Shown here piece after piece: positions 1-64,000 of a DNA stretch of 64,000 nt. The stretch is from positions 23,407 through 87,406 of IMG/VR virus record IMGVR_UViG_3300044839_000009; one strand, given 5' to 3'. The notes under the pieces were generated by a model, which saw only the letters and a list, made by a program, of their open reading frames with translations, did not search any database and was not told the DNA's origin. How positions within the stretch are numbered: the stretch's first letter is position 1; each line of letters starts with the position of its first letter. The DNA comes from a virus. A program made the translations under genes and the position numbers.

Positions 1-3000
1 GCGGACTTGAGCCTCTTCGCCACCGAGTCGCGCTTGTTGGCGAGCGACATCAACAGCCTGTCGTCCTTGGCCATTGCCGCCTGGAGCTTCTTGTGGTGGC
101 TGCCGAAATCCACATACAGGTTTCGGGCGAGGCGTTGTGTCGCCGACCGCACCCGCGCGGTGCTGCCGGTGAGCCCGTCGATGAGGCCGTGCATGACCCA
201 GGCGCCGAGTGCCTTGAACTTCTTGCTCGGGCTTGCGATACCCAACTCGCTGGCGAACGTTGACTGGGTGGCCACCGCGGCGCCTCGCATCGACGCCACC
301 ACGCCGCCCGTGCCGCCGGTGATGCCGTCCGCCAGGCCCTGCATGAGGGCGATGCCGGAGTGGAGAGTCCAGCCGCGGCCGGAAAACGGCCCCTCCTTCG
401 CTGGGGAGAACGGCAGCAGGTTCCGGGCCGCGTTGAGCGCTGACCTCACGGCGTTCGCCGGGGCTGAGATCATGCTCTTGATGCCGTTGACGAAGCCCTG
501 CAGCAGGGACTTGCCGGAGTTGTACAGGTAGGAGCCGAGGCTTCCGAGGGCGCCGATGACACGCTTGGGTAGCCCCCTCACCCACGCGACGGCGAGCATG
601 GCGACCGCGATGTTGGCCTGCTTGAAGCGCTGCCAGGCAGACGATGCGGCGTTGTACAGGTTGGCGCCCAGGGATGCGATGCCGCCGATGATGCGGCCCG
701 GCAGTGCGGTGACCCAGCTGATCAGGGTGCGGCCCACTGCGACCGTCGCGCGGTAGGCGGCCGAGAACCCGGCGGTGATCTGCTTCCAGTGCTTGACGAT
801 GTAGGCGACCGCAAGGCCGATCGGTCCGGCGAGCAGCCCGATGAGGAGCACCCAGTGGGATTTGACGAAGTTCACGCAGAAGCCGACGGCGGCATTCACC
901 GCTGACTTGATCTGTGACCAGTATTTGATCACGCCGAGGACTGCCAGCCCGATCGGGCCGGTGATCAGCGCGAGGATCAGCTGCCAGTGCGCCTTGACGA
1001 AGTTGATCACGAAGGAGACGGCGGTAGCGATCGCGTGGAAGGTCGCGTTCACGGCATTCCGGAACCACGTGAAGTGCGTGTAGGCGTAGACCAGGCCCGC
1101 GACCAGTGCGGCGATCGCCAGCACGATCAGCATGATCGGGTTGGCGTCCATCGCGACGTTCAGCGCCCACTGCGCGACCGCAGCAGCCTTCTCTGCGATC
1201 GCCGACGCGATCAAGGCGATCTTCTGAGCCGTCCACGCCGCCGCAGCCCGGAGTCCAGCCAACGCCGACGCCGCCATCGACTTCGTGAAGTTCAGCGCCG
1301 CCAACGAAGCAGACTTCATCGCCCCGCCAACAGCGCGGACCCCCGAAGCCAGACCGCCCCACGCCGCCTTGCCGGCCGAGGCACTCACGCGGCCCACGCT
1401 CAACGCAAACGACTTCACCGCACCCGTGGCGCTCCTTGCCCCGGATGCCGCCATGCTGAACCCGCTGCGCAACTTCCCGCCGAAAGTTCCAGCGGCCCCG
1501 GTGGCTTCGGACGCCGCCGAGCTGGCGCTACGGAAGCCGCGAACCAGATTCGCGCTCGCCTTGCCCGCGCCGCCCAGGGCCGACGTGAACGGCTTGAGAG
1601 CGCCGCCGATGAACTTCAGCACCGAGCCGGCCAGGATGATGCCGATCGCGGCAGCCAGAACTTTCGTGGCGGCCGTGTGCTGGGTGAAGAATCCGATGAC
1701 GGCCGACACGATCGGAATGAGCTTCGTGCCGATGGTGATCGCCGTTGTGGCGACGCGCTCCTTGAGCTGCGCCATCTGCACGTTGAACGTCTTCTGGGTC
1801 TGCGCCCAGCCCTCAACGTCCTTCCCGGCGTGCTTACTGGCTTCGCCGACCGCGGCGACGTTCTTGTTGAAGTCGCTGGCGTTCTCACCGCCGAGCATGA
1901 GCGCGGTGTTGAGGCCAGTGGCGCCGCCCATCATCTTCTTCATCGCCGCGTTGTAGGTCTCGGCCGCCGGACCGCCGCGCTTGAGCGCGTCATTGAAGCC
2001 GTGGGACTTCTCGTACAGGGCGAGAAACTGGGCGCCGAGGACGTGCTGGTCGGCTGGGAGAGCCTTGATCGACTTGTTGTAGTTTTTGACACTGGTGGAT
2101 CCGTTGGCGAGGCCGTCGGCCAGGTGCTTCACGGTGGGTGGCATCGAGCCGAGCATCGTTTTGAGGTCGGCCGATGCCTGCTTGGTCTTGTTGAACGTGG
2201 ACAGCAGGACCGTCCCCGCCTTGCCCATGTGAGTCAGGACGGCCTTCTGCAGCAAGTCGATGGTGCCAGTCAGGCCGCGCTTCCCGAGGTGCGTGGAGAC
2301 GTCGTTGCTGGAGATGCCCAGCCTCTGCATCTCTTGGACGGCGACGTTGTTCGGTGCCTGCAAGGAGCGAATGGAGAACGCCAACTCCTGGGTGGCTTCG
2401 CGCGCCGACGTGCCGTGGTTGGTGAGGGTGGCGATGGCGCCGCCGACCTCGGCGAATTTCAGGTGTGCGGAGGCGGCGATCGGCAGGACCGTCGACAGTG
2501 ATCCGGCGAACTCGGCGAACGTCATCTTGCCGTGGCCGACGGCGGCGATCATCTGGTTGGTGATGGTCACGGCCGCCGACGCGGGCATGTGGTAGCTCTT
2601 GAGCGCAGAGGTCACCGCGTTGGTGACCTCCGCGAGCGGAGCCTGCTCCGCGCGGGCGCCCTGCGCCGCCACTCGCAGCACCTCGAGCCCGGCCTTGCCG
2701 TGGAACCCGGCGGACTCCACCATGTACATGCCGTCGGCGAGTTCCTTGGTGCCGGTGCCCGTCTGTACGGCGACGCTCTTGACCCCGTCGGACACCATTT
2801 TCAGCTTGCCCTGCGACTCGCCGGCCGTGGTGACGAGCTTTTGCATCGACGCCTGGAAGTCGCCGGCCATCTTGACGCTAACGGCCGCGATGCCCAGTCC
2901 AGCAATGGTGGTGGCCTTGCCGACCTTGGTCATCATGCCGCCGAGGCCGCCCATGCGCTGCGTAAAAGACTCGCCGCGCACCGCCGCCTCACCCAGGCCG

Positions 3001-3062
3001 CGAGCGAACGGGGCGGTCTCCACCCGGAGGACAGCGAACAGGTCGGCAACCTCAGCGCCCAT
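1..3062 (-). CDS. tail tape measure protein, cut at window edge
   Basis: This is the tail-length ruler of a long-tailed phage; it occupies the tail tube and leaves with the DNA at infection. About 1,020 codons are visible and the frame is open to the left edge, so the C-terminus is missing. The ATG at 3062 follows AAGGGGGT at good spacing. The first ~400 residues resemble the TP901-type core. Between residues ~650 and ~760 hydrophobic helices recur, with near-copies ending ITGPIGLAV and LAGPIGLAV about 44 residues apart. Near residue 880 is the motif NLLPFSPAKEGPFSG. It lies downstream of the frameshifted tail chaperones, the usual siphophage order. I see no peptidase or lysin domain in the visible part. 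Confidence 0.95.
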   Translation of the reverse strand, partial: MGAEVADLFAVLRVETAPFARGLGEAAVRGESFTQRMGGLGGMMTKVGKATTIAGLGIAAVSVKMAGDFQASMQKLVTTAGESQGKLKMVSDGVKSVAVQTGTGTKELADGMYMVESAGFHGKAGLEVLRVAAQGARAEQAPLAEVTNAVTSALKSYHMPASAAVTITNQMIAAVGHGKMTFAEFAGSLSTVLPIAASAHLKFAEVGGAIATLTNHGTSAREATQELAFSIRSLQAPNNVAVQEMQRLGISSNDVSTHLGKRGLTGTIDLLQKAVLTHMGKAGTVLLSTFNKTKQASADLKTMLGSMPPTVKHLADGLANGSTSVKNYNKSIKALPADQHVLGAQFLALYEKSHGFNDALKRGGPAAETYNAAMKKMMGGATGLNTALMLGGENASDFNKNVAAVGEASKHAGKDVEGWAQTQKTFNVQMAQLKERVATTAITIGTKLIPIVSAVIGFFTQHTAATKVLAAAIGIILAGSVLKFIGGALKPFTSALGGAGKASANLVRGFRSASSAASEATGAAGTFGGKLRSGFSMAASGARSATGAVKSFALSVGRVSASAGKAAWGGLASGVRAVGGAMKSASLAALNFTKSMAASALAGLRAAAAWTAQKIALIASAIAEKAAAVAQWALNVAMDANPIMLIVLAIAALVAGLVYAYTHFTWFRNAVNATFHAIATAVSFVINFVKAHWQLILALITGPIGLAVLGVIKYWSQIKSAVNAAVGFCVNFVKSHWVLLIGLLAGPIGLAVAYIVKHWKQITAGFSAAYRATVAVGRTLISWVTALPGRIIGGIASLGANLYNAASSAWQRFKQANIAVAMLAVAWVRGLPKRVIGALGSLGSYLYNSGKSLLQGFVNGIKSMISAPANAVRSALNAARNLLPFSPAKEGPFSGRGWTLHSGIALMQGLADGITGGTGGVVASMRGAAVATQSTFASELGIASPSKKFKALGAWVMHGLIDGLTGSTARVRSATQRLARNLYVDFGSHHKKLQAAMAKDDRLLMSLANKRDSVAKRLKS

Positions 3063-3073
3063 GGCGAACCCCC

Positions 3074-3101
3074 TTGGCAATCGATCAGGGGCCGCTACGG
3101 T
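3074..3101 (+). promoter_or_regulatory. promoter of the antisense lipoprotein gene
   Basis: TTGGCA (3074-3079) and TACGGT (3096-3101) are separated by 16 bp. The -10 ends only 8 bp before the ATG at 3110, which suggests a leaderless or almost leaderless transcript. The site sits in the ribosome-binding region of the oppositely oriented tape measure gene, so it fires against the late operon. Confidence 0.5.
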
Positions 3102-3109
3102 GTGGCGGC

Positions 3110-3502
3110 ATGAGAACACGAAGAGCAGCGGCAGCGTTGGTGTTGTGTGCGGGAATGGCCCTGGCGGGCTGCGGGAGCAGTGGCGGTTCGACAAGCCCGG
3201 CCAGTAGTCCAGCGGAGCCGGTCCCTCAGGAGGTGCGGGACCTCGACGTAGCCGACTTCGGCAACGCCAGCGCGCAGGCCGCCTACGACAAGGCGTTCAC
3301 GACCCTGTCCGGACGCTGCAAAGAGAAGGGCGTAGGACTCGCCAACGAAGTCGGCGAAGTGCTGAAACTCCTCAAGGAGAGCGGCGTGCACGACGAGACC
3401 CGGCTCACCGTCATGCAGCACATGACCCAGTCCATCCCCGCCGGCCAGAAGATGAGCTGCGCCGACATCGGCGGCGCCTACGTCACCCTGCGCACCACCT
3501 GA
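3110..3502 (+). CDS. small secreted lipoprotein, probable lysogenic-expression (moron) gene
   Basis: 130 aa. The N-terminus has two Arg residues, a hydrophobic stretch and the lipobox ALAGC (Cys about residue 21), so the product should be exported and lipid-anchored to the membrane. The mature part starts with a Ser/Gly/Pro linker and holds a small helical domain with two further Cys. A TTG start at 3074 is possible, but it would put 12 residues in front of a standard signal peptide, so I chose the ATG at 3110. It is the only plus-strand gene in the virion module, lying between the tape measure gene and the gp10-like gene with its own promoter. Lipoproteins of this kind in other phages (TP-J34 Ltp is the known case) block DNA entry by acting on the tape measure protein. 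The same role here is inference. Confidence 0.75.
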   Translation: MRTRRAAAALVLCAGMALAGCGSSGGSTSPASSPAEPVPQEVRDLDVADFGNASAQAAYDKAFTTLSGRCKEKGVGLANEVGEVLKLLKESGVHDETRLTVMQHMTQSIPAGQKMSCADIGGAYVTLRTT

Positions 3503-3967
3503 TCAGATACGTGGCCAGCCCGGGCGGTACACCATCTGGTACAGCTGCGGAGCGACGACCCGCACTCCGAAATCGAAGGCGGGCTTCAGGAACGGGTACG
3601 TCGCGCCGTTTTTCAGGCCCGTCTCCAGGTACAGCCCGTACTTGCTGGACTGGGTGCGCCCGTAAGGCGGGGTGAAGCCGACCCCGGTGCCGACTCTCGT
3701 CTCCCACCCGCCGCCCGTGAACACCACCGGCGAGTGGGTGATGGAGCGCCGCAGCGTCCCCGAGACGACCGCCGGACCCGACCCGGGCCGGGCCGGTGTC
3801 GGCGTGCCGCGCTTGTGCGCCCCACTGCTGGCGTTGATCTTCGCCTGTCGTTCGACGGCCTGGGCGAGCCGGACCAGGACCGTGCGGGACTTCTTCTGTG
3901 CGTCTGCGTTGATCTCGGCGAACAGGCGCGTGAACATGCCCGGTCGAAGTTCCGGCACCGCAATCAC
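3503..3967 (-). CDS. HK97 gp10-like head-tail/tail completion protein
   Basis: 154 aa. The C-terminal half has the pattern LRRSI ... YGLYLETG ... YPFLKPAF, typical of HK97 gp10-type proteins that act at the head-tail joint or on the tail tube. The GTG at 3967 overlaps the stop of the frameshifted tail chaperone (GTGA), which supports this start; a second GTG nine bases downstream is possible. Its position between the chaperones and the tape measure gene is unusual, because gp10 homologues normally precede the major tail gene. A tail-associated role is therefore also possible. Confidence 0.7.
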   Translation of the reverse strand: MIAVPELRPGMFTRLFAEINADAQKKSRTVLVRLAQAVERQAKINASSGAHKRGTPTPARPGSGPAVVSGTLRRSITHSPVVFTGGGWETRVGTGVGFTPPYGRTQSSKYGLYLETGLKNGATYPFLKPAFDFGVRVVAPQLYQMVYRPGWPRI

Positions 3968-4628
3968 CCCCGGCTCTGGCGGTCGGCCTTGCGGCGTTCC
4001 CGTTCCATCTCGCGTTCCTCGTACTGCCCGACCATGCCGAGGAAGTCGAGGGTGTATCTGCGCACGTACATGGGTGTGGCCTGCAACTGCTCCCACGACC
4101 AGTGCATGCGGCGCATCAGCAGGAAGTCCGCCCACTCCGGGGGTGCGCTGTCTCCGGCCCAGGTGCCCTCGATGATGGACTCGACCGGGATGAGGACGTC
4201 CTCGTAGTAGGGGCTGCCGGGCCCTACTGAGGGTTTGTGACGCGGCCGATCTCCTCCATGACGCGGTTGAGGATGACCATGGGGAGCTTCGCGACGTTCT
4301 CTGCGGTGACCTTGCCGAGGCGGGGCTGTGTGCCGCCTTCGAGGCGGGCGAGGATGTCGGCGGGGTCGGCATCGGGGTCGATGTCGAGGCTGTCGCCAGG
4401 GCTGAACGCCTCGTAGACCTTCCAGGCGACGATGAGACCAGCCATCATTTTGTAGCCGGCGTCATTGGCGGCCTTCGGGTCGACGGGCTCGCCGTTCTCC
4501 TTGAGTTCGACGTCCTCAGGGGTGAGGTCGGCGGGCGGCAGGAGCTGCGGGTTCTTCATGAGTACAGAGCAGCCTTCGCCCAGGTCGGGAAAGGCCATCA
4601 GTACATACGGGTTGGTGTAGCCCGGCAT
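3964..4628 (-). CDS. tail assembly chaperone, long -1 frameshift product
   Basis: The gpG/gpGT-type chaperone pair coats the tape measure protein during tail assembly. Translation would start at ATG 4628, slip -1 at 4236-4230, and continue 88 codons to the TGA at 3966-3964, giving about 221 aa. The extension has a conserved-looking helical region (WADFLLMRRMHWSWEQL) and a charged tail (REMERERRKADRQSRG), as gpT-type extensions do. It has no convincing start codon of its own, and it fills the space up to the next gene exactly. Confidence 0.75.
4224..4628 (-). CDS. tail assembly chaperone, short zero-frame product
   Basis: 134 aa, ending RVTNPQ at a TAG (4226-4224). The ATG at 4628 is preceded by GGAGA at good spacing. 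It is a mainly helical acidic protein that follows the major tail gene directly and overlaps the -1 extension, the standard arrangement for the gpG-like product. It should be made in excess over the frameshifted form. Confidence 0.85.
   Translation of the reverse strand: MPGYTNPYVLMAFPDLGEGCSVLMKNPQLLPPADLTPEDVELKENGEPVDPKAANDAGYKMMAGLIVAWKVYEAFSPGDSLDIDPDADPADILARLEGGTQPRLGKVTAENVAKLPMVILNRVMEEIGRVTNPQ
4230..4236 (-). promoter_or_regulatory. programmed -1 frameshift site
   Basis: On the coding strand the heptamer is A AAC CCT, which fits X XXY YYZ in the zero frame. It lies four bases before the zero-frame stop, and the -1 frame continues openly for 88 codons. I did not test for a downstream pseudoknot. 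Confidence 0.6.
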
Positions 4629-4668
4629 GGGTGGTTCTCCTAGCGGGTGAGGGCGTTGAGGGCGTGGA

Positions 4669-4711
4669 CCCTGGCCGTGCCGCGACGCCCTCACGCACGA
4701 CACAGCCAGGG
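4669..4711 (-). terminator. hairpin after the major tail gene
   Basis: CCCTGGC and GCCAGGG form the outer stem and GTGTCG/CGGCAC continues it after one mismatch. There is no U-tract. It lies between the major tail gene and the chaperone start and may lower downstream transcription or protect the mRNA end. Confidence 0.4.
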
Positions 4712-4733
4712 AGTAGAAAAGCGCAGGTCAGGG

Positions 4734-5891
4734 CTAGTACGCCGCCGAAACGTAGTTCTTCAGGATGGCCTGCACAGACCCGGAGTCGGTGGTGTTGTAG
4801 ACGCCGTTGATCTCGAAGTCGGCCTGCACGTAGGTGCCGGACACGTCGGGCTTGCCCTTCGACCAGCCGCCCTGCGTCGTGGTGATCGTCAGGGATGCGC
4901 CGCCCGCGTCGACGCCCGCGCCGATGGGCTGGACCAGGGCCATGCTGGTCGGGTTGCCCTGGAGCGCGTTGAGGTACAGGTTGTAGTCCGCGTCCGACTC
5001 GTAGATCGCCTTGTAGGTGATGTCCGCATCGAGGACGCCGGTGAACACTTCGCGGGGCTGCTGGCTGCCGTTGCTGGCGTGGATGGCCTCGCCCGGGCGC
5101 TTGAGCGCCAGGTCGTAGGACAGGCCGCGCGTACTGGTGGCGCCGGCGTTGGTCATGGCGAACTGCCAGCCGAGGAACGGCGGCGGCTCGCTGAACGCGG
5201 GGGTCGCACTTTGGACCGAGCCGATCCAGCCGATGTACTTGGCGCCGACGGTGGCGATGCCCTTCGGGTCGACCTTGAGGGAGACGTCGGTCAGCATGCA
5301 GCCCGGGTAGCCCCAGGCCTCGAACGCGTTGTGCTGGGTGAGGCTGTAGGTGGGCTTGGCGGCGGACGCGGACTGCTTGAAGGTGTGGGTGGTCTGGCTG
5401 AGGACGGCGACGGCCGAGGTGTGGGCGAACGTCAGGCCGCCCGCGGGGGTGACGATGGGGATGGTGAACGGTCCCACGCCAGTGGGGGTGCCTGTGGTGG
5501 CGTACTCGATCTTGGCGCCGGTGTCGATCTGGATGGTGGAGCCGAGCGGGATCGTCGCGGCCGTGGTGATTGACGTGGCGCCCGCGGTCGTCGACGCCGA
5601 CAGGGTCGTCGTCACGCCCGGGGTGACAGTGTCGGGGCCGATGATCCGCAGCGCGTAGCCGACCGAGTCGGGGTAGGCGTTCCACTCCAGGTCGACCGTC
5701 GAGTCCCCGGCGCCCTGGTACAGGCCCTGCAGGTTCGAGTCGTTGTTGCGGTACGACTCGTCACGCAGCGGGTCGTAGCCGATCTCGAAGTCCAGCTTCG
5801 TGCACGGCAGGTAGTACGTGGGGGTCAGCCACGTTCCCTGGGTGGCTTCCTTGGCCAGGCCCACATATGCGAGCCGCCCGAGAAGGGTCAT
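4734..5891 (-). CDS. major tail protein (tail tube)
   Basis: 385 aa. It forms the stacked rings of the tail tube. The ATG at 5891 has a near-perfect AAGGAGG. The N-terminal part (EIGYDPLRDESYRNN) and C-terminal part match tube-protein style. Residues ~85-165 are Thr/Ala/Gly-rich beta sequence that looks like an inserted surface domain. Identification rests mainly on length, beta-rich composition and position before the frameshifted chaperones. No sheath gene is seen, consistent with a non-contractile tail. Confidence 0.88.
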   Translation of the reverse strand: MTLLGRLAYVGLAKEATQGTWLTPTYYLPCTKLDFEIGYDPLRDESYRNNDSNLQGLYQGAGDSTVDLEWNAYPDSVGYALRIIGPDTVTPGVTTTLSASTTAGATSITTAATIPLGSTIQIDTGAKIEYATTGTPTGVGPFTIPIVTPAGGLTFAHTSAVAVLSQTTHTFKQSASAAKPTYSLTQHNAFEAWGYPGCMLTDVSLKVDPKGIATVGAKYIGWIGSVQSATPAFSEPPPFLGWQFAMTNAGATSTRGLSYDLALKRPGEAIHASNGSQQPREVFTGVLDADITYKAIYESDADYNLYLNALQGNPTSMALVQPIGAGVDAGGASLTITTTQGGWSKGKPDVSGTYVQADFEINGVYNTTDSGSVQAILKNYVSAAY

Positions 5892-6142
5892 CGCGGCTCA
5901 CCTCCTTCGGTGTCCGCCGCGGTCGCCCGCCGGGTCTTGGTGGTGGTCTTGGGCTGCGGCGCCTCGTCGGCGGCAGGCTGCTCGGGTTCGTCGTCGACGG
6001 GTGTCCAGCCGTCGAGGAGCACGGGGTGTTCGTGGACCTCGCCGACCTCGACCCGGACGGGCGGCTCGCTGGCGAACGTCCAGGCGCTGCCGGTTGTGTT
6101 GCGTTGACGGACGGGCGGCTGTTCGGTGGGGTCGGGGCTCAC
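5888..6142 (-). CDS. small hydrophilic protein of the connector region
   Basis: 84 aa, GTG start at 6142 after GGAG; its stop overlaps the major tail start (ATGA). The first 45 residues could fold; the rest is a Pro/Glu/Lys/Thr linker without clear structure. No family recognised. Tight coupling to the tail tube gene suggests a virion or assembly role. Confidence 0.6.
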   Translation of the reverse strand: MSPDPTEQPPVRQRNTTGSAWTFASEPPVRVEVGEVHEHPVLLDGWTPVDDEPEQPAADEAPQPKTTTKTRRATAADTEGGEPR

Positions 6143-6163
6143 GGTGGACTCCTGCGACAGGGA

Positions 6164-6184
6164 GGGGGCATGGAAAAGGCCCCC
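6164..6184 (-). terminator. hairpin with T-rich loop
   Basis: GGGGGC (6164-6169) pairs with GCCCCC (6179-6184); on the minus strand the loop holds CTTTTCC. It follows the tail terminator-like gene and may attenuate transcription or end an mRNA. Confidence 0.3.
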
Positions 6185-6218
6185 GCGAGACGGGAGCCGA
6201 AGGAGAGGGAGGGGCAGG

Positions 6219-6740
6219 TCAGGACGTGTAGTCCTTGTCGTCCGCCTGGTAGGTGATGGTTGCGCTCAGGTCGGCCTTGGCGAGCATCGACTGCTCCGGA
6301 TCGGCGAAGTCGACGGCGATGGCGTTGGGGTCCTGGGCGACGCTCATGAAGCGGGCGCCGTGCGTCTTGTCGAGCGGGAACGTGAGGACCGGCCCGCTGA
6401 TCCGCCGAAGGACCAGCTCGACCGCGGCGTCGAAGTCCCGCTGTACGGATTCGGCTTGGCCGGACGGTGACGACTGCGGCCAGTACAGGCGCAGCACGAA
6501 CGGATAGTGGTTGATCATCCGGTTGAAGCCGAAGCGCTCCGCCCGGATCTGTCCGCGCGTCACATACAGTCGCCGCTGGCGTTGCGCCGGGGTGCGTGGC
6601 ACATACGCCTGCACCACATCGAACGGTCCGCCGTAGGCCGTCAGCAGCCCCGGTAGGCCGTCCGTGGCGTCGTAGGCGGCCAGCCATGCCGCCTCGCGAT
6701 CGACGGCGTCAGCACTGCTCACCAGATCCGGAGTGCTCAC
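6219..6740 (-). CDS. probable tail terminator/tail completion protein
   Basis: 173 aa, GTG start at 6740 preceded by GAGGGTGG. The middle region (RFGFNRMINHYPFVLRLYWP, then FDAAVELVLRRI) and the short beta-rich C-terminus are like actinophage tail terminators, which cap the tube and join it to the head. Its place between the gp6-like adaptor and the major tail gene agrees. The family assignment is by pattern and position only. Confidence 0.65.
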   Translation of the reverse strand: MSTPDLVSSADAVDREAAWLAAYDATDGLPGLLTAYGGPFDVVQAYVPRTPAQRQRRLYVTRGQIRAERFGFNRMINHYPFVLRLYWPQSSPSGQAESVQRDFDAAVELVLRRISGPVLTFPLDKTHGARFMSVAQDPNAIAVDFADPEQSMLAKADLSATITYQADDKDYTS

Positions 6741-6752
6741 CAGCCACCACCC

Positions 6753-7427
6753 TCACGTGCGCTGGTAGTTGCAGAGGATCTTCTCCGCCTGCGCGGAAAG
6801 CGCCCCCGGATCGTGGGAGAACTGCGTACCGGCAGGGTCGATCTCGCCCAGCACCAGCGAGGCGGTGAGCAGCTTGCAGGCGCGCATCAGGTCGGCCGGC
6901 ACGGTGGTGTAGCCGCCGTCGTAGGTGACGCGGATCAGCGAACCGGGGGGCAGGAACGTGCCGAGCTGGAACCAGATGTGACCGGAGTCCGGCTCAGCGC
7001 CGACGATCTGCGCCGGCGCGATCTTCTGCGAACCGCCATAGGACTGGAAGATCGTCACCGTCAGGTTGGCGTAGGTCCACATCTCCGGGTAGCGGGGCGC
7101 GAACTCATTCAGCCACACATGCCGGACCAGATCGGTGCCAGTGCCGCCCATCGCCGAGGCGTAGGACGCGCCGACGGTGGCCTGCAAGCTCATCGGCATG
7201 TCCGTGCCGCCGGACAGTTCGTCCGGGTCGATGCCGGTGGCCCGGTGGGTTTCCGGCACGCTGGCGAACGGTGCGAGCCGGCGTCCGGCGATGCCCTCAC
7301 ACTGGCGAGTCGCCTCGCCCATCAGCGTGCTGAGGGCGTCGGGCGCGTAGTCGCGGACCAGGTCGGCGAACTGCCCGGTCTGCATGTCCGCCGACGTCGC
7401 GAGCGGGACCGGGGAGTCCGCGGTCAT
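6753..7427 (-). CDS. head-to-tail adaptor (gp6-like connector)
   Basis: 224 aa; ATG at 7427 after GAGGAG. A helical N-terminal part (FADLVRDYAPDALSTLMGEA) is followed by beta strands and a C-terminal helical segment with PADLMRACKLLTASLV, the layout of HK97 gp6-type adaptors that sit below the portal ring. The neighbours are the capsid gene side and the tail terminator side, as expected. Confidence 0.75.
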   Translation of the reverse strand: MTADSPVPLATSADMQTGQFADLVRDYAPDALSTLMGEATRQCEGIAGRRLAPFASVPETHRATGIDPDELSGGTDMPMSLQATVGASYASAMGGTGTDLVRHVWLNEFAPRYPEMWTYANLTVTIFQSYGGSQKIAPAQIVGAEPDSGHIWFQLGTFLPPGSLIRVTYDGGYTTVPADLMRACKLLTASLVLGEIDPAGTQFSHDPGALSAQAEKILCNYQRT

Positions 7428-7430
7428 CGG

Positions 7431-7796
7431 CTACTCCTCGACGGGTGCGGGCTTGCGGGCGGACGTCTTGCGGGCCGCGGCCTTCTTCGCCGCGGGCTTG
7501 GCCTCCGGCTCGGGCTCGGCGGCCGGTTCACCCTCCGGCGCGTCGGGGTCGATCTCCGACAGCTCCGGGGTTTCACCGCTGTCCGGCTCCGGCTCGGGTT
7601 CGGGATCCGGGGCGACCTGGGGATCCTCGGCCAGCTCTGCATCGGCCGGGGTGTCGACGACGGAGAAACCGCCGTCCGGGATGGCCAGCAGGATGACAGC
7701 CTGCTCGTAGGGCACCGGGACGACCGCGCCGTCCTCGGGCCACGTGTTGCCGAAGCTGTCGGCTCCGGCCTGGGACTTGTGGACGTTGACGTCCAT
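7431..7796 (-). CDS. acidic/Pro-rich protein with histone-like Lys/Ala tail
   Basis: 121 aa from the ATG at 7796, which has a perfect AAGGAGG; an upstream ATG lacks one. About 50 structured residues are followed by a Glu/Pro-rich stretch and then a Lys/Ala tail (AKPAAKKAAARKTSARKPA) like histone H1 C-termini. It follows the capsid gene, so it may be a minor head protein or a DNA-contacting linker. Function unknown. Confidence 0.65.
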   Translation of the reverse strand: MDVNVHKSQAGADSFGNTWPEDGAVVPVPYEQAVILLAIPDGGFSVVDTPADAELAEDPQVAPDPEPEPEPDSGETPELSEIDPDAPEGEPAAEPEPEAKPAAKKAAARKTSARKPAPVEE

Positions 7797-7814
7797 GAGT
7801 GCGCCTCCTTGGCG

Positions 7815-7853
7815 CCGCACGGGACCGCGGCGAGCAGCAGCGGTCCCGTGCGG
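7815..7853 (-). terminator. strong hairpin directly after the major capsid gene
   Basis: A perfect 14-bp stem (7815-7828 with 7840-7853) and an 11-nt loop lie just downstream of the capsid stop codon. The U-tract is missing, as is common in Streptomyces. It probably raises the capsid-to-downstream mRNA ratio. Confidence 0.65.
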
Positions 7854-7864
7854 GGTTGGAACGG

Positions 7865-9232
7865 TCAGAGGCTCGGAGACACGCGGGCGAGCCGGCCGAG
7901 ATACTTCTGCGCCCGCACAGCAAGGGTCGTGTCGCTGACCAGGGCGAACGGCAGGCTGTCCGGCGAAGTCGCGGTCGGGTAGACATCCAGGGGGATGGCC
8001 TCGCGAACCCGGGGGCGGACCACGAAGTTCCGGTCACGGGACATCAGGTAGATGTTCTCGTGGCCGGTCGCCGGCGGCAGCATCGACGCGTTGGTGCCGA
8101 CGTAGGTCGCCGGGGGGTTCGCCGGGGCGGTGGCGCCGTTCTTCGGGGTCAGCTTGGCGCCGTCGTCCACGATCGAGGTGGTGAGGATCGGGGTGATGCC
8201 GTCGGCGGCGAGTCCGACAGTGGCGTCGACGTAGCCGAGGAACGTCTCGGTGTTGGTCGCGGTGGCCCGGTAGACCTTGTACAGGATGGGCTGCGCGCCC
8301 TCCAGGCCGGTCGGGGTCGAGAACGACAGGGTGACGGTCGAGGTGGCGCCGGTGGTGACCTGGGAGACCTCAGTGGAGACGGGGATCTCGCCCTGGCGTG
8401 CGACGACCGCCGACACCTTGTAGTAGTAGGTCGCCGCGGCGAGGGTGCCGCCGGTGGTGGCGGTCGCCGAGCTGACGGTGCCCATCGAGAAGCCGCGGCC
8501 CTGCAGGAAGCTGGACTTGATGATGGGGATGTTGCGGTAGGTCGGCACGATCAGACCGGCGGCGATCTCCGTCTTGTCGGCGAACCACTGGTTGGCCTGC
8601 AGCAGCTGCGACAGCTTGCTGTTCGCGCTGGAGCTCATCACGAACATCCAGCTCGAGTCGAACACCTGCATGGCGGCGTTCGTCTCGACCATGTCGATCA
8701 GCTGGTCGAGGTGGCGCAGGGCCAGGGTCGCGCCGGCCTCGTCGATGGCGTTCTGGTTGCTGCCGGAGAACGTCGAGATCTGGCTGTCGAGGCCGTCGAA
8801 CTGGGGCTGTGCGCCGGACAGGGTGGAGGTGGCGTTGCCCCACAGGAGGGCGGTCTCCATGTCCCAGTAGGTGCCCTTGATGGCGCCGTCGACTTCGGAC
8901 TGACGCAGGTTGCCGATGACGTCCTGGGTGACGGCCTGCGCGTAGCCGGTGACGCCGCCGACGACCTGCAGGTGCTTCATGGCGAAGTTGGACTGCACGT
9001 AGGTGCTGTTGGCCATGACGGTCGCGCCACCGTCGATGACGAAGCCGCCGGACGCGTTCTGGGTGCGCTGGTTGAACGTGTAGATGTCCGCGTTCCACGG
9101 GATCGACGGGATGGAGCGCACCAGCGGCGAGTAGCGGCGCTGGTACTCGACCAGAACGGGGTCGATGACCTTCGGGACGAGGGCGGAGGCTCCGGCGGCT
9201 GTCAGCGCCTCGCGGAGTTCGGTGTTGGTCAC
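7865..9232 (-). CDS. major capsid protein with inserted FN3/Ig-like domain
   Basis: 455 aa; GTG at 9232 after GAGAGG. Residues 1-250 and 375-455 read as an HK97-fold capsid protein (E-loop region near NQRTQNASGGFVIDGG; C-terminus with VVRPRVREAIPLDVY). Residues ~251-358 look like a separate beta-sandwich (AAATYYYKVSAVV ... YKVYRATATNTETFLGYV) in the style of FN3/Ig domains displayed on heads. No separate delta domain is seen; scaffolding appears to come from the neighbouring protease/scaffold gene. Confidence 0.9.
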   Translation of the reverse strand: MTNTELREALTAAGASALVPKVIDPVLVEYQRRYSPLVRSIPSIPWNADIYTFNQRTQNASGGFVIDGGATVMANSTYVQSNFAMKHLQVVGGVTGYAQAVTQDVIGNLRQSEVDGAIKGTYWDMETALLWGNATSTLSGAQPQFDGLDSQISTFSGSNQNAIDEAGATLALRHLDQLIDMVETNAAMQVFDSSWMFVMSSSANSKLSQLLQANQWFADKTEIAAGLIVPTYRNIPIIKSSFLQGRGFSMGTVSSATATTGGTLAAATYYYKVSAVVARQGEIPVSTEVSQVTTGATSTVTLSFSTPTGLEGAQPILYKVYRATATNTETFLGYVDATVGLAADGITPILTTSIVDDGAKLTPKNGATAPANPPATYVGTNASMLPPATGHENIYLMSRDRNFVVRPRVREAIPLDVYPTATSPDSLPFALVSDTTLAVRAQKYLGRLARVSPSL

Positions 9233-9266
9233 GGTGATGCCTCTCTAAGCAGCTGGGTATGGCGAA

Positions 9267-9366
9267 GCCCCGCACCACAGGGGTGGGCGGGGCCGGGTGA
9301 CCATTTCTGCCGAGCGGCACCAGCAGGGCTGGCGGTCCAGGGTGAGGTGCCCGGCGACTGCCGGGC
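9267..9366 (-). promoter_or_regulatory. two hairpins in the leader upstream of the capsid gene
   Basis: GCCCGGC/GCCGGGC with a 4-nt loop (9349-9366) and GCCCCGC/GCGGGGC (9267-9293) lie in the 142-bp gap between the protease/scaffold stop and the capsid start. They may be an end for upstream mRNA or a stabilising 5' structure for capsid mRNA. No convincing promoter is visible. Confidence 0.4.
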
Positions 9367-9374
9367 GGGGTGGG

Positions 9375-9854
9375 TCAGCCGCGGGTGCGGGCGCCGAAGA
9401 CGTGCTGCTCCAGAGCGGGCCCGAAGTACTGGGCGCGCTCCTCGTCGGTGTAGGTGTGCGCGGGCTTGTCGGGCCAGTCGGCAGGCATGCCATGCCCGTT
9501 GAGGCCGCCGCCCTGACCGGCCGGGGCGGAGTGCTCGGTGACGGGAACGGCGAGGCCCTTGCGGGTCGGCGGGCCCTGGCGCTCGACGTGCTCCTGGATG
9601 GCCTGCGGCATGGCGGCGGCGATGCCTTCGGAGACGAGGCGGGCGATGCGCTGGTCGTCGGTCTCAGCGACCGCGACGGGGGCGGCTTCGGCGACCGGTG
9701 CGGCCGGGGCCGACTCGGTCGTCGGGGCTGGGGCCATCTTGGTGACGAGGCCGGTGATGGCGTCGGTGAGCTTGTCGAACTTCGCCGACAGGGCGTCGAG
9801 GCCGCTGTCGGTGCCCGGGGTCTCGGCCGCCGGGGTGGGGGTGGACTCCGCCAT
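9375..9854 (-). CDS. nested in-frame scaffold protein
   Basis: An internal ATG at 9854 (residue 433 of the protease polypeptide) is preceded by AGGAGAAGGAG and a 6-nt gap, giving a separate 159-aa protein. It starts with an Ala/Pro/Thr linker followed by helical FDKLTDAITGLVTKM and a C-terminal DEERAQYFGPALEQHVFG. Nested scaffold genes inside protease genes are known from lambda (Nu3 in C). Expression here is inferred from the ribosome-binding site. Confidence 0.6.
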   Translation of the reverse strand: MAESTPTPAAETPGTDSGLDALSAKFDKLTDAITGLVTKMAPAPTTESAPAAPVAEAAPVAVAETDDQRIARLVSEGIAAAMPQAIQEHVERQGPPTRKGLAVPVTEHSAPAGQGGGLNGHGMPADWPDKPAHTYTDEERAQYFGPALEQHVFGARTRG

Positions 9855-11150
9855 GGCGGGCTCCTTCTCCTGGGTGGGGGTTTCGGCGGCCGGGGTTTCC
9901 GGTGCCGGGGTCTGGGGGGCGGTCTCCATGGCGTCGTCGTCCTCGGCCATGCAGTGGACGCACGACTCGCAGCCGCACGGGCAGGCGCCCGGGACGGCGG
10001 GGATCGCGCAGCCGCAGTTGCAGGGGCACGGCGCGCCGGCGGCGGTCGCGGTGCCGTCTCCGCTGCCCATGTCGTCGTCGGTGTCCTCACCGGGCGCGCC
10101 GGGGACGTCGATGTCGCCATCCATGTCCGGGTCGATCTGGGCGGCTGCACCCAGGGCGCCGGCCATGGCCGAACGGCCGACGCTCATGAGGTCGTGCGCG
10201 TCAAGGAGCGTGGACGACACGGTTACGGTCGTTGGCCCATTCGTGAGGGAGACGTACAGACTGCCCTGCGGCGACGCGACGTCCATGTCCCAGCACTCCG
10301 CGAGCGCCTCGGTCACTGCGGTGGCCGGGTCGATCAGCCATCCCTCCGCAGTTGCCACGGTCACCCCGAACGACTTCAGGGCCTTGGTGATGCGCTGCTT
10401 GATGCGCTTGAGCTGCGCGGACGTGTAGAGGCGGGCGTTGTCTGCCTGACCGACGAAGGCCCAAGCGCTCTTGGCGTGAGCCTTCGTGTCGACGGGATAC
10501 CGCTTCTTCTTGTCCTTCTGGTAGCCGGGGTCGGCGTACACCACATCGCCGTAGGGCTTGCTGGTGTCACCGCCCGCGTCCGCTTCTTCGATGGTCGCTG
10601 TCACCAGCGCCTCCTGAACTGACTCGGTGATCAGCACCCGACCATCGGATGCGGATTCCGCAGGCGATGTGCCGGCGGGAGTGAACGTGTCGATCGCAGC
10701 GCCGGGGACGCCGGGCTTCCTCGTGAAGTCCAACCCGTCGATTTCCAGATCACTCCCGGCCTCTTGAGGCTGACCGTCGGGGCCAATCTCGCGGCGCACC
10801 TTGCCGATCCAGGCGCCCCGGATGGATACGCCCTTGAGGAAGGCGGGGGTGCCACGGGGATCGATGAGGGAGGCGATCTTCCTGCCCTCGTCGGTGTCGG
10901 CGATCTGCGCGGCGAAGCGAGCTGACCCGTCGTCGGCGAGCGACACCGACGAGAGGAGCCCGACGATGCATCGGGAGTCATCGTCGGCGCTATGGGAGGT
11001 GAGCATCACGGCCGGGTTGGTGCCGGTGGCGATCCGTTCGGAGAGTCGGGCCACTGCCTTCGCGATCACGTCGGGCGAGTAGTAGCGGCCGTTCTTGCTG
11101 ATGCCCGGTACGAGGGCGGTTCCTTCGATGGTGGCGATCGACTTGACCAC
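9375..11150 (-). CDS. capsid maturation protease fused to DUF6582-like, Cys-rich and scaffold domains
   Basis: 591 aa, GTG at 11150 after GGGAGGTGA. Residues 1-165 resemble the S78-type prohead protease; candidate catalytic His53 (LTSHSADDD) and Ser109 (KGVSIRGAW). Residues ~195-265 match the DUF6582 style (YADPGYQ ... KRYPVDT ... LKRIKQRITKALKSFGV). Residues 375-400 hold nine Cys in CPC/CGC-like pairs, possibly metal-binding. From residue ~433 comes an Ala/Pro-rich helical part typical of scaffolds. The combination is unusual. The protease should clip scaffold and capsid during head maturation. Confidence 0.85.
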   Translation of the reverse strand: MVKSIATIEGTALVPGISKNGRYYSPDVIAKAVARLSERIATGTNPAVMLTSHSADDDSRCIVGLLSSVSLADDGSARFAAQIADTDEGRKIASLIDPRGTPAFLKGVSIRGAWIGKVRREIGPDGQPQEAGSDLEIDGLDFTRKPGVPGAAIDTFTPAGTSPAESASDGRVLITESVQEALVTATIEEADAGGDTSKPYGDVVYADPGYQKDKKKRYPVDTKAHAKSAWAFVGQADNARLYTSAQLKRIKQRITKALKSFGVTVATAEGWLIDPATAVTEALAECWDMDVASPQGSLYVSLTNGPTTVTVSSTLLDAHDLMSVGRSAMAGALGAAAQIDPDMDGDIDVPGAPGEDTDDDMGSGDGTATAAGAPCPCNCGCAIPAVPGACPCGCESCVHCMAEDDDAMETAPQTPAPETPAAETPTQEKEPAMAESTPTPAAETPGTDSGLDALSAKFDKLTDAITGLVTKMAPAPTTESAPAAPVAEAAPVAVAETDDQRIARLVSEGIAAAMPQAIQEHVERQGPPTRKGLAVPVTEHSAPAGQGGGLNGHGMPADWPDKPAHTYTDEERAQYFGPALEQHVFGARTRG

Positions 11151-11154
11151 AGGG

Positions 11155-11562
11155 TCACCTCCCGATCAGGGCGATTGACGTCTGCGGGTACATCGGCGTG
11201 GTGCCGCCGAGGGTCCAGGTGACGCGGCACCAGTGCGGCAGGACGAGGGCGGCGCTGCTGGTGGTGACGTTCGGCATATGGAGGCCGAGGTAGGCGGTGC
11301 CGCGTCCTGCGACCGTGGTGAGCTGAGTGATTTTCGCGATGGACGGGTACCAGTTGCCGTCCGGGTCCTGGATGTCGATCTGGACGTCCAGGGTTGGGGT
11401 GGTGCCGGTCGGGGTGCCGGTCACGTTGACCATGAGGGCGAGGTCGGTGGTGCCTTCGCAGGTGATCGCCCCGCTGTTGCCGGTCGCGGTCAGGGTGGTG
11501 CTCGTTGTCGCGGCTCCGGCCAGGTTCCACAGCACCCGAGCGATCGGGTGGTACATCGACAT
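11155..11562 (-). CDS. small beta-rich virion protein
   Basis: 135 aa; two ATGs (11562, 11556) follow GAGGAGG. The sequence is almost entirely beta-like and rich in Thr and Gly (VQIDIQDPDGNWYPS), suggesting a decoration, cement or spike-type protein. It stands between the MuF-like gene and the protease. No family recognised. Confidence 0.6.
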   Translation of the reverse strand: MSMYHPIARVLWNLAGAATTSTTLTATGNSGAITCEGTTDLALMVNVTGTPTGTTPTLDVQIDIQDPDGNWYPSIAKITQLTTVAGRGTAYLGLHMPNVTTSSAALVLPHWCRVTWTLGGTTPMYPQTSIALIGR

Positions 11563-11589
11563 GCGCCCTCCTCGGGCCGTAGAAGAGGG

Positions 11590-12570
11590 TTAGCTGAACC
11601 AGTTGGCGAAGCTCGCCAGGCTGACATCTGCGGCATAGCAGCAGCGGCACGCAGGGTGGGTTGGAAGGCGCGGCACGTCGGCGGTGTGCCACGGGCTTCC
11701 GGTCTCATAGCCGAGGCAGGACTCGCAGACTCTGCCATCGCCTGCCGTGATGACGTCGACGCCGCTGACGCCCTCGGATCGGTACAGGTCGAGAGCGCCT
11801 TGGTCGGCTGCGGTGGTCATTGCCCAGTCGACGACGAACGCCACGGCTTCCGCGTCGCTGGAGGTGAGGACGTCCATGGCGGCGTCGATCATCTCGTCGC
11901 GGGAGGATCCGTCTTCGGCGCCCTGCGCGAGGACTCGGCCGAGGTCGGCGGCGGCCCGGTCAATGGTCCGTCCGAGCCATCCGCCGGTGTCGGCCCAGAT
12001 CTCGTCGAGGCGTTCCAGCGAGTCGTAGGCGTGCTGGAACGCGATGTTCCAGTCGAGGCCGATGCGGCTGGCGCGCTCTGCCGCGATGGCGACGGCGTTG
12101 ACCATTCCTTCGGCGCGGCCTGCTGCGATGGCGTCGCGCAGGAGGTTGCGGAGCTTGGAGAAGCCTGTGAGGTCGGCCAGTGCATGCAGCATGTTCGTGG
12201 CTGCGGCGAGGGCTTCGGCGCGGATGCTGGCCTTGTCCTGGTCGGCCTCATGGAGTCCGGCGTTCTGCCGGAACCTGTCGACCGTCGCGGCGATGGCATC
12301 CCGGTCGATGAGGTCCCGCCACACGGCGGCCACCAGCGGCACGTGCTTGGCCTGCTGCTCCTCACGGCGTTGGAAGAGGAGCGCCCACATGCCTTCGAGC
12401 TTGCCGAGATCGATGGTGACTTCGAGGATCCGCGGATCCTCGGCGTGCTCGACGGCGAGTTGAACGGCGGCGGTGCAGGCGGCCCGTACCCGTTCCGTCA
12501 TCGGGCCGCCGGAGACTGCCCAGCCGGCGGCGAACGCCTCACGGGTTGGCCCCTCGATGGGATGCGCCAC
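11590..12570 (-). CDS. MuF-like minor head protein
   Basis: 326 aa, GTG at 12570 with AGGGGGT. Long helical N-terminal region, then the hallmark C-terminal part: ITAGDGRVCESCLGYE ... LPTHPACRCCYAAD. This is the pattern of phage head morphogenesis (SPP1 gp7/MuF) proteins that bind the portal and are packaged in the head. It comes right after the portal gene, as in related phages. No toxin domain is fused to it. Confidence 0.85.
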   Translation of the reverse strand: MAHPIEGPTREAFAAGWAVSGGPMTERVRAACTAAVQLAVEHAEDPRILEVTIDLGKLEGMWALLFQRREEQQAKHVPLVAAVWRDLIDRDAIAATVDRFRQNAGLHEADQDKASIRAEALAAATNMLHALADLTGFSKLRNLLRDAIAAGRAEGMVNAVAIAAERASRIGLDWNIAFQHAYDSLERLDEIWADTGGWLGRTIDRAAADLGRVLAQGAEDGSSRDEMIDAAMDVLTSSDAEAVAFVVDWAMTTAADQGALDLYRSEGVSGVDVITAGDGRVCESCLGYETGSPWHTADVPRLPTHPACRCCYAADVSLASFANWFS

Positions 12571-12584
12571 AGCACCCCCTACGA

Positions 12585-12674
12585 TCAGCCGATCCGCTTC
12601 TTGATGAGCGCCGGTACGTCTTTGGCCCGCAGCGGGTGCGGCGGTTCGGGTGGCGGTTCAGGCGGCACGCTCAT
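12585..12674 (-). CDS. 29-residue proline-rich microprotein
   Basis: ATG at 12674 follows GGAGGTG and overlaps the end of the portal gene in another frame; the TGA at 12587-12585 lies 15 bp before the MuF start. The peptide has a Pro/Glu repeat (PPEPPPEPP) and then RAKDVPALIKKRIG. It fills an otherwise empty gap. Real expression is uncertain. Confidence 0.4.
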   Translation of the reverse strand: MSVPPEPPPEPPHPLRAKDVPALIKKRIG

Positions 12675-14235
12675 CGACACCTCCGGGCAGGGTGGCTAGC
12701 GCCTCGCGGAGCCTCGCTTTGTATCGGGCGTGCAGCGACTCGACGGGCGGGGGCTCCGGCTCTGGCTTTGCGGGCTCGGCCGGCTTCCCCGGTGGCGCCT
12801 TGCCTGCGAACGTCGCGAGCTGCGGCGGCACCGGTGCCGGCTCGGGCTTTTCCACGGCGATCGGCTCGCCATGCGCTGGCGCGGCTGGCTCCAGAGCGGT
12901 TCCTCGGAGCTTGTTCGCGACGAACGCCTTAGATGCGGCGTCCATGTCGGCCCACTTCACCAAGTTGGCGCGGTCGATGAGCACCGGCTGGTCGCCACCC
13001 TCGACCGGGGGTTCGCCGATGTCGGCGCGGGCCCGGTTGAGGGTCCATTCGCCGTTGCGGATCCGCATGTCGCGGATGTCCTCGACGGTCTTGGAGTCCC
13101 GCATGTCGACGTCCTTGAACTGGATCTTCCAGCCTTCGATGCCGAATCCGAGCTTCGCCAGATGCCAGTTCAGGGCCTCCAGGACCAGTTCGGCGATGGG
13201 CTGGCAGGTGTTGACTCGGAACGTCTTGTCCTGCTCCTCACCTGTGCCCCCACCCAGGTTCCCGGACTCGATGACGCCGACCTTCGCCGGGGGTACGCCG
13301 TAGCAGGACAGGATCTCGTCACGGCGCTGGTCGAGGTACTTGATGTAGTCGACGGTGCGCGAGGTCGACAGTTCCTTGACGCCCGCGCCGCCCTTGGTGG
13401 TGATCGGGACCCCGATGTTTTTCGGCCCGACGTTGCGGGTCATGTACTGGGCGGTCCACTTGTTCATCTCGCCCTGGGACGTCCCGGCGGGATGGTCGGC
13501 CCAGATCTGCGGCGGGTTGCCCTTCCGGAAGATTTCCTTCGCCGTGGCAGCGCCGAACAGGTAGCCGGTGATCGGGAGCATCGCAGCCTGCGTCGGCGAC
13601 ACGCCGAAGATGCTGGACCGCGGCGAGTCCAGCGAGATGTGGATGACCTCGCGCGGATCGAACTCCGCCCGCTGGCCAATCTCCGTGAGCTGCACGTACC
13701 GGATGACCTGCCCATGCGCGTCCGTGATGGGCAGCATGCTCGGGCAGTCCAGCGAGTACAGGGCCACGGGCTGCGCGCCGACCCACACGACCTCGAGGTA
13801 GGCGTCGCCGAACACTTCCAGGTCGGCGATGACTCCCCGCAGAATCTTGGTGATCGATTCACTCGGGTTGCAGTACGCCAGCATCCGCTCCAGCGCGATG
13901 ACCTCGGCGGGCTTCGGCGGCTGCTCCTCCTCCGCGCCCTCCGTGGGCTCCCACTGCATGACGAGGCCGCCGGCCGTGATGGTGCGGGCGATCGCGTTGA
14001 CGCAGGCCCACGCCCACGGGCATGCAAGGTAGGCGTCATTGAGCTGGGTCAGAAGTGAGCGGCGGTCCGAGCCGGTTGAGGCGCCGAGACCCTGGTCCCA
14101 CTCGGACAGGCCGCCGGTGCCGACGCCGTACTCGAAGCCCGTCCGGTCCGGAAGCCTCTCGGGTGTCGACCTGGCGGTCTCCGTGACTTCCGCATCGGCG
14201 CCGGTGACACTCTGCCACCAGGTCTTGAGACTCAT
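12658..14235 (-). CDS. portal protein
   Basis: 525 aa. Dodecameric ring at one capsid vertex, binding terminase and passing DNA. HK97/SPP1-type features: LACPWAWACVNAIARTI near residue 75, DLEVFGDAYLEVVW near 145, and SSIFGVSPTQAA followed by FRKGNPPQIW. The C-terminal ~70 residues are Pro/Glu-rich and end in a basic helix. The ATG at 14235 overlaps the terminase stop (ATGA), so it is translationally coupled. Confidence 0.93.
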   Translation of the reverse strand: MSLKTWWQSVTGADAEVTETARSTPERLPDRTGFEYGVGTGGLSEWDQGLGASTGSDRRSLLTQLNDAYLACPWAWACVNAIARTITAGGLVMQWEPTEGAEEEQPPKPAEVIALERMLAYCNPSESITKILRGVIADLEVFGDAYLEVVWVGAQPVALYSLDCPSMLPITDAHGQVIRYVQLTEIGQRAEFDPREVIHISLDSPRSSIFGVSPTQAAMLPITGYLFGAATAKEIFRKGNPPQIWADHPAGTSQGEMNKWTAQYMTRNVGPKNIGVPITTKGGAGVKELSTSRTVDYIKYLDQRRDEILSCYGVPPAKVGVIESGNLGGGTGEEQDKTFRVNTCQPIAELVLEALNWHLAKLGFGIEGWKIQFKDVDMRDSKTVEDIRDMRIRNGEWTLNRARADIGEPPVEGGDQPVLIDRANLVKWADMDAASKAFVANKLRGTALEPAAPAHGEPIAVEKPEPAPVPPQLATFAGKAPPGKPAEPAKPEPEPPPVESLHARYKARLREALATLPGGVDERAA

Positions 14236-15782
14236 CCGGAGGTCACCGTCCCTCCGGGTTTGGGGCCGTCGTCTTCATCGAGGGACAGCCACCAGTCGGC
14301 GCCATCAGCGGTCTGGCGTACCGCCATGGCGCCACCGGCGATCGGCGTAGCTAGGAGCACGGCTGGGTCCGGAATGGCGTCGAGGATCAGGAACTCGGGG
14401 CCGGCGCCGAGGTTGAGCAGTAGGTAGCGCAGGGCGTCAGGTGCGTGGTCTTCGGCTTTGCTGTCGGCGTCTTCGGGGTCGCCTGTGGTGGCGTGCGGGA
14501 GTGCGGACAGGGTGCGGATGAGTTCGCCGCAGGTGGTGAATACGTGGATCAGCGGGCAGGTCTGCCAGCCCATGGCCCGGTGGTGGGCGCAGGCGGGCCC
14601 TTCGGCGAGGTAGGAGTGGACGCGCTGCCAACCAGCGACACGGCCACCCTTGCCCGCGGGAGTGAGGGGCACGCCGTTGTCTGCGTACACGGTGGCGACG
14701 GGCTTGGCGTCACCGCGGGTGGCCCACATGGCGTCATCGCCATACCGGACGGCAACGTGCTCGCCCTCAGCTTCGGCGGCGAGGATCCGCTTGGCCTGGT
14801 CGCTTTCGCCGACCTGGGTGGCGTAGATCTCGCGGTAGACCCAGACGCGCTTGTCTTCGTCCTGTGCGGCCCACAGGGTGCACCAGGGCGCGGTGTAGCC
14901 CCAGTCGATGCCGTTGTACCGCTTGATCGACGCGGGGAGCGCGATGGGGTCGAGGGTGTGCCGGTCGTGCCGCCACTCGGGGAACATCATTCCGGCGAAC
15001 TGGTCCCAGTCTCCGTCGCGCATTGCTGCGCGGCGCTGCGGGTCGGGGATGGAGTTGAGGCGCTTGTGGTAGCCGTCGTCGAGGTGCGGGTTGTCGGTGG
15101 CCTTGGCCTGCACGAACTTGACGGTGAGGCCTTGATCGTCGGTGACGGTGCGCTGCCCGTGGTTGGTGCCGTCGATGTAGCGGGCCTTGACCTGGGCGTG
15201 CGAGGGGCCGCCCGGGTTGCAGGTGGAGCGGGTGCCGAGGACGGGCACGCCGCTGCCGGAGCGCAGTCGCTCGAACTTGATGATGTCGACGACGCCGGGC
15301 GGCATGAGGGTCGCTTCGTCAACGAGCAGGAGTTGGTAGGCGCCGCCCTGCCGGCGGGAGGCATCGGCGGCGTTCTCCATGTACCGGAACCGGAACAGCG
15401 ACCGGTTCGGGAAGCGGAGCTCCCGGTCGGTACCGTTCCACCGGCCGCCGAGTGCGGCCCCGTACTCGAAGTGCGCGAGCACCGGGAAGATGGACTCGGC
15501 AAGTTCGTCGTAGGTCCGCCGCAGTAGCAGGACCCGCATGCCGGGGTGGCGGGCGCAGGCCCGAAGGCCCTCGGCGACGATGGCGAACGACTTGCCGCCA
15601 CCACTCGCCCCGCCATACAGGACGTCGTCCTCGGTGGCGGCGTGGAATTCGGCCTGCTGTGGGTGCGGGTCGTAGCCGATCAGGTCGAAGACGTCGAGTT
15701 TCGACATGCGCTCGGCTTCACGCTGGTCGAATTCAGCCTGAAGGCCACGGAGCTTCTTCAGCTTCTCCAGCTTCGCCGTCAC
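14232..15782 (-). CDS. terminase large subunit (packaging ATPase/nuclease)
   Basis: 516 aa from the GTG at 15782. Walker A is GGASGGGKS, Walker B LLLVDEA, and the RNase H-like nuclease half has GIDWGY and DHAPDALRYLL. It cuts concatemers and pumps DNA through the portal. Start uncertain: an ATG at 15848 would overlap the small terminase by 116 bp and adds low-complexity residues; an ATG at 15707 (SKLDVFDLIGYDPH) is also possible. Confidence 0.93.
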   Translation of the reverse strand: MTAKLEKLKKLRGLQAEFDQREAERMSKLDVFDLIGYDPHPQQAEFHAATEDDVLYGGASGGGKSFAIVAEGLRACARHPGMRVLLLRRTYDELAESIFPVLAHFEYGAALGGRWNGTDRELRFPNRSLFRFRYMENAADASRRQGGAYQLLLVDEATLMPPGVVDIIKFERLRSGSGVPVLGTRSTCNPGGPSHAQVKARYIDGTNHGQRTVTDDQGLTVKFVQAKATDNPHLDDGYHKRLNSIPDPQRRAAMRDGDWDQFAGMMFPEWRHDRHTLDPIALPASIKRYNGIDWGYTAPWCTLWAAQDEDKRVWVYREIYATQVGESDQAKRILAAEAEGEHVAVRYGDDAMWATRGDAKPVATVYADNGVPLTPAGKGGRVAGWQRVHSYLAEGPACAHHRAMGWQTCPLIHVFTTCGELIRTLSALPHATTGDPEDADSKAEDHAPDALRYLLLNLGAGPEFLILDAIPDPAVLLATPIAGGAMAVRQTADGADWWLSLDEDDGPKPGGTVTSG

Positions 15783-16203
15783 CAGCGGCGAGCCCGGCAC
15801 GAGCAAGCTCGGACTCAAGCTTGGCGATCTGCGCGTCGAGGGCGTCAACGGTCAGCACCTCCAGCTTGATGGCGGTGTTGAGGCCGAGGTACTTCGCGCG
15901 CTGGTCGAGGATCTTCAGGCACGTCTCGATCGCCCGGGAGTCCCCCTCCATCGCCTTGGGCCAGATCGCCCGCTGCATGGCGTCGAGGCGGCTGAGCTCC
16001 AACTCGCGCCACGCTTCGATGGCGAGGCCCTGCTGGATGACGTTCTGCTCGAGAGCGCGCTGGACGTCGGTGTAGGCGGAGCCCTTGTGGGAGTAGCCGA
16101 GGGCTTTGGCGATCTCGTCCCAGGTGGCGCCTTCGATTTTCATCTGGACGGCTTTGGTGCGGCGCTCGGCGGTGACGACGGCGCGGGCTTTCCTGGCGAC
16201 CAT
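15733..16203 (-). CDS. terminase small subunit
   Basis: 156 aa, ATG at 16203 with GGGGAGA. N-terminal helix-turn-helix (WDEIAKALGYSHKGSAYTDV) for recognising packaging sites, then a helical oligomerisation region (LELSRLDAMQRAIWPKAM) and an acidic, Ala/Glu-rich tail. Lies directly upstream of and overlaps the large subunit. Confidence 0.85.
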   Translation of the reverse strand: MVARKARAVVTAERRTKAVQMKIEGATWDEIAKALGYSHKGSAYTDVQRALEQNVIQQGLAIEAWRELELSRLDAMQRAIWPKAMEGDSRAIETCLKILDQRAKYLGLNTAIKLEVLTVDALDAQIAKLESELARAGLAAGDGEAGEAEEAPWPSG

Positions 16204-16216
16204 GGGGCATCTCCCC

Positions 16217-16645
16217 TCAGGTGATCCAGTGCTTGGGGAGCCGCGGCGGTGCGGGCTCTTCGGCGGGCACGGACTTGGGCGGTGGTTCGGGGGTGCAGTC
16301 GCAGCCCGGGAGGTCCGCAGCGTTGGGCGCGGTGCACGCCTTGGTGTGGACGAGGACCGCGGCGGCCTGGTTGATCGCGTGCGCACCGCAGGCGAACACC
16401 GGCCTCGTGCACTCTTCGGGCTGTGGTAGCGGCCCGAAGTCGGGGGTGGGGAGTTGCGGGTCGGCGAGGAGGAGACGCTCGTCCCGCCTGCCCTGCTCCA
16501 AGGAGACGTGCGCGGCCAGTTCGTCGTCGGTCAGGCGGCGCAGCCAGTGCACCCACGCCTCATTGCCGCATGCGGCGCACACCAGGCCAGCAGGCTGCGC
16601 AACGGGGGCGGGGGCGGACTCGGGGGCCGGAAGGAAGTCGGTCAC
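16217..16645 (-). CDS. Cys/His-containing protein of unknown function
   Basis: 142 aa, GTG at 16645 after GGAGG. It has an N-terminal CAACG, further Cys/His in the middle (VFACGAHAINQ, HTKACTAP), a CDC near the C-terminus and a Pro-rich tail, so it could bind zinc. It sits between the fibres and the small terminase. No family recognised. Confidence 0.6.
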   Translation of the reverse strand: MTDFLPAPESAPAPVAQPAGLVCAACGNEAWVHWLRRLTDDELAAHVSLEQGRRDERLLLADPQLPTPDFGPLPQPEECTRPVFACGAHAINQAAAVLVHTKACTAPNAADLPGCDCTPEPPPKSVPAEEPAPPRLPKHWIT

Positions 16646-16655
16646 GGTCGCCTCC

Positions 16656-17852
16656 TTAGCTGAGTCCGTACCACTGGGAGCCCCAGCCCTGGCTGGCCAG
16701 GGTGGCGTTCATGGTCGACAGCGTGATGCTGGCGGGCAGGGCGGTCCATGTGCTGCTGGTGATGAACCCGATGTTGAGGTGCGGGGCGGTCAGGTTGGCG
16801 TTCGTTGTGATGCCTCCGCCGCTCGCTTTGAAGTTGAAGCTGCCGGTCCAGGTGCCGTTCAGCAGTAGGGCGATGAAGTATTCGCCTGCCGGGGCGGCGT
16901 AGCTGCCGGTAAAGGCTTTGGTCTGGACGGTGGCGCTCATGAAGGCGCTGGACAGGTCTGCGGTCGTTGCCTGCAGCGTGCCGTTGGAGTCGTACAGGCC
17001 GAGGTAGCAGTTGGTGAATGCGGCGCCGGCGTCGATTGCTGAGATGCCGTACAGGATGTTGCTGAGTGTGGCTGGGCTGCGGAGGACCAGTCGCTGGAGT
17101 GTGATGCGTCCGGCGATCGCGAAGTTGGCGCTGGCCAGTGTGGCGGTGGTTCCCGCGAGGACGGGGTTGTAGGTGGCCCATGTGAGGCCGTTGTCTGCTG
17201 CTACCCAGTTCCCCGATGCGTGGACGTGGCCAGCATCTGCCGCTTTCCCGGTGACGCCGGCCGCTGCGGTGGCTGCGACGGGCTGGATGTCGGTCGCGGT
17301 CCCGTCGAGCTGGACCAAGCCTGCGGCGCCCGTCGTGGCGGTGGGTAGCGCCTGCCAGGTTGCGGCCGACGCGCCGGTGGCACGGGGTACGTAGCCGGTG
17401 GAGGGGGCGCCTGTGACTGCTACGCCGTTCACCTTGGCGACTGTCGGCCCCGGGTAGGTGCCGGTGAGGTCGCCAGTGGCAGAGCCGTTCGGTGGAACGC
17501 TTGCGGGGTCCTGCCAGGTGGCGGCCGTACTGGAGGTGGCGGCGATGACCCGCCCGGTTGCCGGGGTGCCGCTCACGGTGACGCCGTTGACCTTCGCCAC
17601 CGTGGGCGCCGGGTAGGTACCCGACAGATCCCCGGACGCCGCCCCGGTGGATCCGTTACTCATCGTCATACCGCTGGCCGGCCACGCGCCAGCGGCCTTC
17701 GGGCCGTAGACGACGATCGACGCCGGATAGCTGGCGATGTCGACGTAGAAGTCACCGTCGAAGCCGACGGTGTTCGACGGTGCCCCACTACCGCTGAGCC
17801 AGCCCGAGCCGCGAGGGCCCGAGGTGCCGTTGGAGGAGATGGTCACGGACAT
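16656..17852 (-). CDS. tail fibre/receptor-binding protein 2
   Basis: 398 aa from the ATG at 17852 (GGAGGT 10-11 nt upstream). N-terminus has a short collagen-like GTSGPRGSG and the segment GPKAAGAWPASG, shared with the upstream fibre gene. Two DLTGTYPxPTVAKVNG-type repeats follow, then an AGHVH motif and a beta-rich C-terminal domain (~160 residues) likely to touch the host. It is a diverged duplicate of the neighbouring fibre. Confidence 0.75.
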   Translation of the reverse strand: MSVTISSNGTSGPRGSGWLSGSGAPSNTVGFDGDFYVDIASYPASIVVYGPKAAGAWPASGMTMSNGSTGAASGDLSGTYPAPTVAKVNGVTVSGTPATGRVIAATSSTAATWQDPASVPPNGSATGDLTGTYPGPTVAKVNGVAVTGAPSTGYVPRATGASAATWQALPTATTGAAGLVQLDGTATDIQPVAATAAAGVTGKAADAGHVHASGNWVAADNGLTWATYNPVLAGTTATLASANFAIAGRITLQRLVLRSPATLSNILYGISAIDAGAAFTNCYLGLYDSNGTLQATTADLSSAFMSATVQTKAFTGSYAAPAGEYFIALLLNGTWTGSFNFKASGGGITTNANLTAPHLNIGFITSSTWTALPASITLSTMNATLASQGWGSQWYGLS

Positions 17853-17870
17853 TGCGAGCCGCACCTCCCC

Positions 17871-19496
17871 CTAGGCAACGGCGGCCCAGAAGCCGGACGC
17901 CAACGTGTTGGCGGATGGCGTGAGGGTCGGCAGTGAGGTGCGGGTCGTGCCGTTGGTCGCGAACCTCGCTGCCGACGCCGTCACGCCGACGTTGATGAGC
18001 GTTCCGATGCCGGTGATGCCGACTCCGGCAGGTCGCGGCATCTGAGGCGCGGTGGCTGCAACGAACACGAATGCGACCCAGTAGAGGCTGCCGGCGGTAA
18101 GCGATGCCGCCATGGCCGTGGCCTTGGTGCCGGTGGAGAGAACATCGGAGTCCACGCCGGCCGATGCCAGCAACGTGCCGCTGGAGTTGTAGATGCCGAC
18201 GAAGTTCTGACCTGCGGTTGGCGTCACTGCCACCGACGAGACGTGCCAGTACAGGGTGGTGCTGGTGAACGTCTCAGCTGGGTAGATGGCGCTCAGGAAC
18301 AGCGTCTGACTGGTCGCAGTCGCAGTGTTAGCAGCAGAGGCCGGGTCGAAGGTCCACGCCTTGACGTTGCTGTTGATCGGCTGCGGACTGCCGAAAGCGT
18401 TGGCGGATGTGGCCAGGTTCCCGGTGAGCTTCCCGCCGGCCAATGCCAGGTAGGTGGCGTCGTTGTAGGACTTGCGGGCGAGGGATGTGCCGCCTGCGGG
18501 GTCGGCTGATGCTGCGGGGGCCGCGGTGAAGGTGTTGGCGCCGCCCCAGGTCTGGTTTCCGGCGAGGAGTCCGACGCCGGTGGTGGGGTGTACGTGACCA
18601 GCATCGGCTGCGAGTCCGACCGCGCCGGCGGCTTGCGTGCCGAGCGCGGCGATGTCGCCTGCGGTGCCGTCGAGCTGCACGATGCCTGCGGTCGAGGTGC
18701 TGGCGGTGGGGAGTGTCGGGGTTCCGTGGGCGTGGTCGGAGTGGGCGACGGTGGCTGCGGTGCCGTTGGCGGAGGCCGCGGCGAACGTGGTCTGGGCCGT
18801 GACCGCGCCGAAGCCTTCACGGGCGTGGACGTGATCGGAGGCCGCGAACGTGGTGGCGACGCCGGTCGCCTGGGTGCTGGTGACGGCGGATGCGGCGGGG
18901 GCTGCGGCGGCGGCCATCGGGTGGACGTGGTCGCCGCGGGCCGGGGTCGTGGCGGTGCCGACGGCTGCGGCGGTGCCGATTGCTTCGGTGGTGGCGGGTG
19001 CGCTGCCGGTGAGGGCGACGCTGCCGTGGGTGTGGTCGCCGCGCGAGTACGTGTTGGCGGCGCCCGCACCGGATGCCTGACTGTAGGCGGTTTCGGCGGT
19101 GACCGTTGTCGCGGCTGAGGCTGAGCCTGAGGGGGTCTGCCAGGTGGCGGCGGTAGTGGATGTCGCGGTGGGCACCTGCCCGGCCTGGGGTGTGCCGGTG
19201 ACGGCGATCCCGTTGACCTTGGCGACGGCCGGGTTGGGGTAGGTGCCGGTGAGGTCGCCGCCTGCTGGGCCGGTCGCACCGTTGGTCATGGTGACGCCGC
19301 TGGCCGGCCATGCTCCGGCCGCCTTGGGCCCGTAGAACGTGACGGCGGTCGGGTAGGTGGCGATGTCGACGTACATGTCGCCGTTGATGCCGACCGTGCT
19401 GGCGGGCGCGCCGGAGCCGTTGAGGACCGAGTAGCCGCGCGGGCCGCTGGTGCCGCCTGCGGAGACGACGACTACGACGTCACTGATGACGGTCAC
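17871..19496 (-). CDS. tail fibre/receptor-binding protein 1 with HxH repeats
   Basis: 541 aa, GTG at 19496 after GGGGGT. Begins like fibre 2 (GTSGPRGYS, GPKAAGAWPASG, DLTGTYPNPAVAKVNG). The middle has five H-x-H motifs (GDHTHG, GDHVHP, SDHVHA, SDHAHG, AGHVHP). In T4 gp37 similar HxH motifs bind iron along a fibre trimer; the same is plausible here. The C-terminal ~170 residues resemble the tip domain of fibre 2. It stands upstream of the terminase genes, an unusual place for fibres. Confidence 0.78.
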   Translation of the reverse strand: MTVISDVVVVVSAGGTSGPRGYSVLNGSGAPASTVGINGDMYVDIATYPTAVTFYGPKAAGAWPASGVTMTNGATGPAGGDLTGTYPNPAVAKVNGIAVTGTPQAGQVPTATSTTAATWQTPSGSASAATTVTAETAYSQASGAGAANTYSRGDHTHGSVALTGSAPATTEAIGTAAAVGTATTPARGDHVHPMAAAAAPAASAVTSTQATGVATTFAASDHVHAREGFGAVTAQTTFAAASANGTAATVAHSDHAHGTPTLPTASTSTAGIVQLDGTAGDIAALGTQAAGAVGLAADAGHVHPTTGVGLLAGNQTWGGANTFTAAPAASADPAGGTSLARKSYNDATYLALAGGKLTGNLATSANAFGSPQPINSNVKAWTFDPASAANTATATSQTLFLSAIYPAETFTSTTLYWHVSSVAVTPTAGQNFVGIYNSSGTLLASAGVDSDVLSTGTKATAMAASLTAGSLYWVAFVFVAATAPQMPRPAGVGITGIGTLINVGVTASAARFATNGTTRTSLPTLTPSANTLASGFWAAVA

Positions 19497-19504
19497 GGCA
19501 CCCC

Positions 19505-19876
19505 CTACGGTTGTGCGACGGGGTTGGCGTAGAACGTCCCGGCGACGAGGCAGGTGGCGTCGGTGAGGGCCTGGTCCATCCACAGCGCGTAGGGCTTGCC
19601 GCCTGCGGGGACGGCTGCCGTTGCGGTGGGGCTGAGGACGACTTGGACGGTGGCGGCGACGGTGTCGATGACCATGTAGCCGTAGGCGTTGGCCGCAGCG
19701 CTGGTCACGGACCAGATGACGGTGCCGCTGGTGGCGGTGGTGGTGCGCACGACGAACTCGAACGTCTTGTTCGTGATCGTCATCGGGGTGCCGTCGGCGT
19801 TTTTGAGGACGAACGTCGCAGCCCACTGACCCCCGGCTGAGGCGGACACGTTCCACTGGTTCGGCAGTGCCGCCAC
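19505..19876 (-). CDS. beta-rich tail/baseplate-like protein
   Basis: 123 aa, GTG at 19876. Sequence such as GGQWAATFVLKNADGTPM and YGYMVIDTVAATVQVVLSP resembles the N-terminal domain of baseplate upper proteins (BppU-like), which anchor fibres. It is the first gene before both fibres, consistent with an attachment role. Assignment is tentative. Confidence 0.55.
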   Translation of the reverse strand: MAALPNQWNVSASAGGQWAATFVLKNADGTPMTITNKTFEFVVRTTTATSGTVIWSVTSAAANAYGYMVIDTVAATVQVVLSPTATAAVPAGGKPYALWMDQALTDATCLVAGTFYANPVAQP

Positions 19877-19880
19877 AGCG

Positions 19881-20060
19881 TCACCGCCTCTCGTTGTGCT
19901 CCCGGCCGTCGAGCGAGTGGTGGACGATGAGCCAGCCCATCGACCCGTCGTCGCGTTTCACCGGTAGGACGTCGGGGCCGCACAGGCAGTCGGGTTCGTC
20001 GCTGGCCCGGTCGTGCTCGATGACGTCACCGACGGGCGAGACGTGCAAGATGTTGCTCAC
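19881..20060 (-). CDS. 59-residue protein, unknown
   Basis: GTG at 20060 overlaps the stop of the upstream membrane-protein gene (GTGA). It contains CLCGPDVLPVKRDDGSMGW and ends in HSLDGREHNERR. High third-position GC and tight packing support it being real. No family recognised. Confidence 0.6.
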   Translation of the reverse strand: MSNILHVSPVGDVIEHDRASDEPDCLCGPDVLPVKRDDGSMGWLIVHHSLDGREHNERR

Positions 20061-20209
20061 GACAGGTGCTGGACGGCGTGCACGAGGAACGGGAACACCC
20101 AGGCGGCGAGCCCGGCCCAGGCGATGCGGTCGCGGAGTACGCCGTTGGGGAGGAACGCGGCGAGGATCAGCAGGACGAAGGCCAGCAGGTAGCAGAGGAG
20201 TTCAAGCAT
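20057..20209 (-). CDS. 50-residue membrane protein
   Basis: ATG at 20209 follows GGAGG at 6 nt. Two hydrophobic segments (CYLLAFVLLILAAFL and WAGLAAWVFPFLVHA) are separated by a short charged turn (PNGVLRDR). Size and topology would suit a holin, but no endolysin is nearby, so I do not call it one. Confidence 0.6.
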   Translation of the reverse strand: MLELLCYLLAFVLLILAAFLPNGVLRDRIAWAGLAAWVFPFLVHAVQHLS

Positions 20210-20405
20210 CAGCGGCCTCCGGGTGGGCGGCGGCGAGGTGCTCGCGGATCACTTCACGCAGAGCGTCCTCGGAGATTGAGAGGTTCAGGGTGAGCGCCTT
20301 GGTGCCGTCCGGGCCATCGCTGCTGCTCTGAATCGGGAGCGTGATCAGCTCGGAGCACACGGGGCACGGGACGCTGAGGTTGGGGAGTGAGCCCGAGGCG
20401 GCCAC
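20202..20405 (-). CDS. small zinc-finger-like protein
   Basis: 67 aa, GTG at 20405 after GGGAGG. Pattern CPVC ... REHLAAAH could form a C2H2-type site. Overlaps the membrane-protein start. Function unknown. Confidence 0.55.
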   Translation of the reverse strand: MAASGSLPNLSVPCPVCSELITLPIQSSSDGPDGTKALTLNLSISEDALREVIREHLAAAHPEAADA

Positions 20406-20447
20406 GGGTGCCTCCCATCGGCGGGTGTACGGCGCGTAGGCGGCGGG

Positions 20448-20699
20448 TCATGTGCGTCGCCGGTAGGGGCCCGACGCGATGGCGGCGAGGGCTTCGCTGT
20501 TACCCGCCCGGCGCAGGGCCCGCCGGAGTGTCCCGTCTGGGCCGCCCTCGACGGTCGCCGCGAGCTGCTTGTTGAGCGCGACCATCTCGCACACCGGGCA
20601 GTGCTCGCAGCCGATGTGTGTCGGCAGCCAGTGCCCGCAGTCCGGGCAGACGATGTCGACGCGATTAGCGACACCGGGCTTGCGCGTGCAGTACGTCAT
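20448..20699 (-). CDS. small zinc-ribbon protein
   Basis: 83 aa, ATG at 20699 after GGAG. CPDCGHWLPTH and CEHCPVC give a compact Cys/His cluster, followed by an Ala/Arg helix. Possibly nucleic-acid- or protein-binding; no family recognised. Confidence 0.6.
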   Translation of the reverse strand: MTYCTRKPGVANRVDIVCPDCGHWLPTHIGCEHCPVCEMVALNKQLAATVEGGPDGTLRRALRRAGNSEALAAIASGPYRRRT

Positions 20700-20723
20700 G
20701 CGGGTCTCCAGGGGTTGCGGTGG

Positions 20724-20774
20724 CCCCGGCGCCTGGAACGCCGGGGCTACCTACCCGCCGCGATCAACGGCGGG
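20724..20774. terminator. two tandem perfect hairpins
   Basis: CCCCGGCG/CGCCGGGG (20724-20746) and CCCGCCG/CGGCGGG (20754-20774), each with a 7-nt loop, sit in the 177-bp gap between 20699 and 20877. There is no U-run. They are probably the terminator of the gene ending at 20877. Confidence 0.6.
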
Positions 20775-20876
20775 CGAAGGGGGAAGATCGGGCGCCGCTC
20801 CGGAGTCACCGGTGCTGGCCAGCGTGCGGGCCGCCCTTGAGGCAGACCCAGCGGCGCCCGCGACTTGGGGTGGCGG

Positions 20877-21275
20877 TCAGGCGCCCGTCGGCCTGGTGCT
20901 CGGGCCGGGGATGAACAGCGGCGCGTAGGGAGCGCCGGGATACCCCCAGGCGATCTTGCGCTCGCGCCACAGCTGGTCGAACTCGTTGCCCTGCTCCTCG
21001 CTGAGGTGCTGGGTGTAGAACTTGCCGTGCCCAGTGCCCACGTACAGCTTGTACGACTTATCGGTGGGGCCGATCTCGGTGCCTTCGCGGACGGCCTGCA
21101 TGAAGTCGTCCGGGCTCATGGAGCCGCAGTAGCTACAGCCCCGCGCCTGGCCGACGAGGCCATGTCCCGACTCGTAGGTGTCGAGGTCCGTGCCGCTTCC
21201 GACGAACGGGGAGTCCGGGTCGGCGTGACCGTTCTCGACGCGGCGAGGGCAGGTGTGCCGGTTGTCGGTGGGCAT
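20877..21275 (-). CDS. hypothetical protein with CSYC motif
   Basis: 132 aa, ATG at 21275, weak ribosome-binding site. Centre has GCSYCGSMSPDDFMQAVREG and then KLYVGTGHGKFYTQHLSEEQ; the C-terminus is Pro/Gly-rich. Looks like a small globular phage protein with one zinc-like pair. No function assigned. Confidence 0.6.
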   Translation of the reverse strand: MPTDNRHTCPRRVENGHADPDSPFVGSGTDLDTYESGHGLVGQARGCSYCGSMSPDDFMQAVREGTEIGPTDKSYKLYVGTGHGKFYTQHLSEEQGNEFDQLWRERKIAWGYPGAPYAPLFIPGPSTRPTGA

Positions 21276-21352
21276 CAGGCCACCGCCCTTCGGTCGATTG
21301 GGGCCCGCCGCCCGGGGGCTCGGGTGAAGTGCCGGGCAGCGGGGGTAAGGGG

Positions 21353-21417
21353 CGGCACCGCCCGGAGTTGAACCGGCCTCCCGATCCTGGTCGGGCGCGC
21401 GGCGGCGCTACGGTGCC
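21353..21417 (-). tRNA. truncated tRNA-like element (65 nt)
   Basis: Perfect 7-bp acceptor (GGCACCG/CGGTGCC), TA at positions 8-9, and a T-arm with the loop TTCAACT. The D-arm is reduced (GCGC/GCGC with a 6-nt loop) and the anticodon hairpin has a 6-nt loop (CCAGGA), so a normal anticodon is not readable. No CCA is encoded. It may be a decayed tRNA or a tRNA mimic. Confidence 0.45.
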
Positions 21418-21423
21418 AAGTTG

Positions 21424-21519
21424 TGGAGCCGACCGGATTTGAACCGGCGACCTCTCCGTTTGGACTCCAGCAGATGCGGGAGTGGGCCCAAGTGCTCTAC
21501 CAAGCTGAGCTACGGCTCC
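21424..21519 (-). tRNA. tRNA-like gene with an enlarged anticodon domain (96 nt)
   Basis: Perfect acceptor (GGAGCCG/CGGCTCC), normal D-arm (GCTC AGCTTGGTA GAGC) and T-arm with loop TTCAAAT. Between the D- and T-arms are 44 nt instead of about 22. They fold best as TTGG/CCAA enclosing an ACTCC/GGAGT hairpin with a 10-nt loop. CCA is not encoded. I cannot assign an isotype; a TCCAAA string resembles a Trp (CCA) loop, but its 5' stem half is displaced. Confidence 0.55.
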
Positions 21520-21535
21520 GGCCCCCGTCGGGGCC
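21520..21535. terminator. short GC hairpin before the tRNA-like pair
   Basis: GGCCCC (21520-21525)/GGGGCC (21530-21535) with a 4-nt loop abuts the 5' end of the 96-nt tRNA-like element. It could be a processing or stop signal. The rest of 21536-21649 holds no gene that I can support. Confidence 0.35.
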
Positions 21536-21649
21536 ACACCTTGCGGCGCGCCTCAATCGTAGTGGTGGGCCGGGCGTCTCAGGTCCCGGCCAACGGGGCG
21601 CGCGCTACCGCAAGGGCGCGAGCCCCAGCCCCGCGAACGGGGCAGTCTG

Positions 21650-21874
21650 TTAGGCCGCCGCGTAGGAGCGGCGGGCCTTCTCCCGGGTGGCCTTCTCCGC
21701 GCGGATCACATCGATGGCGCGGAAGAGGGGCCGCCCGTTGCGATCCCGGGCGGCGACTTCCAAGCGCCCGCGGTACCGCCAGTTGTGCACGACGTTCGGC
21801 GTGACCTGAGCGGCCTCAGCGGCTTCGGCGACGTTCCACAGGGTGGCCTGCAGGTCCACCGACAGATCAACCAC
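21650..21874 (-). CDS. excisionase/MerR-like HTH protein
   Basis: 74 aa from the GTG at 21874 (GGAGGTG upstream). Short winged-helix pattern: LWNVAEAAEAAQVTPNVVHN, then WRYRGRLEVAARDRNGRPLF and a basic tail. Such proteins act as recombination directionality factors or small regulators. No integrase is near it, so the excisionase role is unproven. Confidence 0.7.
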   Translation of the reverse strand: MVDLSVDLQATLWNVAEAAEAAQVTPNVVHNWRYRGRLEVAARDRNGRPLFRAIDVIRAEKATREKARRSYAAA

Positions 21875-21905
21875 GATGCACCTCCATGCCGTGCGGTTGA
21901 CATGC

Positions 21906-21937
21906 AAAAAGACCCCGCATCTCGCGATGTCGGGGCC
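21906..21937 (-). terminator. rho-independent terminator
   Basis: On the minus strand CCCCG-CATC pairs with GATG-CGGGG (one bulge, 4-nt loop) and is followed by TTTTT. This is the most classical U-tract terminator on the minus strand. It ends the transcript of the gene at 21998-22762. Confidence 0.8.
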
Positions 21938-21997
21938 TTCCGTAAGTCTGCGGGCATGCCGCTTGTGACCCCAGATTCACGCATGAGAGCGAAAAAA

Positions 21998-22762
21998 TCA
22001 AGCTGCTGCCAGGATCGACTTGTTCATGGCCTTGACATACGAGTCGTACTCGATGCTGGTCATGATCCGTTGGCAGTCTGGGTTGCGGCATTCGATGTAT
22101 GGCAAGTCATTGACGAGCCGCAGCTCACGGGACTCCACCAGCCATGGGCCGTGGCACCTTGGGCACGGGGCGAGGCGTCGCACTTCACGCTGCTCATCCT
22201 GCTTCGTGAAGTGAATGGCAGTCCAGTACCAGCCAGTTACCTGCCCGCCCGGGTTGGCGTTGTCGCGGCCGTGCAGCTCCCATGCGGCGGGGTGGCTCTG
22301 CATGGCCCAGTCCCAGTGAATGGCAAGAGCGCCAGCGATTCCAGCGATGCGCTTGTCCTCGTTGGCGGTGGTGCCCGGGCCAGCTTCGCGGTCTGCCGAC
22401 CAGATGCCGCGCAGCTTGAGGATGTCAGCCTGCAGTTCGGCCATCTCGCCGACGATCCGATCGATGAGGAGCCGGGAGGCTTGGCCGGGCCAGGATGCGA
22501 CGGTGACGCGCCCGATGGTTCCGGTGAGCTTGGTCGGCGTGCCTTCCAGGGCTTCGTCGCGGACTTCGGTGAGGAGCTTGGGGAGTTCGCTGAGTTGCCA
22601 GCGGGTGCGGTCTACACAGCCGAAGCACTGGACGTCTTGGCCCCAAGAGGGCTGGATGTGATGTTCGGTGCCTTTAGCGGAGAGGGCTTCTTCGGCTTTA
22701 CGCCACGCGGTGTTGCACGGACCTGGACACACTGCGGGCACGGCGGGCCTCCCGGGGAGCAT
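21998..22762 (-). CDS. zinc-binding hypothetical protein
   Basis: 254 aa from the ATG at 22762. Three Cys pairs: CPGPC at the N-terminus, CFGCVDRTRWQLSELP near residue 50, and CPRCHGPW ... CRNPDCQR near the C-terminus. The middle is helical (LLIDRIVGEMAELQADILK). A type common in Streptomyces elements, function unknown; possibly nucleic-acid-binding. It has its own candidate promoter upstream and a terminator downstream, so it is a single transcription unit. Confidence 0.65.
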   Translation of the reverse strand: MLPGRPAVPAVCPGPCNTAWRKAEEALSAKGTEHHIQPSWGQDVQCFGCVDRTRWQLSELPKLLTEVRDEALEGTPTKLTGTIGRVTVASWPGQASRLLIDRIVGEMAELQADILKLRGIWSADREAGPGTTANEDKRIAGIAGALAIHWDWAMQSHPAAWELHGRDNANPGGQVTGWYWTAIHFTKQDEQREVRRLAPCPRCHGPWLVESRELRLVNDLPYIECRNPDCQRIMTSIEYDSYVKAMNKSILAAA

Positions 22763-22773
22763 GCGGCTGCTGT

Positions 22774-22801
22774 CCCCTATTGTGCACACCCTCGGTGACA
22801 A
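22774..22801 (-). promoter_or_regulatory. candidate promoter for 21998-22762
   Basis: TTGTCA (22801-22796) and TAGGGG (22779-22774) with a 16-bp spacer lie just ahead of the ATG at 22762. The -10 is weak. Confidence 0.3.
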
Positions 22802-22829
22802 CCCAGGCCACAACCTCACGCGGTGTTGC

Positions 22830-23162
22830 TCACGTCGCTTCCTTCACGTGCCGCGCACTCGGGTCTTGGTACACGATCTCGACGCTTCCGTCGGCGCGGA
22901 CGATGGGACGCGAGCTGGCGGCGACCCGGGCGTGCGCGGCGGCGAACTCTTCAACCTCCCGGAGTGACATGCCCTTGGGAAAGGTGATGACGCCTGCGGC
23001 TTCTACGCGCGGGCCTGGCTGACCGAACGCCTGCTTCAGGTTGATGGCGAACCACGCGGCCGTGTTGGGCTCGGGTTCGATGCCGAACAGTTCCCATTCC
23101 AGGATTGCGATCTGCATCCGGTCCGGACGGCATGCGGGCTTCCGGCGGCGGGGCCACCTCAT
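22830..23162 (-). CDS. hypothetical protein
   Basis: 110 aa, ATG at 23162 after AAGGAG. Basic N-terminus (RWPRRRKPACRPDR), then LEWELFGIEPEPNTAAWFAI and a C-terminal strand region DGSVEIVYQD. Overlaps the next gene upstream (ATGA). No family recognised. Confidence 0.65.
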   Translation of the reverse strand: MRWPRRRKPACRPDRMQIAILEWELFGIEPEPNTAAWFAINLKQAFGQPGPRVEAAGVITFPKGMSLREVEEFAAAHARVAASSRPIVRADGSVEIVYQDPSARHVKEAT

Positions 23163-23533
23163 CGCTGCTCCTTCCGTGGCCGACAGCAGTATTGCCGGTC
23201 GTCGCATTCGTCTACGGGGTGCCAGTCGCCCCGGCAGCCGCAGTCGCAGCCGCCCATCTTGCCTGCGGCCTTGAGCTTCCGCGCCTTCGCCATGAGGAGG
23301 TTTCCCGGGATCGGCCCGAGCGTCTTCTCCAGCTCGGTCTGGACGTCCCACCGCATCCGCCACGTGCCTGTCGGCCCGGCGCGCCGTACTGCGTCGAGGA
23401 ACGCTTCGTCGGGGATGTCTTTGCACTGCATGCGACGGCTGCCGACCATACGGATCGTGACGGGCGGCTCGGGCGGCATGACGGGCTGACGCGGCAGCCA
23501 GAGGGTGCCGACGCGGCGGAAGTCGAACGTCAT
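23159..23533 (-). CDS. hypothetical protein with Cys-rich C-terminus
   Basis: 124 aa; the ATG at 23533 overlaps the preceding stop (TGATG) and follows AGGAGA. The C-terminal third has CDCGCRGDW ... DECDDRQYCC, a probable metal site. N-terminal half has beta strands, then TGTWRMRWDVQTELEKTLG. No known family. Confidence 0.65.
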   Translation of the reverse strand: MTFDFRRVGTLWLPRQPVMPPEPPVTIRMVGSRRMQCKDIPDEAFLDAVRRAGPTGTWRMRWDVQTELEKTLGPIPGNLLMAKARKLKAAGKMGGCDCGCRGDWHPVDECDDRQYCCRPRKEQR

Positions 23534-23856
23534 CACGGCGTCTCCTCGGTCCAGCCATAGCCTTCAGCCCGGCTGACGGGGTGTTTGTCGGTGTACGCAG
23601 TTTGGTAGCCGTCGCATTTCGTGCAGTGCCTGCGGCGCTTCGGCCTCCCGTCGCTGGGCAGGGGCGCCCAGGGCCCGTAACTGTGGTCGACGCAGGGCAG
23701 CGGTGTCTGCGAAGGATCGTTGAGCCATTCGATGCAGGTCTCGTGAGCACGTAGTCCGCCCCAGTGCGTAAGACCGTCCGGGTCATGCATGCCGCATATC
23801 CGACACGTTCCGGGCGGAGATGGGATTCCGGCCCGGTACCTCGGCAGATGCGTCAC
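23533..23856 (-). CDS. zinc-finger protein with GWTEETP tail
   Basis: 107 aa, GTG at 23856 after AGGAGA. CRICGMHD, HETCIEWL and HCTKCDGYQ make two likely zinc sites. It ends AEGYGWTEETP, the same tail as the next two proteins upstream, which suggests related genes or a shared docking motif. Confidence 0.65.
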   Translation of the reverse strand: MTHLPRYRAGIPSPPGTCRICGMHDPDGLTHWGGLRAHETCIEWLNDPSQTPLPCVDHSYGPWAPLPSDGRPKRRRHCTKCDGYQTAYTDKHPVSRAEGYGWTEETP

Positions 23857-24305
23857 GGCGTCTCCTCGGTCCAGCCCCAGCCTTCGGCGAGGGCGACGAC
23901 CGTCGCGCAGTTCCCGCGCCCTTCGGGGACGCCGTCCCAGTTGTGGCAGGTCTCGCAGCCGAACCCGGCCGACTGCAGGCCGCATCCCGGGTTGATGACT
24001 CTCGTCGTGTACGGGTGCGCTTCGAGGATCTTCCGGTCGCTCGCGATGCGGCGCAGCACCGCATCAGGGTCAGGCAGGAACGCATCGAACGCCGGGTGCA
24101 GCTCGATCCACGAAGCGTGGGTCACCTGCTCCCGCATCTTCGTCCGAGAGCGCAGCACCGGAGCTCCGGCGCGGTTCTCCAGCGCGTGGTAGCCGCCTTC
24201 CGGATCAGTGCGACGAGCCCACATCCATGGGCCCTTCGGCAGCGCGCTGGCTACCATCTCGGCCCGTTTGTGCGCGGCTTCCAGGAACTCGACTGGTCTG
24301 GTCAC
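23853..24305 (-). CDS. DUF6221-like protein, copy 1
   Basis: 150 aa, GTG at 24305 after AAGGAAG. Core DAVLRRIASDRKILEAH, then CETCHNWD ... GNCATVVALAEGWGWTEETP, matching the DUF6221 style common in Streptomyces phages and mobile elements. Function unknown. Overlaps the next gene by GTGA. Confidence 0.75.
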   Translation of the reverse strand: MTRPVEFLEAAHKRAEMVASALPKGPWMWARRTDPEGGYHALENRAGAPVLRSRTKMREQVTHASWIELHPAFDAFLPDPDAVLRRIASDRKILEAHPYTTRVINPGCGLQSAGFGCETCHNWDGVPEGRGNCATVVALAEGWGWTEETP

Positions 24306-24706
24306 TGCTGCTCTTCCTTCCAGCCCCAGCCCTCGGCCATGGCGCGGATGACGGCTTCCAGGACCGCCGTGCGTTCGCGGCCCCGGTCTGACTCGCCATC
24401 CCAGGTGACGCCTTCGGCCTCGTACTCGGCGCGCGCCTTCTCGTACTCGGCGAGGGTCTTCCGGTCGGCGGCGATCCGGCGGAGCGTCGCCTGCGGGTCG
24501 TGGCGGGCGATGTGGGCGACCAGTTCGGGTGCCGTGTATCCGTAGGCGTCAGCGAGGAACGGACCGGGGTGGTTGCTGGCGTCATCGCTGTACAGTCCGC
24601 TGTCCGAACCGCGCCAGCCAGGGGCGCCAGTCTCGGCCGCTGCCGCTTCGGCGTCTCGCTGCGCCGCATCCAGGGCGGCCGCGAGGAAGGCGAGGGGGTC
24701 AGTCAC
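24302..24706 (-). CDS. DUF6221-like protein, copy 2
   Basis: 134 aa. Shares LRRIAADRKTLAEYE and the ending AEGWGWKEEQQ with copy 1, so it is a tandem duplicate; it lacks the CxxC pair. GTG at 24706 overlaps the upstream gene end by 8 bp. Confidence 0.75.
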   Translation of the reverse strand: MTDPLAFLAAALDAAQRDAEAAAAETGAPGWRGSDSGLYSDDASNHPGPFLADAYGYTAPELVAHIARHDPQATLRRIAADRKTLAEYEKARAEYEAEGVTWDGESDRGRERTAVLEAVIRAMAEGWGWKEEQQ

Positions 24707-24944
24707 TCGTTCCGCCCATCAGGTCAGGGTGCTCGGCGAACATCGCGTCAGCCTCGCGCCGCCGTGCGTCCACTGCCTCGGCTGTCGGCTCCGTGTACAC
24801 GGCGGAGCAGCTACCGCACAGCCAGCGTCGGATGCCGTTGCCGAGGTCGCCGTAGGTGGTGATGTAGTGCTGCTCACCGTCGTCATGTCCGCAGGACGTC
24901 ACCGGGCCGCCGTCGGGCTGAGGCAGTGCGTGGCGATCGCTCAT
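24699..24944 (-). CDS. small zinc-finger protein
   Basis: 81 aa from the ATG at 24944. Motifs CGHDDGEQHY and LCGSCSAVYTEPTAEAV form a zinc-like site; helical C-terminus. First gene of the minus-strand cluster down to 22830; the start is close to a possible leaderless -10. Confidence 0.6.
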   Translation of the reverse strand: MSDRHALPQPDGGPVTSCGHDDGEQHYITTYGDLGNGIRRWLCGSCSAVYTEPTAEAVDARRREADAMFAEHPDLMGGTSD

Positions 24945-25025
24945 GCCGTCAGTATGCGACCCCCGCCGACCCCAATCCCTCGCATTCCGCCCCCAGCCAG
25001 ACGCCCCGCCGGTCACACTGCCCTC
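24945..25025. promoter_or_regulatory. 81-bp divergent promoter region
   Basis: CATACT ends 6 nt before the minus-strand ATG at 24944 and CACACT ends 6 nt before the plus-strand ATG at 25026. Both fit leaderless starts. The -35 elements are not clear. Confidence 0.35.
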
Positions 25026-25205
25026 ATGGCCACGGTCGTCAGTGTGCAGGCGGATACCCGGCAGGAGTGTGCCGCCGAGGTGGACTGGCAGGTCGAGCAC
25101 CGCGGCGCCGTCCCCGTGCTCCCGCCGATGCTGCCGACGGGGTCCCGCCGGTGGATCGCCCGCGTGAGCGTCCCCGACCCGCAGCCGGCCCCCGCACAGC
25201 ATTGA
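25026..25205 (+). CDS. 59-residue plus-strand protein
   Basis: Begins MATVVSVQADTRQECAAE and ends in RWIARVSVPDPQPAPAQH. Codon third positions are strongly GC, as in real genes here. It is isolated on the plus strand, divergent from 24944 and convergent with the membrane-protein gene at 25253. Function unknown. Confidence 0.55.
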   Translation: MATVVSVQADTRQECAAEVDWQVEHRGAVPVLPPMLPTGSRRWIARVSVPDPQPAPAQH

Positions 25206-25238
25206 GGCCGCCGCGCACGGGGGGTGCGAGACGGCCTC
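25204..25238. terminator. bidirectional terminator
   Basis: GAGGCCG (25204-25210)/CGGCCTC (25232-25238) with an inner CGCAC/GTGCG stem, between convergent genes ending at 25205 and 25253. Confidence 0.65.
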
Positions 25239-25252
25239 AGGGGTGGGGCGGC

Positions 25253-25864
25253 TCAGTGTTCAGTGGCCTCCTCCTTCTCCTTGTCACCGAACAGGATTTC
25301 GGCGGCGATGCCGAATCCGGCGAGTTCGGGGTGTTCGTCGAGGATCCGCCGGTGCTCGAACGCTTCGCGCAGCTGTGCGGCATGCAGGGCGGCCTCGGCG
25401 ACGTCACGTGCGCCGCGAACCTTGGTTTCGGCGAGGGTCTCCTTGTGCTGGTATTCGGCCCGGGCCCGCTCCAGCGCGCGCAGGTGTTGGAGTTCGGCCC
25501 TGCGGTCGTCGCGCCAGTAGCGGGCGGCCATGGCGTAGGTGGCGATGGTCGCGATCAGCCAGAGCAGGATCGGCAACGGCAACGGGTCGGTGTAGGCGGC
25601 GACTCCGGCCAAGGCGAACGTGCCGGCTCCGGCGAAGCCGAGGGCGGTGATGGCGGGGTCGCCGTGCGGTTTGCATGCGGACACGAGTCCGCCGAAGCCC
25701 GACCCGGCGGCGAAGGCGCCCATGAGGAATGCGGCGCCCACGGAGTGTTCGGCGCCGTTGATGTTCCATGCGCGGGCGGCGGCGAGGATGGTGGTGGTGG
25801 CGATGGCGGGCGCGGCCCGGGCGGTGAGGCGGCCGAGGCGGGCCGCGGTGTCGGTGGTGGTCAT
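25253..25864 (-). CDS. membrane protein with cytoplasmic coiled coil (Spd-like)
   Basis: 203 aa, ATG at 25864 overlapping the DUF4236 gene stop (ATGA). Three to four hydrophobic segments in residues ~20-125 (AFLMGAFAAGSGFGGL, GFAGAGTFALAGVAAY, LLWLIATIATYAM), then an Arg/Glu/Ala coiled coil to residue 185. It is the last gene of the transfer-like operon and resembles the spread proteins of Streptomyces plasmids in layout, though no family is certain. Confidence 0.65.
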   Translation of the reverse strand: MTTTDTAARLGRLTARAAPAIATTTILAAARAWNINGAEHSVGAAFLMGAFAAGSGFGGLVSACKPHGDPAITALGFAGAGTFALAGVAAYTDPLPLPILLWLIATIATYAMAARYWRDDRRAELQHLRALERARAEYQHKETLAETKVRGARDVAEAALHAAQLREAFEHRRILDEHPELAGFGIAAEILFGDKEKEEATEH

Positions 25865-26061
25865 CGCTGGTCCCGCCTGGTGCGTCGCTTGCTGGTGCGC
25901 CAGCCCCAAGGCCCGGGCAGGTCGCCGGAAGTGGTGGTGCGGCCGGTGCTGGACCAGGTGCGCTTGAGCCACTTCGGGCCGATGGTGATGGACCGGGACT
26001 TCTTTCCGATGTTCACCCGGACGCCGGGCGCGATCTTGAACGACTTGCGGAAGGTGAGCAT
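25861..26061 (-). CDS. DUF4236 family protein
   Basis: 66 aa, ATG at 26061 with AAGGAG. The N-terminus FRKSFKIAPGVRVNIGKKS followed by SITIGPKW is the clear DUF4236 signature; the rest is a basic tail. Function of the family is unknown; it occurs in actinobacterial mobile elements. Confidence 0.85.
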   Translation of the reverse strand: MLTFRKSFKIAPGVRVNIGKKSRSITIGPKWLKRTWSSTGRTTTSGDLPGPWGWRTSKRRTRRDQR

Positions 26062-26082
26062 GACGGGACTCCTTGAGGTGAG

Positions 26083-26862
26083 TTACGGACGCGCTCCGAC
26101 GGCGGCTTTGCCGGTGCCGTGGCAAGGTGCGCAGGTGGCCGTGATCTGCTGGCCGCCGAACGCGGAGTAGAGGGCGCCGTTGCCGGCGCAGCACCAGCAC
26201 TTCCCTTCGCGGGCGGCCCGGGCGGGGCTGATGTGCTTGTTCTGCTTCTCCCATTCGGCGTCGGTCATGGCAGGCCCGGTGTTGGCCTTCGTGACGGCGG
26301 GGGTCGCGGCAGGGGTGGGCGTGTTGCTGGTGGCGGGCTTGGCGTTCTCGGGGAGCTGCTGGTACCAGGCGCCGCCGACGGACTGCCCGCTGTGCTTCTT
26401 CCGCTCGTGGGTACGCAGCGCGGCGGTCGCGGCTTTGGCGTCGCGGTAGCGGGCCTTCTCCCGTTTGCCGCAGGGGCACTTCCAGCCCATGAGCCCGCTG
26501 TTCTTGTCGACGCCGAACCGGGCCTGCTTGGCGACCTGCACCCGGGAGACCTTCATCGTCTTCGGGGTGGCGGTACACGACTTGGAGCCGGTGAGACGCC
26601 CGTCCTTGCCGTGGGTGGCGATCGTGCCGGTGCCGTGGCACTTCGCGCAGCCCTCGTGGGTGGCGCGGAGGATCGCGGCGTCCTTGCGGGTACGGACGGT
26701 GTCGCGGCGGGACTCGGCGAAGCGGACGATGAGCATGGTCAGCCGGAGTGCGGCCCGCTGGCCGAGGGTCTTGCCGCGGGGCGGCCGGCGGGTGACGGAC
26801 TTGCGGGTCACCACCTTCTTCCGGGTGGTTGTGCGGCGGGCGGGCCGCTTCTTCGCTGCCAT
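26083..26862 (-). CDS. basic protein with DnaJ-type zinc-finger motifs
   Basis: 259 aa, ATG at 26862 after GGAGA. Very basic N-terminus (~35 residues rich in Arg/Lys/Thr), then C-x-x-C-x-G-x-G style motifs CAKCHGTGTI, CPCGKREK, CWCCAGNGAL and CAPCHGTGKA, like the zinc fingers of DnaJ. It starts directly beside the 11-bp repeat array, so it may bind that DNA; this is inference. Typical companion of tra genes in Streptomyces elements. Confidence 0.7.
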   Translation of the reverse strand: MAAKKRPARRTTTRKKVVTRKSVTRRPPRGKTLGQRAALRLTMLIVRFAESRRDTVRTRKDAAILRATHEGCAKCHGTGTIATHGKDGRLTGSKSCTATPKTMKVSRVQVAKQARFGVDKNSGLMGWKCPCGKREKARYRDAKAATAALRTHERKKHSGQSVGGAWYQQLPENAKPATSNTPTPAATPAVTKANTGPAMTDAEWEKQNKHISPARAAREGKCWCCAGNGALYSAFGGQQITATCAPCHGTGKAAVGARP

Positions 26863-26907
26863 GGTCGGGCTCTCCTCGGGTTCGGAACGAATGTGGATCT
26901 TTCGGGT

Positions 26908-27040
26908 GTCTATGGGGGCGTCTACACCCCGTCTTGAGGGCGTCTACAGGGCGTCTGGCCTGCGGGGATAGACAGCGGCAAGACGCCCCGTAGACGGGCC
27001 ATAGTCGGGGGTTAGACGGCCCCTAGACGGGGGTCAAGAC
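26908..27040. repeat. 11-bp-phased inverted array of GTCTA/TAGAC boxes
   Basis: Five GTCTA-type boxes begin at 26908, 26920, 26931, 26942 and 26953. Seven boxes in the opposite orientation (TAGAC or AAGAC; one is TAGTC) begin at 26969, 26980, 26991, 27002, 27013, 27024 and 27036. The step is 11 bp, twice 12. The array fills the gap between the TraB-like stop codon and the next gene. It is a probable binding array for an oligomeric protein: a clt-like transfer site, a centromere or an operator. Confidence 0.85.
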
Positions 27041-29136
27041 GGGGCAAGTAGGGCATTGGCTGCCGCCTCCACCGTTGAGCGCATCCAGCCGCGAACCTGC
27101 GGCTTGTTGTTCCAGCTCTGCCGCGACGCGGTCGCCCCGGGCACCAGATCCGCCAACAGAGACTGCAGCTCCGCGCCATCGGCGGCGATCTTTTCGTCGA
27201 TGATCAGAGCGGTCGGCAGGAACGTGGACCGCTCCTCCTCGAACAGGCCCAGCAGTGCGGAGATCTTCAAGGCGCGGGCGTCGTCGACGAGCATCAGGCG
27301 ATCCGACAGCGACAAGCCGCCATCGCCAGACATCGACTCGGGCCCGTACTCGTCCGCCAGGTGCAGCAGCTTCGCCTCAGCGAGCGTGTCGTAGTCGAAC
27401 CACGGACGGCCCGCAGCCTTGCGCTCCTCAACGGCCCGCCGGATGCCCCCGTTCGAGTGCTCGTTCCACCCGTACAGCAGCGCCCGAACCAGACCAGCAC
27501 CCTTGATGTAGGACCGGCCCGCGTCGTTCTTGATGTCCTTGTTCTGCGCAGGCTCCAGCCGGTCCGGACGGAACCCAGCCGCACCGGCACCCGGACCGAA
27601 CACGAGGCGGATGTCGTCGAAGCGGGAAGCGAGCATCACGCGGAACGTGAACGAGTCCGCCACGGCGTCACCGAGGCTGTCGCTGGTGGCGTCCTGGCCG
27701 GCGGCGATCGGGAACATACCCACCTGCTTGCCGAGGCGGCAGAGCTGAATGAACAGCTCCTTCGCCTTCTGGCTGAGGTAGATGAACTCGTCTACGCAGG
27801 GATAGATGTCGGGGTACTCGCGGGACGCCACCCACGTGTCGCCCATCTTGAGCCTGTTGCGGACCACATTGCGGGCCTCGGCCATCTTCACGAGGTAGCC
27901 GAGCCACAGTTCGCAGTCCTTGTTGCCGCGGATCGGGGGGACGGCCATGACGCCTTCGAACTCGCGCAGTCCGTCCTTGACGGGGTCGAGGTCGAGGGCG
28001 ATCGCGTTGTGACAGGCCGTGATGACCTCGGCCAGGTCGCGCAGGACACCGGTGGTCTTCGCAGACCCGGACGATCCGATGACGAGGATGCGGAGGCCTT
28101 CGAGGACCACGTCGAGGGCGGTGCCGTCCATGCAGCGGCCGAAGTTGTGCGGGTCGGAGATGCTGAGGCTGTTCGGGGCGTGAACGGTCGGCTTGGGCAT
28201 GTCGGCGAACGGGTCGCCGGTGACGAGCCGCAGCGTGATGTGGGCCCGGTTGCTGGCGTCTGTTTCGACGAGGAGGCCGCCGGACCGGAGGTGCATGTGG
28301 GCTTCGAGTTTGTCGGCGGCCTTGTTGACGTCGTCGGGGGTGGAGCCCTTGAGGTCGATGTCGACCTCCCAGCCCCAGCCGCGGTGCCCCAGGATGTCGA
28401 CGCGACGAGTGCCGATGCCTTCGTAGGTCAGTGCGCGGCCCAGGCACTCCTCGACCTGCTGGCCACCGGTGCACCAGGCGAGCGGGAACGGCTCTTCTCC
28501 GTCGTCGGCGTCGGCGGCGGCGATCAGCTCCTGCGGGGCGAGCTTGTTCTCGAGCCGGTACCGGCCGTACAGGGTGAGGAGCGCCCCGGCAGCGAGGGCT
28601 TCGGTGCCGGGGGCGACGGCCCACGAGTAGTCCACCGCGGTGAGGCCGGCGTACTTCACGAGCGCCCACCACGACGCCAGGTCCGTAGCCACGGTCCCGG
28701 CGGCGAGCCAGCCCAGGGTGCGCCAGCGCTTCTTGCGGGTGATCTCGACCTTGTTCCAGTCGGCGCCCCGGCTCATGCCGCCGATGACCTCCTGGAGGTC
28801 GTGGGCGCGGACGTACCGGTAGCCGAGGTGTCCAGCGGCTTTGGCGCCGTGACCGAAGTAGTAGGTGAGTCCACACGCCCGGCGCGCCGACAGGCCGACG
28901 ACGCGGCCGGTGCGCGAGGCGACGACCATGGCGGCGGACGCGCCCCGGTAGAGGACGGGCGGGCGGGGCGTGTAGTACTCGACGACGCCCGGCGCGATGT
29001 CGTCCTCGTCTCCGTGGGGCTGCGGGATGACCTCGCCGACGATCGTCTCCGTCACGCCCGCGGGCTTCATGAAGTCGGGCACGTCGAGGTCGTCGGCCGG
29101 GTCGGCGGGCGGACGGTGGAAGCCGTTGATGGTCAC
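27034..29136 (-). CDS. FtsK/SpoIIIE-type DNA translocase, TraB-like
   Basis: 700 aa, GTG at 29136 after GGAG. Membrane segments about residues 140-165 and 172-190; Walker A GSSGSAKTT (354-362); Walker B IYPCVDEF (444-451); then QVGMFPIAAGQDATSDS and a C-terminal ~100-residue domain that could be winged-helix. In Streptomyces plasmids such proteins form a hexameric pore that pumps double-stranded plasmid DNA into the recipient after recognising short repeats in clt, often beside the gene. Neighbours (Spd-like genes, GntR regulators, repeat array at its 3' end) support a conjugation-type role, but a phage partition or packaging role is possible. Confidence 0.88.
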   Translation of the reverse strand: MTINGFHRPPADPADDLDVPDFMKPAGVTETIVGEVIPQPHGDEDDIAPGVVEYYTPRPPVLYRGASAAMVVASRTGRVVGLSARRACGLTYYFGHGAKAAGHLGYRYVRAHDLQEVIGGMSRGADWNKVEITRKKRWRTLGWLAAGTVATDLASWWALVKYAGLTAVDYSWAVAPGTEALAAGALLTLYGRYRLENKLAPQELIAAADADDGEEPFPLAWCTGGQQVEECLGRALTYEGIGTRRVDILGHRGWGWEVDIDLKGSTPDDVNKAADKLEAHMHLRSGGLLVETDASNRAHITLRLVTGDPFADMPKPTVHAPNSLSISDPHNFGRCMDGTALDVVLEGLRILVIGSSGSAKTTGVLRDLAEVITACHNAIALDLDPVKDGLREFEGVMAVPPIRGNKDCELWLGYLVKMAEARNVVRNRLKMGDTWVASREYPDIYPCVDEFIYLSQKAKELFIQLCRLGKQVGMFPIAAGQDATSDSLGDAVADSFTFRVMLASRFDDIRLVFGPGAGAAGFRPDRLEPAQNKDIKNDAGRSYIKGAGLVRALLYGWNEHSNGGIRRAVEERKAAGRPWFDYDTLAEAKLLHLADEYGPESMSGDGGLSLSDRLMLVDDARALKISALLGLFEEERSTFLPTALIIDEKIAADGAELQSLLADLVPGATASRQSWNNKPQVRGWMRSTVEAAANALLAPS

Positions 29137-29157
29137 GGTCGAACTCCTCTCAGGTGG

Positions 29158-30573
29158 TCAGTTGGCGGGGCTGGTGGCGGTCTGCTCGATGGATGCCTGC
29201 CGCTTCGCGAGCGGGCTGTTCGGCTGCGCGTCGCCGGGCGTGCGGAGCGGCGGGATGCCGCCGTTGTTGCGGCGTCCGTCGGGGGCGTCGGGGTCACGCT
29301 TCGCGCGTGGTGCCTTTTGGGATTCGACCTGTGACAATGCGTCACCGGGAGCGATCTCCATGGCGGCCTTCATCCGGGCCTGAGCGAGACGGCTCAGCTC
29401 CTCGATGTCGGGCGTGATGCCGACCGTCCGGGAGCCGGTGACGCGAGACCAGGCGTCGCTCCAAATCTGCTCGGTGACGAACTGCGAACCACGCGCGGAA
29501 CGCATCGCCTCGGCGACCTCCCACACCTGCGGGTGGCCCTCCTTGCGGTCCTCGTCCCGGCGCTTCTGCTCGGCCCCGGCTTGCTTCTGCTGCTCGGCCT
29601 TCTCGGCGGCGGCCTTCTTCGCGGCGGCGTCCTTCTCTGCCTTCGCCTTCTCCCGGTCGGCCGCCTCCTTGGCCTTCGCCTTGTCGCTGGCGCGGCGCTC
29701 CCGGAGCGACGGGATGCCGTCAGCCTTCTGGGCGATGCCATGCTCGTAGGCCATGAGGACGATCGGGCCACCAAGAGAAGCGAGGGCACCAATCAGTCCG
29801 GCGTTCAGGCCGATCGCGGGGTCGGTGAGGCCGTGCCACAGGTTGACACCAGCGGCGATCATCGCGCCGAACATGATGCCGATCCGGTACGGCATTACGT
29901 CACGGCGGTGAGCGACCGCCCAAGCTGCGCCACACGCCAACACCAACGCCAGGCCTTCGAGCAGGGCCGGGGCCGCCACCATGAACTTGCGCTCGGGGTC
30001 CCAGAAGGCGATGAACTGCACCGGCGCGGCGATGATCAGACCCACGGCGTAGATACCGCGGGCGCCCCACTTCCACAGAGACTCGGTGCGCTGCTGCTCG
30101 GCGGCACGCTCGGCTTCACGCTGAGCCTCGTCCTCCGCAGCCTTGTCGGACTTCTCCTTGGCGGCCTTCGCGGATGCTTCCTCGTTGGCCTTCTTGGCGA
30201 GGTATGCAACCTGGTCGGCCTGGTCGCGCTCCAGCTTCATGCGGGCGCGCTCGTTGGTGATCCGCAGCCGCTCTGCCTCCTCGGCGGCCTTGATCTCAAC
30301 GGCCTTCGCCTCGGCCTCGGCACGGATGCGCCGCTCCTCAGCCTCAGCCTCGGCACGGGTGCGGATGGCCTCGGCCTCGGCCTCCGCAATCGGGTCGACT
30401 CCAGGGGCGGTGGCGGTCTTGGCGACCACGGGAGCGGCCTCGACGGTCTCGGGCGCCTCGGCCTGGCGCTCCCACACGGTGGCACCGCGGTCGAAGTTGA
30501 TCGGCTGCCAGGGTCCGAGCTCGCGGACGGCAGGCCGCTTGGTGCCGTTCATCTGGGTCGGGCCGGCGTTCAC
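29158..30573 (-). CDS. SpdB/DUF2637-like membrane protein with long coiled coils
   Basis: 471 aa, GTG at 30573 with AGGAGA. Residues ~60-165 and ~285-345 are Ala/Glu/Lys coiled coil; between them four membrane segments (IYAVGLIIAAPVQFIAF, LLEGLALVLACGAAWAVA, IGIMFGAMIAAGVNLWHG, LIGALASLGGPIVLMAY). This is the build of SpdB-type spread proteins that work with TraB in intramycelial plasmid spread. Its neighbour is the TraB-like gene, 21 bp away. Confidence 0.75.
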   Translation of the reverse strand: MNAGPTQMNGTKRPAVRELGPWQPINFDRGATVWERQAEAPETVEAAPVVAKTATAPGVDPIAEAEAEAIRTRAEAEAEERRIRAEAEAKAVEIKAAEEAERLRITNERARMKLERDQADQVAYLAKKANEEASAKAAKEKSDKAAEDEAQREAERAAEQQRTESLWKWGARGIYAVGLIIAAPVQFIAFWDPERKFMVAAPALLEGLALVLACGAAWAVAHRRDVMPYRIGIMFGAMIAAGVNLWHGLTDPAIGLNAGLIGALASLGGPIVLMAYEHGIAQKADGIPSLRERRASDKAKAKEAADREKAKAEKDAAAKKAAAEKAEQQKQAGAEQKRRDEDRKEGHPQVWEVAEAMRSARGSQFVTEQIWSDAWSRVTGSRTVGITPDIEELSRLAQARMKAAMEIAPGDALSQVESQKAPRAKRDPDAPDGRRNNGGIPPLRTPGDAQPNSPLAKRQASIEQTATSPAN

Positions 30574-30609
30574 GACTGATCTCCTGTCTGGTTGATGCGG
30601 GGTGGGTGG

Positions 30610-30909
30610 TTACGCGGCGGGCCGGCTGGCCCATCCGCGGTGGAACTCGGCGGTGAACGCGTCGGCCATGCCGACGCCGATGGTCTGACCGACCGGCGGC
30701 TTCCCCGCCCGGGCCGCGGCCTCGAACTCCAGCCGGGCCGCGAACGTCGCCGCCAGCCCGATCAGCGCCCGGGCCGCACGCAGACCGAACACCGCCAGAC
30801 CGAGCAGCAGGGGGCCGCTCCACACCAGGACACGAGGGATCCAGCGGCCCAGCCAGCGCACGGCCTGCTGGCGCCGGGACGGCTTCGCGGTGATCAGATA
30901 GGCGTGCAT
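30610..30909 (-). CDS. small membrane protein of the transfer operon
   Basis: 99 aa, ATG at 30909 after AGGAG. One or two hydrophobic helices (VLVWSGPLLLGLAVFGL, ALIGLAATFAARL) after a basic N-terminus, then a soluble tail. Spd-like by size and place; no family recognised. Confidence 0.65.
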   Translation of the reverse strand: MHAYLITAKPSRRQQAVRWLGRWIPRVLVWSGPLLLGLAVFGLRAARALIGLAATFAARLEFEAAARAGKPPVGQTIGVGMADAFTAEFHRGWASRPAA

Positions 30910-30934
30910 GACGGGCCTCCTTCAGGGGTCGGGG

Positions 30935-31171
30935 TCAGTCGCTGTCGGACGTGACGGTCTTCGCTCGCTGCCACGCAGCCCACAGGTGGCCGAGGCCCAT
31001 GTAGACGCTGGTGAAGCTGCCGAACAACGCGAACAAGCCCCACGCGAACGGCATGTGGTGCGCGACGAGCTGGGTGCCGAGAAGCACGGCGAAGACGAGG
31101 GCGATTGCGGCGAACACCCAGTAGGCGATGCTGTCGTCACGGGCCTGGGCGGGCTTGTCGGTGGCGGTCAC
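30935..31171 (-). CDS. two-helix membrane protein of the transfer operon
   Basis: 78 aa from the GTG at 31171 (AAAGGA upstream). Two segments: YWVFAAIALVFAVLLGTQLV and AWGLFALFGSFTSVYMGLGH. Probably an accessory of the Tra/Spd membrane complex. Confidence 0.65.
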   Translation of the reverse strand: MTATDKPAQARDDSIAYWVFAAIALVFAVLLGTQLVAHHMPFAWGLFALFGSFTSVYMGLGHLWAAWQRAKTVTSDSD

Positions 31172-31214
31172 GATGGTCCTTTCAGTGGTCGGGATCCGGT
31201 CGGGATGGCGGGGG

Positions 31215-31442
31215 CTAGTTGGTGCGGACGCGCCGTGAGTCGTTGATGGAGTCGGCGAGGAGTCGCCTGGCGTCGATGCCGCGCGGCACGGCGAAGTCGT
31301 GCCTGCGCGGGCACCGCAGGCGGGCCTGGCCACCCGCGCGCCCGTGGACCGTCAGGCCCGTGCGGGCGCTGCACGACGGGCACACGGCGGCGACACCGCC
31401 GCCGGTGATCTCGCCGTCATAGGTGGTCTCGAAGTAGTTCAT
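31215..31442 (-). CDS. zinc-ribbon protein of the transfer operon
   Basis: 75 aa from the ATG at 31442 (GGAAGG upstream). CPSCSARTG and LRCPRRHDF form a four-ligand site. Such small zinc-ribbon proteins are frequent between spd genes in Streptomyces plasmids. No proven function. Confidence 0.6.
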   Translation of the reverse strand: MNYFETTYDGEITGGGVAAVCPSCSARTGLTVHGRAGGQARLRCPRRHDFAVPRGIDARRLLADSINDSRRVRTN

Positions 31443-31490
31443 GGGGTTCCTTCCGAGTCGGGCGGTACGGGGTCGCTGGCTGTTCTCCTT

Positions 31491-31515
31491 GGTGCTCACC
31501 CGGGGGCTGAGCACC
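31491..31515 (-). terminator. intra-operon hairpin
   Basis: GGTGCTCA/TGAGCACC with a 9-nt loop between genes 31527 and 31442; likely an attenuator or processing site. Confidence 0.4.
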
Positions 31516-31526
31516 GCGGACAGCAG

Positions 31527-31706
31527 TCAGCTCTTCGCGGCCTGCTCTTCGGCCCAGTCGGCGAGGCGCGTCTGACGGTCGGCGGCTTCGGTGTCGCCGT
31601 TGCGCTCGTGCCTCTCGGCGTTGCGACGGGACTGCTTGGCTTCGGCGGCGAAGTTCTGACTGTCGGTGTTGGTGGACGACTGGCCGGAGCGGTTGAACAG
31701 GCCCAT
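31527..31706 (-). CDS. 59-residue charged helical protein
   Basis: ATG at 31706 after AAAGGA. Begins MGLFNRSGQSSTNTDSQNF, then a charged helix (AKQSRRNAERHERNGDTEAA). Probably coiled coil; function unknown. Confidence 0.6.
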   Translation of the reverse strand: MGLFNRSGQSSTNTDSQNFAAEAKQSRRNAERHERNGDTEAADRQTRLADWAEEQAAKS

Positions 31707-31740
31707 GGCTGGGTCCTTTCGGGTCGCGGTGCGGGGCTGG

Positions 31741-32091
31741 TCAGAGACCGAGGACGTGGTACGGGAACGGCTCGTGCTCCATCCCGACGCCGAAACTCTT
31801 GATCCAGTACCAGTGGAACGGGAACTCCCGGACGCCCAACTCCATGAGGGCGATGGCCCGGTGGTGCCCGTCACCGACGTACACGTCGTCCGGGAAGCGC
31901 TCGGAGATGCCCAGCTCAATCGGCTTCCGCAGCCCGACCTTCGCGATCGACTCCTTCAGCTCCTCAACCAGCTTCCGGTCCTTCCCGGGGCGGGCGAACT
32001 CGCGCTCGGCGTCAGCCCACTTCCGGAACTGGATCGGACGGATCTTGCTGTCGGTGAGGAGCGACGTCCGCATCTGGCCCAGGTACTTCAT
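31741..32091 (-). CDS. ParB/sulfiredoxin-like domain protein
   Basis: 116 aa, ATG at 32091. LVEELKESIAKVGLRKPIEL and VYVGDGHHRAIALMELG are the two conserved boxes of the ParB N-terminal fold, which binds CTP or ATP in relatives. The HTH and dimer domains of true ParB are missing, and no ParA is nearby. It may be a regulator, nuclease or kinase-like enzyme. Its presence in the same operon as a phased repeat array is suggestive only. Confidence 0.75.
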   Translation of the reverse strand: MKYLGQMRTSLLTDSKIRPIQFRKWADAEREFARPGKDRKLVEELKESIAKVGLRKPIELGISERFPDDVYVGDGHHRAIALMELGVREFPFHWYWIKSFGVGMEHEPFPYHVLGL

Positions 32092-32131
32092 CGGTCGATC
32101 CCTTCAGGTAAGTGGGGCGGGGGGTGGGTCA

Positions 32132-32177
32132 CCGGGTTCGGGTCTGGCTGGGGGAGCCGTAAGCCACCCGAACCCGG
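32132..32177 (-). terminator. long intra-operon hairpin
   Basis: A perfect 12-bp stem (32132-32143 with 32166-32177) lies between the small gene ending at 32190 and the ParB-like gene. It may split the operon into an early and a late part. Confidence 0.55.
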
Positions 32178-32189
32178 CGGTCTGTGGGT

Positions 32190-32273
32190 TCAGCGGGGCC
32201 GGTTCTCGCTGCGCCGGTTGGCCTCAGCGACCCTGCGGGCCAGCTCGGCACGCTCGGACTCGGTCACGGTCAC
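32190..32273 (-). CDS. 27-residue peptide
   Basis: GTG at 32273 overlaps the stop of the upstream gene (GTGA), with GGGGGTG before it. A charged helix (SERAELARRVAEANRRSENR). Supported by coupling only. Confidence 0.4.
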   Translation of the reverse strand: MTVTESERAELARRVAEANRRSENRPR

Positions 32274-32428
32274 CACCCCCACACATCTGCTTCGTGACGC
32301 GACAGGGGACGGGACGGGGCCTGGGTCGGCTGCGCGGCGATCGCCTTACGGAGGGCGGCCTCGACGACCGACAGTGCGGCGACCTTCGGCGGCAAGGGCG
32401 GGATGGCGGGCGGCGTGGGCTGAGTCAT
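32270..32428 (-). CDS. 52-residue Pro-rich protein
   Basis: ATG at 32428 overlaps the preceding stop (ATGA). Pro-rich N-terminus, then a helix (VVEAALRKAIAAQP) and a C-terminal SRHEADVWGW. Unknown. Confidence 0.5.
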   Translation of the reverse strand: MTQPTPPAIPPLPPKVAALSVVEAALRKAIAAQPTQAPSRPLSRHEADVWGW

Positions 32429-32790
32429 TCGTCCCACGTCCCGTCGCACAGCGCGTAGGTGACGGCGACCGCACCAGCGGTGTCGGCCTTCGCGGGATTG
32501 GCGTACCAGTCCTCTTCGGCGCAGTCGCACACCTCGAAGTCGGCCTCGCTACACCCCTCGATGTGCCGCTCGAACACCACCCAGTCGCGGTCGACGTTGC
32601 CCTGCAAGGTCAGCGCGCCACTGTTGGGGGTCTCCACGATGCGGAGCCGCCGCACGATCTCGTCCTCGTCGATGTGCCCGAGGAACAAGGTGCGGTCCCA
32701 GTTGTCCGCCATGACCGGCGCGAACGCCTCGACGGGAATCGGGGTGCCGGCACGGTCGACGAGGACCTCGGTCAGGGTCAGGGCGATCAC
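32425..32790 (-). CDS. hypothetical acidic protein
   Basis: 121 aa, GTG at 32790 (GTGA overlap). VMADNWDRTLFLGHIDEDEI, VFERHIEGCSEADFEVCDC; acidic with three clustered Cys. No family recognised. Part of the operon started by P1. Confidence 0.6.
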   Translation of the reverse strand: MIALTLTEVLVDRAGTPIPVEAFAPVMADNWDRTLFLGHIDEDEIVRRLRIVETPNSGALTLQGNVDRDWVVFERHIEGCSEADFEVCDCAEEDWYANPAKADTAGAVAVTYALCDGTWDE

Positions 32791-33083
32791 AGCTCACCAC
32801 CGGCGGCGAGCTCGTAGGCCAGCTGGTGGGCGTCCTGGCGGTCGTCGAACCAGTAGGCGACCGTGGTCGTCACCCGGTCCAGAGCGGCGTGGCCAGCCGA
32901 GGACAGACCCGTCAGATCCGTGCGGACCGGAAGCGGCACAGCCTTGGCGGCCTCGACGAGACGCTCATACACCTCGAAGTCGAAGCGCGACCACATTGAG
33001 AGGTCCGGGTGGGTGGCGCGGAAAGCGGTGAGGGCGGGGGCGCCCTGGGGGCGGAGGGCGGTGGCGGTCTGGGTAAGGTTCAC
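32787..33083 (-). CDS. hypothetical protein
   Basis: 98 aa from the GTG at 33083 with GGGAGA upstream. Contains FRATHPDLSMWSRFDFEVYE and a C-terminal VAYWFDDRQDAHQLAYELAA. Overlaps the next gene by GTGA. No family recognised. Confidence 0.6.
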   Translation of the reverse strand: MNLTQTATALRPQGAPALTAFRATHPDLSMWSRFDFEVYERLVEAAKAVPLPVRTDLTGLSSAGHAALDRVTTTVAYWFDDRQDAHQLAYELAAGGEL

Positions 33084-33165
33084 TTCGATCTCCCGGGTGC
33101 TTAGTGGCTTCGGGTGGTCTAGCCCCGATCCGGCGTTCGCAGCGCTGGGTCGGGGTTCTTGCATG

Positions 33166-33357
33166 TCAGGCGATCTCGGACTCGGGGATGCGGATCGCTC
33201 CGCCTCGCCCTTCCTGTCCGCGCGACCACTGCTTGCCGTGGCGGATGGCCTTGAGCTCTCCGTCGTGAACCCACCGGTAGACGGTCGACTTGCTGACCCT
33301 CAGTCGGCGCGAGACCTCGCCCACGGTCAGCATCGGCGGGCTGTTTACGGGCTGCAT
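33166..33357 (-). CDS. Xis-like HTH_17 DNA-binding protein
   Basis: 63 aa from the ATG at 33357 with GGAGG upstream. MLTVGEVSRRLRVSKSTVYR followed by WVHDGELKAIRHGKQW and IRIPESEIA is the excisionase-family helix-turn-helix with wing. It is the first gene after promoter P1. In AICEs a similar protein is the recombination directionality factor; no integrase is present in the window. Confidence 0.8.
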   Translation of the reverse strand: MQPVNSPPMLTVGEVSRRLRVSKSTVYRWVHDGELKAIRHGKQWSRGQEGRGGAIRIPESEIA

Positions 33358-33393
33358 GAAGCCCTCCAATCGAGTCGGGGCGGGGCAACAAAA

Positions 33394-33424
33394 CGACCGT
33401 ACAGGGTTTCCTGAATACCTGCAA
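33394..33424 (-). promoter_or_regulatory. promoter P1 of the transfer-like operon, with operator
   Basis: Minus strand: TTGCAG (33424-33419), 17-bp spacer, TACGGT (33401-33396). Within it, 22 bp (33415-33394) are identical to 34893-34914. The centre CAGG-AAAC-CCTG is an inverted repeat in the spacer, a good operator position for a GntR-type repressor. Confidence 0.8.
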
Positions 33425-33460
33425 TCCTCTCGCCGTTCTCACAGTCCAAATCGGGCCACC

Positions 33461-33466
33461 TATCCT
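33461..33466 (+). promoter_or_regulatory. candidate -10 of the UTRA-only gene
   Basis: TATCCT about 45 bp before the GTG at 33511, divergent from P1. The -35 is weak. Confidence 0.35.
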
Positions 33467-33510
33467 GAACACCAGAGGCAGTAGCAGTCATGGACAACAC
33501 AGGAGGACGT

Positions 33511-34041
33511 GTGGACGGAGAGTGGGTCAGCACCTCGGCCCCGTATCTCGACCCGCGAGGCGGGGATGCATGGGGCGCCGAGGCAGAAGCACTCGGGGGG
33601 CGAGGAGCGCAGCGCTTGGCGTTCGTCGGCGAAATCGACCCACCGGAAGCCGTCGCGCGCGACCTCGGCATCCCGGAAGGGGAACGCGCCATCGTCCGGC
33701 GGCGCGTCATGCTCCTCAACGACAAGCCAGTCGAGCTGACCGACTCGTACTACACGACGTCCGTGGCCGCAGGCACCGCCCTCGCGACCCCCCGCAAGAT
33801 CCCCGGCGGCGCCGTCAAGCTACTGGCCGACCTCGGCTACGTCGGGGCCACCGTCCAGGAATCCGTCACGGCGCAGCCAGCGACCGATGACGAACGAGAT
33901 GCCCTCGACCTCGACGACGGCGAATGGGTGATGACCCTCGCGCGTCTCACTCTCGCAGCGGACGGCACGGCGATTGAAGCCAGCGTGATGACCATGCCCG
34001 CCCGGCAGCGCAGGCTGCTCTACACCATGAAAGTCGGCTGA
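33511..34041 (+). CDS. UTRA-domain protein lacking a DNA-binding domain
   Basis: 176 aa; GTG at 33511 after a perfect AGGAGG (an ATG at 33490 has none). The whole protein is a UTRA-type ligand domain: LAFVGEIDPPEAVARDLGI, VMLLNDKPVELTDSYYTTS, LLADLGYVG. It is a paralogue of the C-terminal part of the next gene and lacks the winged helix. It could bind a ligand and modulate the full-length regulator by heterodimer formation; that role is inferred. Confidence 0.8.
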   Translation: MDGEWVSTSAPYLDPRGGDAWGAEAEALGGRGAQRLAFVGEIDPPEAVARDLGIPEGERAIVRRRVMLLNDKPVELTDSYYTTSVAAGTALATPRKIPGGAVKLLADLGYVGATVQESVTAQPATDDERDALDLDDGEWVMTLARLTLAADGTAIEASVMTMPARQRRLLYTMKVG

Positions 34042-34043
34042 CC

Positions 34044-34808
34044 ATGCCCGAGAACGAAGACGAGCAGAGAGGCCCGTGGGCCAAACACGAGCTGATCACC
34101 GCCTACCTGCGGTACGGCATCCTGACAGGCGAGTACCCGCCGGGAAGCAACCTGCCTCCCACCCGCATCCTGAAGGAGATGTTCAAGGCCGCCCCGCAGA
34201 CCATCCGCGAAGCGACCATGAAGCTCGCCGAGGAGAAGCTGGTCTACAGCAAGATGGGCAGCGGCATCGTGGTGCGCGATCACCGGCAGACCACGATGAC
34301 GCCCGCGGCCTACAAGGATCCGGCCGGACCCGGAGAGAAGTACCGGTGGATCGCCGAGGCGGAACGGCACGGCCGGGCAGGACGTTCTGACCTGCTCTTC
34401 GTCGGCGAGGTCACTCCGCCGGCCGACGTGCGCGCAGCCATGGGACTCGCCGAGGACGGCACGGCCATGGAGCGCCGCCAGGTGATGTACCTGGACGACG
34501 AGCCGTGCGAACTGGTCAAGTCGTACTACCCGATGGACCTTGCGCGCGACACGGCCATGGCCGTCAAGCGGAAGATCAAGGGCGGCACGCCTCGCCTGCT
34601 GGCCGACATGGGCTACCCGCCAGTGAAGTGCATCGACAAGGTGTCGGCGATCCAGCCGACTCCGGAGCAGTACGAGGCTCTTCAGATGCCTACGAAGCTT
34701 CCCGTGTTGCGCACCTTGCGGACGGTGTTGAGTGTCGACGACCGGATCATCGAGGTGTCAGAGATGGCGAAGGCTGGTCACCTGTACGAGATGCAGTACG
34801 AGTTCTAG
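34044..34808 (+). CDS. GntR/HutC-type regulator (wHTH + UTRA), KorSA-like
   Basis: 254 aa, ATG 2 bp after the previous stop. Residues ~12-80: winged helix (ITAYLRYGILTGEYPPGSNL, PQTIREATMKLAEEKLVYSK). Residues ~115-250: UTRA (LLFVGEVTPPADVRAAMGL, CELVKSYYPMDLA). In pSAM2 and similar elements such GntR proteins (KorSA) repress transfer genes. It is the best candidate for the repressor of P1 and P2. Confidence 0.88.
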   Translation: MPENEDEQRGPWAKHELITAYLRYGILTGEYPPGSNLPPTRILKEMFKAAPQTIREATMKLAEEKLVYSKMGSGIVVRDHRQTTMTPAAYKDPAGPGEKYRWIAEAERHGRAGRSDLLFVGEVTPPADVRAAMGLAEDGTAMERRQVMYLDDEPCELVKSYYPMDLARDTAMAVKRKIKGGTPRLLADMGYPPVKCIDKVSAIQPTPEQYEALQMPTKLPVLRTLRTVLSVDDRIIEVSEMAKAGHLYEMQYEF

Positions 34809-34819
34809 GCGGCACCAAG

Positions 34820-34855
34820 AGGCGCCCCCACCCGGTCCAGGGAGGGGGCGCCTTT
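34820..34855 (+). terminator. rho-independent terminator of the regulator operon
   Basis: AGGCGCCCCC/GGGGGCGCCT (10 bp) followed by TTT, 12 bp after the GntR stop codon. Confidence 0.85.
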
Positions 34856-34883
34856 GCGTTGATCTACCCTTAGAGAGAAGTGA

Positions 34884-34914
34884 TTGCAGCCTTTCAGGAA
34901 ACCCTGTACGGTCG
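34884..34914 (+). promoter_or_regulatory. promoter P2 of the GIY-YIG/GntR gene, with operator
   Basis: TTGCAG (34884-34889), 17-bp spacer, TACGGT (34907-34912). The 22 bp 34893-34914 repeat P1 exactly, including the CAGG-N4-CCTG inverted repeat. P1 and P2 should be controlled by the same protein. Confidence 0.8.
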
Positions 34915-34953
34915 GACTGTGGCTCAGCCCACACCGATCTACGAAGGGACGCC

Positions 34954-35601
34954 ATGACCACGCCTGCCGAGCGCCCGGTCGTCAGTTTGCGGACCGGCTA
35001 CATGCAGGAGCTGAACAAATCCCCATCCGCGCTCTACCGCCTCTACGACTCGGAAGACCGCCTGATGTACCTGGGCATCACCATGAATCCGAAGCGGAGA
35101 TTCCAGCAGCACGGGGCCGACAAGTTCTGGTGGCACCTGGTCGTCCGCCATGAGATCGAGTGGCACGCGAACCGGGTTCTGGCGGCAGAGGCCGAGCATG
35201 CGGCGATCCTCAGTGAAAAGCCCGTACATGACGCCTCGTACCGCTTCGCCACCGGCCTGAAGTACGCCTACGTCAACCCTCCGAGCGACCCGTATTGGCG
35301 ACCCCTCGCCCAGCTCATCTACCACGAGATCGAGGCAGGGATCTATCCGCCCGGCGAAGACCTCCCCCGACCGACCAAGATGGCGGCCAAGTACCGGGTC
35401 TCTCGCGCGTCGGTGGAAAGGGCCCTCAGTCGGTTGATCGAGTGCCGAATGGTGGAGAGTCGCCTTCCCGCGGGGTCGTGCCGGGTGTACACCGCCTGCC
35501 CTTCCCCTGATCGTCGCCCGGTCGAGTCCGTATGGGGGCCGACAATCGGCGAGGCGCGGGAGTTCCGTGAGCGCACCCGGCGCGCCGCCAGCTTTCGATA
35601 G
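34954..35601 (+). CDS. GIY-YIG domain fused to GntR-type winged helix
   Basis: 215 aa, ATG at 34954 after AAGGGA. Residues ~26-95: GIY-YIG-like domain (ALYRLY, LMYLGIT, RRF-QQH, Glu in AAEAEHAAIL). Residues ~113-182: GntR winged helix (WRPLAQLIYHEIEAGIYPPG, KYRVSRASVERALSRLI). No UTRA domain. It may be a site-specific nicking enzyme or a regulator with a degenerate nuclease fold. Placed under an operator shared with the transfer operon. Confidence 0.85.
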   Translation: MTTPAERPVVSLRTGYMQELNKSPSALYRLYDSEDRLMYLGITMNPKRRFQQHGADKFWWHLVVRHEIEWHANRVLAAEAEHAAILSEKPVHDASYRFATGLKYAYVNPPSDPYWRPLAQLIYHEIEAGIYPPGEDLPRPTKMAAKYRVSRASVERALSRLIECRMVESRLPAGSCRVYTACPSPDRRPVESVWGPTIGEAREFRERTRRAASFR

Positions 35602-35609
35602 CAGCACAA

Positions 35610-35633
35610 CGGCCGGGGTGGTGACCCCGGCCG
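35610..35633 (+). terminator. terminator of the fusion gene
   Basis: CGGCCGGGGT/ACCCCGGCCG, 10 bp with a 4-nt loop, 9 bp after the stop; a smaller CAGCG/CGCTG hairpin follows. Confidence 0.75.
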
Positions 35634-35694
35634 AAGTAACCAGCGGTGTCCGCCGCTGATCCGTGATCCATCCCCGCGAAGAGAGGACACACCC

Positions 35695-36123
35695 ATGACT
35701 GTAATGGACGAAGCCCCCGCGATGCCCGCCCCGATCCTGGTGGCCCCGGTCACCACCACACCCCCGCAGCCGCGCTGGGCGACGGTCACTGTCTGCGGTT
35801 CCCCGGTCCAGGTCGAGGAGCCCGTCTGGTGCACCGGCTGCGAGGGCGACGCGGTGGTGTGCTTGGAGGATCTCCAGCACTCGGGCGAGGAGCTGTCCCT
35901 GTCACTGCCGGGCAGCAACGGCGCGGAGACCGCGGTCACCGTGCAACTGATCTGCTGGCCGTTCTCGGAGAAGCCGGCGGAGCGCACGCCTTACGTGTCG
36001 CTGCAGGCGACGTCCGGGGATTGCACGCCGTTGACGGCGTCTCTCGCGGAGTCTGTGGCGGCCGGTCTGGAGCGGCATGCGGCGATGCTGCGGGCGTTGA
36101 CTGGGCAGCTCGCGGGCGTCTGA
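35695..36123 (+). CDS. DUF6907-like protein
   Basis: 142 aa, ATG at 35695 after AGAGGA. VWCTGCEGDAVVCLEDLQHS, then a beta region, and a C-terminal ASLAESVAAGLERHAAMLR match the DUF6907 pattern common in Streptomyces. Function unknown. Stands alone between two terminators. Confidence 0.75.
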   Translation: MTVMDEAPAMPAPILVAPVTTTPPQPRWATVTVCGSPVQVEEPVWCTGCEGDAVVCLEDLQHSGEELSLSLPGSNGAETAVTVQLICWPFSEKPAERTPYVSLQATSGDCTPLTASLAESVAAGLERHAAMLRALTGQLAGV

Positions 36124-36143
36124 TCTACCTCTGAACACCCCTT

Positions 36144-36173
36144 CGGCCGGGCGGGATTCGACACGCCCGGCCG
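36144..36173 (+). terminator. terminator after the DUF6907-like gene
   Basis: CGGCCGGGCG/CGCCCGGCCG, 10-bp perfect stem, 10-nt loop, followed by TTGT. Confidence 0.8.
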
Positions 36174-36204
36174 TTGTCATAGCAACGACTTCGAGGAGTA
36201 GTTC

Positions 36205-36459
36205 ATGGACGAGAACACCATCATCCGCGTGGTCCATTCGGGCCCGGAGTTGATGCCGCCGGAGTGGGCGCAGGACGAGAGGCTGACCTACGGGGCGCGA
36301 GGCCTGCTCGGTCTGATCATGGCGCACGGCGGCAAGTGGGACATCGACGCCGCCGGCATCGCAGAGCAGAACCCAAAGGACACCGTCGAGGAGATCGAGG
36401 GCTACATCGCGGAGCTGGTGCGCGAGGGCTACCTGGATCCGGACTCGCTCGACAAGTAG
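36205..36459 (+). CDS. small winged-helix-like protein
   Basis: 84 aa, ATG at 36205. LTYGARGLLGLIMAHGGKWD and IEGYIAELVREGYLDPDSL look like a winged helix of the kind found in replication initiators and phage regulators. Single-gene unit between two terminators. Confidence 0.65.
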   Translation: MDENTIIRVVHSGPELMPPEWAQDERLTYGARGLLGLIMAHGGKWDIDAAGIAEQNPKDTVEEIEGYIAELVREGYLDPDSLDK

Positions 36460-36470
36460 CAGACATGCGA

Positions 36471-36497
36471 ACGGCCGGGCTGTGGAGGCCCGGCCGT
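36471..36497 (+). terminator. terminator after the winged-helix gene
   Basis: ACGGCCGGGC/GCCCGGCCGT, 10-bp stem, 7-nt loop. Shares the CGGCCGGG core with the two preceding terminators. Confidence 0.8.
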
Positions 36498-36541
36498 CTC
36501 GATCAGCGGGTGGCGACCCGCATGACCCAAAGAGGTTCCCC

Positions 36542-36592
36542 TTGAAGGTACAGAGCCACGCACGCTTCCGCCAGCAGGCGGCGGTGCGGTGA
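36542..36592 (+). CDS. possible 16-residue leader peptide
   Basis: TTG start after GAGG; the stop overlaps the GTG of the next gene (GTGA). Sequence is basic (KVQSHARFRQQAAVR). It might couple translation of the next gene; evidence is thin. Confidence 0.25.
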   Translation: MKVQSHARFRQQAAVR

Positions 36593-36942
36593 GGACTCAT
36601 CGGTCACGCCCCAAGACGGGCTGGACGCCACTCAGCAACAAGGACGTTGCCCAGAACTACCGATTGAGCCTGAAGGCGAAGGGCCTGCTGCTGACGTTCC
36701 TCTCGCACCCTGACGGCAGTGGCATGACGGTCGAGCGCCTCGCCTATCTCCACAAGGCGGCGGGCGGCAAGGGCGAGGGCGAGCACGCCATCCGCGAGGG
36801 GCTGAAGGAGCTCCGGGCCGCCGGCCTGGTGGCTCACGCGAAGGAGAAGGGCACGGGCGGCCGGTGGCAGACAACGACTGCGGTAAGTGACACCCCGGAG
36901 GGCCTGTTGTGGCTGCTCAGGCAGATCACACCGGACCCCTGA
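36589..36942 (+). CDS. winged-helix protein, possible replication regulator
   Basis: 117 aa, GTG at 36589. TGWTPLSNKDVAQNYRLSLK, AKGLLLTFLSHPDG, AIREGLKELRAAGLV: the two-helix-plus-wing pattern of small actinophage/AICE helix-turn-helix proteins similar to the N-terminal part of replication initiators. It is followed directly by an origin-like region. Related in design to the gene at 36205. Confidence 0.65.
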   Translation: MRTHRSRPKTGWTPLSNKDVAQNYRLSLKAKGLLLTFLSHPDGSGMTVERLAYLHKAAGGKGEGEHAIREGLKELRAAGLVAHAKEKGTGGRWQTTTAVSDTPEGLLWLLRQITPDP

Positions 36943-37059
36943 TTTTCCGGGGTCCGGGTGCTCCGGGTGCCGGACGGTCCGGGGTCCCAAAATTGGGGGT
37001 TCTCTATAAAGAGGGTTACTGAAAGAAGGCTGGCTAGAAAATCATCATCCTCAAAGAGT
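36943..37059. other. origin-like region: TCCGG iterons plus AT-rich stretch
   Basis: 36950-36988 carries five TCCGG/GCCGG-type repeats (gtCCGGGtg spacing). 36989-37059 is clearly AT-rich for this genome (TCTCTATAAAGAGGG, GAAAATCATCATCC). Together they resemble iterons plus an unwinding element, next to winged-helix genes. Alternatively a promoter for 37180. Confidence 0.35.
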
Positions 37060-37077
37060 GCAAGCCCCCTGGCTTGC
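37060..37077 (+). terminator. short hairpin
   Basis: GCAAGCC/GGCTTGC, 4-nt loop, at the end of the AT-rich stretch. 37078-37179 holds only the leader of the next gene. Confidence 0.4.
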
Positions 37078-37179
37078 CCGCCGTGTTTCGCGCGTGAGGC
37101 CGCGTCAGCCGAGCACGAGCAAGCAGGCAAGCGAGCCAGATCGACGCGACGCATCATCGCTGACTACAGGAGGTAACCA

Positions 37180-37911
37180 GTGCCACCAACGAAGGAGGAG
37201 CTCGCCCCACTGATCCTGTGGGGTCGCTGCCGTTCGGGCCGCCGCTGGTTCTGGGCGGCCTACGAGTTCGACGGCGACCGCGCGCACGGCTGGGCGGATA
37301 GCGAGGAGCAGGCCGGCGAAGACGCCAGGGCGGCCGTGGAGCGCCTCGCAGATGGTCGGGTGGCCACGGTGGTCGTGCGGCACGGCGTGGCCTCTGGGCG
37401 GCTGCGTGAGGTCAATGCGGAGAAGCGAAAGACGCTGGCAACGGATGGAGCGGGCGCGGCCCCGGTGGAGTACCTGTACGCCGTCGCGGCTGGGCACTTC
37501 GACGGCAACGATGACTGGGTGGACGCCGCCGTTACGTCGTTTCGGATCACGCGGCGGACGGCGAAGCGGGTCTATTACGTGCGGCGGGAGCGCGGCGGCG
37601 AAGTTGAGATCGGCTACGTGGACCGGCGGCGGCTCGAGGAGGCCGGCGAGGTTGTCAATCGTGGCGCTGGTGGCTGGTGGGCGCCGGACCACCACCTGTA
37701 CGCCGCGCCGCCCGTACTGGAGCCGGCGAGGCCGGAGCCGCCGGACGTCCGGGAGTTGAAGGCTGCGATGCACTCCGCTCATCCGGACCGTGGTGGCACG
37801 GACGAGGCGTTCATCGCGGCGCGGGAGCGGTATGAGCGGGCTCAGCGGGCCGACTTGGCGCGGCTGACCGAGCTGGTAGATGCGACGCCGACGACATGGA
37901 GGGCGTCATGA
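37180..37911 (+). CDS. protein with C-terminal J-domain-like HPD motif
   Basis: 243 aa, GTG at 37180 after AGGAGGT. N-terminal ~185 residues unknown with many Arg (ITRRTAKRVYYVRRERGGEV). Residues ~190-230: VRELKAAMHSAHPDRGGTDE, AFIAARERYERAQ, the helix II-HPD-helix III part of a J domain. Phage J-like proteins can recruit host DnaK, for example in replication; this role is inferred. Confidence 0.75.
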   Translation: MPPTKEELAPLILWGRCRSGRRWFWAAYEFDGDRAHGWADSEEQAGEDARAAVERLADGRVATVVVRHGVASGRLREVNAEKRKTLATDGAGAAPVEYLYAVAAGHFDGNDDWVDAAVTSFRITRRTAKRVYYVRRERGGEVEIGYVDRRRLEEAGEVVNRGAGGWWAPDHHLYAAPPVLEPARPEPPDVRELKAAMHSAHPDRGGTDEAFIAARERYERAQRADLARLTELVDATPTTWRAS

Positions 37912-38462
37912 CCACGGTCGTCCTGCCTCACGCCCCGCAGGTCCGCTCAGCGTCCCTCCTGGTGGCCGTGGACCCGGTGGAGGACGCCCGCCGTCGCACG
38001 GCCGGACTGGGCGCGGTGACGGACATGGTCGCCCTGACGCTGCTGCTCGCCCTGCCCGCTGGCTTCCCGGTCCCGGTGGCGTCCCTGTCGGTCCGCGACC
38101 GCCGGGCCCTGAGGCGGCTTCCTGCGGGCGCGGTGGAGGTGTCCGGCGGTGAGGTGGTCAGGCTGGCCGTGAAGCCGCTGCGGGCGGTCCTGGCGACCGT
38201 GACGGGCACCTGCTCGCAGACGGCCCTCGGGAAGGCGTCGAGCTTCGCGCCGTTCTGCGCCCGCCGCGTCCTCACCCGGGTCCGGCCGACGATGCCGGAG
38301 ACCCTGATCGAGTTCGACTTCTACGGCGTCGGCATCACCCACCGCGCCTCCGACGGCAGCGAGGAAACGCTCGTCGAGCCGCGACCGTGGCGGCCGATGC
38401 GGCACACCCCGGCCGGCTGGCGGTTCATCGAGCAGGCGTATGAGCAGTACCGGAAGCGATAG
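37908..38462 (+). CDS. hypothetical protein
   Basis: 184 aa from the ATG at 37908, overlapping the previous stop (ATGA) with GGAGGG upstream. Contains ALTLLLALPAGFPVPVASLS and VRDRRALRRLPAGAVEVSGG, then a C-terminal beta region. No family recognised. Last plus-strand gene of this unit. Confidence 0.6.
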   Translation: MTTVVLPHAPQVRSASLLVAVDPVEDARRRTAGLGAVTDMVALTLLLALPAGFPVPVASLSVRDRRALRRLPAGAVEVSGGEVVRLAVKPLRAVLATVTGTCSQTALGKASSFAPFCARRVLTRVRPTMPETLIEFDFYGVGITHRASDGSEETLVEPRPWRPMRHTPAGWRFIEQAYEQYRKR

Positions 38463-38480
38463 TAGCCGCACGCAGCAGTG

Positions 38481-38507
38481 AGCCCCCGACCATCAGGCGC
38501 GGGGGCT
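38481..38507. terminator. bidirectional terminator
   Basis: AGCCCCCG/CGGGGGCT, 8 bp, between convergent genes ending at 38462 and 38511. Confidence 0.75.
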
Positions 38508-38510
38508 TCG

Positions 38511-38735
38511 TCACGTCTCGGGCAGCGTCTCCTGCTCGACCTCGAACCGGCCCACGCCCGGCCCGCTGCTCAGCCCGAGCTTCCGCCGGCAGTGGCGGCC
38601 GAGACCCCACCGTCGGGACTCGGCGGCCGTCAGCGGCTCCTCGCACAGGCGGCAGACGACAAGGGGACGCCCCTCCGCCGGCAGCTCGGGGAGCAGGCCA
38701 GGGAGGGGCGTCGGGTCGGGGCTGGTGGTCGCCAC
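38511..38735 (-). CDS. DUF6011-like zinc protein
   Basis: 74 aa, GTG at 38735 sharing a base with the RNA ligase stop (TAGTG). CRLCEEPLTAAESRRWGLG followed by HC gives C-x2-C ... H-C as in DUF6011 proteins. Pro-rich N-terminus. Possibly an RNA- or DNA-binding partner of the ligase. Confidence 0.65.
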   Translation of the reverse strand: MATTSPDPTPLPGLLPELPAEGRPLVVCRLCEEPLTAAESRRWGLGRHCRRKLGLSSGPGVGRFEVEQETLPET

Positions 38736-39328
38736 TACTTCGGGAAGTCGCGGGCCTTGAGCTTCGCCATCCGGCCGTCTGGGTGATGCCATACGACGCC
38801 TTCCATGCCGTACTCCTTGGCGAGTTCGAGCAGTCGGGGCTGCAGGGTGTCGTAGAGCAGCGGCTCCGTCAGCTTGACCACCCTGGCGTTCGTGTGGGCG
38901 ATGAGCTCGTGGACCTCGCGGCGCTCCGGGTTGCCGTTGACCTTGGGGCCGACCAGTTCGTAGGTGCCCGGCTTCCATGAGCCCGGGTCCACGCCTTCCG
39001 GGTAGTCCGCTTCCTCCGCGTCGGCGACCGCTTCGGCGTGGAACTTCGCGAACGCCGACTGCGCGACTGGCTCCCAGCCGACGGTCTTACCCGTCTCGTC
39101 GTCGGTGGAGATCGGTACGTAGTTCGGCGGCGCGGTCTTGTCGGCCTTCACCTCACGCCGGGCCCACCACTCGCCGGACTCGTCGAGCATCACGCACGTG
39201 CCGTCGTACTTCCGGGTCGCCACGCCCTCGCCGGCGAGGACCCACTCGCAGCCGGGGTTTACCTTCGGCAGGACGTGTGCTGGCCGGGCATCGAAGTCGC
39301 GGATGAACAGGGTCGGGATCTTGCGCAT
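38735..39328 (-). CDS. RNA ligase (nucleotidyltransferase family)
   Basis: 197 aa from the ATG at 39328 after AGGAG. Motif I is ATRKYDGTCVM with the adenylated Lys in KYDG; then EWWARREVKA, YELVGPKVNGNPE, EGVVW and AKLKARDF (motif V), in the right order. It should join or repair RNA ends using ATP; phage ligases of this type repair tRNA cut by host defence nucleases. Lacks an extra C-terminal domain. Confidence 0.85.
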   Translation of the reverse strand: MRKIPTLFIRDFDARPAHVLPKVNPGCEWVLAGEGVATRKYDGTCVMLDESGEWWARREVKADKTAPPNYVPISTDDETGKTVGWEPVAQSAFAKFHAEAVADAEEADYPEGVDPGSWKPGTYELVGPKVNGNPERREVHELIAHTNARVVKLTEPLLYDTLQPRLLELAKEYGMEGVVWHHPDGRMAKLKARDFPK

Positions 39329-39396
39329 GGGTCGGATCTCCTCCGGGTGGCGGGTCGGTTCGAGGCTAGCGGCCCGCCCCGGCGTGGGGCGGGCGG

Positions 39397-39693
39397 TCAC
39401 GGCTGGTACTCCTCGACGATGCCGAAGGTGGCGGTGAGCTGCTGGCGTTGGGGGCAGGGGAACTCGCCGGTCCCGCAGGCGCAGACGGTGGCGGCCCGCC
39501 AAAGGGGCTCGCCGGTCTCGGGGTCCTTCCTCCGGCCGTCAGTTACCCAGGTCATGGTCGGCCGGTGCCAGTGAAGAGCGAGGCGCGCAACGTCCTGAAG
39601 CTGTCGAATGCCGTCGGGGCGGACTGCGGCACGTTCGATCACGTCGGGCAGCGGGTCGTAGGGCTCTGGTAGACGCTCAGCGGGGCCGTTCAC
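39397..39693 (-). CDS. hypothetical protein
   Basis: 98 aa, GTG at 39693 (GTGA overlap with whiB-like gene). VIERAAVRPDGIRQLQDVAR, HWHRPTMTWVTDG and CACGTGEFPCPQ; may bind metal. No family recognised. Confidence 0.6.
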   Translation of the reverse strand: MNGPAERLPEPYDPLPDVIERAAVRPDGIRQLQDVARLALHWHRPTMTWVTDGRRKDPETGEPLWRAATVCACGTGEFPCPQRQQLTATFGIVEEYQP

Positions 39694-39950
39694 GCGGTCA
39701 CCCGCGTCCGGTTGCGTGCGGCCCGCCGCTTGATGCTGCGCCGCTCCTCCTCGGACAGGCCGCCCAGGACCCCGTGTTCCTGGTTGGTGGCGAGCGCCCA
39801 CGCCTGGCACTGCTCCATGACGGGGCAGCGGGTGCGGCAGACGGCCTTCGCCTCCTCGATCTGCAGGAGGTGGGGGCCGGTATTGCCCGGCGCGAAGAAC
39901 AGCTCTGGATCTTCCTCGCGGCAGGCGGCGCGGTGGCGGAAGTCCATCAT
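39690..39950 (-). CDS. WhiB-like iron-sulfur regulator 1
   Basis: 86 aa. AACREEDPELFF, then AKAVCRTRCPVMEQCQAWAL gives four Cys, spaced C-x3-C-x5-C in the core rather than the usual C-x2-C. GVLGGLSEEERRSIKRR is the C-terminal DNA/sigma contact part (usual G-[V/I]-W-G-G has L for W). Phage WhiB proteins can alter host WhiB/sigma-dependent transcription. Confidence 0.85.
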   Translation of the reverse strand: MMDFRHRAACREEDPELFFAPGNTGPHLLQIEEAKAVCRTRCPVMEQCQAWALATNQEHGVLGGLSEEERRSIKRRAARNRTRVTA

Positions 39951-40432
39951 GCGGGGTCTCCAAAGACGTCGGCGTGTGCAGCCTTCCAGGCGGTCCAGCG
40001 TGGCGAGGGCTCGTCGTCGCCGTGCGCGTGGATGCGGTCCATTAGCTGCGCCAGGCTGAGCGGGCCCAGCGTGCGGTCAGCGAACGCGGGCGACTGGGGG
40101 ACGAACATCGGGCCCATCGTCCAAGTGCGGCGGCGGTAGCCCCAGTCGTCGACGCCCCACTTGCGGAATACGACTCCGTTGGCGCCGCCGTCGATGTCGA
40201 ACGGCCGCTCGGCGAGGGTCTGCTTGTAGCTGTCGGAGTACCAGTACTCGATGTACTGCCGGTTGAAGCTGGCGAGCATCGCCGCCTCGGTGTCGGTGGG
40301 CCGCTCGGCGCTGTCGCGGTCGAACGCGGTCAGGTAGCACCAGTCCGGGTACGCGGAGGTCACCGGGATGCGGAGCGCGGTCAGCGGGTCGTGCTCGTCG
40401 GCGTCGTAAGGCCAGGTGGTCTTGGCGGTCAC
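39947..40432 (-). CDS. hypothetical protein
   Basis: 161 aa from the GTG at 40432 (AAGGAGA upstream). Sequence WPYDADEHDPLTALRIPVTS, FNRQYIEYWYSDSYK, GPLSLAQLMDRIHAHGDDE. Soluble, aromatic-rich. No family recognised. Overlaps the WhiB start. Confidence 0.6.
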   Translation of the reverse strand: MTAKTTWPYDADEHDPLTALRIPVTSAYPDWCYLTAFDRDSAERPTDTEAAMLASFNRQYIEYWYSDSYKQTLAERPFDIDGGANGVVFRKWGVDDWGYRRRTWTMGPMFVPQSPAFADRTLGPLSLAQLMDRIHAHGDDEPSPRWTAWKAAHADVFGDPA

Positions 40433-40434
40433 GG

Positions 40435-40611
40435 TCAGCTCTCCTTGCTGTTCTCGGCGTTGCGCAGGTCGGCGTAGTACTGGGCTCCCTTGCGGGTGCG
40501 GAACGAGTCGTAGCTGAGCTGGCTGACGGTGTCGGTGATGACGAACCATCGCGGGCCGAATTCCTCCACGACGAATCGCGCCTCGGTCACGGCCATCGGG
40601 TTGTCGGACAT
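40435..40611 (-). CDS. 58-residue protein
   Basis: ATG at 40611 after AAGGAG. Sequence RFVVEEFGPRWFVITDTVS, then SYDSFRTRKGAQYYADLRNA: a small alpha/beta domain, strong coding codon bias. Unknown function. Confidence 0.65.
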   Translation of the reverse strand: MSDNPMAVTEARFVVEEFGPRWFVITDTVSQLSYDSFRTRKGAQYYADLRNAENSKES

Positions 40612-40651
40612 GGGGCACTCCTTCGGTTCAGCGGGTGTCGTCGGTGGGTGG

Positions 40652-40816
40652 TCAGGTGGCGCTCTTCGCTGCCCGCCGCGCCTTCATACGGTCTTTGATC
40701 TGCTCCTGCGTAGGCGGCTCCCAGACGTGCCAGCCGGCGGGCTGTTTCCACTGCTGGAAGTGGGGGCGCTTCGGGATGCCGCACCAGCGGCATCCCTGCG
40801 GCGTCGGCAGCGTCAC
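40652..40816 (-). CDS. 54-residue protein with CRWC motif
   Basis: GTG at 40816 overlaps the preceding stop (GTGA). GCRWCGIPKRPHFQQW and a basic C-terminus (DRMKARRAAKSAT). Unknown. Confidence 0.55.
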   Translation of the reverse strand: MTLPTPQGCRWCGIPKRPHFQQWKQPAGWHVWEPPTQEQIKDRMKARRAAKSAT

Positions 40817-41079
40817 AGTGCGGCGCCGTCGAGGCTGGTGAGGTCGACGCCCCACAGGGTGGGTACGGCGAGGTAGTCACCTGCGGGCAGGTTGTCGGCG
40901 AGGTCGATGATGTCGGCCTGACGGAGGCGGTGGAGCATCGGGCACTGGTCCTGGGCGTGGCTGCATTCGGCGGGGCACGCCCATCCGTAGTCGCGGTTGC
41001 CGTCGCCGAGGTCGGTGATCGTGAACGGGTGGGCGGGGGCGGTGCGGGCGATCGCCATGGCGGCGTGCAGCTGGCTCAT
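40813..41079 (-). CDS. hypothetical protein
   Basis: 88 aa from the ATG at 41079. FTITDLGDGNRDYGWACPAE, then CSHAQDQCPMLHR, with three Cys and two His; C-terminal LPAGDYLAVPTLWGVDL. Possible zinc site. Confidence 0.55.
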   Translation of the reverse strand: MSQLHAAMAIARTAPAHPFTITDLGDGNRDYGWACPAECSHAQDQCPMLHRLRQADIIDLADNLPAGDYLAVPTLWGVDLTSLDGAAL

Positions 41080-41117
41080 CGGGTGTGCTCTCAATGCTCG
41101 GCGGGATGGGTGGCTGG

Positions 41118-41336
41118 TCAGGTGAGGCGGTCGATTTCGACGCACCACGTGAGGTCGATGACCTCGTCGTCTCCGGGCTGCCGCTTGGCGGGGTCGACGG
41201 CGACGAGGCCGGTGACCTCCACGAGCGTCTTGTCGCCGAACTGCTGGATGTCGCGGACGGTGACGAGCCCACCGATGGGGTTGACGCGGGTCGGATGCGG
41301 GGCGAGGTTGCGGACCTCGCCGACGGTGATGGGCAT
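41118..41336 (-). CDS. small beta-rich protein
   Basis: 72 aa, ATG at 41336 after AAGGAGG. VGEVRNLAPHPTRVNPIGGL, VTVRDIQQFGDKTLVEVTG; OB- or SH3-like strand spacing. Function unknown. Confidence 0.6.
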   Translation of the reverse strand: MPITVGEVRNLAPHPTRVNPIGGLVTVRDIQQFGDKTLVEVTGLVAVDPAKRQPGDDEVIDLTWCVEIDRLT

Positions 41337-41360
41337 TGCGGCCTCCTTGCTCGGTTCGGG

Positions 41361-41489
41361 TCAGCGGTGGACGACGGTCGCGGCGGGCTTCGGCCTGTCG
41401 AGGCGGATGCCAGCGTGGTAGGGCGCGACGGTGCAGTAGGCGAAGAAGAACGCCAGCAGCAGGGACAGGCCGCAGGTGGTAGGCCTCAC
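41361..41489 (-). CDS. 42-residue membrane or secreted peptide
   Basis: GTG at 41489 overlaps the preceding stop. One hydrophobic segment (GLSLLLAFFFAYCTVAPY) and a basic tail. Unknown. Confidence 0.5.
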   Translation of the reverse strand: MRPTTCGLSLLLAFFFAYCTVAPYHAGIRLDRPKPAATVVHR

Positions 41490-41734
41490 TGGATGGGTTC
41501 GACGCGGGCGGCGTAGAGGGCTTCGCGGTGGTCGTCCATGGCCTCGTCGCGGGTGGCGCGCCGCTTGGATGACTTGTCGATGACGAAGCCGCCGATGGTC
41601 TTGCCCGCGTGGCGCTTGTCGTCGCTGTCGTCGAACACGACGGTGTCGTAGTAGCGGAAGCCGATTTTGGTGGTCGACACGGTCAGGTTCCGGTCGCCAC
41701 CCTTGACCTTGGTGGCGCGGACGGTCTGCGTCAT
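41486..41734 (-). CDS. hypothetical protein
   Basis: 82 aa, ATG at 41734 after AGGAGG. VRATKVKGGDRNLTVSTTKI, FRYYDTVVFDDSDD, KTIGGFVIDKSSKRRAT; basic with strands. No family. Confidence 0.6.
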   Translation of the reverse strand: MTQTVRATKVKGGDRNLTVSTTKIGFRYYDTVVFDDSDDKRHAGKTIGGFVIDKSSKRRATRDEAMDDHREALYAARVEPIQ

Positions 41735-41773
41735 GCGGCCCTCCTCGGGCTGTCGGTGGTGGTTCGTTCGGAG

Positions 41774-41819
41774 CGCCCCGGGCGGGATTCGGACCCGCCA
41801 ACTGCGCCGGACCGGGGCG
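41774..41819 (-). other. tRNA minihelix-like element (acceptor plus T-arm)
   Basis: Minus strand: CGCCCCG pairs with CGGGGCG (7 bp), a 13-nt connector, then a T-arm GGCGGG-TCCGAAT-CCCGCC. D- and anticodon arms are absent. It lies in the 122-bp gap 41735-41856, which has no gene. It may be a tRNA remnant, an attachment-site core, or a mimic. Confidence 0.4.
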
Positions 41820-41856
41820 GTGGACTGGGCCCGACCGAGTGGCCGGGCCGGGTGGG

Positions 41857-42033
41857 TCAGTGGTCGCCGGGGCGTTCCGGGTGCACGGGGCAGGGGCCGA
41901 AGCCGAAGCCCTGGTCGGCGGGGTGGACGTGCGGCTCGCCGGACAGCGAGCAGGCGGTGCGCGGGTCCTCGTTGCAGTACTCGACGCAGGTGCAGTCGAG
42001 GATCTCGTCGAGGGCGGTGCGGCTGGTGGTCAT
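41857..42033 (-). CDS. 58-residue Cys/His-rich protein
   Basis: ATG at 42033 after GGGGAG. LDCTCVEYCNEDPRTACSLS and HVHPADQGFGFGPCPVHPER: many possible metal ligands. First gene of the minus-strand unit downstream of the 42071-42099 promoter. Confidence 0.6.
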   Translation of the reverse strand: MTTSRTALDEILDCTCVEYCNEDPRTACSLSGEPHVHPADQGFGFGPCPVHPERPGDH

Positions 42034-42070
42034 TGCGGGCTCCCCTGCGGTTCGACTTGGCGATGACCCC

Positions 42071-42138
42071 ACTCTAACCAAGCAGCTTGGACAACTCAAG
42101 CTGTACAACTGAACTTGCCCAAGATTCTTTGATAGAGT
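42071..42138. promoter_or_regulatory. divergent promoter/operator region with CAAG palindromes
   Basis: Minus strand: TTGAGT (42099-42094), 17 bp, TAGAGT (42076-42071). Plus strand: TAGAGT (42133-42138) with a weak -35. Between them lie the palindrome CAAGCAGCTTG and a wider CAAG-N13-CTTG repeat, probable operators shared by both directions. 42139-42202 is the leader of the plus gene. Confidence 0.6.
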
Positions 42139-42202
42139 CGATTCCAGGAGGACGCGGCCCACCCCATGGCCATGGCCAAGCCGCTTGTGCAAACATGTCT
42201 GT

Positions 42203-42484
42203 ATGACCGACTACAGCCCCAGCCCGCAGCTCACCGCCGCGCTCGCCGCCTTCGTGGAGACGCAGCGCGCGGAGGAAGCGGCCCGCCAGGAACTCCGGGC
42301 CGCAGTCGCCGCCGACCTCAAGAAGTTCGACATCACCAACGACGTCATCGCGGCCCATCTCCCATGGTCCGCCGAGACCGTCCGAGGCATCGCCCGCGAG
42401 TACGACGTGCCGCGCAAGCGCAAGCCCACCGTCAAGTCCATCAAGCCCAAGAAGCGCACCGCCGGAGGCACGCCCTCCGGCTGA
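42203..42484 (+). CDS. small HTH regulator
   Basis: 93 aa; start taken at ATG 42203. FVETQRAEEAARQELRAAVA, then helix-turn-helix FDITNDVIAAHLPWSAETVR, and a Lys/Arg-rich tail. No clear ribosome-binding site at this ATG, so the start is uncertain. Probably autoregulates the divergent region. Confidence 0.65.
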   Translation: MTDYSPSPQLTAALAAFVETQRAEEAARQELRAAVAADLKKFDITNDVIAAHLPWSAETVRGIAREYDVPRKRKPTVKSIKPKKRTAGGTPSG

Positions 42485-42499
42485 TCCCGGAGGCACCTC

Positions 42500-43018
42500 G
42501 TGTCGCGTTACGGCAAGACCCACCTCTACCGGTTGTTCAACGCCGAAGACCGACTGCTCTACGTCGGCATCTCCGGGTTCGCCCCTGTGCGCATTGATGC
42601 TCACCGACGCGGCGCCCCATGGGGATCGGACATCGCGCGGCGTGAAGTCGAGGAGTTCCCAACCCGTCGAGCGGCGGCCTTCGCTGAGTCTGAGGCGATC
42701 AACACCGAGTTCCCGCTGCACAACAAGCAGGGGCGCCGGGCCGAACCCAAGTCCGCCGCCATAGCGCGCGCCGAAGCCGCCTCTAGCGCCAAGAAGGCGG
42801 CCTGCCGAACTCTGCAACGTGACAAGCGAGCAGCCGATGCGGCCACAGCGCGCTTTGAGAAGTCGATCGCCGCCGCACGCCTCGACGGCCACTCCTTCCG
42901 CGAAATCGGCAAGTGGGCGAACGTCAACCACGAGCGCGCCCGCACCATCGCCATCCGCATCAACGGGGACTCCCGAACCCGCGCCGAACGCGAAGCCGAG
43001 GACGCTCCCGACGCCTGA
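42500..43018 (+). CDS. GIY-YIG domain fused to C-terminal HTH
   Basis: 172 aa, GTG at 42500 after GGAGG. Residues ~8-76: GIY-YIG-like (HLYRLF, LLYVGIS, VRIDAH, then AFAESEAINTE and PLHN). Residues ~80-127 are a charged helix, and ~128-155 an HTH (GHSFREIGKWANVNHERA). Same design as 34954-35601 with a different DNA-binding part. Nuclease or regulator. Confidence 0.8.
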   Translation: MSRYGKTHLYRLFNAEDRLLYVGISGFAPVRIDAHRRGAPWGSDIARREVEEFPTRRAAAFAESEAINTEFPLHNKQGRRAEPKSAAIARAEAASSAKKAACRTLQRDKRAADAATARFEKSIAAARLDGHSFREIGKWANVNHERARTIAIRINGDSRTRAEREAEDAPDA

Positions 43019-43184
43019 CCCGCGCCCGCCCGCAGATCTCGACCGCCGCGAACACCCCCACCCCGACGGCGACGGTCAGCCACCAGGGCGGCATGCGGCC
43101 GACGGCGAACGCCCAGACGACGGCCCACGACATGCTGACGGTGAACCAGGCGGCGAACCCGATGAGGGCGCGGGTCGGGGTCAT
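42960..43184 (-). CDS. membrane protein
   Basis: 74 aa, ATG at 43184 after GGGAG. Two hydrophobic segments (ALIGFAAWFTVSMSWAVVWA and LTVAVGVGVFAAVEI), then an Arg-rich tail. The 3' end overlaps the convergent GIY-YIG gene by 59 bp. Confidence 0.6.
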   Translation of the reverse strand: MTPTRALIGFAAWFTVSMSWAVVWAFAVGRMPPWWLTVAVGVGVFAAVEICGRARVRRRERPRLRVRRGFGSPR

Positions 43185-44176
43185 CCGCCGGCTCCCGCTT
43201 CGGGCTTAACCCCGCCGCTGACCGGCAGCCCCCGCCCGGCGGCCATCCCGTCGATGACCCAGACCGCCGTCTCGCATCCGGCGGCCATCCCGCCGAGGGC
43301 CTGCGCGGCTTCCTCGATGCTGGCGGCGTCGGCGTTGCGGCGGCAGATGGCGGCCTCCGTGGACAGCCAGACGCGGAGCTGGGCGAGGGGGTCCGGCGGG
43401 GTGGTGGCGGCCGGGCCGTCGAGGGCGGGTTCTGTGATGGTGGCCCAGAGTTCGGCGAGTCGCTGGTCCCACCACCGGTTGATCAACGCGCCGATAGCTG
43501 GCGGCCCGGCGGTGGTCCACTGCCCGGCGAGGTCGATGACGCGGGCGATTGCGGCCTCGGCCTTGGCAAGTTTCTCGCCACGTGCCCGGCTCTCGACGCG
43601 GAGGTCGGCGCTGATGCCCTTCTGCATGGCGAGCGCGGTCTCGACCTGGTCGCGGTGCTTGATGATGTTGTCGAGGCGCTGGCGGAGCTGGGCGTTGTCG
43701 GCCTCGGTGGCGCGGGCCCGTTCGTTGGCGGCGGCAGTCTTGGCGGTGAGCTGCTCCATGCGGCGGTCCCGAACGGCGCGCACGGCGGCGGCGCGGTGGG
43801 CTTCCATGTCATCGACCCAGGCGCCGCACTCGCAGTACATGCTGCGTTCGTGCTCACGCTGGTGGCGGGTCAGCGCCGCCGCGATCTGCCTGCGCAGCCC
43901 GTTGTCCGCCCCGTCGGCGCTGGTGGCGGGACGCGGCGGCGGGAGGAATGACTTCGGCCATGATTCGGCGTCGGCCATGAAGTCGTGCGCCCAGTTCTGC
44001 TCGTAGTCGCAGCCGGTCACCGGGCAGTACCAGCCCTTGCCGCTGGCGATGAGGGTGCCGTGGTGGCCGGGGTGCTCGTTGCCGCAGGTGAACGGGTGCA
44101 GGCGGCCCTCGCGTTGGAAGCGATTGAGGGCGGCCACCTGCTCGGTGGTCCATGGGGCGGTGATGCGGTCGGTCAC
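43181..44176 (-). CDS. coiled-coil protein with N-terminal zinc motifs
   Basis: 331 aa from the GTG at 44176. N-terminus: FTCGNEHPGHHG, YCPVTGCDYEQNWAHDFM, then CECGAWVDD; residues ~150-230 form a long coiled coil (RATEADNAQLRQRLDNIIKH). C-terminal AQLRVWLSTEAAICRR. A common Streptomyces-phage protein type; no function known. Confidence 0.65.
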   Translation of the reverse strand: MTDRITAPWTTEQVAALNRFQREGRLHPFTCGNEHPGHHGTLIASGKGWYCPVTGCDYEQNWAHDFMADAESWPKSFLPPPRPATSADGADNGLRRQIAAALTRHQREHERSMYCECGAWVDDMEAHRAAAVRAVRDRRMEQLTAKTAAANERARATEADNAQLRQRLDNIIKHRDQVETALAMQKGISADLRVESRARGEKLAKAEAAIARVIDLAGQWTTAGPPAIGALINRWWDQRLAELWATITEPALDGPAATTPPDPLAQLRVWLSTEAAICRRNADAASIEEAAQALGGMAAGCETAVWVIDGMAAGRGLPVSGGVKPEAGAGG

Positions 44177-44532
44177 GGGGTCGGCTCCTCGGTGGCGGGG
44201 TACGGAACGCCGAGGCTGATCCCGTCGGCGGCGAACAGGGCCTTGACGTCGGCGTGTGCCATGCCCTCGAAGCTGAGCCAGCACGTCGGGCACGGGCCGG
44301 GTGTCGGCACCGGGGCTGCGCAGTAACGGCACGGGTCGCCCGGCTGCTCGGTGCCGTAGGAGCACGGGTGCTCGGGGTGGTTGGGGTGGGTGTCGAACTC
44401 GCAGCGTCCGGCGATGGTGGCGGCGCAGGTCCGGCACAGGTCGGGGTCGTCGGGGTCGCGCCAGTGGGGCTGGTAGGTCTCGCCGCAGCGGAGGCAGTTG
44501 AAGGTGGGCGCAGGCTCGTGCTGCTGGGTCAC
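44173..44532 (-). CDS. multi-zinc-ribbon protein
   Basis: 119 aa, GTG at 44532. Pairs CLRCGETY, CRTCAATI, CRYCAAPV and CPTCWLSF, with His in THPNHPEHPC. Up to three zinc ribbons. C-terminal HADVKALFAADGISLGVPYP. Possibly nucleic-acid-binding. Confidence 0.6.
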   Translation of the reverse strand: MTQQHEPAPTFNCLRCGETYQPHWRDPDDPDLCRTCAATIAGRCEFDTHPNHPEHPCSYGTEQPGDPCRYCAAPVPTPGPCPTCWLSFEGMAHADVKALFAADGISLGVPYPATEEPTP

Positions 44533-44591
44533 GGGTGGTGCCTTTCGTGGGGCCCGGCCGGGGCGACCGACCGGGCGTGGGGGGCGGGCGG

Positions 44592-45032
44592 TCAGCGAGC
44601 GGCGAGCACGGCAGCCACGGCGATCCAGCCCTTGTGCCAGGACTGGTCAAGCAGGTAGCCCGCGCCGGGATCACGCTCCAGCCACCCGGCGTGCCCGGTG
44701 ACGGCGGCGAGGCGGACGACGCTGCGCGGGTGCTTATCGCGCCAGTGGCCGCCTTGGCGGTCGGCGATGTAGTGCGTGGCTGCGGACAGGGCGAGGCCGA
44801 GTGCTGCCCGCCTCCAGTTGAGGCGCAGGCCCAGCACGCGGTCGGCGGCCAGGAGCGCAGCGCCCTGTGTGGCGGTGTACGTCGCGACATGCGCGGCGCA
44901 CGCCTTGGCACCCTCGGGGCCGGGCTTGCCCTTGGCGACGGCTTGGGCGTCGATCTGCACCCAGTGGTCGGCGACTTCGTGGGAGGCGGTGAGGACGGCG
45001 TAGGCGGCGGCGAAACGAGCGGCGGTGGTCAT
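44592..45032 (-). CDS. DUF3307-like membrane-associated protein
   Basis: 146 aa, ATG at 45032. ASHEVADHWVQIDAQAVAKG, HVATYTATQGAALLAAD, LNWRRAALGLALSAATHYIA; the H-x-x-x-D-x-x-x-Q and inner hydrophobic helices are like the DUF3307 family. Family assignment tentative. Confidence 0.5.
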   Translation of the reverse strand: MTTAARFAAAYAVLTASHEVADHWVQIDAQAVAKGKPGPEGAKACAAHVATYTATQGAALLAADRVLGLRLNWRRAALGLALSAATHYIADRQGGHWRDKHPRSVVRLAAVTGHAGWLERDPGAGYLLDQSWHKGWIAVAAVLAAR

Positions 45033-45066
45033 GGTGGCCTTCCGGTGGTCGGTTGGGTCGTGCGGG

Positions 45067-45147
45067 TCAGGGTCGTTCGCCGCGTCGCAGGCCCGCGATG
45101 GCGCAGGCGGCGGCGAGGACGGCGAGGACGTACTGCGGCCAGGTCAC
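45067..45147 (-). CDS. 26-residue membrane peptide
   Basis: GTG at 45147 (GTGA overlap). Single hydrophobic helix (YVLAVLAAACAIAGL) and RRGERP tail. Confidence 0.45.
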   Translation of the reverse strand: MTWPQYVLAVLAAACAIAGLRRGERP

Positions 45148-45596
45148 GGCCGGTCCGGCTGGGGGTCGTTGCGGCGGAAGATGGCGCGGGCCGCATCCAT
45201 GGCCAGTGCGCGCCCGTAGTCCTCGTCGTAGGGCAACGCGAACCCGTCCTCGGGCGTGATCAGCGCCGGGGCGATCAGGTCGGCGAGTTGCTGGACGGTG
45301 TACGCGTCGAAGCCGATCGACGGATAGCCGTCGTGGTCGTTGTAGACGCAGGACAGGCTCACGGTCGGCTCGGGCTCGGGCGCGAACTCACAGCCGGGCC
45401 AGCGGTACGTGTGGACGCGGGCCTTGTGGCAGTCCCGGATGCAGCCATCGAATCCCGAAGCCGTAGACGGCCCCTCAGAGCCCCCAGGAGCACCCTGGAC
45501 GTCCTGAGCCTCCATTCCGGCGTCCGAAGCCGTTACGCGGGCGCTGAGGCCCCCGGACGGGGCATCGGCAGGCGCGTTGCTCGGATCGGGTCGCAT
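45144..45596 (-). CDS. hypothetical protein
   Basis: 150 aa from the ATG at 45596 (GAGGAGA upstream). Contains CIRDCHKARVHTYRWPGCEF, SLSCVYNDHDGYPSIGFDAY and TVQQLADLIAPALI. Overlaps the LuxR-like HTH gene by TGATG. Confidence 0.6.
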   Translation of the reverse strand: MRPDPSNAPADAPSGGLSARVTASDAGMEAQDVQGAPGGSEGPSTASGFDGCIRDCHKARVHTYRWPGCEFAPEPEPTVSLSCVYNDHDGYPSIGFDAYTVQQLADLIAPALITPEDGFALPYDEDYGRALAMDAARAIFRRNDPQPDRP

Positions 45597-45829
45597 CACG
45601 CGGTCTCCTCGGTCGGGTTGATGGCATCCGGGATCAGCCCGGCCCGGGTCGCCAGATGCACGGCGTGCGTCACCGTCTCCGCCCCCAGCCGCAACCTCGC
45701 CCGGTGCAGCGCTTTGGACACCGCTGGACGCGAGATGCCCCGCTCCCGCGCCAGTTGCTGGTGCGACACCCCGTGCGCCACCGCCGTCAGCAACATCCGC
45801 TGCTCCGGCGTCAACGACTGCGCGCTCAC
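45596..45829 (-). CDS. LuxR/sigma-4-type HTH regulator
   Basis: 77 aa, GTG at 45829. SLTPEQRMLLTAVAHGVSHQ, LARERGISRPAVSKALHRAR is a LuxR/sigma70 region 4 helix-turn-helix with nothing else. Probable small transcription factor. Confidence 0.75.
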   Translation of the reverse strand: MSAQSLTPEQRMLLTAVAHGVSHQQLARERGISRPAVSKALHRARLRLGAETVTHAVHLATRAGLIPDAINPTEETA

Positions 45830-46053
45830 ACCTCCACCCCCTCGTCGTCGCGCCGCCAGTTCCGCCACGTCCGCACAGGCCGGGCCAGCAGGCTCCCGGC
45901 CACCACCACCGTCCGACGCGGACGTGTCGCCGCCCACCAGCCACCCGCCTGGACCTGACGCCACGCCCAATCCGCCAGCCAATGACGGACCCGGCGACGA
46001 CCCAGCAGGTAGCCGATGAGGAGACCGGCGAACGCGGTCAGGGCGGGCGTCAC
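45826..46053 (-). CDS. small membrane protein
   Basis: 75 aa, GTG at 46053 (GTGA overlap). N-terminal helix LTAFAGLLIGYLLGRRR, Arg/Trp-rich tail. Unknown. Confidence 0.55.
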   Translation of the reverse strand: MTPALTAFAGLLIGYLLGRRRVRHWLADWAWRQVQAGGWWAATRPRRTVVVAGSLLARPVRTWRNWRRDDEGVEV

Positions 46054-46670
46054 CGGGTGCTCCGGGGGTCAACGTCCGTGCGGGCGGCGGGCTGCTGCGC
46101 CTCGTCGGCCATGCGGCGCAGCTCACTGGCCGCACGCGACAGCCCCGACGCGTACCGATCGGCGACCGGCGGAGCCAGCGTCGTGGCGCGCACATGGATC
46201 GCGGTCGCGGCCTCCCGCAGGATCGCCGCCCGGTCGGCGGGGGCGGGGAGCACGGCCAGTACCGCGTCGGCGTACACGTGGGCCGGGATCAGCTGCGGGT
46301 GCGCCTTCCACCAGGCGAGCGCCTCCGGGGTGCCGTTGCTGTCGCGGATGGCCTGCGCGGCGCGCTCTCGCAGCGCGGCCCGGTCGGCGGGCGCAGACGA
46401 CGAGGCGCGGGCCACAGCAGCAGCCGTAGCAGCGATGGTGCGCGGATCATCAACGATGAGGCTCGTACCCTCCGTCTCGCAGTGCTCCCACACGGCGGCG
46501 GCGATGGACTCCATCAGCGGGTCACCGTCCACCCACGCGGCGGGCACGGCGTCGTGCTGGTCGGCGGGGTGCCGATCGTGGGCCCACCAGCTGCCGGTGG
46601 GGCAGTCGATGAAGCCGATCGGGGTGGCGCCGGTCGTCTCGTTGGGTCGGTCTTCCGTTGGGCTGGTCAT
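46050..46670 (-). CDS. hypothetical protein with duplicated ADRAAxLRE motif
   Basis: 206 aa, ATG at 46670. Two similar helical modules (PADRAALRERAAQAI and PADRAAILREAATAI) about 50 residues apart; N-terminal CPTGSWWAHDRHPAD. The ADRA repeat type is common in Streptomyces phages and elements. Function unknown. Confidence 0.65.
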   Translation of the reverse strand: MTSPTEDRPNETTGATPIGFIDCPTGSWWAHDRHPADQHDAVPAAWVDGDPLMESIAAAVWEHCETEGTSLIVDDPRTIAATAAAVARASSSAPADRAALRERAAQAIRDSNGTPEALAWWKAHPQLIPAHVYADAVLAVLPAPADRAAILREAATAIHVRATTLAPPVADRYASGLSRAASELRRMADEAQQPAARTDVDPRSTR

Positions 46671-46710
46671 GGGGTCTGTCCTCGGGTTGGGATGCGGGTG
46701 GGTTGGGGCT

Positions 46711-46806
46711 TCAGCGGGCCATAAGCCAGGCGGCGGCGGGGTACGCGGCGATCACCGCAAGCAGGGCGATGGTGGTCAACAGCCACGGGAACAGGCGGCG
46801 GGTCAC
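46711..46806 (-). CDS. 31-residue membrane peptide
   Basis: GTG at 46806 overlaps the methyltransferase stop. Hydrophobic LFPWLLTTIALLAVIAA. Unknown. Confidence 0.5.
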   Translation of the reverse strand: MTRRLFPWLLTTIALLAVIAAYPAAAWLMAR

Positions 46807-48005
46807 GCGGCGGCCGCCAGGGCGGTGTGGATGCGCGAGGCCAGCCACTGGGCGACATTGACCGGGACGGCGTTGCCGATCTGGAGCTTCTGCTCCGCGT
46901 CGGTGCCAGCCAGCAGGTGGTGCGTCGGGAAGCCCTGCGCGAGGGCCTTCTCAGCGAGGGCCAGCGGGCGGTACTCGCACTCGTCGACGGTCATGTCGGC
47001 GGTCGGGCGGACGAGGTAGTGGTGCTCGCCGCCCTGTGCCGTCACGGTGCCGATCGGGGCGTCGAGCGAAGTGGCCGTGCCGTGGTTCCGCAGCGTGACC
47101 ATGAACGGCTTGCCGCCGAACCGGTCAAGGCCGATCTCGACCCGGCGCCGGGTCGCGGCCTCGTAGGGCACGAACGCTTTGCCGTTGTGCCAGCCGTCGC
47201 CGAACCGGCTGCCGCGCACAGCCAGGTCGATGACGTCACCGATCCCGCGGGTCACTGGCTCGACCCGCACATGGCAGCGCGGGGTGGGGCAGATGTAGTG
47301 ATAGCCCTTGCGGTACCCGCCGACCTTGCGGACGCCGGGCTTGGTGGTCCAGTTCTGAATGCCCAGGACCGGCCCGCAGTTGGGACAGAAGGCGTCCGGG
47401 CGGGGCCGCAGGTCGGGCAGGCGCCCCAGGTCTTTGCGGACCATGGCCCATACGAGCCGGTTGCGGGACTGCGGGAGTCGGTCGTAGCCGTCGCCGTGGA
47501 TGTGCGCTGCGTTGACGGAGGCGATGACCGGGTTGTAGCCGAGGGCGTCCCACACGCCGAGCCACGCACCGAACAGCGGCCAGCGGGTCGCGAAGCCGGG
47601 GACGTTCTCGCCGGCGTAGAACAGCGGCCGGTGAACTTCGGCGTACCGGATGGGGTCCCAGGCGGTCATGCGGGTCCGGGACCAGTCGGCGGGCTTGACC
47701 TGCTGCTCGGTGTCGTCGTCGAAGTCGAACTCGGCCTGGACCTTCGGGGCGGACTGCCCGCCGGCCGGGCCCACTTCGGTGCAGATCGGCGACCCGACCA
47801 GCCCGTCGACCGCGGGGAGGCTGCGCATGTCGAGGTTGTTGATGTCGGTCTGCTGGACGCGAAGGGTGCGCCAGTTCAGCCGTGCGGTGTCGCATGCGGC
47901 CTCGGCGTGGTTGGCGGCGTACAGGCCACGGAACCCGGCGTTGTCGAAGCCGCGGAGGTCGCCGCAGCCACCCGCGAACAGGTGCACCGTCGTCAGGGCG
48001 GTCAT
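46803..48005 (-). CDS. DNA (cytosine-5) methyltransferase
   Basis: 400 aa from the ATG at 48005 (AAAGG upstream). Motif I HLFAGGCGDLRGF, catalytic loop VGSPICTEVGPAGG (Cys in P-I-C rather than P-C-Q), motif VI ENV, QSRNR, and C-terminal motifs IX/X (LALAEKALAQGFP, LQIGNAVPVNVA). Middle insert has a zinc-like FCPNC ... CPTPRC. Should methylate phage DNA, protecting it from restriction. Next to an HTH gene and a PAPS-reductase-like gene. Confidence 0.9.
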   Translation of the reverse strand: MTALTTVHLFAGGCGDLRGFDNAGFRGLYAANHAEAACDTARLNWRTLRVQQTDINNLDMRSLPAVDGLVGSPICTEVGPAGGQSAPKVQAEFDFDDDTEQQVKPADWSRTRMTAWDPIRYAEVHRPLFYAGENVPGFATRWPLFGAWLGVWDALGYNPVIASVNAAHIHGDGYDRLPQSRNRLVWAMVRKDLGRLPDLRPRPDAFCPNCGPVLGIQNWTTKPGVRKVGGYRKGYHYICPTPRCHVRVEPVTRGIGDVIDLAVRGSRFGDGWHNGKAFVPYEAATRRRVEIGLDRFGGKPFMVTLRNHGTATSLDAPIGTVTAQGGEHHYLVRPTADMTVDECEYRPLALAEKALAQGFPTHHLLAGTDAEQKLQIGNAVPVNVAQWLASRIHTALAAAA

Positions 48006-48397
48006 CAGCCAGCCTTTCGCGGGGTGGGGTGGGCGGCGGGACGGGCGGGGACAGGGCGGGCGGAGCGCCACCGGTAGACGGTGCGTTCGGTGACGTCGAG
48101 GACCCGCGCTATCTCGGGGACGGTCAGGCCGCGTTCGGTGAGCCGCTGCCCGACGAGGCGGAGTTCGAGGCGCGTCATGCCGGGCATCACCCGCCGTCCG
48201 GCGACGGCCTGGTCGACGGTCACCTCGTCGGCGACGGTCCACTGCGTGAACTCCGGGTCGCCGTGGCGCTTGATGCGCGTGTCGTGCATGTTGCAGATCG
48301 TCCGCAGCAGGATCCGGGGCCGGGTGCAGTCCTCGAACCGGCAGAGCTCGCGGGTGGTCGGGACGGCCTCGACGGGGGGGCGCTCGAGCGTCGTCAT
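48005..48397 (-). CDS. zinc/HTH DNA-binding protein
   Basis: 130 aa from the ATG at 48397. N-terminal CRFEDCTRPRILLRTICNMH can bind zinc; C-terminal TVPEIARVLDVTERTVYRWR is a helix-turn-helix. It sits between the methyltransferase and PAPS-like genes with one-base overlaps, so it may guide or regulate them. Confidence 0.7.
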   Translation of the reverse strand: MTTLERPPVEAVPTTRELCRFEDCTRPRILLRTICNMHDTRIKRHGDPEFTQWTVADEVTVDQAVAGRRVMPGMTRLELRLVGQRLTERGLTVPEIARVLDVTERTVYRWRSARPVPARPAAHPTPRKAG

Positions 48398-49233
48398 GTC
48401 ATGCACCAGCCGGAGTCGCAGGAGCCGTCGCTGTCGTCGGCGAGTGGCAGCAGGTCCACGCCGGCGGGGATGGCCTCGCGCAGGGGGCGGCCGAGCCCGG
48501 TCAGGTACGCCGGGTCCTTCGGCTTGCCGTTGCTGTCGCGCATTGCGAGCCGTCGGGCAACGAGCGTGTCTTCGAGGGCGCACGCCCGGTCGAACAGGTC
48601 CGGCTGGGTACGGCGCAGTTCGTGCCACTCGGTGGGCCGCTTCATCGGGCAGAACCAGCAGGCGCTCTTGGGCGGGATGGGAAGCCCGGCTTCGGTGATG
48701 ATGCGCTGGCAGTCGGTGCGGCGCAGGCCGAGGTCGAGCAGCGGGTAGACGACGCGCTCGTGTGCGATCCGGCTGCGGTTGTTGGCGCGGTGGATCTCGT
48801 CGAGGCTGATGCCGATGCCGACGGTGGCCGGGTTGTCCTCGGTGGCTCCGCGCCGGGCGAGCTCGTCGGCGATGACCTTGATCTTGTATCGGTCGGTGCA
48901 CTGCCGGGTGCCGGGGCCGCCACCGGTCATGTGTACGGGGATGCCGATGCTCTTCGACTCGGGCCGCTCCAGGTCCGCAAGGAGACTGCGAACCTCGCCC
49001 CGACGCGCCCCGCTACGGCCGATGCGCTTCAGTTCGACCAGCTCGAGGTCGTGGCTGGCTGCGAACGGCTTTGCGACCTCCTCGATGTAGCGCAGGGTTT
49101 CGGGCTGCTCAGAGTCGTCGCCAACGTTGGCGAACAGGAACGTCCGGAAGTCGATTCGGCCAGTCGCTGCGAGGACGAGGAGCGCGGTGGACTGCTGGCC
49201 ACCGCCGAAGCTGATGACGCGGATCTCGCTCAT
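48394..49233 (-). CDS. PAPS reductase/DndC-like adenine nucleotide alpha-hydrolase
   Basis: 279 aa, ATG at 49233 after GAGGAGA. P-loop-like ISFGGGQQSTALLVL, then FANVGDDSEQPETLRYIEE, TRQCTDRYKIKVI and SACWFCPMKRP, as in the phage PAPS reductase family; the extra Cys may hold a metal or iron-sulfur site. The family handles sulfur or activates nucleotides; DndC puts sulfur in DNA. Adjacent methyltransferase suggests a role in DNA modification. C-terminus Cys/Asp-rich. Confidence 0.82.
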   Translation of the reverse strand: MSEIRVISFGGGQQSTALLVLAATGRIDFRTFLFANVGDDSEQPETLRYIEEVAKPFAASHDLELVELKRIGRSGARRGEVRSLLADLERPESKSIGIPVHMTGGGPGTRQCTDRYKIKVIADELARRGATEDNPATVGIGISLDEIHRANNRSRIAHERVVYPLLDLGLRRTDCQRIITEAGLPIPPKSACWFCPMKRPTEWHELRRTQPDLFDRACALEDTLVARRLAMRDSNGKPKDPAYLTGLGRPLREAIPAGVDLLPLADDSDGSCDSGWCMT

Positions 49234-49541
49234 GCCGCCATCTCCTCGGCTTCGGTCTGGCGCAGGACGTGGACGGCCCCGTCGTGGAGGGCCTGGCCCG
49301 CTTCGTGGCAGGGCGTGCCGGGGGCGACCTGGCAGGTCGGGCAGACCGCGGACGAGGCGACCCACGCGGAGATTCGCTTCGGGTGCGGCTCGGGCATCAG
49401 GCGCCGCTTGCTGGGCGTCGTGCACGGCCGGTGCTCGTGGGCGCCGCAGTGCGGGCACTCGACGGCGCGCGCCGGGTGGTGCTTGGCGCGGACGGCGTGG
49501 CGGATCTCGTCGGGCATGTCGGCGGCGGGCGGGCGGCTCAT
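49230..49541 (-). CDS. small protein with two zinc ribbons
   Basis: 103 aa from the ATG at 49541. VECPHCGAHEHRPCTTP and AVCPTCQVAPGTPCHEAG are two copies of the same C-x2-C ... C-x(2-3) unit (phage zinc-ribbon type). Unknown function. Confidence 0.65.
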   Translation of the reverse strand: MSRPPAADMPDEIRHAVRAKHHPARAVECPHCGAHEHRPCTTPSKRRLMPEPHPKRISAWVASSAVCPTCQVAPGTPCHEAGQALHDGAVHVLRQTEAEEMAA

Positions 49542-49864
49542 CGCTGGCTCCTCGGGGCGTCGTCGGTGGGTGGTGTGCATCCGCATTCGCAGCGGTACTG
49601 GCCGGGCGGGCTGCCGGCGCGCATCCAGGCGCGGTGCTCCTCGGCGGCCGCGGCCCACGCTTCGGGCGGCTGGGGTGCGACCGGGCCCGGTGGGCTGGTG
49701 CCGGTTGGCCACGCCCCGGGACGGTGGCCGGGCACGGCGGGCGTGACCTTCACGGGCTTCGCGTCGCGGCGGCCCTTGCCGGCGGCCTGCTGCTCGCGGA
49801 GGAACGCCCGCAAGTCGCCCTGCTTCCGCATGGCGTGGATGTCGGTCTCGTCAAAGTCGGTCAT
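49538..49864 (-). CDS. hypothetical protein
   Basis: 108 aa, ATG at 49864 (ATGA overlap). Charged N-terminal helix (TDIHAMRKQGDLRAFLREQQ), Pro-rich middle and CECGCTPP near the end. Unknown. Confidence 0.55.
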   Translation of the reverse strand: MTDFDETDIHAMRKQGDLRAFLREQQAAGKGRRDAKPVKVTPAVPGHRPGAWPTGTSPPGPVAPQPPEAWAAAAEEHRAWMRAGSPPGQYRCECGCTPPTDDAPRSQR

Positions 49865-50607
49865 GACGGCTGCCCCTCGTCGATGAGCTCCGCGTCGTGG
49901 ATCTCGCCTTCGGCTTCCATCCGGGCCAGCGCCAGCCGGGACGCCTCACGACGGCGCTCTTCCTCGGCAGCCCGCTGCTCGGGCGTGATCTCCGGTTCGC
50001 CGGACGCGACACGGAGGCGGGCGGTGTGTGGCTTTAGGCGCGTCTTGCCGAGGGGCTGCTTGTCGCTACCACCGGGCGTCCTGCACGGGCGACCCAAGGC
50101 GGCACCGCACGCCGGGCATTCGACACCGAGCGGCCCGGCACGGCGCACAGTGTCGGCGAGCGACTCTTCGTCGGAGTCCGTCACCGCGCGGCCGACGCCG
50201 CCGTCCTCGAGAGCCTTCGCCACCGAGGCATGCGGGCCGCCGGTCAGAGCAAGCCGACCAGAGGGCGCAGCGACACGGCCAGAGGCAATCGCCTGGACCT
50301 GACCCCGGTAGCGGGCAAGGAACTCGGCAGGAGTCTCATCGCCGAGCGGCTCGTACTGGAAGTTCTCCAGCCGCTGGCTGCGGATCTTGCTGCGGAGGGT
50401 GCGGACGTGGTGCGGCAGGATCCACAACTTCGCCTCGGGGTCCTTCGGCGGCGTGCTGTAGTACGCGGCGACAGCGGCCTTGGCGTCCTTGTCGAGCGGC
50501 ACATCGTGGAGGGCTGACGCCCAAGCCACAGCGGCAGCAGCGGAAGGCTTGCGGTTGTCGAAGGCGGCGCAATGGCCGAGCAGCTCGGCTGCTTCGTTGA
50601 GGTTCAC
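49861..50607 (-). CDS. hypothetical protein, possible replication accessory
   Basis: 248 aa from the GTG at 50607. N-terminal ~95 residues are helical (AAELLGHCAAFDNRKPSAAA, WILPHHVRTLRSKIRSQRLE); a zinc-like CPACGAALGRPCRTPGG near residue 165; charged C-terminus. Its stop-start overlap with the organiser-like gene suggests joint work in replication. Similar to proteins that follow actinophage replication initiators. Confidence 0.6.
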   Translation of the reverse strand: MNLNEAAELLGHCAAFDNRKPSAAAAVAWASALHDVPLDKDAKAAVAAYYSTPPKDPEAKLWILPHHVRTLRSKIRSQRLENFQYEPLGDETPAEFLARYRGQVQAIASGRVAAPSGRLALTGGPHASVAKALEDGGVGRAVTDSDEESLADTVRRAGPLGVECPACGAALGRPCRTPGGSDKQPLGKTRLKPHTARLRVASGEPEITPEQRAAEEERRREASRLALARMEAEGEIHDAELIDEGQPS

Positions 50608-51683
50608 GCGGAGTCCTCGGACTTGAGAGAGGCGGCGAGGGCCGCCCAGCCGGCGACCGTCGCGTCCGTGCCCGTGAGGGGCTGCCCGGAGGACAGCTGG
50701 ACGACGTTCGAGGGGGCGCCCCGCTGCTGGCGCTCGTAGGCGCGCTTCCCGGAATCGCGGATCCACTTCTGCCAGGCGTCGTGCCAGTTGCGCTTCTTAC
50801 GGCCTTCGGCCCGCCAGTAGGAGATGAACTGCTCGGTCTCGAACTCGGGGTTGAGTCCCGGGTAGGTCGCGACGACCCAGCGCCGCATCGTGTCGTTCAG
50901 GTAGAAGTCGTCGGGGATGAGGTGGAGGCCGTCAGGCCGGTGAGCCTCAGCGACAGCGCTGCTCGGCTCCTGCTGACGGCCTTCGCCCCCAGACCCCCTC
51001 GCTCCCTTGCTCCCTTGCTCCCTTGCTCCCTTGCTCCCTTGCTCAGGGACGAAATAATCCGGAGCGTCTCCGGAGTCATTCGCGAGAGATTCCGGAGCGT
51101 CTTCCCAGTGGTCCTGACCTGCAACGTCGTCAGGTTCGGCGTCCGACACGGGGTCATCTACGTGGTGGATCAACGTGACATGTCCCGGACCCGCGGAAGC
51201 GCCCTCGGAAGCCCTTCCGGAGGGCCTTCCTGAAGCCTCTGGACCCCCTGCGGGGATCTTCGCGAGCGACTCGCGAGACTTTCGCGAACGATTGGTGAGG
51301 CGCTGCGGGTTGATCTCGCGCCACCGCTTGAAGTCGTCCGGCTCGTCATCCGGGCACGGCGGGATCTTCGAGCGGGTGGGGTGTGACGGCTTCTGGTGCT
51401 CGCGCCAGTTCGGAGCGTGCAGGTAGCGCCGGCCATCGACCTCGTAGCGGCACAGCGGGCCGGACTCGGCGATGTCCTCCAGCCAGCCGTCCACGATCTC
51501 GGGGGTGATGTCCCGGTCTCGCGGGAAGCAGTCGGAGGCGATGAGCAGCTCGTCGTCGACGCCGCGGCCGTAGTCGTCGAAGTAGCCCCACAGCAGGATG
51601 AAGAAGTAGCGGACCTCGCGCGGCCACATCGACACCGTGATCGAGGTGCGCATCTCGGGCTTGATCGAGCGGATACGGGCCAT
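50604..51683 (-). CDS. replisome organiser/DnaA-like replication initiator
   Basis: 359 aa from the ATG at 51683. N-terminus ARIRSIKPEMRTSITVSMWP, FFILLWGYFDDYGRGVDDEL, RYLHAPNWREHQKPSHPT is the standard replisome-organiser domain of actinophages. A low-complexity linker (residues ~130-245) includes a tandem EQGSKGAR repeat. C-terminal FETEQFISYWRAEGRKKRNW resembles a helicase-loader-type domain. It should bind the origin and recruit host helicase. Confidence 0.82.
   Translation of the reverse strand: MARIRSIKPEMRTSITVSMWPREVRYFFILLWGYFDDYGRGVDDELLIASDCFPRDRDITPEIVDGWLEDIAESGPLCRYEVDGRRYLHAPNWREHQKPSHPTRSKIPPCPDDEPDDFKRWREINPQRLTNRSRKSRESLAKIPAGGPEASGRPSGRASEGASAGPGHVTLIHHVDDPVSDAEPDDVAGQDHWEDAPESLANDSGDAPDYFVPEQGSKGAREQGSKGARGSGGEGRQQEPSSAVAEAHRPDGLHLIPDDFYLNDTMRRWVVATYPGLNPEFETEQFISYWRAEGRKKRNWHDAWQKWIRDSGKRAYERQQRGAPSNVVQLSSGQPLTGTDATVAGWAALAASLKSEDSA
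51000..51045. repeat. 8-bp tandem repeat inside the replisome organiser gene
   Basis: GCTCCCTT is repeated about 5.5 times; on the coding strand it encodes two EQGSKGAR units. 8 bp is not a multiple of three, so gain or loss of one unit would shift the frame. Confidence 0.9.
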
Positions 51684-53008
51684 CAGTTGCCACCGCCCAC
51701 GGGGAGCGTCGCGGCTTCGAGCACGGAGAGGTGCCGCGCGAGGCAGGTGGTCACATCCGGATCCCGGTAACTGCCGGCCGCGGATGCCGCCTCGTAGACG
51801 TCGGCCAGATAGAAGTCGCCGTCCTCGCCGATGCGGTGGAGGCTGGCAAAGAACTTCGAGGTCTCTTCCTCCGTGGGCTCGATCTCGCCTGTGGCCGTGA
51901 AGGCGACGCGCCACAGTTCGGACGCCCGAGACCGCCAACCGCAGACGCCTGTCGCCTTCAGTTCGTCATCGGTGAGACCGCTGTAGATCCGAGCTGATTT
52001 GTGGGAGCCGGCATGGCTAGCAGCTCGGACGATTCGAGCCAGGTAGACATCAGCGTCGAGGAGCTTGTCAATCTGCTCCCTGACCCGTTCCCTCTCCTTG
52101 TCGCTCGGGCCGCCGACGAACTTGCCGCCCCAGGGCTCGTCGCCGGGAACCCAGGTAGTGGGCCATGCCGAGATCCATGCGCGGCATGCGGTATCGCGGT
52201 CCATGTCCCTCAGCGCGACGGTGATGTCCGTGGTACCGAAGTACGTGGCGAACTGTGCGGCCTGGATGATCCGCTCGGGTTCCGTCAGATTCCGATCGGA
52301 CAGATCGGCCAGGCTGCGACGGAATTCCTCTTCCTGCTGCGTGGTGGGCGGTTCTTCGTTCTCGATCAAGCCGCAGTGCCAGACCGTGAACGCAGCCTCC
52401 AGCACCGACCTGCGACCGTCGAGGTTGGCTGGCGCCTGATTGACACCAACGATCCTTCGCGCCTCGGCCTGCAGGGCGGAGACCCTGTTCCAGGCGATGC
52501 CGCAGACGTAGCGGAAGGTGTTCTCGGGCTTGACCTTGTCGTTCGCCATGGCGGCGTCGACGACGTCGGCCCACATCCAGACGGGAACGCCGGCGGCGCG
52601 GAAGCGGTCCATGGCCTGCTTCCAGTCGTCGGGCAGCGGGATCTTCTTGGCGTCGTCCTTGCCGACGTGCCACCGGTTCCACTCGCCGAGGAAGGCCTCG
52701 CGGTACTCGAGCTTGGGAGCCTCCTGCTCTCGCAGGTTTTCGGCGGCCTGCTTCATCGCTTCGGCCCACCGGAGGGCGTCGTCGCTGACGTTGGCGACAA
52801 GCGCGGCATCTGGAGAGGCACTGCTCTTGCCGCTGTTGCACGGCTCGCACGACGTGACGAGGTTCGTCGGGTCGTCACTCCCGCCGAGCGCGACCGGCGT
52901 GACGTGGTCGATGCGCAGCGGGACGTCCGGCGCCTTGGCGCCGCAGTAGCGGCAGGTGTTCGAGTCCCGCCGGAGGATCTCGTAGCGGAGGCGCTTGGAG
53001 ACGGCCAT
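51683..53008 (-). CDS. HNH endonuclease with large C-terminal domain
   Basis: 441 aa, ATG at 53008 after AAGAAG. N-terminal 65 residues are an HNH domain: NTCRYCGAKAPDVPLRIDHV, GGSDDPTNLVTSCEPCNSGKS. The remaining ~375 residues form an unknown helical region (EYREAFLGEWNRWHVGKDDA, FATYFGTTDITVALRDMDRD). It is the first gene of the large early operon; may be linked to replication or recombination rather than homing. Confidence 0.8.
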   Translation of the reverse strand: MAVSKRLRYEILRRDSNTCRYCGAKAPDVPLRIDHVTPVALGGSDDPTNLVTSCEPCNSGKSSASPDAALVANVSDDALRWAEAMKQAAENLREQEAPKLEYREAFLGEWNRWHVGKDDAKKIPLPDDWKQAMDRFRAAGVPVWMWADVVDAAMANDKVKPENTFRYVCGIAWNRVSALQAEARRIVGVNQAPANLDGRRSVLEAAFTVWHCGLIENEEPPTTQQEEEFRRSLADLSDRNLTEPERIIQAAQFATYFGTTDITVALRDMDRDTACRAWISAWPTTWVPGDEPWGGKFVGGPSDKERERVREQIDKLLDADVYLARIVRAASHAGSHKSARIYSGLTDDELKATGVCGWRSRASELWRVAFTATGEIEPTEEETSKFFASLHRIGEDGDFYLADVYEAASAAGSYRDPDVTTCLARHLSVLEAATLPVGGGN

Positions 53009-53129
53009 CAGTGCTTCTTTCGGTTGATCATGGACATGGGGAAGCAAGTCGCTCTGGCGCGCTGAGGTCTACGCTGCCATACTACTTTAAAGGTTGGCAA
53101 TATTGGAAGGATTGGCAATGACTTACACT
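53009..53129. promoter_or_regulatory. divergent promoter region with TTGGCAAT repeat
   Basis: TTGGCAAT occurs at 53094 and 53112-53119, around the palindrome CAATATTG. TACACT (53124-53129) ends 6 nt before ATG 53136, a possible leaderless start. The minus-strand promoter for the 53008 operon must lie here too; I cannot fix its boxes. Confidence 0.45.
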
Positions 53130-53462
53130 CTGGCCATGGCTGCTGAACAGGGCATTCAGATCGCGGAGGACGGCACGGCCGAGGTGTCGATGACCTACGC
53201 CCGCGCGAACCTGACGCAACTGATCCGCGAGGTCCGCTACGGGCGTCGGCTCGGGGCGTTCACCGAGCGCGGAGAGCGAAGCGCCTATGTCGTGCCGCCC
53301 GACGAGTACGAGCGAAAGACCAAGGCCAGCCGGACGCTCGAGGCCCTGTGGCAGATGCACGCCGACCTCGTCAGCGGGGAGCCGAAGCCGGACGCCTTGC
53401 ATACGGCGCGCATCCTGTACGAAGCCCTGGAAGCCGCCGACCGCCGCGCGGGCGACGGCTGA
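53118..53462 (+). CDS. Phd/YefM-like antitoxin, without a toxin partner
   Basis: 114 aa from the ATG at 53118 (GGAAGG upstream); ATG 53136 is an alternative. TYARANLTQLIREVRYGRRL, GAFTERGERSAYVVPPDEYE is the Phd-type fold (DNA-binding N-terminal dimer). The C-terminal helix (TLEALWQMHADLVSGE) could hold a toxin. No toxin gene is adjacent, so it may neutralise a host toxin or act as a repressor of the flanking operon. Confidence 0.75.
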   Translation: MTYTLAMAAEQGIQIAEDGTAEVSMTYARANLTQLIREVRYGRRLGAFTERGERSAYVVPPDEYERKTKASRTLEALWQMHADLVSGEPKPDALHTARILYEALEAADRRAGDG

Positions 53463-53484
53463 CCCTGCCCCCCGCTCCCCCCTC

Positions 53485-53507
53485 GCCCCGCCCCCACAGC
53501 GGGGCGT
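53485..53507. terminator. terminator between convergent genes
   Basis: CGCCCCG/CGGGGCG with a 9-nt loop, 23 bp after the antitoxin stop. Confidence 0.55.
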
Positions 53508-53548
53508 CGTCATGTCCGGTCGGCGTCCTTCGGGTCCGCGCCGGCCGG

Positions 53549-53794
53549 TCACCGGGCGCCTGCTGTCTGTCGCCGTACCCGGGCGAGTGCTTTGCGGCGG
53601 AGGGCGGTGAATCCTCCGTAGATGCCTGCGCGGGCCGGTTCGCCTTCTTCGGCGGTCATGGCGTCGTCTAGGCATTCGCGTCGGACGGTGTAGCGGTCGC
53701 AGTAGTCGAGGGCTTCGCGGCGGCGGGTGGTGGTGAAGAACACTCGCCAGTCGACGCCGCGACAGGCCGCGTTGAGCTGCCAGCGGGCGGTCAT
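53549..53794 (-). CDS. WhiB-like protein 2 with a missing cysteine
   Basis: 81 aa, ATG at 53794 (ATGA overlap). LNAACRGVDWRVFF, YCDRYTVRREC, and GIYGGFTALRRKAL follow the WhiB layout, but the second Cys of the usual C-x2-C is Tyr, and the W of G-I-W-G-G is Tyr. Three Cys remain, so a normal 4Fe-4S cluster is doubtful. Confidence 0.8.
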   Translation of the reverse strand: MTARWQLNAACRGVDWRVFFTTTRRREALDYCDRYTVRRECLDDAMTAEEGEPARAGIYGGFTALRRKALARVRRQTAGAR

Positions 53795-54372
53795 GCGGCC
53801 ACCTGCTTGCGCCGGTTGCGCTGTCGGCGTGTGTCCATGCAGGTGTTGCAGTAGGTGGATCCGTCGGGTCCGATGCGGCCCTCTGTCATCTGGTCGTGGC
53901 CGGCGGTACACGTGTCGCTGGGGAGTGCGGGGAGGCCGTCGAGTGCGCGGAGCTGGCGCCGTACTTGCTGGCGTTCTTCGCGGTCGGCGACGTGGGCGGG
54001 TGCGACGCATCCGGGCCGGTCGCAGTCGGCTTGTACGCGGCCGATGGGCTGGCGGCCGGTGCGCAGGGTGAAGGCGACGCGGTAGGCGCTGTGCTGGCGG
54101 TCTGCGTGGCGGAAGGTGGGTGTGCCGTCGGAGCCGCGGGGTCCGTTCCAGCGGAGGTGTCCGCTGTCGGCGTTCTGGGTGTAGCGGTGGAAGACGTCGC
54201 TGATGGTGGGCTGGGTCGGGTTGGTGCGGGGTGCGCCGGGGATGTTGAGGCGGTCGCGGATGCGCATGGCGGTCTGTCGGGCGATGCCGAGCTTGGCGGC
54301 GATCTGCGGGTTGGTGAGGCCTTGGTCGGCGAGTTCACGGACGGCGTCGAGGTGGCGGCTGGTGCGGGTCAT
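53791..54372 (-). CDS. HTH plus HNH-like protein 1
   Basis: 193 aa, ATG at 54372. HTH at residues ~10-40 (LTNPQIAAKLGIARQTAMRI); HNH-like zinc part QADCDRPGCVAPAHVAD near residue 120; a C-terminal CNTCMDTRRQRNRR. Related in plan to the next gene. Possible homing-type nuclease or regulator. Confidence 0.7.
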   Translation of the reverse strand: MTRTSRHLDAVRELADQGLTNPQIAAKLGIARQTAMRIRDRLNIPGAPRTNPTQPTISDVFHRYTQNADSGHLRWNGPRGSDGTPTFRHADRQHSAYRVAFTLRTGRQPIGRVQADCDRPGCVAPAHVADREERQQVRRQLRALDGLPALPSDTCTAGHDQMTEGRIGPDGSTYCNTCMDTRRQRNRRKQVAA

Positions 54373-54989
54373 GCCGTCACCTGCTTACGGGCGTTGGTGC
54401 AGGAGCGGCTGGGCCGGTCCTCGAGGTGGTCGCCTTTGACGCAGAGGTTGTTGCCGCAGGTGGGGCGCACGATTCCGATGGGTTCGACGCCGGTGTGCTG
54501 CTGGTAGGCGTAGCGGGTGGCGAGGTATTGGCGGCCGAGGTAGGAGAGCCGGGGGTTGCCGTCTTTGGCGTTTCCGGTCCAGATGAGGTGGCCGTCGTCG
54601 GTGGGCTTCGTTTTCGAGGCGAAGCGCTGGTCGATGGTGTCGGTGGTGCACCAGGCGGCGGGGCGGCTGCCGTCGGGGGCGAATTCGCGGTCGGGCCAGC
54701 CGTCGTCGTTCCAGCGGGCGATGGTGCGGTCGCTGGCTCCGACGCGTTCGGCGATGAGTATGTTGCGGCGGGCCAGGTCGTCTTCGTCGCGGAGCAGCGA
54801 GTACAGGCGTCGGGCGGTCTCGTAGCGTTCGGCTTCGTTGAGCTCGGTGGGCTCCCCGTTGAGGGCGCGTTCCATGGCCATGACGTCGTAGGGGCCGTCC
54901 TCGAGGTCGGCGGCGTCCCAGATGTAGAAGCGGGCGCGGTTGCGCATCGGGTTGTAGCCGGCGAGGGGCTCGTAGTGGGCGATGCTCAC
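54369..54989 (-). CDS. HTH plus HNH-like protein 2
   Basis: 206 aa from the GTG at 54989. HTH-like NILIAERVGASDRTIARWND; HNH-like LIWTGNAKDGNPRLSYLGRQ then PTCGNNLCVKGDHLED. Paralogue-like neighbour of protein 1. Confidence 0.7.
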   Translation of the reverse strand: MSIAHYEPLAGYNPMRNRARFYIWDAADLEDGPYDVMAMERALNGEPTELNEAERYETARRLYSLLRDEDDLARRNILIAERVGASDRTIARWNDDGWPDREFAPDGSRPAAWCTTDTIDQRFASKTKPTDDGHLIWTGNAKDGNPRLSYLGRQYLATRYAYQQHTGVEPIGIVRPTCGNNLCVKGDHLEDRPSRSCTNARKQVTA

Positions 54990-55273
54990 CGGGGGTCCTC
55001 CTCGGTGATGTGGTCGTAGGCGGGCATGTCCCACAGGTCGAAGCAGATGGCGAGGTCGGCGACGCGGTGGGCTTCTTCGATGCGCCTGTTGAACGCGGTG
55101 ATGGCGTCGGTCTCGGCGTCGGCGGCGGTGCGGGTGGACGTGGCCCGGGCGCGGCGGTCGGCGCGGACGGCCCAGACGATCCACCAGGTGAGCAGCACGA
55201 GCGGCAGCCAGATGGGCACGTAGGCGATGACCTGGATGAGGGCGTCGATGACGGCGAACTTGAGGTCGCTCAT
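54986..55273 (-). CDS. single-pass membrane protein
   Basis: 95 aa, ATG at 55273. Hydrophobic VIAYVPIWLPLVLLTWWIVW, then basic and helical cytoplasmic tail. Unknown. Confidence 0.6.
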   Translation of the reverse strand: MSDLKFAVIDALIQVIAYVPIWLPLVLLTWWIVWAVRADRRARATSTRTAADAETDAITAFNRRIEEAHRVADLAICFDLWDMPAYDHITEEDPR

Positions 55274-55755
55274 GCGGTCACCTCGCGCACTTCGATCCCT
55301 GCGGCGCGGGCGAGGCGCATGCAGCCGCGGGTGCCGTAGGAGGGGCCGGTGGGGTCGGGGAACGCGAGCATGTAGTCGGGCCGCGGCTTCTTGGCGACCA
55401 TGAGGCCGTTGCGTCGGGGCCCTGCGCTGGGGCAGTAGTCGTCGCAGATGCCGGGGTGGTAGATGTCGCCGGGCTTCTTGCGGTGCCGGTGGTTTGCGGC
55501 GGTCGGGCAGTTGGGCGCGCAGTGGTCCCAGTCGGCGGGCATGGGGTCTTCTGTGACGCCGAGCCATTCGCCGCATTCGCGGATCCAGACGGAGGCCGTG
55601 TCGTCGGCGGAGCTGTCGCCGGGGCAGGCGCCGTGCCGGACGACGATGGGGCCGTCGGCGATGTTGAGCGCGATGTCGGCGAGGGTGCCGGAGACGATGC
55701 CGGGTTCGGGGAGGTTCCGGCCGCCGGCCAGCAGGATGGTCAGGACGTCGCTCAT
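55270..55755 (-). CDS. SLOG-domain protein (DUF2493/YspA-like)
   Basis: 161 aa, ATG at 55755. LTILLAGGRNLPEPGIVSGT and IVVRHGACPGDSSADDTASV are the conserved Rossmann-like boxes of the YspA branch of SLOG proteins, thought to bind or cleave nucleotide-type ligands. Middle has clustered Cys/His. Exact role unknown. Confidence 0.78.
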   Translation of the reverse strand: MSDVLTILLAGGRNLPEPGIVSGTLADIALNIADGPIVVRHGACPGDSSADDTASVWIRECGEWLGVTEDPMPADWDHCAPNCPTAANHRHRKKPGDIYHPGICDDYCPSAGPRRNGLMVAKKPRPDYMLAFPDPTGPSYGTRGCMRLARAAGIEVREVTA

Positions 55756-56096
55756 GCGGCCCTCCCGTTGATGGCCGCGCGGGTGCCTTTCCAGGTGCGG
55801 ACGCCGGAGTGGTTGGCGGTGGGCCGGTCGCTGGCCGCCCAGCCTGAGGTTTTGATGAAGCCCTCCTCCTTGAGGAGGGTCATGAGGCGTCCCCATTGGT
55901 GGTGGTCGGGGGGTTCGGGGAGTTTGTGCTGGTCGGCGACGGAGTAGCAGGTGAAGACGCGGCCCGACTCGGCGGCGGTCACGAATGCGGGCCACACGTC
56001 GGCGAGCCACGTCTCGTAGTCGTCGGCGCGCTGCCGGGCGGCGGGGAGCTTGGGTGCGGGGATGGTGCCGTCGAGGGCGGGCTGGGTGATGGTCAT
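55752..56096 (-). CDS. hypothetical protein, winged-helix-like
   Basis: 114 aa, ATG at 56096. TWLADVWPAFVTAAESGRVF, HHQWGRLMTLLKEEGFIKTS could be a winged helix; ends SGVRTWKGTRAAI. Recurrent type in actinophages; function unknown. Confidence 0.6.
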   Translation of the reverse strand: MTITQPALDGTIPAPKLPAARQRADDYETWLADVWPAFVTAAESGRVFTCYSVADQHKLPEPPDHHQWGRLMTLLKEEGFIKTSGWAASDRPTANHSGVRTWKGTRAAINGRAA

Positions 56097-56734
56097 CGGG
56101 CACCGCCGGACGGGATCAGGGCGTAGGCGTATCGGTACTGGTCTTCGAGTGCGGCGAGGGCTTCAGTGGGCCGGGGGTCTTGCTCGGCCTCGTGGGCGAG
56201 GAGGGGCATGCCGCTGTCGATGGCGGCGAGGGTCTCGTCCCTGGTGGCCTCGCGTCCTTCGGCGAACCACAGGACCTGGGCGGGATGGCCGACATCGAAG
56301 AGTCGGTGTTCGGGCATGGGTCGCCAGCTGCGGGTGACCCAGACGAGGGCGACGCCGGGGTTGCGGCGGATCATGATTCCGTCCGGTTCGGCAGCGTCGT
56401 CGGGCAGGTTGTTGTCGCGGCGCCGCATGGCCGGGGTGGTGAGGAACGGGCAGGCGGTCGCGGCGTAGATGGCGCAGTCGCGGTGCGACGGGGGTTCGGA
56501 GCTGACGCGGTTGATGGCGCACATGGGGCCGATGACGAATGCGGCGTTGGCGCCGAGCGGGCCGCCGCACAGCCAGCACTGGCCGAAGCGGACGGCGTCG
56601 TCGATCTTGCCAGCGCCGACGACGCGGAAGTCGGGCTGGCCGTCGATCCAGGCGACGAACCAGGGCACCGGGTATCCGGCGGTGTTCTTCGGTAGCTTGG
56701 CGATGCGTGGCGGCGGGGTGGGCAGTGAGCGCAT
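56093..56734 (-). CDS. hypothetical protein with CWLCGG motif
   Basis: 213 aa, ATG at 56734 after CAGGAG. Contains WFVAWIDGQPDFRVVGAGKI, CWLCGGPLG, and C/H in HRDCAIYAATACPF: a likely zinc fold. Seen as a type in Streptomyces phages; no known function. Confidence 0.6.
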   Translation of the reverse strand: MRSLPTPPPRIAKLPKNTAGYPVPWFVAWIDGQPDFRVVGAGKIDDAVRFGQCWLCGGPLGANAAFVIGPMCAINRVSSEPPSHRDCAIYAATACPFLTTPAMRRRDNNLPDDAAEPDGIMIRRNPGVALVWVTRSWRPMPEHRLFDVGHPAQVLWFAEGREATRDETLAAIDSGMPLLAHEAEQDPRPTEALAALEDQYRYAYALIPSGGAR

Positions 56735-56750
56735 GGGATGCTCCTGGTCT

Positions 56751-56787
56751 GCCGTGGCCGCGCTGTTTCGGGCAGCGCGGCCACGGC
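56751..56787 (-). terminator. strong hairpin after the exonuclease gene
   Basis: Perfect 14-bp stem (56751-56764 with 56774-56787) and 9-nt loop between genes 56801 and 56734. Ends or stabilises the recombination operon mRNA. Confidence 0.7.
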
Positions 56788-56800
56788 GAGGCGGGGTGGG

Positions 56801-57562
56801 TTACGGGGTGGGTGGCTGGACGTCGGCCGGGACCGTGGCGGGGATCAGCGGCCAGAACTGGTTGACGTTCACGTCGGGGTTGAGTCGGCGCAGGTGCTCC
56901 TGGAAGCCGGCGGCCCAGCGGCCATGCCAGGTGACCTGCCAGGCGTGCAGCTGGTGCGCGTCGACCTGGAGCTCCGGGTACTTCTCGCCGATGCGGACAG
57001 CGACCTCGAGCGCAGCCTGAGCGTCAGCAGCGGCGGTGTGGGCGTCGGTCAGCTCGACGCCGTACAGGGCGCACAGCACCTCGAGCCGCCGCTTGCCCTT
57101 GCGGTATTTGTCGGCCGCGCGGTCGAGGACGAGCGGGTCAACGATCGGCGCGACGGGACCGCCGTGGCGGTCGGTCAGTGTCGGCAGTCCGTGGCGGGCG
57201 CATTCGCGATCGAGGATGGTCAAATCGAACGGAGCGTTCATGATGACGATCGAGGCGCGGGTGGCGAGTTCGTCGGCGAGGGCCTCGGCGATCTCGTCGA
57301 TGACCAGCGCGGCGGGCTGGCCGTGTTCTCTGGCGTGCTCCGTCGTGATGCCGTGCACGGCCGTCGCGCCGGCGGGAATCTCAACCTCCGGGTCGGCCAG
57401 CCACAGGCGCGGCTCCCGGCCGGGGACGACGAGGGCGGCGCTGACGATGCGGTCTTCCTCGACGTCCGTCCCGGTGGTCTCGCAGTCATAGCCGGCGAGG
57501 TAGCCGAGGTGCCACGGGGCGCCGAGTACGCCGCCCTGCTCGGGCTGGACGAAGGCGGTCAT
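56801..57562 (-). CDS. DEDDh 3'-5' exonuclease (DnaQ-like)
   Basis: 253 aa, ATG at 57562. ExoI AGYDCETTGTDVEEDRIV (Asp, Glu), ExoII MNAPFDLTILDRE (Asp), ExoIII HTAAADAQAALEV (His, Asp). All acidic residues are present. C-terminal ~70 residues are an extension. Acts on DNA ends, most likely with the RecT/Bet protein. Confidence 0.88.
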   Translation of the reverse strand: MTAFVQPEQGGVLGAPWHLGYLAGYDCETTGTDVEEDRIVSAALVVPGREPRLWLADPEVEIPAGATAVHGITTEHAREHGQPAALVIDEIAEALADELATRASIVIMNAPFDLTILDRECARHGLPTLTDRHGGPVAPIVDPLVLDRAADKYRKGKRRLEVLCALYGVELTDAHTAAADAQAALEVAVRIGEKYPELQVDAHQLHAWQVTWHGRWAAGFQEHLRRLNPDVNVNQFWPLIPATVPADVQPPTP

Positions 57563-58098
57563 GACGCCTCGCTCTCGGGTCCGGCGGTGATCTGCGGCAG
57601 GAGGATCTCGGCGAGGCGCCCCTCACGCCACGCCTGCGCGATGTCGGCGCGGCCGGTCTTGGTGAACCGCACTGCGTGGGTGCGCGCCCTGGCCGGCGCG
57701 ATGTGGACGCCCGGCACTTCGTGGATGACGCCCGTATCCGGGTCCGGCCAGTCCGTCCCGCCGATGGCCGTCAGCTCCTTGAGGAGCCGCGACCGGAACG
57801 CGGTGCGCACCGTGGTGGTGAACTTCCGCTCGACCTCGGTGGGGAAGGCGCTGCGGACCCACTCCATGAACGCGTCCTCATCGGCGACCTTCGCTTCGGC
57901 GGAGCCGCTGGAGATGCTGACGGTGGCGATCTGCCGGCCGTCGGGGAGTGCGGCGCCGATCTGGCGGGTGCCGGTCTCTTCGGCGGCGGCGTCGAGAAGC
58001 TGCTGCACTTCGGCGCGGGTGGCCTTGTAGGCGGTGTCGATCTCGTCGAGGAGGGTCTTCAGGTACGCCTCACGGGCGGCCGCGTCTTTGAGGCTCAT
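57559..58098 (-). CDS. recombination-operon protein, unknown
   Basis: 179 aa, ATG at 58098. Helical N-terminus (YLKTLLDEIDTAYKATRAEV), then ALPDGRQIATVSISSGSAEA and a C-terminal TKTGRADIAQAWREGRL. Placed between exonuclease and RecT in the operon; perhaps an exonuclease or annealase partner. Confidence 0.6.
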   Translation of the reverse strand: MSLKDAAAREAYLKTLLDEIDTAYKATRAEVQQLLDAAAEETGTRQIGAALPDGRQIATVSISSGSAEAKVADEDAFMEWVRSAFPTEVERKFTTTVRTAFRSRLLKELTAIGGTDWPDPDTGVIHEVPGVHIAPARARTHAVRFTKTGRADIAQAWREGRLAEILLPQITAGPESEAS

Positions 58099-59189
58099 GC
58101 GGCACCGGCCAGGAGGCGGGTCATCTCGGTGACGTTGCCGACGGTGGCTTCGGAGATGGGCAGGCCGTAGGAGGACTCGAACTCCTCGTCGAGGTTGGTG
58201 ATGCCGGCGCGCTGAGCGGCGGTACGGAGCCGCTGGACGGCGGTGGCGTGCTCGTCCTGCGGCTGGTCCGGGACGACCTCGGCATCCACCACGTCGTCGG
58301 CGGTGGTGGGCGGCGCCAACTCCTGGCCCCGCGTGATCAGGTAGGCGCCGAGCTCCGGCAGCTCTCGATCGATCTTCACCGTCTCGCCGAGGAGTCCAGC
58401 CGTGTTCGCCTGCCGGTAGATCTCCTTGACCGCCGTCTGGTCGGTCGCCTTCGCTGCGGTGTCGGCGAAGTCCTGTGCGGGCTGCGACCGCCCCTTGACT
58501 GCCGCGTTGCTCTGCGGCTCGGCCGTGGCCCACGGGTCGCCCTCGCCCGGCTGCACCTGTCGCAGGTGCCGCTCCTCGGCGGCAGGGTTGTCGGCCTGCG
58601 CCATCTCCTCGGCCGTGTACACGCCAGCGAGGTCGTGCGGGAACGCCTTGCGCAGCGCCAGCGCCTCGGCGCACTTCGCGAGCTGCCCGGCGGGCATCTT
58701 GCCCCACAGGCCCATCGGCTTGTTTTCCTTGCTGGTGGTCTGCACGTACTCGCGGAATAGCGCCACGGCGGGGAACCGCTGGCCGTTCCGGATCACCGAG
58801 ACCTTCACGGCGGCAGGCGGCGCGTCGGACAGCCACACGTCACGCCACTGGCCGTCCTTGTCGCACCACAGGGCGTCCTCGTAGCCGAAGTCGCCGCCCT
58901 GCTCAGCGACCACCCGGTGGGCGACTACCCGGTAGCCGTCGATGCTGGTCTGCGGCGTGTACACCTTCCGCTGCTGCCGGTTGTCCCAGCGGCCGATGAG
59001 GTAGATCTGCCGGGAGAACGGGTCCAGTCGGGTGCGCTGGCAGAGGTGGAGGAATGCGGACAGTTCCTCGGGGGCCACCTGGTTGTCGATGCCGGACTGC
59101 TGCAGGACGGCGGCCTGCGCGGGGGTCCAGTCGGTCTGGTCAGGGCGGATGGCGAGCGCTCCGCCTGTCTTGATGATTTCGGTGCTCAC
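58095..59189 (-). CDS. RecT/Bet-type single-strand annealing protein
   Basis: 364 aa, GTG at 59189 with GAGA. HLCQRTRLDPFSRQIYLIGR, VYTPQTSIDGYRVVAHR, LAKCAEALALRKAFPHDLAG are Bet/RecT family signatures. Residues ~215-364 form a long acidic tail. It pairs complementary single strands after exonuclease action in phage recombination or concatemer formation. Confidence 0.9.
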   Translation of the reverse strand: MSTEIIKTGGALAIRPDQTDWTPAQAAVLQQSGIDNQVAPEELSAFLHLCQRTRLDPFSRQIYLIGRWDNRQQRKVYTPQTSIDGYRVVAHRVVAEQGGDFGYEDALWCDKDGQWRDVWLSDAPPAAVKVSVIRNGQRFPAVALFREYVQTTSKENKPMGLWGKMPAGQLAKCAEALALRKAFPHDLAGVYTAEEMAQADNPAAEERHLRQVQPGEGDPWATAEPQSNAAVKGRSQPAQDFADTAAKATDQTAVKEIYRQANTAGLLGETVKIDRELPELGAYLITRGQELAPPTTADDVVDAEVVPDQPQDEHATAVQRLRTAAQRAGITNLDEEFESSYGLPISEATVGNVTEMTRLLAGAA

Positions 59190-59255
59190 GGTGTCTCCGG
59201 TGATTGGTGTTCGGGTGGTGCCGGTGGTGCGGTGCGTTCGGCGTCGGTGATGGAA

Positions 59256-59293
59256 GCCCCGCCCTCCGCTGGGGGGAGGTGGGAGGGCGGGGC
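59256..59293 (-). terminator. strong hairpin upstream of the recT-like gene
   Basis: Perfect 12-bp stem (59256-59267 with 59282-59293), 14-nt loop. It separates the gene ending at 59407 from the RecT operon. The rest of 59190-59406 has only GC-rich leader sequence. Confidence 0.65.
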
Positions 59294-59406
59294 CTCGGTG
59301 GCGCCGGGCGGCTGGGGGGGGTTGCGGCCACGGCGCCGGTCAGGTGGCTTGTGGCCCGGCGGGGGTGACGGTCTGGTGGCGCGTCACACCCGCCAGGAGT
59401 CGGGGG

Positions 59407-60009
59407 TTATCCGGTGCGGCCGTCGGAGCCGACGGTGACGCTCGGCCCGGCGTCGGCGAGCATCCGCGACAGCAGGCGGGCGGGGTCGGTGATGCGGGCG
59501 GTGGCGGGGAAGCGGTGCTCGGCTGTCGGCTCGTCGAGGCGGACTTCGAGGACTGCCGGGCCGACGGGCTTCGGGCCCCATCCCTGCCGCATCTGGTCGA
59601 GGTAGTCGTCGGGGAAGTCGTCGCCCACGTGCTGCACCGGTTCGGTCTCCTGGTCGTCCGGCTCCCCGCCGCCGTGGGCGGGGAGCGTCGATACGGAGCA
59701 CACGTTGGCCTTGAACTGGCGGAGGGCGACGAGCTCTTCGTAGTCGTCGCCCCGCTGCCGTTCGGCTACGAGGGCCCGCGCCTCGAACTCCATGGCCTCG
59801 ACGACAGCCACGCCGAGCTGGCCGGCGGTCTGGCGAACTTCGGCGAAGTACCAGGTGACGTGCTGGTCAGCCTCGACGAGCTGGCGGAGCAGCCGCTTGA
59901 TGTAGTCGCGGGCGCCGTCCATCTGGTGGCTCAGCTCGCGGACCTTGTCGCTGGCACGGTGCTTCGGCTGGGACCGCTCACGGCGCGGCCACGAGAGGGC
60001 GACGCTCAT
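59407..60009 (-). CDS. hypothetical protein
   Basis: 200 aa from the ATG at 60009. Helical N-terminus (VRELSHQMDGARDYIKRLLR), VVEAMEFEARALVAERQRGD, then a charged middle and LDEPTAEHRFPATARI. No family recognised. Confidence 0.6.
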   Translation of the reverse strand: MSVALSWPRRERSQPKHRASDKVRELSHQMDGARDYIKRLLRQLVEADQHVTWYFAEVRQTAGQLGVAVVEAMEFEARALVAERQRGDDYEELVALRQFKANVCSVSTLPAHGGGEPDDQETEPVQHVGDDFPDDYLDQMRQGWGPKPVGPAVLEVRLDEPTAEHRFPATARITDPARLLSRMLADAGPSVTVGSDGRTG

Positions 60010-60374
60010 GCCGTCGCCTCCCCTGCCGGGCATTCGCTGCAGGTGCGGGCGTCGGGGGTGTCGAGGTGTCCGCACTCGAACAGGAGGATTGCGTCGTGGC
60101 GTTCGGCGGCTTCGCGGGTGGCGGCGGCGATGTCGCGGTTGACCTCGGGTGCGTCGAGTGTCCAGTCGGTGATGCCCTTGAGGTCGTCGGCGAAGGCGGC
60201 GGCTGCGGCCTCGCTGCAGGTCACCCATGGGAGGCGGAGTCCTGTGTGCTGGTGGAGGACCATCCAGGAGATGTCGTCGCCGGTGGCGGCCGGGTAGACG
60301 CCGAGGCCGGGGGTGTTGGTGGCGATGGCGTCGATGGTCTGGCGCGGGGTCTGGAGCGAGATGGTGACGGTCAC
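60006..60374 (-). CDS. hypothetical protein with C-terminal zinc motif
   Basis: 122 aa, GTG at 60374. ISWMVLHQHTGLRLPWVTC, DDLKGITDWTLDAPEVNRD and a tail CGHLDTPDARTCSECP. May bind zinc. Confidence 0.6.
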   Translation of the reverse strand: MTVTISLQTPRQTIDAIATNTPGLGVYPAATGDDISWMVLHQHTGLRLPWVTCSEAAAAAFADDLKGITDWTLDAPEVNRDIAAATREAAERHDAILLFECGHLDTPDARTCSECPAGEATA

Positions 60375-60664
60375 AGGTGAGTCCCCCTTCGGGTGGTGCC
60401 GTGCGGCATGTCGGAGGCGCGGGTGGCGCGGCGGGCGCGCTGCTGCTGTACGGCGGCGTAGTGGGCGTCGACGGCGACGGCCTCGGGGTTGTCGTCGAGG
60501 CGGACGACGTGGAGGTCTTCGAGGCCGTCCCAGAACGCGTCGGCCTTGGCCTTGTCGGTGGCGTCTTCCTGCTTGCGGTGGGCGCGGCCTTCGGAGATGC
60601 GCGGGCCGAACAGGAGCAGCAGGCAGGCGACGATGCCGATCGAGAGGCAGATGACGGTCGTCAC
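60371..60664 (-). CDS. membrane-anchored helical protein
   Basis: 97 aa, GTG at 60664. N-terminal TTVICLSIGIVACLLLLFG then basic and helical cytoplasmic part. Unknown. Confidence 0.55.
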   Translation of the reverse strand: MTTVICLSIGIVACLLLLFGPRISEGRAHRKQEDATDKAKADAFWDGLEDLHVVRLDDNPEAVAVDAHYAAVQQQRARRATRASDMPHGTTRRGTHL

Positions 60665-60984
60665 GCGGCACCGCCGATCGCGGCGTCGAGGGCGGCCTGC
60701 TGGGTGGCGCCCTTGATGTGGGGGCACCGCGCGGCGAGGTCGATGTCGGCGCGGTAGCGGTCCCAGCTCATGAGCTCCAGGCGGTAGCCCTGCCGGGTGT
60801 ACTTGGCGCGTTCGCGCTGCGTCGGCCAGATCTCGCAGAGCGCCTGGTCGAGCGTGGCGTGGACGGTGTCCCCGTAGGCGGCGGTGAGGGCACCGGTCGG
60901 GCATCCGCACGGCGCGAACGTGATCCACACGCACTTGCTCAGCGGCCACAGCGTGCCGTCGATCTGCACCATCAGGTCAGGCAT
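60661..60984 (-). CDS. hypothetical protein
   Basis: 107 aa, ATG at 60984 after AGGGGG. LSKCVWITFAPCGCPTGALT and AKYTRQGYRLELMSWDRYRA; resembles small phage proteins with a CGCP motif. Unknown. Confidence 0.6.
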   Translation of the reverse strand: MPDLMVQIDGTLWPLSKCVWITFAPCGCPTGALTAAYGDTVHATLDQALCEIWPTQRERAKYTRQGYRLELMSWDRYRADIDLAARCPHIKGATQQAALDAAIGGAA

Positions 60985-61087
60985 GGTCGCCCCCTTCGGG
61001 CGGTCGGATTGCGGTGAGTGCGGCGCCTGCGGCCGCGACGGTTAGCTGCCACAGCAGCGCCGGGTACAAGGCGAGAGCGGCGATCAT
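60977..61087 (-). CDS. 36-residue membrane peptide
   Basis: ATG at 61087 overlaps the preceding stop; hydrophobic MIAALALYPALLWQLTVAAA. Unknown. Confidence 0.5.
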   Translation of the reverse strand: MIAALALYPALLWQLTVAAAGAALTAIRPPEGGDHA

Positions 61088-61452
61088 GAGTGCTTCCGCA
61101 GGTACGCCGGGAGCTGCACGGGCCGCCACACCGACAGCCGGTTGCCGCGCCAATGCCAGGTCTGCGGGCGGGCCCAGTTAGCTGACGGGAACGCCTTCTG
61201 CAGCAGGGCGACGATGTCGAGGGTGTCGTCACGCAGCACCGGCATCTGAGTGCCGAAGAAGTCCCGGACCACCAGGTGGTAGACGAGCTCGGCGCGGTCG
61301 CCGTCCTCCCACGTCACCGATGTGACGAGGACCGTCGCCGCGCCCGGCACGATCTGGTGGAGGTGGAACGGCAACTGCTTCAGGTAGCGGCGCCGGCGGG
61401 AAGCCGAGGCCTTGCGCGGGTGGACCGGTGCGAACTCCGTGACGGTGCTCAT
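61084..61452 (-). CDS. hypothetical protein
   Basis: 122 aa, ATG at 61452. Basic N-terminus (SRRRRYLKQLPFHLHQIV), TWEDGDRAELVYHLVVRDFF, and a C-terminal RPQTWHWRGNRLSVW. Mixed alpha/beta. Unknown. Confidence 0.6.
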   Translation of the reverse strand: MSTVTEFAPVHPRKASASRRRRYLKQLPFHLHQIVPGAATVLVTSVTWEDGDRAELVYHLVVRDFFGTQMPVLRDDTLDIVALLQKAFPSANWARPQTWHWRGNRLSVWRPVQLPAYLRKHS

Positions 61453-61688
61453 GCGGCCATCTCCTGTGGGTGGAAGGTGTCATGGATGGCTTCGATGGAC
61501 CGCACGTAGGCGCGCTGCTCACGCGGCTCCCACGTGGTCTCGTCGCGGCCGAACACGAGGTGGAACTTCGAGTCGACCCGGGCGAGCTCGGTCTCCTCGT
61601 CGTCCTCGACGCGGTCCTCGAACACCGGGGGCAGGTCGGCGACGTCGGGGAGGTCGGCCTCCCAGGCGGCCAGCAGGCGGGCGTTCAT
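61449..61688 (-). CDS. acidic hypothetical protein
   Basis: 79 aa, ATG at 61688. VFEDRVEDDEETELARVDSK, WEPREQRAYVRSIEAIH. A 7-codon frame (MDSAVAS) overlaps its start. Unknown. Confidence 0.55.
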   Translation of the reverse strand: MNARLLAAWEADLPDVADLPPVFEDRVEDDEETELARVDSKFHLVFGRDETTWEPREQRAYVRSIEAIHDTFHPQEMAA

Positions 61689-61734
61689 GAGGCCACCGCG
61701 CTATCCATCTCGGCGGACGCGTCAGCAGCGGCCT

Positions 61735-61995
61735 TCAGGCGGCCTGGGCCAGTTCGTCGGCAGCGGTCCGCTCGCCCTCGGCCGCCTCGGCGATGCCGTC
61801 ACGCCACTGCTGCACCCCGGCCAGCACCCGGTCGGCGACGACGAGCTGCTCCTCGATGGGCGTGTTCAGCGAGAACTGGAACGCCATCTCCGAGCCCTGG
61901 AAGCGCCCCTCGGTGTAGAAGACCAGGGATGCCAGCGGCGGGCGACCGCCGACGACGACGCTCTTCTTGGTCCAGAAGTCGTATGCGCGGATCAT
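61735..61995 (-). CDS. hypothetical protein
   Basis: 86 aa, ATG at 61995 (ATGA overlap). AYDFWTKKSVVVGGRPPLAS, FSLNTPIEEQLVVADRVLAG. Mixed alpha/beta. Unknown. Confidence 0.55.
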   Translation of the reverse strand: MIRAYDFWTKKSVVVGGRPPLASLVFYTEGRFQGSEMAFQFSLNTPIEEQLVVADRVLAGVQQWRDGIAEAAEGERTAADELAQAA

Positions 61996-62231
61996 CGGGT
62001 GCCTCCGGGGGTGTCGGCGCCGTCGACCACGTCGACGTGGGTGAGGGCGATGCCACCGGCGTAGCCCTCGACCATCACGACGGGCTCGCCGTGACCCAGC
62101 TCCCAGGCGACGGAGCGGGTGCGGGTGTCGAGTCGCCGGGCGACGGTCGGGTACTTCTCCGGGCGGGCGCCGGGGTAGGCGACGACGGGCGTACCGACCG
62201 AGTAGCGGGCGTTGAACTGTTCGGCGTTCAT
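61992..62231 (-). CDS. small beta-rich protein
   Basis: 79 aa, ATG at 62231. FNARYSVGTPVVAYPGARP, RSVAWELGHGEPVVMVEGYA looks like a beta-barrel. Unknown. Confidence 0.6.
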   Translation of the reverse strand: MNAEQFNARYSVGTPVVAYPGARPEKYPTVARRLDTRTRSVAWELGHGEPVVMVEGYAGGIALTHVDVVDGADTPGGTR

Positions 62232-62803
62232 GCCGCCACCTGCTGACGGGCGTTGTGGACCGGGGTGGACCGGTAGTTGCGCAGCTGGTGTCCACGCAGC
62301 GTGGTCCGCCACTCGATCGGCCCGTGGCATTTCCGGAACGGGTCGTGGAACCACTCGCGCTCGAATGCCAGGTGCCCGCAGCCGGGGCACGCGATCTCCG
62401 GGCCGACCTTGCGCCGACCATGCCCGGCTGACGCCATCGCGTCCTCGCGCTGGAACCGGTCCGGCCGCTCGAACTCCAAGTCCGAGTTGAGGACGTTCGC
62501 GTTATCCAGGTGCAGGTCGCAGTAGTCGTCCGCCCAATAGGCGAGCGCCTCGTCCTCGGTCTCGGCGTCCACCCAGACGATGCGGGTGGTGGTCTCCACC
62601 ACGACGACCGGGAAGCTGCGCTCGTCCACGCCGTAGGTGCGGGGCGGCATCGTCTCGGCCAGCAGGTCGGCGATGTCCGGGTCCATCTCGGCAGGCTCCA
62701 GGCGGGGCCACTTCAGGCCGGGGTACGTGTGCTGCCCGGGATGGTTGAGGAGGAGCTGGCACTCCTGGTAGGAACCGTCGGGGTACGGGCTGGCGCACTT
62801 CAT
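62228..62803 (-). CDS. hypothetical protein with two Cys/His regions
   Basis: 191 aa, ATG at 62803. N-terminal Cys/His pattern (YQECQLLLNHPGQHTYPG), middle VVVVETTTRIVWVDAETED, C-terminal zinc-like ACPGCGHLAFEREWFHDP ... KCHG. Unknown. Confidence 0.6.
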   Translation of the reverse strand: MKCASPYPDGSYQECQLLLNHPGQHTYPGLKWPRLEPAEMDPDIADLLAETMPPRTYGVDERSFPVVVVETTTRIVWVDAETEDEALAYWADDYCDLHLDNANVLNSDLEFERPDRFQREDAMASAGHGRRKVGPEIACPGCGHLAFEREWFHDPFRKCHGPIEWRTTLRGHQLRNYRSTPVHNARQQVAA

Positions 62804-63081
62804 GCGGTCACCTCGGTGGTGGTCTCGGCAGGCGGGCAGGTCGGGCAGCCGGGCATCATGTGGGCGCAGGCGTTCTCGTGGGCCGGGGACTCCAGCTCGT
62901 GCCGGTACGGGTGATCCGTCGGGAACAGCTGGCGGTAGGTCTCCCAGTCGCCGTCCGCCACGGCTTTAGCCATCCACTCGCGGGCCTTGGTTTCGGCCTC
63001 GGCCTCGCGCTGCGCGCGCTGCTTGGCGATCAACTCGAACAGGCCGGCAGTCACCAGACGGGGAGAGATCGGGGCGGTCAT
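62800..63081 (-). CDS. hypothetical protein
   Basis: 93 aa from the ATG at 63081 (TGATG overlap). LFELIAKQRAQREAEAETKA, GDWETYRQLFPTDHPYRH and HENACAHMMPGCPTC. Unknown. Confidence 0.55.
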   Translation of the reverse strand: MTAPISPRLVTAGLFELIAKQRAQREAEAETKAREWMAKAVADGDWETYRQLFPTDHPYRHELESPAHENACAHMMPGCPTCPPAETTTEVTA

Positions 63082-63803
63082 CACAGGCACCTGCCGATCT
63101 CGCGGAGGCTGCCGGTGCGCTGGAGAATCGACTCCGTCGACTCGACGGTGTCGGGGTCATCGATGCTGGCCAGCACGTCGTAGCCGTCCGTGTCGATGCG
63201 GCCCGTGGACAGCCAGCGGTCGCCACGGCCATCCACGAACTCGACGGCTTCCTGTTTGGGCGTGCAGCGCGGAGCTCCGGGGCACGGACCGAAGCCGCCG
63301 TGCTGCGAGCAGAGCAGCGTCGACGGGAACGGGCCGCCGCTCTTCATGGGATCGATGTGGTCAGCGGCCTTGGTGAACGCCGCGAAGAGCACCGAGCTCA
63401 TGCCCTCGGCGGCACCTGCGTTGGCCTCCATTCGCAGGTCCTTCGCTGCCTCCTCGACGGCCTCGCCGCCGATGACCTGCTGGTAGCGGAGGTACGTGTC
63501 CTCGGCGAGGATCGTGCGGAGGTAGCGGTCGACGTCGGCAGGGGTGGCGTGGAAGCGGGACGGGAGTTTGTCGGCGACCTTCTCCGACGCCGGGAGCTCA
63601 ACGTCGTGCCACTCGCCGTGGTGGAGCTCCTGCGTGGCGCGGGTCCCGTAGCGGTAGCGCAGCCGGTTGCCAGTCTCCGGGTGCCACGCCTCATGCCAGT
63701 TCTCGCGGTGAGTGCGGGGCAGCACGCACTGAACCGGCAGCGACCAGTGCGCAGAGACGCAGCGGGAGGTGTCCGACAGGTCCGGGGAGAAGGTGGCAGT
63801 CAC
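63081..63803 (-). CDS. hypothetical protein
   Basis: 240 aa, GTG at 63803 (GTGA overlap). VLPRTHRENWHEAWHPETGN, VDRYLRTILAEDTYLRYQQV, HGGFGPCPGAPRCTPKQE. Type common in Streptomyces phages; unknown. Confidence 0.6.
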   Translation of the reverse strand: MTATFSPDLSDTSRCVSAHWSLPVQCVLPRTHRENWHEAWHPETGNRLRYRYGTRATQELHHGEWHDVELPASEKVADKLPSRFHATPADVDRYLRTILAEDTYLRYQQVIGGEAVEEAAKDLRMEANAGAAEGMSSVLFAAFTKAADHIDPMKSGGPFPSTLLCSQHGGFGPCPGAPRCTPKQEAVEFVDGRGDRWLSTGRIDTDGYDVLASIDDPDTVESTESILQRTGSLREIGRCL

Positions 63804-64000
63804 CACGCACCGCCGATCTGGCCCTGCGCGGGCACCATCGGGATAGCGACAGGGCCAGCCCAGTTGGCGCTGACGTCCCGGCCAAGCCGATCGACGATGC
63901 GAAGTTCGCCGTGGGCTACCTGGTGCAACAGCCCCTGCGCCGTGAGCGGACGGGATTCGACGACGTCGCATGCTTCGCACGGGAATTCGTCATCGGCAGC
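63800..64000 (-). CDS. partial CDS at the right edge
   Basis: 66 codons open to the edge, ending in IGGAW; contains EFPCEACDVVESRPLTAQGL. N-terminus lies outside the window. Unknown, probable zinc motif. Confidence 0.5.
   Translation of the reverse strand, partial: AADDEFPCEACDVVESRPLTAQGLLHQVAHGELRIVDRLGRDVSANWAGPVAIPMVPAQGQIGGAW

What the first reader, a model, noticed from the sequence alone, without database searches (positions are those of the whole stretch)
42500..43018. Second GIY-YIG/HTH fusion with an unrelated DNA-binding part
The N-terminal domain matches the one at 34954 in length and motifs (LYRLF, LLYVGIS), but the C-terminal HTH is different. Two such fusions in one genome suggest a modular family in which a GIY-YIG-like unit is joined to exchangeable DNA-binding domains. 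It lies at a divergent palindrome-rich control region.
Basis: partly seen in the sequence, partly recalled or inferred. Interest (0 to 1): 0.7.

Follow-up and report, generated by a model that had tools for sequence, protein, structure and literature searches.

The report
Phage nuclease with swappable aiming domain
The gene encodes a small DNA-cutting enzyme of a tailed phage whose aiming domain was borrowed from a regulator that other phages carry, and it belongs to a widespread, undescribed family in which the same cutter is joined to dozens of different regulator domains, apparently to cut rival phages at their own control sites.

Summary
ORF 42500-43018 is a 172-aa protein with an N-terminal GIY-YIG domain, related to the one at 34954 (39% over 71 aa), and an unrelated C-terminal helix-turn-helix. 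A family survey upholds the idea of exchangeable DNA-binding parts: 141 distinct C-terminal parts fall into 66 sequence clusters (GntR, Phd/YefM, ribbon-helix-helix, XRE, MerR-like, YdaS-like, zinc-ribbon and others). All catalytic GIY-YIG positions are conserved in 164 domains.

First, many of these genes are coupled to an upstream gene for a small DNA-binding protein ('A'), and A proteins and nuclease C-termini ('B') come from one pool. Second, this gene's B part exists as a stand-alone regulator in 12 other Streptomyces-type elements. All 12 carry 2-4 palindromes (YGTCTAN5TAGACR) at fixed positions before that gene; the eight whole records tested have them nowhere else. The window's 87-kb virus has none. 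Its own control region carries a different, conserved operator (TTGNNCAA x3).

Best reading: an operator-directed nuclease aimed at rival phages or at alternative alleles of the regulatory locus, as phage ICP1's Odn is aimed at a satellite's origin. Cleavage and binding are inferred, not shown.

The parts
42500..43018 (+). P0001: GIY-YIG nuclease fused to an HTH (172 aa)
42521..42727 (+). GIY-YIG domain of P0001 (aa 8-76); catalytic positions Y10, Y21, G23, R31, H35, E63 and N75 all present
   Evidence: the first six are present in 100% of 164 family members, N75 in 96% (numbers printed there are one too high)
42749..42883 (+). single long linker helix (aa 84-128)
42806..42994 (+). exchangeable DNA-binding part 'B' (aa 103-165), HTH at aa 133-155; 61-70% identical to stand-alone regulators of other elements
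42203..42484 (+). P0003: coupled upstream small HTH protein 'A', the presumed own regulator; homologue in L106 has no nuclease gene behind it
42034..42202 (.). divergent control region with three TTGNNCAA sites (42087, 42115, 42185), matched by three such sites before the L106 homologue
41857..42033 (-). small divergent ORF (59 aa) on the other side of the control region
34954..35601 (+). P0002: second family member, GIY-YIG + GntR winged helix
34044..34808 (+). P0004: GntR-UTRA regulator upstream of P0002, in the position of its 'A'; the same order occurs in Streptomyces plasmids L005, L006, L009 and L012

Best explanation
P0001 is a site-specific DNA endonuclease. Its GIY-YIG domain cuts, and its C-terminal HTH, taken from a regulator family carried by other phages of the same kind, takes it to the operators of that regulator (YGTCTAN5YAGACR, before the stand-alone gene). 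The phage that carries it has its own, different regulator (P0003) and operator (TTGNNCAA) at the locus and none of the target sites, so it should be spared. A co-resident or superinfecting phage with the other regulator allele would be cut in its control region and either lost or converted to the carrier's allele. The family re-aims by exchanging this domain. Shown here: the domains, catalytic residues, exchange, shared pool, the operator motif and its distribution, and the empty site. Inferred: that the stand-alone HTH binds the motif, that P0001 keeps this specificity, that it cuts, and the outcome for the target phage.
For: Catalytic residues invariant in 164 members; fold matches UvrC GIY-YIG. 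B exists as a stand-alone 65-115 aa protein in 12 elements. All 12 carry exact YGTCTAN5TAGACR palindromes; the related form YGTCTAN5YAGACR lies at about -107, -62 and, in 11 of 12, -40 from the start codon. None of the other 194 loci has the motif. The eight whole records tested have 3-4 sites, all at that gene; the window virus and L101, the two fused versions, have none with up to 1 mismatch. The operator follows the regulator, not the neighbour: L124, L024 and L121 share the divergent gene with stand-alone loci (76, 52 and 37% identity) but have a different A and no site. P0001 is as close to the stand-alone proteins (61-70%) as some of them are to each other (55-66%) while these keep the operator; the recognition helix is nearly invariant. 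The pattern repeats: Phd-type A, 6 of 6 genomes with one GTGTACACTNNNGTAC at A, the two genomes with that domain as B have none; RHH-type A, 4 of 4 with sites, the B genome none. L046's B is 61% identical to the A of L118, which sits beside a homologous divergent gene. L106 shows the P0003 locus without a nuclease. Direct precedent: Odn (PMC8263062; more cases in PMC10448857).
Against: Absence of a 12-17 bp motif from one genome is what chance predicts, so the zero counts exclude action at a canonical own site but do not show selection for avoidance. The window record may be incomplete. At the level of broad families A and B are related within one operon more often than chance (9 pairs against 1.2 expected; L077, L005 and L009 are the clearest, and P0004/P0002 in this window are both GntR-type), which fits local duplication as well as capture from rivals. 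24 members have a C-terminus under 40 aa and some have parts with no known DNA-binding family. Coupling to an upstream small gene was found automatically for only part of the family (54 of 164). No binding or cleavage data exist.
Confidence: 0.55

Rival explanations
1. Free-standing homing endonuclease: the target is the alternative allele of the same control locus, and the main result is gene conversion that spreads the A + nuclease cassette, not exclusion of the rival.
For: Same divergent gene beside different A modules with and without nuclease; L101's divergent gene is homologous to that of stand-alone loci L003/L095 (E 2e-3 and 1e-4), and L101's B matches their regulator; L046 against L118; empty site L106; the phage carries RecT.
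Against: For the window locus itself the divergent gene is not shared with the stand-alone loci, so repair by homology would have little to use there.
Confidence: 0.25
2. Transcription regulator: the HTH does the work, and the GIY-YIG domain is an accessory or cuts rarely, as I-TevI can act as its own repressor.
For: C-termini are regulator domains, in L068 and L117 with UTRA as well; within-operon relatedness of A and B; I-TevI precedent (PMC10448857).
Against: Six catalytic positions invariant across 164 members; no operator of the B type in the own genome for five fused cases.
Confidence: 0.1
3. Toxin-antitoxin-like pair: the nuclease harms the cell and the coupled upstream protein neutralises it.
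For: Many A proteins are of antitoxin DNA-binding types (Phd/YefM, ParD-like), and the genes are coupled.
Against: The same families sit on the nuclease itself; A carries no obvious neutralising extension; the A gene occurs without the nuclease (L106, 12 stand-alone loci); no PADLOC match for P0001 or P0003.
Confidence: 0.06
4. Own-genome nickase for replication or recombination of the phage.
For: Some members lie beside divergent genes resembling replication-type winged-helix proteins and beside a replication protein in Cheoctovirus.
Against: No target motif in the own genome; the gene is dispensable at its locus (L106).
Confidence: 0.04

Closest known systems
Odn (origin-directed nuclease) of Vibrio phage ICP1 and related odn genes (PMC8263062, PMC10448857)
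   Same: GIY-YIG-superfamily nuclease joined to a DNA-binding domain captured from a rival element; aimed at that element's control DNA
   Different: Odn is lytic-phage against satellite, T5orf172 subfamily, DNA-binding part N-terminal (RepA_N), target a replication origin. Here GIY-YIG is N-terminal, dozens of regulator-type domains are used, the predicted targets are operators of other phages, and the gene is coupled to a regulator
Free-standing and intron GIY-YIG homing endonucleases (I-TevI, SegB and others)
   Same: nuclease plus modular DNA-binding part; optional gene at its locus
   Different: DNA-binding parts are those of repressors and antitoxins; targets are predicted to be regulatory alleles; homing was not shown
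GIY-YIG 'endonuclease' genes of Cheoctovirus mycobacteriophages (phrog_3312 / phrog_16880)
   Same: same N-terminal family (45-46% identity)
   Different: C-terminus has a zinc-binding-like pattern, no HTH; function untested
GIY-YIG superfamily survey (Dunin-Horkawicz 2006, PMC1564403)
   Same: records fusions of GIY-YIG to HTH, wHTH and NUMOD
   Different: GntR, antitoxin and Streptomyces are not mentioned in the text; no pairing with regulators

Membership tests
GIY-YIG nuclease superfamily | beta-beta-alpha-beta-alpha fold | tested here: met
   (UvrC domain, prob 1.00)
GIY-YIG nuclease superfamily | catalytic Tyr, Tyr-x-Gly, Arg, His/Tyr, Glu, Asn | tested here: met
   the first motif reads (A/H)LYR, so Gly of 'GIY' is missing but Tyr is kept
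GIY-YIG nuclease superfamily | DNA cleavage with divalent metal | not testable with these tools
   needs purified protein
Pfam PF01541 | score over gathering cut-off | tested here: inconclusive
   P0001 17.5 bits against 22.6; P0002 23.2 bits; other members up to 35.6
Odn-type chimeric anti-element nuclease | DNA-binding domain homologous to a regulator or replication protein of another element | tested here: met
Odn-type chimeric anti-element nuclease | T5orf172 nuclease domain | tested here: not met
   Pfam and PHROGs give PF01541 and phrog_16880/3312; so it works like Odn but is not filed as an Odn homologue
Odn-type chimeric anti-element nuclease | binds and cuts the rival's site | not testable with these tools
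   motif distribution only
Homing endonuclease | optional insertion, allele without the gene exists | tested here: met
   L106
Homing endonuclease | target lies in the cognate empty allele | tested here: inconclusive
   suggested for L101 and L046, not for the window locus
Homing endonuclease | cleavage leads to gene conversion | not testable with these tools
   needs mixed infection
Type II toxin-antitoxin | upstream antitoxin needed to neutralise a toxic partner | not tested
   no toxicity data; A occurs without the nuclease

The most novel reading that the evidence does not exclude
A large natural family of operator-directed nucleases: temperate phages take the DNA-binding domains of each other's repressors and antitoxin-type regulators, join them to one GIY-YIG cutter, and use them to destroy or overwrite rival alleles of the regulatory locus, which makes phage regulatory specificity itself the target of an arms race.
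Probability: 0.45. Interest if true: 0.87.

Novelty: new variant of a known kind. Interest (0 to 1): 0.74.

Why it matters
If true, it generalises a single described trick (Odn) into a common system of temperate and plasmid-like phages, gives a reason why phage repressors and their operators turn over so fast, and offers a ready set of natural nuclease-aiming domain pairs with readable targets: for each fusion the target can be predicted from the promoter of the stand-alone homologue of its aiming domain. It makes the question of how temperate phages exclude rivals with a different regulator directly testable.

Tried and rejected
A strict rule that A and B in one operon always differ: rejected, 9 of 190 related A-B pairs lie within one operon against 1.2 expected. 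First operator pattern with spacing 4: no match, spacing was wrong; spacing 5 is right. That the palindromes belong to the divergent gene: rejected, they follow the regulator. An own site for P0001's HTH: rejected down to 1 mismatch; 2-mismatch sites are at chance level. A stand-alone copy of the HTH in the own genome: none. PADLOC: no match for P0001 or P0003, three sub-significant ones for P0002. Literature searches found no description of this family; subscription papers and preprints are not held.

Full report
What was claimed. It suggested a modular family with exchangeable DNA-binding parts.

The gene. The window is part of an 87,406-base virus record with terminase, portal, RecT, an HNH protein and a C5 methylase. 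ORF 42500-43018 (GTG start) lies 15 bases behind ORF 42203-42484, so the two form an operon. The N-terminal 70 residues match those of P0002 at 39% identity and the PHROG endonuclease families 16880 and 3312. Pfam GIY-YIG scores are 17.5 bits for P0001 (below cut-off) and 23.2 bits for P0002 (above). The AlphaFold model (pLDDT 94.6, 60 sequences) shows the GIY-YIG order of elements, a 45-residue helix and an HTH. The best PDB matches are UvrC GIY-YIG domains by fold and by profile (E 8.5e-5). In 164 family members Tyr10, Tyr21, Gly23, Arg31, His35 and Glu63 are invariant and Asn75 is kept in 96% (the residue numbers printed there are one too high). The domain is very probably an active nuclease; activity was not tested.

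The family is modular. Three scans of viral contigs plus plasmid and phage records gave 166 distinct fusion ORFs. Their C-terminal parts fall into 66 clusters among 141 distinct sequences, and 24 more have under 40 residues after the domain. Pfam finds GntR (17 members), Phd/YefM (7), HTH_17 (7), MarR, Crp-like, XRE, RHH, Sigma70_r4, YdaS, P22 Cro and others among 119 parts tested; single cases include GntR plus UTRA, Arc-like and YdaS-like parts. On the N-domain tree the C-terminal type changes at least 35 times among 96 members, against a minimum of 20 and about 65 with shuffled labels: clear exchange on top of inheritance. The tree rests on about 70 columns, so the count is rough.

The partner gene. 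Many family genes follow, often with overlapping stop and start, a gene for a small DNA-binding protein, here called A: by automatic calling 80 of 164 have a tightly placed upstream ORF and 54 a small one. A proteins match Phd/YefM, RHH/ParD-like, several HTH families and phage CII. A proteins and nuclease C-termini (B) are drawn from one pool: 190 A-B pairs are homologous at E<1e-3, and 43 A and 46 B take part. Roles are reversed between phages: L130 and L136 have each other's types as A and B (E 3e-11 and 3e-13), and L086 and L090 show a similar but weaker swap (E 4e-10 one way, 0.006 the other).

P0001's aiming part and its predicted target. Residues 103-165 of P0001 are 61-70% identical to a stand-alone protein found in 12 other elements, eight viral contigs and four Streptomyces genome contigs. 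Every one of the 12 has two or three exact 17-bp palindromes YGTCTAN5TAGACR before that gene; the form YGTCTAN5YAGACR sits at about -107, -62 and, in 11 of 12, -40. No other locus of 206 has the exact motif. In the eight whole records tested the sites occur only there. The operator goes with the regulator: L124, L024 and L121 share the divergent neighbour gene with stand-alone loci, at 76, 52 and 37% identity, yet carry another A and no site. That the regulator binds these palindromes is inferred from this co-conservation. P0001 is inferred to recognise the same motif because it is as similar to the stand-alone proteins as some of them (L098/L105, 55-66%) are to the rest, and its recognition helix is nearly identical. 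The window virus has no such site with up to one mismatch, nor has L101, whose nuclease carries the same HTH plus an XRE domain. The two other families that could be read behave alike: Phd-type (six A genomes with one site each at A, two B genomes with none) and RHH-type (four A genomes with sites, one B genome with none). A motif of this length is expected about zero times by chance, so these zeros say that the nuclease has no canonical site at home; they do not prove avoidance.

The own locus. The palindrome-rich region is explained by a different motif. TTGNNCAA occurs three times before P0003 (42087, 42115, 42185; five times in the whole window) and three times before its 59%-identical homologue in L106 (0.03 or fewer expected per region). 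L106 keeps downstream genes in common with the window but has no nuclease gene. The nuclease gene is thus an optional second gene of a regulator operon, placed under an operator that differs from its predicted target.

Mechanism. The simplest reading is an operator-directed nuclease, aimed by a domain taken from rivals. For L046 and L101 the predicted target lies beside a homologous divergent gene in the other phage, which is the geometry of homing, so conversion of the rival allele is a serious alternative or additional outcome. Against a pure rival-targeting view stands the fact that broad-family relatedness of A and B inside one operon is more common than chance (9 against 1.2), so some aiming parts may be local duplicates; the P0004/P0002 pair of this window is one of these.

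Relation to what is known. Phage ICP1's Odn is the established case of a nuclease that carries a rival's DNA-binding domain and cuts the rival's origin, and further odn genes have been predicted (PMC8263062, PMC10448857). P0001 works like it but has another nuclease subfamily, the reverse domain order, a coupled regulator, and predicted operator targets in other phages. The superfamily survey (PMC1564403) knows HTH and NUMOD fusions but not this family. I found no paper that describes it; the library lacks most subscription journals and all preprints.

Verdict. The operator-directed function is a well-supported prediction that needs a binding and cleavage assay.

Noticed in passing
L003, L004, L095-L100, L102-L105, just before the stand-alone HTH gene; also L046 before its A gene: A conserved CGTGAGAC(C/G)AT string sits within about 20 bases of the start codon where a ribosome site would be expected; unexplained.
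   Followed up: no
L138:3049-3462 and L037 minus strand: Two family members are coupled to an upstream NUDIX hydrolase gene in place of a DNA-binding protein.
   Followed up: no
L068:3477-4409; L117: GIY-YIG joined to a whole GntR-UTRA-like repressor, which could make a nuclease controlled by a small molecule.
   Followed up: partly
L005:4983-5987; L009:2983-3987: Nuclease with two successive DNA-binding parts, the second homologous to the small protein encoded just upstream.
   Followed up: partly
L101:3653-4498: Nuclease with P0001's HTH and an added XRE domain; its coupled regulator is an RHH protein with GTGTAGCTACAC operators.
   Followed up: yes
L091:971-1813: GIY-YIG joined to a part that looks by eye like the arm and core-binding region of a phage integrase.
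   Followed up: no
Streptomyces plasmids L005, L006, L009, L012: 85-92 kb 'non-mobilizable' plasmids keep the order GntR-UTRA regulator, small gene, GIY-YIG fusion; some are also held as IMG/VR viral contigs and may be phage-plasmids.
   Followed up: partly
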